14,591 bases of DNA, taken from positions 1-14,591 of the forward strand of contig JAGADS010000110.1 of NCBI GenBank assembly GCA_017613485.1. The letters run 5' to 3'. The notes under the pieces are model-generated. The model did not search any database, was not told where the DNA came from, and saw nothing but the letters and a program-made list of their open reading frames with translations. A program made the translations under genes and the position numbers. Positions 1-14,591 of the stretch are shown one piece after another. Source of the DNA: Treponema sp. (GTDB lineage Bacteria; Spirochaetota; Spirochaetia; Treponematales; Treponemataceae). Position 1 is the stretch's first letter, and the number at the start of each line of letters is the position of its first letter.

Positions 1-23
1 ACCAGAGTTTGAGGATGTAGAAA

Positions 24-368
24 ATGAAAAGACTGGTAACAATTAGCACTGATTGCACAGGAACTCTTGAGTATTATCTCGAAAAACTAATGCTGGAGGA
101 TTTTGAAAAGCTTTATGAACTTTTGTCTGAAATGGGCATTCATTTTTTATTGAAACCTGTAAATGGTTCCTGGCTGACGGAAGAAGATATTGAATCCATA
201 AACAAAAGTTTGCAGGAGTTTGAGCTAACATATCAAAACTTAGACAAACTTTTGCTGTCGCCTAGTGATTTTACCCAAAATGAAATATTACCAAATGAAA
301 GTCTTTTGAAAAATCTTAGACGACAATATGATTGCATTTCTTTGGAGTATGAAGATTTAAAAAAATAG
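24..368 (+). CDS. Hypothetical protein, 114 aa, with a possible -1 frame extension
   Basis: I do not recognise this protein. It is small, acidic, rich in leucine and glutamate, and probably mostly helical, with no signal peptide or membrane segment. The start at 24 is supported by a GAGG box at 11-14 with suitable spacing. The frame stops at a TAG (366-368) placed directly after a run of seven A (359-365). In the -1 frame the sequence stays open and protein-like from 365 to a TGA at 464-466. The gene may therefore be the front part of a protein of about 147 residues, either broken by a one-base indel or joined by ribosomal slippage. It lies in an A+T-rich run of short same-strand genes. Confidence is good that it is coding and nil for function. 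Confidence 0.7.
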   Translation: MKRLVTISTDCTGTLEYYLEKLMLEDFEKLYELLSEMGIHFLLKPVNGSWLTEEDIESINKSLQEFELTYQNLDKLLLSPSDFTQNEILPNESLLKNLRRQYDCISLEYEDLKK

Positions 369-466
369 CTGCTTCAAACGAATACGCACAGAAAGTTTAT
401 GGAGCATATTCTAAGTTTGAAGCAATCTGTAAAGAGATAGGACTTATTCCACCTCACAAAAAATGA
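365..466 (+). pseudogene. -1 frame continuation of the 24-368 gene
   Basis: Reading from ATA at 365-367 gives 33 codons (beginning I-A-A-S-N-E-Y-A-Q and ending with G-L-I-P-P-H-K-K) before TGA at 464-466. There is no start codon or ribosome-binding site of its own at the front. The composition, with charged and aromatic residues alternating like a helix, resembles real protein, and the frame begins exactly where the upstream gene stops. The junction is the run TTTAAAAAAAT, which contains both T-TTA-AAA and A-AAA-AAA heptamers in the correct phase for -1 slippage. The two alternatives are a decayed gene with an indel in the A run, or a programmed frameshift. A chance open stretch of 33 codons is also possible. 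Confidence 0.5.
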
Positions 467-480
467 TTTTACATTATCGG

Positions 481-499
481 ATTCTCATTTTCTGAGAAT
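481..499. promoter_or_regulatory. Palindromic ATTCTCA-N5-TGAGAAT element upstream of the 546 gene
   Basis: This is a perfect 7-base inverted repeat, ATTCTCA (481-487) and TGAGAAT (493-499), with a TTTTC spacer. It sits about 47 bases before the start at 546. Two other loci in this window carry a related palindrome (3097-3113 and 5730-5746), each also upstream of a gene or gene remnant, and all three are followed by an A+T-rich stretch like TGATAT...TTTTTAT. A shared operator is plausible. A short RNA hairpin is the alternative. Confidence 0.4.
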
Positions 500-545
500 A
501 CAGGATGATATAGTTTTTATGAAAATAAAACGAAGGGGGCAAAAA

Positions 546-1070
546 ATGAGTCTTATGTCGTTAGGTATTAAAATGAACGCTTTGCAAAAAGGGATTAAGG
601 AAGGAAGATTTACAACAAAAGAGCAGGTCAAAGTCGCTGCACAGGAGCTGAATGTAAGTGCCTCTGTTGGATATGAAAATCTTAGCGATGAGGAAAAAGG
701 GCTCTGGTATGAACAGCTCGCGGAAAATCTTTTTGCAAATCAAAACAACTGTGTTCCATGCTTTGTTGATATAGGATTTGGCCGTGAACTGATTGACCAT
801 TCTGCAGGTTGGACAAATTATTCAGTTCCTAAAAAACAGCATTGGAAGTTCATAGTAACGCGCGATAAATATCCGGCTTGGCAATTCAACGCAATCGTAT
901 GTACATATTGCAGGGAAGAAGCTCTGCTGATTGTGAAAAAGTTTTTTGAAGATTTTGGCGGACTTGGCTTTAGGTATGAGGAGCCGTCACCAAAAACAGA
1001 ACACAAAGCAACGTGGGTAGAAATCAGCGCGAAGAAGACCGGAACATATCGGGAGTTTATAAAAAACTAA
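546..1070 (+). CDS. Hypothetical protein, 174 aa, with two CxxC pairs
   Basis: I do not recognise this family. The start at 546 is chosen over an in-frame ATG at 519 because GAAGGGGG (532-539) is correctly spaced from 546, while 519 has only a distant AGGA. The first 60 residues look like a small helical module (repeated K/E with a threonine-lysine turn). The rest is richer in aromatic residues and probably mixed alpha/beta. Cysteines fall as C69-x-x-C72 and C119-x-x-C122, a spacing that could bind one zinc ion, although no known zinc-ribbon signature is complete. There is no signal peptide or membrane segment. It ends 47 bases before the DnaB-like gene on the same strand, so the two may share a transcript. 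Confidence 0.75.
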   Translation: MSLMSLGIKMNALQKGIKEGRFTTKEQVKVAAQELNVSASVGYENLSDEEKGLWYEQLAENLFANQNNCVPCFVDIGFGRELIDHSAGWTNYSVPKKQHWKFIVTRDKYPAWQFNAIVCTYCREEALLIVKKFFEDFGGLGFRYEEPSPKTEHKATWVEISAKKTGTYREFIKN

Positions 1071-1117
1071 TTCACTTAGAAATTCAATATGAGGAAAAAC
1101 ATAAGGAGGTATTCAAC

Positions 1118-1942
1118 ATGGAAAAGGAAATAATGGACGGTAAAACTATTACAGAAAAGGCGATGAACTTAATAGATGAGAGACATAAAACTAAAGAAAC
1201 GTGTACTGGAATTACTTCTGGATTTTTGTATCTTGATCAAATGACTTTAGGGTTTCAAAATTCAGACCTGATAATCATTGGCAGTAAGCCTGATGTCGGT
1301 AAAACAGCTCTTGCTTTGTCTATGATTCATAATATTGCCATCGGAAACAAAATCCCCTGCGGCTTACTTTCACTTGAAGAATCCTGTGCAACAATAGGTG
1401 TTCAATTATTATCACAGATAGCAGAAGTAAATTTACAGAAGATTAATCATGGCTTGCTAAATGAAGATGAACTTAGAAAAATCAACGACAGTGCAGAAAA
1501 ACTCTCGGATTCACCAGTCTATATCTCAGATATTCCAGGGCTGAATTTTTCAAAACTAAGTGAGCTGGCAAAGTGTATGGTAAAAGAAAATAATACCAAA
1601 ATTCTTTTCATCGATTATTTAAATCTAATTGAAACTGAAAATTCTGGATGCTCTTGCTATGATGCAAGATCTAAAATCGCTGTCTCACTAAAAAACCTTG
1701 CAAAAGAACTTTGTTTTCCTATTGTTGTACTGTGCCAGATTTCCCGTGACTCAAAAAAAATTAATCCTAACATAGAACAAACTTCAGATATTCTTCTGTA
1801 TTTGCAAAGAAATGAAGGTAAGAAATTTGCTTCCTCACCCGAAGCAAAAATAATTGTTGCAAAAAATAATCACGGTTCTTTAGGAAAGTTTTTTGTGAAT
1901 TTTAATCAGGAATGTTATAGATTCACAGATGAGAAATACTAA
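1118..1942 (+). CDS. Stand-alone DnaB-type helicase core (RecA-like ATPase), 274 aa
   Basis: The protein matches the C-terminal motor domain of the replicative helicase DnaB and lacks the N-terminal primase-binding domain. Walker A is GSKPDVGKT (residues 55-63). The SLEE stretch (about 85-88) corresponds to the DnaB SLEMS motif with the catalytic Glu. The YISDIPGL segment (135-142) is also typical. Walker B is ILFIDYLNLI (162-171), followed by CQISR (206-210). Compared with DnaB the piece after CQISR is shortened, and the usual K-x-R near the end (AK-N/Q-RNG) reads AKNNHG (248-253), so the expected arginine finger appears to be missing. Full DnaB is about 450 residues; this one is 274. The start at 1118 follows AAGGAGG with ideal spacing, although the frame is open from 1013. 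It is likely an accessory or phage- or plasmid-derived paralogue rather than the chromosomal replicative helicase. Confidence 0.85.
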   Translation: MEKEIMDGKTITEKAMNLIDERHKTKETCTGITSGFLYLDQMTLGFQNSDLIIIGSKPDVGKTALALSMIHNIAIGNKIPCGLLSLEESCATIGVQLLSQIAEVNLQKINHGLLNEDELRKINDSAEKLSDSPVYISDIPGLNFSKLSELAKCMVKENNTKILFIDYLNLIETENSGCSCYDARSKIAVSLKNLAKELCFPIVVLCQISRDSKKINPNIEQTSDILLYLQRNEGKKFASSPEAKIIVAKNNHGSLGKFFVNFNQECYRFTDEKY

Positions 1943-1963
1943 CAGTATTCGGAGGAATTCAAC

Positions 1964-2173
1964 ATGGAAAGAGAAAAACCACGCAATAAGCCATTTGCAA
2001 ATCTGTATATATGGATTCGCAATTTTGATGTTTACAAGAGACATAATCCTTTTAAACTTTTGTTGCATTATATTGCCTACAGAATGTGGGATTTTCAGGA
2101 AGACAAAGAGTTTAATATGTATTTCTTAAACAAACGAAAGACAAAGATAAATTATATCAGTTTTCCCCGCTAG
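1964..2173 (+). CDS. Small basic hypothetical protein, 69 aa
   Basis: A short gene begins 21 bases after the DnaB-like gene. Its Shine-Dalgarno site GGAGG (1951-1955) and initiation region are almost identical to those of the preceding gene: 19 of 20 bases from GGAGG through ATGGAAA match. The product is strongly basic and aromatic (many Lys, Arg, Phe, Tyr) with no recognisable domain. The middle stretch around FKLLLHYIAYRMW is amphipathic rather than a clear membrane segment. A different frame over the same bases (1929-2129) lacks a ribosome-binding site and is discounted. I cannot assign a function. Confidence 0.6.
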   Translation: MEREKPRNKPFANLYIWIRNFDVYKRHNPFKLLLHYIAYRMWDFQEDKEFNMYFLNKRKTKINYISFPR

Positions 2174-2249
2174 CTGTTTACGTCATTGTTTTTTAAGATG
2201 AAAAGTGAATATGATGCCAAAAAGTTGGATAATAATCAGGAGAAATAAT

Positions 2250-2798
2250 ATGAGTATTAACATCACCAACGAACAAATTATCGCACTCTTCCCATCAAAA
2301 GCCGTTCGCGAATATTTGACAAAAATCAACTGGCAATTCAATGAACGCGATAAAGAAATTCTCTACCGCTATCTTGCCTTAAACGAAGAACCTGCTTACG
2401 AAGATGACTATGTCACAATCCCTTTTCCATTCCGAAGCGGCGACCTTGTTTATGTGATAGGTGACGAAAAACGAATTGGTGTTTTCTACAGCTGTAAGGA
2501 TGATAAAGAGTTTTTCGAATTGGATGCAAGAACAAAAGATTTTTCAGACTGGACAGATGCAGGCAGTACACGAGTAGAATTTCTTGAACCAGATGGGCAT
2601 TTCGTTCATGAGCATCCGTATGCATATAATCTTGAATACGCGAAATTGCCAGAAGATTCTGATAAGAGAGTTCATACAATAAAAGATAATCCGTATAAGA
2701 ATGCTCTGGAAATCGCTTCAGAACTCATCCGCGGAACAAACAGTTCTATTGAATGTTTGCAAATGTATTGTGAAGAGTATGCGAGGAAGAAGAAGTGA
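2250..2798 (+). CDS. Hypothetical protein, 182 aa
   Basis: I do not recognise this family. The start at 2250 is supported by AGGAGA (2238-2243). Upstream in-frame ATGs at 2205-2214 have no ribosome-binding site and would add an unlikely N-terminus. The N-terminal third is helical and begins MSINITNEQI. The middle part (about 60-100, around FRSGDLVYVIGDEKRIGVFY) has the alternating hydrophobic pattern of a beta-rich fold. The C-terminus is helical, acidic and then basic (ending in ARKKK). There is no signal peptide or membrane segment. A 76-base gap separates it from the 69-aa gene, with no terminator seen, so co-transcription is possible. Confidence 0.75.
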   Translation: MSINITNEQIIALFPSKAVREYLTKINWQFNERDKEILYRYLALNEEPAYEDDYVTIPFPFRSGDLVYVIGDEKRIGVFYSCKDDKEFFELDARTKDFSDWTDAGSTRVEFLEPDGHFVHEHPYAYNLEYAKLPEDSDKRVHTIKDNPYKNALEIASELIRGTNSSIECLQMYCEEYARKKK

Positions 2799-2872
2799 AA
2801 ATCAACATAAACACCGCCATGCTTGGCCAAACACATGACGGCAGGGGGAAAGTTATTTACTTTTTCAACTGA
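2795..2872 (+). pseudogene. Possible 25-codon remnant overlapping the preceding stop
   Basis: A GTG at 2795-2797 overlaps the TGA of the 182-aa gene (GTGA). It is preceded by GAGGAAGAAG and opens 25 codons (V-K-I-N-I-N-T-A-M-L-G-Q-T-H-D-G, then R-G-K-V and a hydrophobic end) before TGA at 2870-2872. The front looks like the start of a folded domain and the frame then ends abruptly. It also runs a few bases into the 3' end of the minus-strand gene. A truncated gene or a tiny translationally coupled peptide are both possible, and chance is not excluded. Confidence 0.3.
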
Positions 2873-3033
2873 TGATTACGTGGAAACTGATCTAACTGTT
2901 TAGATTTCATTTCGTAAGTATTATCAGTTATTCTTTTCAACCTATGAAGTTCATCAAGCTTAGCTCGCACCATAGCGAGATCAGCATACGAATTGATTTC
3001 ATAGATTTGATTTGCCAAATGAAATGCAGCCAT
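2857..3033 (-). CDS. Small hypothetical protein, 58 aa, minus strand
   Basis: On the minus strand ATG at 3033 is preceded by AAGGAGGAG with ideal spacing, one of the strongest ribosome-binding sites in the window. The frame runs 58 codons to TAA at 2857-2859. The product starts MAAFHLANQIYEI, is predicted wholly helical, and contains a heptad-like stretch (ADLAMVRAKLDELHRLKRI) that could form a coiled coil, ending in a basic tail. It is oriented against the surrounding plus-strand genes and diverges from the 109-aa gene at 3154. The intervening 3034-3153 must hold promoters for both; a TATAAT for this strand lies at 3081-3086. The small size and isolated orientation would suit a small regulator or antitoxin, but nothing in the sequence proves that. 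Confidence 0.65.
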   Translation of the reverse strand: MAAFHLANQIYEINSYADLAMVRAKLDELHRLKRITDNTYEMKSKQLDQFPRNHQLKK

Positions 3034-3080
3034 AGTTACTCCTCCTTATATTAAGTTTTTCTTCAGCCAAAGATATTAGT

Positions 3081-3145
3081 ATTATACAGCATCAAATTCT
3101 CATAAAATGAGAAACACCTGTGATATTATATTTTTATACAGGAGG
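3081..3145. promoter_or_regulatory. Divergent control region with TTCTCAT/ATGAGAA palindrome (repeat copy A)
   Basis: This stretch separates the minus-strand 58-aa gene from the plus-strand 109-aa gene. It contains a perfect inverted repeat, TTCTCAT (3097-3103) and ATGAGAA (3107-3113), with an AAA spacer. A minus-strand TATAAT is at 3081-3086, and plus-strand -10-like TATTAT/TATATT at 3124-3132 comes before the AGGAGG of the next gene. No good -35 box is visible for either direction, so the palindrome may be where an activator or repressor binds. Bases 3081-3119 recur at 5714-5752 with 34 of 39 positions identical. Confidence 0.45.
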
Positions 3146-3153
3146 AAATGAAC

Positions 3154-3483
3154 ATGAAATACAGCAACTGTTTAATTGGGGCGATAAAGGCAAAGATAAA
3201 AAACAGGAAAGTTGAGATCCACACGTTTCCTTTCGCACTTAACAATAACCAGCTTCACTTCTACTGGGTAGATAAGGCTGAGAACAAAATGTATCATTAC
3301 TGCCTTCCCGGAAGCACAAAATTCTGCGTACCCCTGTTTAAAGGTGAGCTAAAGGTTAGAAGCCGTTCTCTCTTTGGATTAAAGATGATGAAGGAAATGA
3401 AGGAAAAAAACTGGTCCCAGAAAAAAATATCCAGGACCTTAAACAGAATGGGATTGGGGGATTTACACCTGCTGGATGATTAA
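3154..3483 (+). CDS. Hypothetical protein, 109 aa; intact copy of a partly duplicated locus
   Basis: I do not recognise this protein. Two in-frame ATGs exist; 3154 is preferred because AGGAGG (3140-3145) is 8 bases away, while 3148 is only 2 bases from it. The N-terminal 70 residues have alternating hydrophobic residues suggesting a beta-rich fold. The C-terminal 35 are basic and helical (KMMKEMKEKNWSQKKISRTL), possibly nucleic-acid binding. The protein ends MGLGDLHLLDD. Its upstream element and last codons reappear at 5714-5831 with the body of the gene missing, so it belongs to a repeated locus that brackets the methyltransferase-like module. It sits 137 bases before that module. Confidence 0.7.
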   Translation: MKYSNCLIGAIKAKIKNRKVEIHTFPFALNNNQLHFYWVDKAENKMYHYCLPGSTKFCVPLFKGELKVRSRSLFGLKMMKEMKEKNWSQKKISRTLNRMGLGDLHLLDD

Positions 3484-3497
3484 TAACTCACTACTTG

Positions 3498-3517
3498 CTT
3501 GAATATAAAAATTCAAG
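3498..3517. promoter_or_regulatory. CTTGAAT-N6-ATTCAAG interrupted palindrome (possible operator)
   Basis: A perfect 7-base inverted repeat (3498-3504 and 3511-3517) with an A+T spacer of 6 lies just upstream of the -35 box of the methyltransferase-like gene. The same half-sites recur inverted on the other side of the promoter (3566-3572 and 3595-3601, 22 bases apart). No T-tract follows that would make it a typical terminator. The layout suggests an operator, and the spacing suits a bipartite site read by two identical specificity half-domains. Confidence 0.45.
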
Positions 3518-3524
3518 AAAAACC

Positions 3525-3553
3525 TTGACATTCCGATATTTATGTTGTATATT
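3525..3553 (+). promoter_or_regulatory. Sigma-70-type promoter for the methyltransferase-specificity fusion
   Basis: TTGACA (3525-3530) and TATATT (3548-3553) are separated by 17 bases, a near-consensus housekeeping promoter. Transcription would start near 3560, giving a leader of about 60 bases that contains the second CTTGAAT/ATTCAAG pair. Paired boxes on both sides are the usual arrangement for autoregulation. Confidence 0.7.
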
Positions 3554-3565
3554 ATAATTAGATTG

Positions 3566-3601
3566 CTTGAATAAGGTAATAAATGCAATTTCTGATTCAA
3601 G
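3566..3601. promoter_or_regulatory. Second CTTGAAT...ATTCAAG inverted pair in the leader
   Basis: CTTGAAT (3566-3572) and ATTCAAG (3595-3601) flank a 22-base spacer between the promoter and the start at 3620. The 11 bases TTGCTTGAATA at 3563-3573 repeat those at 3495-3505 exactly. It could be a second operator, or a weak stem in the mRNA leader just before the Shine-Dalgarno site. Confidence 0.35.
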
Positions 3602-3619
3602 CCTACATGGAGGACTTTT

Positions 3620-5278
3620 ATGTCTTATGCAAAGCATTTTTATGTAGACAGGGCAATGCAGCAGTTCAACTTTCCTGCAAATGGCGAAGGACTAATAATC
3701 AGATATGTTATTCCTTTTGCCGCTTTTGTTGCTAAGAAAAACGGTCTTGCACTTTCTGTTACTGTAGCAGAGGCTCTTTGTGGCGATGATGTTCCTAGTG
3801 CTGTAAAAGAGTTTATTTCGGGTGACGGAGCTAAGTGGGCTAAAAGCACTCTTGAGACTTTTGAAAAGGTTTCAGCTGAAGACATTAAAAGTTACCTCAC
3901 AGACAAGATTGATGAAGGGAATGCCCGGCTTGGACTTAAGGACATGGTTGTAACAATACCTTCTTCTCTCAACGACTTGTGTGCAAGCACTCTGGATATT
4001 CGCAAGAATGATTCTGTTGCAGATCTTGGTGCAGGATTCGGTTCTTTCCTTATTCACGTTGCAAAAAACTTTCCATGTAAGAAGCTCGAAGGAATTGAAA
4101 TTAATCAGAGAATCAGGATCTTTGGAAGCATGCTTTCATATCTTGAAGATGTGTCTCCAGAGATTAAGCTTGCCGATGTCTTGAAGCTTGATGAAGGCAT
4201 TCAATACGACAAGATTCTTGCATTCCCGACTCTTAATTCTGACATGGTGATTCCATTCATCGAAAAGATTTTAAAACTTCTTTCTGATAAGGGACGTGCT
4301 GTAGTATTTCTGTTTCAGGGCTTCCTGTTCAATGAAGGTCACGGCCTGAAAGAGATACGTCAGAAGCTGATTGACGGTGGTTTTGTTGAAGCGGTTATTG
4401 AACTTCCTGCCGGGGTTTTACAGCCATACACTATGGTAAATACTGCACTGCTTGTTTTATCAAGGAACAACAAGTCTGTTCGGATTGTTGATGCCAGCGG
4501 CTTTTATGAGAATACAAGGAGAGGTGCAAGTACACTTACTGAAGATGCCGCAAAATCAATTCATCTCATGCTGGGTAAAGACAGCGAAAAATCTCGCAGT
4601 ATCAAAAATCAGGAGATTAAAGCCAAGGATTATAAGCTGACATCGCGGACTTATTTCCTCGAAGAAAAAATATCACTTGGCGGTGTAAAGGAATACGTAA
4701 AGCTTTCTGATCTTGCTGAGACGAAAATCATGCGTGGCGCTCAGATAAAGGCATCGGAGCTTGAGGAGCTTGGAAGTGACGAGGACACAGGAATCTATTA
4801 TGCCTTTGCAAAGGACATAAAGGATAACCGTCTTGCTTCGGATCTTAAGGCTATTAAGGAGATTGATAAAAAGCTTGAGAACATCGTGCTCAAAGATGGT
4901 GACATTCTGCTTGTAATGGCAATGACCGAAACTCTAAAAGCTGCGTATGTTGAGAATCTTAACGGAAGGAAAATCATTCCTGCCAGCAATATCTACATAA
5001 TACGTCTTGATAAGAAAAAGATTCTGCCGTTGTACTTCAAGATGCTTTTGGAAACAGAGCAGGCACTGCAGATTTTCAATGCCTTCTGCGGAAGTGCAAC
5101 AATCAAGTCTATCAGCGTGGATTTTCTGAACAGGCTTCATATTCCACTGCCACCGCTTGAAGTACAAAAAAAACTGGTTAGAAAATACAGTGAGATAGAG
5201 AATGAGAGCGAGTCCCTCAAACAACGGCTCGCGGCTCTGGCAAAGGAAAAGGGTGAGGTCCTGGCTTCACTCTTTTGA
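3620..5278 (+). CDS. HsdM-HsdS (half) fusion, type I methyltransferase-like, probably inactive
   Basis: Residues 1-110 are an N-terminal helical region. Residues 111-340 match the N6-adenine methyltransferase fold of HsdM, with SAM-binding motif I DLGAGFGSF (135-143), the acidic strand end EGIEIN (157-162), and the later GRAVVFLFQGFLF and LPAGVLQPYTMVNTALLVLSR stretches. From about 360 to 552 it resembles one half of HsdS: VKLSDL, GDILL, ASNIYIIRL, the IPLPPLEVQKKLV signature (507-519), then a helical spacer. The catalytic motif IV (NPPF) should follow YDKILA but reads FPTL (202-205), so the Asn needed for adenine methylation is absent. No HsdR is in the window. The start at 3620 has GGAGG at 3609-3613. 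A homodimer would present two identical target-recognition domains and read an interrupted palindrome. Possible roles are a DNA-binding regulator, a partner for a methylase elsewhere, or a decayed enzyme. Confidence 0.85.
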   Translation: MSYAKHFYVDRAMQQFNFPANGEGLIIRYVIPFAAFVAKKNGLALSVTVAEALCGDDVPSAVKEFISGDGAKWAKSTLETFEKVSAEDIKSYLTDKIDEGNARLGLKDMVVTIPSSLNDLCASTLDIRKNDSVADLGAGFGSFLIHVAKNFPCKKLEGIEINQRIRIFGSMLSYLEDVSPEIKLADVLKLDEGIQYDKILAFPTLNSDMVIPFIEKILKLLSDKGRAVVFLFQGFLFNEGHGLKEIRQKLIDGGFVEAVIELPAGVLQPYTMVNTALLVLSRNNKSVRIVDASGFYENTRRGASTLTEDAAKSIHLMLGKDSEKSRSIKNQEIKAKDYKLTSRTYFLEEKISLGGVKEYVKLSDLAETKIMRGAQIKASELEELGSDEDTGIYYAFAKDIKDNRLASDLKAIKEIDKKLENIVLKDGDILLVMAMTETLKAAYVENLNGRKIIPASNIYIIRLDKKKILPLYFKMLLETEQALQIFNAFCGSATIKSISVDFLNRLHIPLPPLEVQKKLVRKYSEIENESESLKQRLAALAKEKGEVLASLF

Positions 5279-5374
5279 TCTAAAAAAATAAAAAGAAATC
5301 GATTTTTCTCTCTATGTTTTTTGCTTTGTCATGCGGCAAGGCAGGGGGAGTCGTCGTCTCTTCACAAAAATACC

Positions 5375-5399
5375 GGTGGTTGACCTTGTCGAAACCACC
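5375..5399. repeat. GGTGGTT/AACCACC palindromic repeat unit
   Basis: GGTGGTT (5375-5381) and AACCACC (5393-5399) form a perfect 7-base stem. Inside it GAC and GTC can pair around CTT, leaving GA bulged. I recall sequences of this kind (GTGGTT...GTCGAAACCAC) as short dispersed repeats in many bacterial genomes, but only one copy is in this window. It lies just before the AGGAGG of the XRE gene and could fold in the mRNA, damping translation, or act as a weak transcription barrier after the fusion gene. Confidence 0.5.
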
Positions 5400-5419
5400 A
5401 TGCTACACAGGAGGATTTT

Positions 5420-5671
5420 ATGAACATGGAAACAAAAGCCACCAGAAACACTTATTCAGAGTTCCTCGAATTCAATCTTCAGGATGCAGTTTCGGAGAAT
5501 GTTAAGCATTGCATTGAGGAATCAGGCCTTACAGCCGAGCAGATAAGTTACCGTTCAAACCTCTCTATCGCAACAATCTATCGGCTAAAATCAGGCCAGA
5601 ACATTTCAATTCATGGAATCTGTGCACTGGCAGAGGCATTGGGGAAAGACTGGCGTGCGTTCTTTGAGTGA
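5420..5671 (+). CDS. XRE-family helix-turn-helix regulator, 83 aa
   Basis: Residues 23-82 form a Cro/C1-type DNA-binding domain. ESGLTAEQISYRSNLS (34-49) is helix 2 and the turn, IATIYRLKSGQ (50-60) is the recognition helix, and NISIHGICALAEALG (61-75) closes the bundle with the usual I-xx-L-xx-LA-AL-G pattern. There is no second domain, so it is likely a small dimeric repressor or antitoxin-like regulator. The start at 5420 has AGGAGG at 5409-5414; ATG at 5426 is an in-frame alternative. It lies 141 bases after the fusion gene on the same strand, with no strong terminator between them. It is the obvious candidate to bind one of the palindromic elements in this region, though which one is unknown. 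Confidence 0.85.
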   Translation: MNMETKATRNTYSEFLEFNLQDAVSENVKHCIEESGLTAEQISYRSNLSIATIYRLKSGQNISIHGICALAEALGKDWRAFFE

Positions 5672-5713
5672 GGAGAATAAACCATGTAAAAAAGTATAAA
5701 GGTATATAAAAGG

Positions 5714-5831
5714 ATTATACAGCCTCAGATTTTCAAAATATGAGAAACACCTATACTATTCTATTTATAACAGGATAAGGGGATTGGGGGCTTTATACCC
5801 TCCGCTTATTGAATTCCCCATGCTGACGTGA
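5714..5831 (+). pseudogene. Internally deleted copy of the 109-aa gene locus (repeat copy B)
   Basis: Bases 5714-5752 match 3081-3119 at 34 of 39 positions, including most of the TTCTCAT/ATGAGAA palindrome (here TTTTCA at 5730-5735 and ATGAGAA at 5740-5746). After an ACAGGA like that before the 3154 gene, the sequence jumps to GGGATTGGGGG (5780-5790), identical to 3450-3460 near the end of that gene, and continues in the same reading frame as G-L-G-A-L-Y-P-P-L-I-E to TGA at 5829-5831. The gene body of about 300 bases is gone. In the intact copy the leader has ACAGGA and the gene end has ACAGAA, so deletion between short ACAG repeats explains the structure. The upstream element survives and may still act as a promoter for the next gene. 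Confidence 0.6.
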
Positions 5832-5845
5832 TAAAATCAAGAGGA

Positions 5846-6742
5846 ATGGTCTCTTTTAGCAGAAAGAAGTTTTATTGGATGTTCTCTCTTTTGTCTTTTC
5901 CGGGCTTGATTTGGGCTCAAGGAACACACGGAGACGATTCTCTTGAAAACTTTGCTCACGGTGTCGGTGATTCTATAATTTCAATAACGGATCTGTTTGC
6001 GGCTCAGGATGACGGTGGACAAAATCTAAGGCGTTTGATTAGGCTTGTAATAATTGCGCTTGGACTTGCATCTCTGGCTGTTATTGTCTTTACAGTTCTA
6101 CGGCGAATGTTTTATAACCGTTCATTCAAGAAATACTACATTCAGCTGGAAAAAGATCTTGATGAGGCACATCTTCTTTCTGATGCTCCTGAATGGGACA
6201 AATTGATTGATGACTGTGTTATTCTCGGCAAGAAAATTGACCGGCATACACATCGAAAACATAATTCAGTAGTGGTTTCATCTCTAACATATCGTATTGC
6301 ACTTGAGCTGGAGGTTCCCAAGGAACAGGCTTTGATTTATCTTTTAGCAGGACTTGTTTATGATGCAGGTTTTCTGGATCTGGAGGCTGACCTTTTCCGC
6401 GTTGAGATTTTAAGTGCAAGGGAAAAAAAGAATTTGACCCGCCATGTCCTTCATTATGCAGACTATTTACCGGCCGCATCTGATGACATTCAGGGGGTAT
6501 TTGCACAGGCATGTATGTTCCACCACGAGAATGAAAACGGTTCAGGCTATCCGGAGTCGCTTACAAGCAAGGATATTCCTCTTTTAGCTAAAATCATCCA
6601 TGTAGCCGAGAGTTATTCATCCCTTATTTCTGAGCGAACCTATCATCACAAGCTTAGCCCAAAAAGAGCCATCGAGGATTTAAGGAAAAAGAAAAAATTC
6701 TACGATGAGGGGGTTATTGATATTCTTTCAACCTTAGTGTAA
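5846..6742 (+). CDS. Membrane-anchored protein with degenerate HD-GYP domain, 298 aa
   Basis: The N-terminus (MVSFSRKKFYWMFSLLSF...WAQG) looks like a signal peptide with cleavage near A24. A short exported stretch follows, then one membrane segment (about 67-85) and a cytoplasmic domain. Residues 135-298 resemble the HD-GYP family, which hydrolyses cyclic di-GMP: HHENENGSGYP (226-236) fits HHExxDGxGYP, followed by IPLLAKIIHVAESYSSLISERTYH. The defining HD pair is missing because the expected LHDxG reads VYDAG (171-175), so metal binding and hydrolysis are doubtful; it may bind the nucleotide or a partner instead. The start is uncertain. GTG at 5828 has no ribosome-binding site and overlaps the upstream remnant, while ATG at 5846 has GAGG very close. 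glmS follows after 35 bases, suggesting one transcript. Confidence 0.8.
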   Translation: MVSFSRKKFYWMFSLLSFPGLIWAQGTHGDDSLENFAHGVGDSIISITDLFAAQDDGGQNLRRLIRLVIIALGLASLAVIVFTVLRRMFYNRSFKKYYIQLEKDLDEAHLLSDAPEWDKLIDDCVILGKKIDRHTHRKHNSVVVSSLTYRIALELEVPKEQALIYLLAGLVYDAGFLDLEADLFRVEILSAREKKNLTRHVLHYADYLPAASDDIQGVFAQACMFHHENENGSGYPESLTSKDIPLLAKIIHVAESYSSLISERTYHHKLSPKRAIEDLRKKKKFYDEGVIDILSTLV

Positions 6743-6777
6743 TTTATATAATATATAGGAATATTTGGGGGATTTAT

Positions 6778-8622
6778 ATGTGCGGAATAGTGGGATATGT
6801 CGGAGAGAAAAATGCTACTCCGATTTTGGTCAATGCATTAAAAAAGCTTGAATACCGCGGTTACGACAGTGCGGGAATTGCCGTTTATGACGGTAAGGAC
6901 ATAGTTGTAGAGAAAGTAAAGGGTGCCCTTGAGGTTCTTGAGAAGAGGCTTGCAACCCAGATAATTCAGGGAAGCATGGGCATCGGACATACAAGATGGG
7001 CAACCCACGGCGAGCCTAGCGACATCAATGCACATCCTCACACAAATGTAAGCGGGAATATAGCTATCGTTCACAACGGAATCATAGAGAATTACGTCAA
7101 GCTAAAGGCATGGCTTCAGGAGCAGGGTGTTGTTTTCAGGAGCCAGACAGACACCGAGGTTGTGGCGCATCTTATCAATTATTTTTACGAGCAGAGCGGA
7201 GACATTTTTGAGGCCGTGTTGAATGCACTTCACCGCATAGAGGGAAGCTATGCCCTTGGTGTTCTCTGCAAGGAATTCCCAGACAGAATCATCGCTGCCA
7301 GAAAGGAAAGCCCGCTTATCGTGGGTCTTGGACAGGGAGAGAACTTTATTGCAAGCGATGTTCCGGCAGTCCTTGAGCACACACGTGAGGTTTACTTTCT
7401 TGACCAGAAGCAGCTTGCAGTCATCTATGCCGACCATGTTGATTTATTTGACGAGGACGGTAACAAGGTAATAAAAGAGCCCTATCATGTTGAATGGGAC
7501 ATGTCCAGTGCAGAAAAAGGCGGATATGCCCACTTTATGATAAAGGAAATCTACGAGCAGCCAAAGGCACTTACAGATACATTCCGCCCGCATGTGATTG
7601 AAACAAACGGGAAGCCGACAGACATTCATTTTGAGGAACTCAAGATTACCGATGAGGACTGGAGGAAGGCAAAGAGAATAGTGATTACAGCATGTGGCAC
7701 AGCATATTACGCAGGAGCGGTGGCACGCTATGTATTTGAACGCTTTGCACGCATTCCGGTTGTTGTTGATGTAGCCTCAGAGTTCCGCTACAGGAATCCT
7801 GTTCTGGACAAGGATGATATCTTTATCGTAATCAGTCAGTCAGGAGAAACAGCCGATACTCTGGAAGCACTTCGTCTGGCAAAAGCACAGGGACTCAGGG
7901 TTATTGCAATTACCAATTCCGTGGGTTCAACTGCAAGCCGTGATGCCGACGACGTAATCTATACTGCCGCAGGTCCTGAGATAGCGGTTGCATCCACAAA
8001 GGCATATACCACTCAGCTTATGTGCCTTTTCATGCTGGCATTAAAGAGCGGACGTGCAAGAGGATTACTGGACGACAAGGAATACAGCCGTCTTCTTGAG
8101 GAGCTTTCAACGATTCCGCAGAAGGTTCAGCAGATTCTGGACAATCAGGGTGAGATTCAGAAATTCGCCTCATGCAACTTCAACAAGGAAAAGATTTTCT
8201 ATATAGGCCGCCTTTCCGACAGTGCAACCAGCCTTGAATGTGCCCTGAAACTAAAGGAAGTAAGCTACATGCACAGCGAGGCCTTTGCCGCAGGAGAACT
8301 TAAGCACGGTCCAATCGCTCTTGTTGACGATACTACTCTTGTTGTTGGAGTTGCCACAAATCCGGATCTGTATGAAAAGGTAGCAAGCAATCTTGAGGAA
8401 GTGCTTACACGCGGATGCTCAACTTTGGTGATTACCAGTGCAAAGGGAAATGAATTTGAGAAATGTGCAAAGGACATTTTCCGTATTCCAAGCACGGATG
8501 ATTCATTCGGTGCAATACTCGCAATAATTCCGGCACAGCTTTTTGCATATTACTGCTCGGTTCAGCGTGGAATCAACCCCGACAAGCCCCGTAATCTTGC
8601 AAAGTCAGTTACTGTTGAATAA
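6778..8622 (+). CDS. glmS: Glutamine--fructose-6-phosphate aminotransferase (isomerizing)
   Basis: GlmS makes glucosamine-6-phosphate from fructose-6-phosphate and glutamine, the first step to UDP-GlcNAc for peptidoglycan and other glycans. It acts in the cytoplasm as a dimer. At 614 residues it has full family length. MCGIVGYVG places Cys2 as the N-terminal nucleophile of the glutaminase domain (1 to about 230), with HTRWATHGEPSDINAHPH and HNGIIENY as typical motifs. Two SIS sugar-isomerase domains follow, with CGTAYYAG and SQSGETADTLEALR in the first and AFAAGELKHGPIAL in the second. The C-terminus DKPRNLAKSVTVE is canonical and ends on the catalytic tail. The start has TGGGGGA at 6766-6772. 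Only 35 bases separate it from the upstream gene, so there is no room for a glmS ribozyme. It converges with the chemotaxis receptor gene. Confidence 0.97.
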   Translation: MCGIVGYVGEKNATPILVNALKKLEYRGYDSAGIAVYDGKDIVVEKVKGALEVLEKRLATQIIQGSMGIGHTRWATHGEPSDINAHPHTNVSGNIAIVHNGIIENYVKLKAWLQEQGVVFRSQTDTEVVAHLINYFYEQSGDIFEAVLNALHRIEGSYALGVLCKEFPDRIIAARKESPLIVGLGQGENFIASDVPAVLEHTREVYFLDQKQLAVIYADHVDLFDEDGNKVIKEPYHVEWDMSSAEKGGYAHFMIKEIYEQPKALTDTFRPHVIETNGKPTDIHFEELKITDEDWRKAKRIVITACGTAYYAGAVARYVFERFARIPVVVDVASEFRYRNPVLDKDDIFIVISQSGETADTLEALRLAKAQGLRVIAITNSVGSTASRDADDVIYTAAGPEIAVASTKAYTTQLMCLFMLALKSGRARGLLDDKEYSRLLEELSTIPQKVQQILDNQGEIQKFASCNFNKEKIFYIGRLSDSATSLECALKLKEVSYMHSEAFAAGELKHGPIALVDDTTLVVGVATNPDLYEKVASNLEEVLTRGCSTLVITSAKGNEFEKCAKDIFRIPSTDDSFGAILAIIPAQLFAYYCSVQRGINPDKPRNLAKSVTVE

Positions 8623-8645
8623 AAAGAAGCTTTGTCATTGCAAGC

Positions 8646-10457
8646 TCACACCTTAAAGCCGTTGATGATCTGTGATACCTGTTTTGAGGCTTCCTGGTTT
8701 TTCTCGCAGGCATTGACGGCATCAAGGGCAACATTCTCCATGGAATGCATGTCAGAGGAAACTTCCGTGGATTTGCTTCTGGTGGCAGCCGCAATCGATT
8801 CAAGTTCCTGAACATTCGAAAGAACCCTGGAGCTGGATGTCTTTATGTGCGATGACGTGTCGGTGATGTCGGTCGTCGTAGAATCCAGTTTCTTCATCTC
8901 GGAAAGAATGTTTTCTACATTGTTGTTCTGCTCTCCCATGCCTGCCTGTACATCCTGAATCAAGTCCTCAAGCTGATTGATCTTGTTTCCAAGCCGTTCA
9001 AATGAATCTGCAGAAGATTTTGAGGAGCCGACTATTCCGTTGATAGATGTTGTGATTCCTTCCAGAAGCTCTTTAATTGAGCCTGACTGTGTTGCCGAAG
9101 TCTCCGCAAGGGTCCTGATTTCGTCTGCAACAACACCAAAGCCTTTTCCCAGTTCTCCCGCATGTGCCGCCTCGATAGCCGCGTTCATTGCCAGAAGGTT
9201 TGTCTGTTCGGCTATGGCAGAGATTGCAGCGTTTGCCTCGTTCAGGTTTTCGGACTGACGTGCTATGTTTTCTATCTGCTCCGCCACTTCTTCCTGCATT
9301 ACACGTCCCTGATTTGCTTCTTTTACCAGAGTTGCATATTCGGATATGATTTGTGACAGGCTCTTTACCACCGAGTGAATATTGTCGGAAAGCTCCTGCA
9401 TGGTGGTGGAAGACAGCTGAATGGTCTGGGACTGCTCAACAAGGCGTTCATCCAGCTTTGATATTTCATCTTCAACACTCTGAACCTCGGACGTGATGGA
9501 TTCGATCCTCTGTGTCTGGTCGTTGATTCTTGTGGTTATCTCCTTAACTCCACCGGAAACATTCTTGATGCTTGTGATGCTGTCGTTCATGCGGTTGCTC
9601 AGGACGTCGCCTGTCTGAGACAATACCCCGGTGTGACTCTGGAGGGATGCCATCATCTCGTTCATGCTTGCGATTACACGGTTGCAGTTCTGTGCCAAAA
9701 GTGAAAGCTCATTTTTTCCGGATTCAGGGATGCGTGCGGTAAGATCTGCCGTTCCCATGGAAATCTGCTCCATTGCCCCTGAGATTTTCTTGATTTTTTT
9801 AAACAGGTTGTTTGTAAAGCAGAAAATCGTGAGGAGTCCCAGAGCAAGACACAGGATACCCAGTCCTATGGTGATGAAAAGGTGCTTGCGCAGGGTATTT
9901 ACAAGGCTGGTGGCATCAAAGTCACATCCGATAAAGCCGACGATTTTACCGCTGGATGTTACGATGGACTTGAACACGCTGATTTGGTATCCCCAGTTAT
10001 CAACGTTCATGATGTTGGAATAGGTGATGCAGTTCTTTTTCTGTGTATCAAATGGGAAATGTCCGTAATCTGAAATGTCTTCGTCTGTTCCCAGGGGAGA
10101 AAAATTCTCTTCATCGCTGGGGTCACAGCTTCCGTCAATTATGTAACGGTAGACTGTTCCCTTTACGGGTATCATCGTGTAGAGGTACTGGCAGTTGGTT
10201 GAGGTTGCTATGTCCAAAAGCCGTTTTCTTGTGGTCTCGTAATACGGATCTTCTTCGCTTGGGTTTTGGATGAATGCCGCAAATTCATCGCCATTAACTA
10301 CTTCCGAAGCCTTGTTGATTATCGTGCGTCCCTGATCATTCGCAAAAGTCGTGCCTATAGACATGATGTTCAGAGATGCAACAAGAGACATGATTGTAAC
10401 TGACAGAACAATAAAAAACCCAAAGATTATAATGAATCTAGTCTTTAGAGAAGACAT
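8646..10457 (-). CDS. Methyl-accepting chemotaxis protein, 603 aa
   Basis: This is a transmembrane chemoreceptor that passes ligand signals to CheW and CheA. TM1 is about residues 8-30. A sensory region of roughly 160 residues on the outer side of the membrane follows (31-190; its later part, YSNIMNVDNWGYQISVFK...GKIVGFIGCDFD, has the look of a Cache-type domain). TM2 is about 191-214, a HAMP linker is near 213-265, and a long helical signalling domain runs to the end. The conserved hairpin tip (about 410-455) reads AEQTNLLAMNAAIEAAHAGE and GKGFGVVADEIRTLAE, close to consensus. Glutamine- and glutamate-rich helices on both sides are candidate methylation regions. No NWETF-type CheR tether is at the C-terminus. 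The start at 10457 has AAGGAGC in front. Its ligand cannot be told. Confidence 0.95.
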   Translation of the reverse strand: MSSLKTRFIIIFGFFIVLSVTIMSLVASLNIMSIGTTFANDQGRTIINKASEVVNGDEFAAFIQNPSEEDPYYETTRKRLLDIATSTNCQYLYTMIPVKGTVYRYIIDGSCDPSDEENFSPLGTDEDISDYGHFPFDTQKKNCITYSNIMNVDNWGYQISVFKSIVTSSGKIVGFIGCDFDATSLVNTLRKHLFITIGLGILCLALGLLTIFCFTNNLFKKIKKISGAMEQISMGTADLTARIPESGKNELSLLAQNCNRVIASMNEMMASLQSHTGVLSQTGDVLSNRMNDSITSIKNVSGGVKEITTRINDQTQRIESITSEVQSVEDEISKLDERLVEQSQTIQLSSTTMQELSDNIHSVVKSLSQIISEYATLVKEANQGRVMQEEVAEQIENIARQSENLNEANAAISAIAEQTNLLAMNAAIEAAHAGELGKGFGVVADEIRTLAETSATQSGSIKELLEGITTSINGIVGSSKSSADSFERLGNKINQLEDLIQDVQAGMGEQNNNVENILSEMKKLDSTTTDITDTSSHIKTSSSRVLSNVQELESIAAATRSKSTEVSSDMHSMENVALDAVNACEKNQEASKQVSQIINGFKV

Positions 10458-10485
10458 AAAAAAGCTCCTTTCCCCTTAGAACTTA

Positions 10486-10515
10486 ATTATAGCATGAGAT
10501 TTAGGATTTTTTCAA
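10486..10515 (-). promoter_or_regulatory. Sigma-70-type promoter for the chemotaxis receptor
   Basis: On the minus strand TTGAAA (10510-10515) and a perfect TATAAT (10486-10491) are 18 bases apart. The -10 box lies 28 bases before the start codon, giving a short leader with the AAGGAGC site. The sequence does not resemble a flagellar sigma-28 promoter. Confidence 0.6.
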
Positions 10516-10575
10516 ATTTTTTTTCTGGAGTTCAGGTCGGTTTCTTGGTTAAAATTGGTTCGTAAAAAGTAAGAT

Positions 10576-12147
10576 TTACTTTTCCTTCCATCCCAGAAGC
10601 CCCTTTCCCTCACTGGAGAAAACGAGGCAGACTTTTTTCATGCTCTTACCGCTCACTTCAAATCTTTGTGAATATCCGTTTGCATCGATTTGATCTAAGC
10701 CTTCATCAGCAACATCGTCAAATTCATGGCCTTTGTCCATCTTAAGCTCAAATATATAAACCATATCTTTTGTGGCAACAACAACATCGCTTCTTCCTGC
10801 AACCGACTGCAGCTCTGAGACTACACGCCAGCCTGTCATGCGGAACATCAGGTGGGTCACGGACTCGTAGTAATTCTCGCACATGTCTTTTTTAACAATC
10901 GTGGGCAAGTCAGCTATGGCGGATTTAATGATTGAGAGTGCCTTATCCAGATTTTTATTCCTTAGTGCCACTCGGAGGTTGTTTATCTCAAGCCCTATGT
11001 CATCGTAAGGAACGGTGATGAATTTCTTGAGAAGAACATCAAGAAAGCCCTCCTCCACCTCTCTGTTCGGGAAATCGAGTGTGTAAAGCCTTGTCTCCTT
11101 TTCAAAATCCTTTATCGTGAAATAGCCGCTCTGGTATACAACTGGAAGCATATTATGAGAGTCCGGGTCGTAGTTCTTGAACTGATTTTCAGTCGCGAGC
11201 CTTCCGTTCACCATGTTCTCAAGCTCAAGAGGCTGGTTTTGCAGTGTCTTTACAAGGAACGATGGTGTGCCGCTTTCAAACCAGTAGGAGCCGAAATCTT
11301 TACTCATAAAACATTTTAAAAGGCAGAACGGGTTGAACATTCCCTCGACATTGTGCGTGAAGTGATAGCCGTCGTACATATCTGCAAGCTTTGCCTTTGT
11401 CTCATCAACAGTCATTTCCTGTGCTTTTGCAAGGGTCTCTATTTCTGGCGTGAAATATTGATTAAGCTCTGTTTCCGATATTCCGCAGATTGAAGAGTAT
11501 GCACTGTCAAGGCTTATGTCGTTAAGCTGGTTCAGTCCGCTGAAAATATTTACATGACTTACTTTAGTTATTCCAGTAATAAAAAGAAAACGGATGTATT
11601 TGTCGCAGTCCTTGAGTGGGCTGTAGAAGCTTCTGAGCTCCTGTCTGTTCTGTTCCTCGTAGTCCGTGTAAAGTGCGTCAAGAATCGGCTTGTCGTACTC
11701 GTCAATTAAAATGACAATCTGTTTTCCGGTTTTTTCAAATGTTTTTTTTATCAGGTTTGCGAATCGCTCGGCAGGATCATCGCTTTGACGTTCAATTTTA
11801 TATAATTCCTCATTTTCAGTTACAATAGTATTGAGGCGCGCTTTCAATTTTTTGTTGGTTTCGAAGCTGTTTAATCCGAAGCTGATTTTCAAAACAGGAT
11901 ACTCAGTCCACTCCTTCTCCAGCTTTTCTATTGCAAGCCCCTGGAATAACTCCTTTTTTCCGAGAAAATAATATTCCATGGTTGAAAGCAGCAGACTTTT
12001 CCCGAAGCGTCTTGGGCGTGAAAGAAAATAAGGTGTGCTCAAGCGGGCAAGCTCGTAAACCAAACCCGTCTTGTCTGCGTAAAGGTAGTTCCCCCTGCGG
12101 AGTTTCTCAAAATCCTGAATGCCAATAGGCAAAAATCTTTCGTCCAT
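10576..12147 (-). CDS. AAA-ATPase-like / PD-(D/E)XK nuclease-fold protein, 523 aa
   Basis: This matches the widespread two-domain family with an N-terminal AAA-ATPase-like region (PF09820 type) and a C-terminal PD-(D/E)XK domain (PF08011 type). The opening IGIQDFEKLRRGNYLYADKT (8-27) and the P-loop SRPRRFGKSLLLS (43-55) are diagnostic. Walker B is VILIDEYDKPILD (144-156), followed by FITGITKVSHVNIFSGLN (189-206). The C-terminal domain has GRSDVVV (451-457) and FELK (466-469), giving the D...ExK active-site pattern, then LDQIDANGY. Both sites look intact. The family is numerous in Treponema and Bacteroidota; its function is not established and it is often a multicopy paralogue. The start at 12147 has no strong ribosome-binding site. 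It lies 46 bases after the TPR gene on the same strand and could be co-transcribed, or use a weak TTTAAA-N17-TATACT just upstream. Confidence 0.92.
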   Translation of the reverse strand: MDERFLPIGIQDFEKLRRGNYLYADKTGLVYELARLSTPYFLSRPRRFGKSLLLSTMEYYFLGKKELFQGLAIEKLEKEWTEYPVLKISFGLNSFETNKKLKARLNTIVTENEELYKIERQSDDPAERFANLIKKTFEKTGKQIVILIDEYDKPILDALYTDYEEQNRQELRSFYSPLKDCDKYIRFLFITGITKVSHVNIFSGLNQLNDISLDSAYSSICGISETELNQYFTPEIETLAKAQEMTVDETKAKLADMYDGYHFTHNVEGMFNPFCLLKCFMSKDFGSYWFESGTPSFLVKTLQNQPLELENMVNGRLATENQFKNYDPDSHNMLPVVYQSGYFTIKDFEKETRLYTLDFPNREVEEGFLDVLLKKFITVPYDDIGLEINNLRVALRNKNLDKALSIIKSAIADLPTIVKKDMCENYYESVTHLMFRMTGWRVVSELQSVAGRSDVVVATKDMVYIFELKMDKGHEFDDVADEGLDQIDANGYSQRFEVSGKSMKKVCLVFSSEGKGLLGWKEK

Positions 12148-12193
12148 TGATTTGAGTATATCACAGATTTCTTTAATTTTAAAGTTGAACTTG

Positions 12194-13540
12194 TCAAAGT
12201 TGAATCTGCTTTAGAATCTTTGTCAAAAGCGGCTTTTCTACAAGGTCAAGCGGGCGGCCTTCGATGTACTTGTGGGCTTCCTCACTGAAAACACCGGCTG
12301 TGATGCAGAATCCGCGGTCAGCCTTTACATCGTGCATGTGTCCATGGAAATCCTGTACATAAAGCTCTCCTGTTGAACCAGAAGTGCGGAAGAAACGGAA
12401 AAGCTCTGAATCCTGCCATTTTATTGAGTCAACCTCTGCAAAAATATCAGTGAATGCGGGACCTACGTTGATATCCTGAATTTTAATCGTTGCTCCCTTG
12501 TACATTCCCTCAATGAATTTGCGGCACAGGGCAACAAAGTCAGAAGCTCCGGCCTGCAGATATACCTGAAGGTTGCGGTTCTGGCTCAATTCCTGATAGC
12601 GTGAGGCAAGCGAGTTGACGTCCTTGTAATTTGAGCTCTGGGAACGTATCTTGTTCAAAAGCTGGAGACCCTTTGAGAAATCTCCCTTGTTGAAATAACA
12701 CTGTGCGCTCTTGTATTCAAGATCAAGCAAAAGATCCTGCGGTATGTTCTGATGCTTTGTGCCAATCTCAAAATCCTGGATTGCGGCGTCAAAATCACCG
12801 GTCTTCATGTGGTAAGAGCCAGCTTCCAGACATGAACGTGCTCCGTAAACAGGATCCGGCCTCAAATGCATGAAAACTTTGATGGCTTTATCACCATGAC
12901 CTTCTGCTGACATGGAGTCTGCCATATCAAACAGAGCCTCCTTATTGTTCGGGTCCTCTGCAAGGGCTTTTTTAAGGCATGGAAGGCTGTCGCGGTAGTG
13001 GTGGCCGTAATAGTAGCACTGTCCGAGGATAAGATACACTCCCTGCGCCTCTGGATTTGCCACAAGAGCTTTTTTAAGGCATGGAATGGCTTTGTCGTAC
13101 TGTTTGTCCTTGAACATAGCCAGACCAACGTTGTAGTTAACTTCAAAATCATGCGGATTAAGCTTATATGCGGCACTCAGGGATGCAACTGCCTCCTGAA
13201 GACGGTCAAGATTGAGAGAACATATTCCACAGCGCAAAACTGCCTTAAACGGATCTATGCGGGGATCCTTACCTGCCAACCTGAACAGCTTGTCGTAAAT
13301 GGAAAAAGCCTTATCCCACATCTTATTGTTAAAATACAAGTCTCCAAGTTCAATAAGAGCCTCAGGATCATTTGGATTGCGATCCAGCTTGCGGTTGGCT
13401 GTCTTGATAATCTGAGCCTGAGATTTACCGCGTCCTGAAGCAGTTTTATTTGAGGAACTGCCTTTTTTGCCCGCAAAGAGAACTAAGACAACGATAAGTA
13501 CTAAAAAAATAACTGCTGCAATCAAAATTGAAAAAAGCAT
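12194..13540 (-). CDS. Membrane-anchored TPR protein with a degenerate Mrr-like C-terminal domain
   Basis: An N-terminal hydrophobic segment (about 2-23, then KKGSSS) anchors the protein, with the rest probably in the cytoplasm. Residues about 45-325 hold several tetratricopeptide units, for example DPEALIELGDLYFNNKMWDKA, DFEVNYNVGLAMFKDKQYDKA and NNKEALFDMADSMSAEGHGDKA, which serve as a protein-binding scaffold. Residues 331-443 look like the Mrr endonuclease fold: an N-terminal helix pair (SDFVALCRKFIEGM), TDIFAE (364-369), then GELYVQDFHGHMHDVKADRG, CITAGVFSEEA and EGRPLDLVE. The QxK part of the active site is not preserved (FRFFRT at 381-386), so nuclease activity is unlikely. The start at 13540 is preferred over 13549 because GAAGG sits directly against 13549 but is well spaced from 13540. 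The domain call is by eye. Confidence 0.85.
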   Translation of the reverse strand: MLFSILIAAVIFLVLIVVLVLFAGKKGSSSNKTASGRGKSQAQIIKTANRKLDRNPNDPEALIELGDLYFNNKMWDKAFSIYDKLFRLAGKDPRIDPFKAVLRCGICSLNLDRLQEAVASLSAAYKLNPHDFEVNYNVGLAMFKDKQYDKAIPCLKKALVANPEAQGVYLILGQCYYYGHHYRDSLPCLKKALAEDPNNKEALFDMADSMSAEGHGDKAIKVFMHLRPDPVYGARSCLEAGSYHMKTGDFDAAIQDFEIGTKHQNIPQDLLLDLEYKSAQCYFNKGDFSKGLQLLNKIRSQSSNYKDVNSLASRYQELSQNRNLQVYLQAGASDFVALCRKFIEGMYKGATIKIQDINVGPAFTDIFAEVDSIKWQDSELFRFFRTSGSTGELYVQDFHGHMHDVKADRGFCITAGVFSEEAHKYIEGRPLDLVEKPLLTKILKQIQL

Positions 13541-13663
13541 AAAACTCATCCTTCAATTAAAAAATAGAATTTCACTTCAAATATCGGTAAATTCCTTCTC
13601 CCGCATTAGTTTTAGAAATATAAGAAAATATTGCAAAAATTTAGAGTTTTTAGGGATTTTGAT

Positions 13664-13692
13664 TTGACTAACTGATATTTTTATTGTAGAAT
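13664..13692 (+). promoter_or_regulatory. Sigma-70-type promoter for the STAS gene
   Basis: TTGACT (13664-13669) and TAGAAT (13687-13692) are 17 bases apart in the 237-base divergent region between the TPR gene and the STAS gene. The leader would be about 78 bases. I found no comparably clear promoter for the TPR gene on the other strand, where 13541-13663 is A+T-rich with several weak possibilities. Confidence 0.55.
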
Positions 13693-13777
13693 AAAATAAA
13701 CGGTAATAATGCCGATATAAAGTAGAAGAATTAAAAAATACTGTTTACTGGTTATCCAGAAAAACAGCCGGAGGAAT

Positions 13778-14326
13778 ATGAACAACAACGAGCTAGTTCC
13801 TGGTTTTAATGACGAGAAAGATGACAGCTTAAAGTTTAGTCTAGAAAATATACCCGAGGTAAATAGTTGTCTGATGGTTATTTTAAACGGATACATTGAT
13901 ACTTATAATTCCGTTTATTTTCAAAAGCAGATTGGTAAGATTGTTAGTGCGGGATTCTCAAACCTCATTTTCAATTGCTCCTCATTGAATTATGTTTCTT
14001 CTACCGGTATAGGTTCGTTTACAACATTCCTTAAACTGGTAAAGCCAAAAGGTGGAGACATCGTTCTTCTTAACATTCAGCCAAAGGTCTATGAGGTATT
14101 CCAGCTTTTGGGATTCAGCCAGTTCTTTAACATCAAGGACTCATTGGCAGAAGCAACCGACTTCTTTAAGCGCGGTACTCCGGTGGAGAATTCAATTTTC
14201 CCGCAGGTGTTCAACTGCCCTGTATGTTCACGCAGGCTCAAGGCAACCAAGAGCGGACGTTTCCGATGCAGTGACTGTAAGAGCATTCTTGCAATCGACC
14301 AGCAGGGACATGTTTTCCTTGGTTAA
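13778..14326 (+). CDS. STAS-domain (anti-sigma-factor antagonist-like) protein with zinc-ribbon tail, 182 aa
   Basis: Residues about 18-130 form a STAS domain of the SpoIIAA/RsbV type: VILNGYIDTYNS (34-45), LIFNCSSLNYVSSTGIGSF (63-81) and GGDIVLLNIQPKVYEVFQLLGF (92-113). The SSTGIG loop (74-79) carries serines where the family is phosphorylated by a partner kinase, so partner switching with an anti-sigma kinase is the likely mode. The C-terminus adds four cysteines, C147-P-V-C150 and C164-S-D-C167, in a basic stretch typical of a zinc ribbon, which is not part of ordinary SpoIIAA proteins. Usual family length is about 110 residues, so the tail is an extension. GGAGG at 13770-13774 is close to the start, but no other start fits. 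No kinase or phosphatase partner is encoded next to it. Confidence 0.9.
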   Translation: MNNNELVPGFNDEKDDSLKFSLENIPEVNSCLMVILNGYIDTYNSVYFQKQIGKIVSAGFSNLIFNCSSLNYVSSTGIGSFTTFLKLVKPKGGDIVLLNIQPKVYEVFQLLGFSQFFNIKDSLAEATDFFKRGTPVENSIFPQVFNCPVCSRRLKATKSGRFRCSDCKSILAIDQQGHVFLG

Positions 14327-14349
14327 AGCTCATTCAATTTGAATATGAT

Positions 14350-14377
14350 CCGGGTTCAATTAGGACCCGGTTTTTTT
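14350..14377 (+). terminator. Rho-independent terminator of the STAS gene
   Basis: CCGGGT (14350-14355) and ACCCGG (14365-14370) form a G+C-rich 6-base stem with a 9-base loop, followed at once by seven T (14371-14377). It lies 23 bases after the STAS stop codon and is the clearest terminator in the window. Confidence 0.9.
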
Positions 14378-14390
14378 ATGCCCAGACACA

Positions 14391-14531
14391 TTCCCTTATT
14401 GAGGGAACCTCTAAAAACTTCAGTTTTTAGAGGTAACTTTGAAAAAGCGACGTTTGAAAGCCTGTTATTTCAGGCTTTCAAACTCGACAGGCATTCGAAA
14501 AAATCATTGAAAATGAGTTTTTCGAGATGCC
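14391..14531. repeat. Four consecutive hairpins in an intergenic region
   Basis: Hairpin 1 is TTCCCT/AGGGAA (14391-14396 and 14402-14407). Hairpin 2 has an 11-base perfect stem, CCTCTAAAAAC/GTTTTTAGAGG, around TTCA (14408-14433). Hairpin 3 has a 13-base perfect stem, GTTTGAAAGCCTG/CAGGCTTTCAAAC, around TTATTT (14452-14483). Hairpin 4 (14490-14531) pairs GGCAT with ATGCC, TCGAAAAA with TTTTTCGA and TCATT with AATGA around GAA, with one bulge and one mismatch. None has a T-tract on the plus strand. The block lies between the STAS terminator and the next promoter and contains no supported gene. It may be a cluster of dispersed palindromic repeats, a decayed mobile element, or a structured RNA. 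Confidence 0.7.
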
Positions 14532-14532
14532 C

Positions 14533-14591
14533 TTGAATAAAACAAAATCTATCAGTATATTAAAAATAGAACAATTAAACTGGTGGAGGAA
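14533..14591 (+). promoter_or_regulatory. Promoter and ribosome-binding site of a gene beginning past the window
   Basis: TTGAAT (14533-14538) and TATATT (14556-14561) are 17 bases apart. The window ends with GGTGGAGGAA (14582-14591), a strong Shine-Dalgarno site whose start codon would fall just outside. The -10 box is identical to that of the 3620 gene, and the -35 lies inside a CTTGAAT motif. Confidence 0.5.

Follow-up and report, generated by a model that had tools for sequence, protein, structure and literature searches.

What can a type I methyltransferase be for when the Asn of its active site has been replaced? The question arises at a gene of Treponema sp. (GCA_017613485.1, contig JAGADS010000110.1), read here on the forward strand in a window, that is, the whole stretch of 14,591 nt that was analysed. 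The gene (3620..5278, + strand) codes for an HsdM-HsdS fusion of 552 aa. Its methylase half has the HsdM fold and matched the N6_Mtase profile; the specificity half matched PF01420 (39.4 bits) and contains one target-recognition domain (TRD) only (residues 358-505; 4691..5134, +), which is the region of highest conservation. Both matches bear out the original prediction of an HsdM fold joined to half an HsdS. A long C-terminal helix in the secondary structure (residues 512-551; 5153..5272, +) takes the place of the HsdS dimerisation helix and may have its role. The fusion family was found in Treponema, including several from the rumen; the rumen strains Treponema bryantii XBD1002 and NK4A124 and T. 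ruminis RU1 are among its carriers. Four homologues carry a name from their source: N-6 DNA methylase in three cases, and hypothetical protein or site-specific DNA-methyltransferase in the fourth. With most named homologues labelled N-6 DNA methylase, methylation may be predicted where none occurs.

Catalytic and SAM motifs of the methylase half

In a profile alignment with canonical HsdM, F202-P-T-L falls on N-P-P-F, so that FPTL (residues 202-205; 4223..4234, +) indeed stands at the motif IV position as first read from the sequence, and 23 residues are missing from the loop that follows. In PacII, as described in PMC9613975, the catalytic motif is NPPF in M1 and NPPY in M2. The replacement was followed through 81 full-length homologues (P0001-P0085, with four shorter rows set aside). 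At position 202, 78 have Phe, two have Ile and one has Cys; Asn, Asp or Ser was found there in none of the 81, and NPPF, which had been looked for in close relatives, was likewise absent at this position. Pro 203 is conserved in all 81, and position 204 drifts (Asp in 33, Pro in 21, Glu in 18). A [NDS]PP[FYW] string elsewhere in the protein is absent from all 81. Since FPPF is read at motif IV in some members (P0061, P0073, P0075), a plain change of Asn to Phe followed by drift would be the simplest history of the motif.

The SAM motif I, DLGAGFGSF (residues 135-143; 4022..4048, +), is retained as the original prediction had it, with its key residues conserved in the family: G137, F143 and G158 are present in 81 of 81 homologues, D135, G139 and E160 in 80, and D186 in 78. 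Thus, loss of the catalytic motif in a methylase-specificity fusion is confirmed at the sequence level as real and as a trait of the family. From the same alignments we infer that methyl transfer has been lost and that the protein probably still binds SAM.

A fusion protein that still methylates DNA, either by an unusual active site or with the help of an M subunit supplied by a second type I system of the cell, was also considered. The retained fold and SAM motifs are compatible with it. Type I complexes contain two M subunits, and N6_Mtase genes were found in 13 of 13 genomes examined, some of them besides the fusion. The near-constant Phe at the Asn site and the loss of the loop after motif IV speak against activity, and so does the tree, in which relatives that keep Asn form a clade of their own (support 99/98). 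An active enzyme is therefore the most improbable of the readings considered here.

These Asn-keeping relatives, the NYPF family of M-S fusions (alignment A2; P0101 and relatives), have the same architecture (hhalign probability 100%, E 2.3e-72) but differ at the catalytic site, where 118 of 121 members, as counted among the best 120 of 614 matches listed, keep Asn or Asp. The clade of the window, with L107, has support of 99/99. In a second clade of the fusion, supported by 100/100 when L105 is included, the Asn is replaced by Phe, Cys or Val, and a different HTH gene lies directly upstream in nine of ten loci, L105 being the one without. The tree gives no settled order of the clades and hence no count of Asn losses. 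Two of the three NYPF loci examined (L103, L123), and likewise the related L124, have a partner of 177 aa; the proteins of L103 and L123 were not recognised by Pfam. NYPF fusions adjoin hsdM-hsdS genes at L103, where hsdR is present too (Pfam), and at L122 (BLAST and by eye). A relative of either XRE was not found at the three NYPF loci.

Two arrangements were seen alongside. At L103:1-7868 the NYPF fusion and the 177-aa protein lie just upstream of hsdM, hsdS and hsdR (Pfam). At L102:5281-7901 a sigma-70 region 2 protein is encoded directly upstream of another M-S fusion, in which motif IV reads CDMIY.

Selection on the fusion and its XRE partner

The fusion is under purifying selection. Eight of nine pairs gave dN/dS values of 0.09-0.22, seven of them within 0.09-0.17, and TRD values of 0.07-0.11, the ratios of the wider comparisons being rough because dS exceeds 1 there, and L001/L002 as well as L008/L009/L010 being close kin and hence not independent. 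The ninth pair, L001/L002, is 99% identical; its dN/dS of 0.44 comes from very few changes and is uninformative on the TRD. In L008/L009 the methylase core had a ratio of 0.06 against 0.10 for the TRD; in the other seven pairs the TRD had the lower value. Reading frames were open in 11 of 11 loci tested. Identity to the window, in bins which take in fragments and many near-identical rows, was greater for the TRD than for the methylase core in each of the five bins above 35% (87 vs 79, 78 vs 66, 68 vs 60, 66 vs 53 and 48 vs 37%) and equal in the lowest (29 vs 29). In active S subunits the TRDs are expected to be the most variable part. The view that the gene is not simply decaying thus gains from the purifying selection and from the specificity half being best conserved, a pattern that suggests a role in DNA binding.

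A second gene belongs to the locus. An XRE-type helix-turn-helix protein of 83 aa (5420..5671, +) matched HTH_3 with 21.8 bits, below the cut-off of 23, and PADLOC Control_protein weakly (15 bits). The gene lies directly downstream of the full-length fusion in 12 of 12 loci (window, L001-L010, L025/L107; the close kin L001/L002 and L008/L009/L010 are included), so that the proposed pairing with an XRE regulator has held. It is also present at L011, where the fusion is cut by the contig edge, and beside the remnants L013 and L014; no match was obtained at L012, a Ruminococcus relative outside the clade of the window. The intergenic stretch between fusion and XRE (5279..5419, +) has a block conserved in the nearest relatives, and no Rfam match was found in 2900-5900 of the window.

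Among 196 Treponema genomes, 21 carry the XRE family, at 24 places in all. A fusion or remnant adjoins 14 of these places and none adjoins nine, L048 being too near a contig edge (BLAST); nine of 23 judgeable places are thus without the fusion. L057 corresponds to the L007 site (95% identity) with the fusion lost except for about the last 100 bp, and the XRE and the downstream gene remain. The remnants L013 and L014, 98% alike, retain approximately residues 447-550. Upstream of other XRE genes (L061, L065) a stem-like stretch GCCRG...CTGGC was seen by eye.

Remnants of this kind, and neighbours that change from locus to locus, are what would be expected if the fusion were a decaying restriction-modification remnant on mobile islands. 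The low dN/dS, the open frames, a Phe replacement common to 78 of 81 homologues and the constant XRE partner argue against decay, which we regard as improbable.

The predicted promoter and its inverted repeats

The sequence upstream of the fusion contains a predicted promoter (3525..3558, +) composed of TTGACA, a 17-nt spacer and TATATTATAAT. A TTGACA/TTTACA box and a box like TATATTATAAT are equally spaced in 10 of 10 upstream regions. In the window the half-sites CTTGAAT/ATTCAAG occur four times (3498, 3511, 3566 and 3595) as two inverted pairs flanking the predicted promoter. The first, CTTGAAT-N6-ATTCAAG (3498..3517), is a candidate upstream operator; the second pair, CTTGAAT and ATTCAAG with a gap of 22 nt (3566..3601), is a candidate downstream operator.

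A free-gap palindrome test, run first, was mostly non-significant: the window was equalled by 38 of 200 shuffles, and the best loci were L003 (4 of 200), L008 (11) and L009 (14). A half-site test, chosen after it and taking the better of two word lengths without correction, was applied to ten loci, omitting L002, nearly identical to L001, and L025, which has too little upstream DNA. None of 1000 shuffles equalled the count of the window, and no more than 12 in 1000 did so, at the better word length, in L004, L006, L008, L009 and L010. In L001, L003, L005 and L007 the repeats did not go beyond shuffles (at least 159 of 1000). Overall, half-sites are repeated beyond shuffles in six of ten loci, close kin L008-L010 among them.

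The repeats were also followed in the genomes. TTGATAAACGYTTATCAA, with up to two mismatches, has two copies each at the fusion promoter in G008, G009 and G010 and one more match off the promoter, on one strand of G009; the reversed control gave four matches in three genomes. The looser TTGAAT-N6-ATTCAA, searched for as the mark of a possible regulon, occurs at 19 places in nine of ten Treponema genomes (G001-G010), one of them at this promoter, and its reversed control at two.

Which protein would read these repeats? Homodimers with a single TRD read GAA-N7-TTC, TCA-N8-TGA and GAAY-N5-RTTC, with gaps of 5-8 nt, in the cases described in PMC3874165 and PMC3320862. The first repeat of the window, GAAT-N6-ATTC, fits this form, and the second with its 22-nt gap does not. 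An account in PMC3874152 has methylases repressing their own promoter. The recognition helix of the XRE is nearly constant, reading TI[N/Y/S]RLK in 23 of 23 rows, and the repeats change from locus to locus; because of this the TRD appears the better candidate as their reader.

The alternative gives the XRE the role of operon repressor. The fusion would then be an inactive type I assembly that acts as a decoy for phage anti-restriction proteins, senses them, or directs adjoining AAA+ ATPases to DNA as their targeting subunit, in a defence module. The XRE could be the reader of the repeats. This, the occurrence of the XRE gene without the fusion at nine of the judgeable places and its survival at L057, where all but about the last 100 bp of the fusion is gone, count against the autoregulatory reading given below. 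We consider this alternative possible but doubtful; the evidence from the neighbouring genes is taken up in the next section.

Another palindrome, TTCTCA-N5-TGAGAA, is present at 3097-3113 and, as an imperfect copy, at 5730-5746 of the window. Each copy lies in one of a pair of 64-nt direct repeats, 80% alike, on either side of the fusion and XRE genes. Considered as an XRE operator, it precedes XRE-AAA+ modules of other Treponema and is also found elsewhere, clustered in some genomes.

With its catalytic residue lost, its DNA-reading half best conserved and a regulator gene beside each full-length copy examined, the fusion resembles an enzyme repurposed as a DNA-binding switch. The best reading, to which we give a probability of about 50%, is that of an inactive DNA-binding pseudo-methyltransferase with a single TRD and an HTH partner, autoregulating through the promoter repeats. 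On this reading the fusion protein probably controls its own promoter. A type I M-S fusion would have lost methyl transfer and kept its fold, the residues of the SAM pocket and one TRD under selection. Two copies probably pair through the C-terminal helix, like engineered S subunits with a single TRD, and such a dimer would read an interrupted palindrome, its likeliest site being the inverted repeats that bracket its own promoter. Alone or with the XRE protein, with which it probably shares a transcript, the fusion protein would repress its operon. Release might come by, for example, loss of SAM, DNA-mimic anti-restriction proteins or competing DNA, and would raise expression of the module and perhaps also of the AAA+ ATPases of the island. 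The wider output of the module could be regulation of the island, sensing, or DNA targeting for a AAA+ defence module. If the DNA-binding role is true, this would be an example of a restriction core turned into a regulator, and the predicted promoter and its repeat offer concrete material for testing.

Genomic setting and known systems

The original prediction placed no HsdR in the window, and none of the 13 ORFs scanned there has an HsdR domain. The same holds more widely: in nine of ten relative genomes (G001-G010) the contig of the fusion has no HSDR_N match, several of these contigs being short (G002 and G008, <6 kb). In G003, a single chromosome, the nearest match lies >200 kb from the fusion, and G001 has no HSDR_N match anywhere.

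Genes around the fusion differ between loci, and the module appears to sit in accessory islands, often with AAA+ ATPases. Five of ten genomes (G003, G004, G005, G009, G010) have, 1.3-7.7 kb downstream and on the strand of the fusion, a AAA+ gene 55-61% identical to the L005 AAA+ or, in G005, the L005 gene itself. The AAA+ proteins of L005 and L010, the two scanned, matched PADLOC IetA. In the second clade PF00004 was found in all seven neighbour proteins scanned (L104, L106, L152, L156), with two consecutive AAA+ genes near the fusion at L106, L152 and L156 and one scanned at L104. Recurrent AAA+ ATPases, the promoter repeats and the second clade with its own HTH gene had no place in the original prediction.

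These neighbours lend weight to a defence module, as do AAA+ genes following fusion-less XRE genes at L049 and L052 (BLAST) and at L053, L055 and L056 (by eye), a GajB/UvrD-like protein at L005, and neighbours that we take from the ORF lists to be DUF3800-like and macro-domain-like. The association is uneven, however. AAA+ of the L005 type are absent from the vicinity of the fusion in G001 and G007 and from the short contigs of G002 and G008, G006 has a different AAA+ 2.5 kb downstream on the other strand, and such genes are common in some genomes (12 matches in G010).

Further features of the surroundings were recorded. DnaB-like genes near the fusion (window, L005, L009, L010) are relatives of a gene present in 13 of 13 genomes and were not counted as part of the module. 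A close phage or plasmid home was not indicated by the viral-contig, phage and plasmid collections searched: viral contigs yielded no relatives, phage records gave ten weak matches with none over 80% of the query, and plasmid records gave 1026 matches, all below 60% identity and one covering at least 80% of the query. In the window itself, 12194-13549 encodes a TPR protein whose C-terminal part matches the restriction endonuclease domain Mrr_cat above cut-off (31.3 bits), and 10576-12147 a predicted AAA-ATPase with a PDDEXK nuclease domain (PF09820, PF08011). At L108:1825-6481 a half-HsdS without the methylase half is encoded in a row with a DnaB-like protein and a AAA+ protein that shares 62% identity with the one at L006.

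Returning to the autoregulated pseudo-methyltransferase, a wider proposal may be made tentatively, with less confidence than the reading itself. The lineage would have given up catalysis, perhaps before the present clades diverged, and become sequence-specific DNA-binding switches that sense SAM, with a separate HTH protein for each clade and, in many cases, AAA+ ATPases; such a regulatory or guard module, derived from the core of a restriction enzyme, might respond to phage DNA mimics or to depletion of SAM. Searches of the open-licence PMC literature found no described family of type I M-S proteins that regularly lacks the catalytic residue.

The closest known systems share parts of this architecture. 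The HsdM and HsdS of type I R-M systems (EcoR124I, PacII, EcoKI) have the fold of both halves and the SAM motif, and the single TRD is as in homodimeric S subunits; the fusion differs in its joined M and S, Phe for the catalytic Asn, the loop deletion, the XRE partner and the lack of a linked HsdR. Esub1 (PDB 8vsq/8vsr) is a stand-alone half HsdS and, unlike the fusion, has no methylase half. The best PADLOC match of the fusion is mad2, the methylase Mad2 of MADS (77.7 bits), and its S half also matched mad5, the S subunit Mad5 of that system (45 bits), but the fusion falls far under the NCBIfam cut-off for Mad2 (20.5 vs 720 bits). RptR, described in PMC12255303 as a repressor of type I R-M defence islands, is likewise a small regulator of a type I-related island; as presented there, it differs in binding TAGCTA and in accompanying type I R-M systems. 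With the C proteins of R-M systems and with self-repressing methylases the module shares a small HTH gene adjoining a methylase gene and repeats at the promoter, whereas it has no endonuclease and its methylase half is, as judged from its motifs, inactive.
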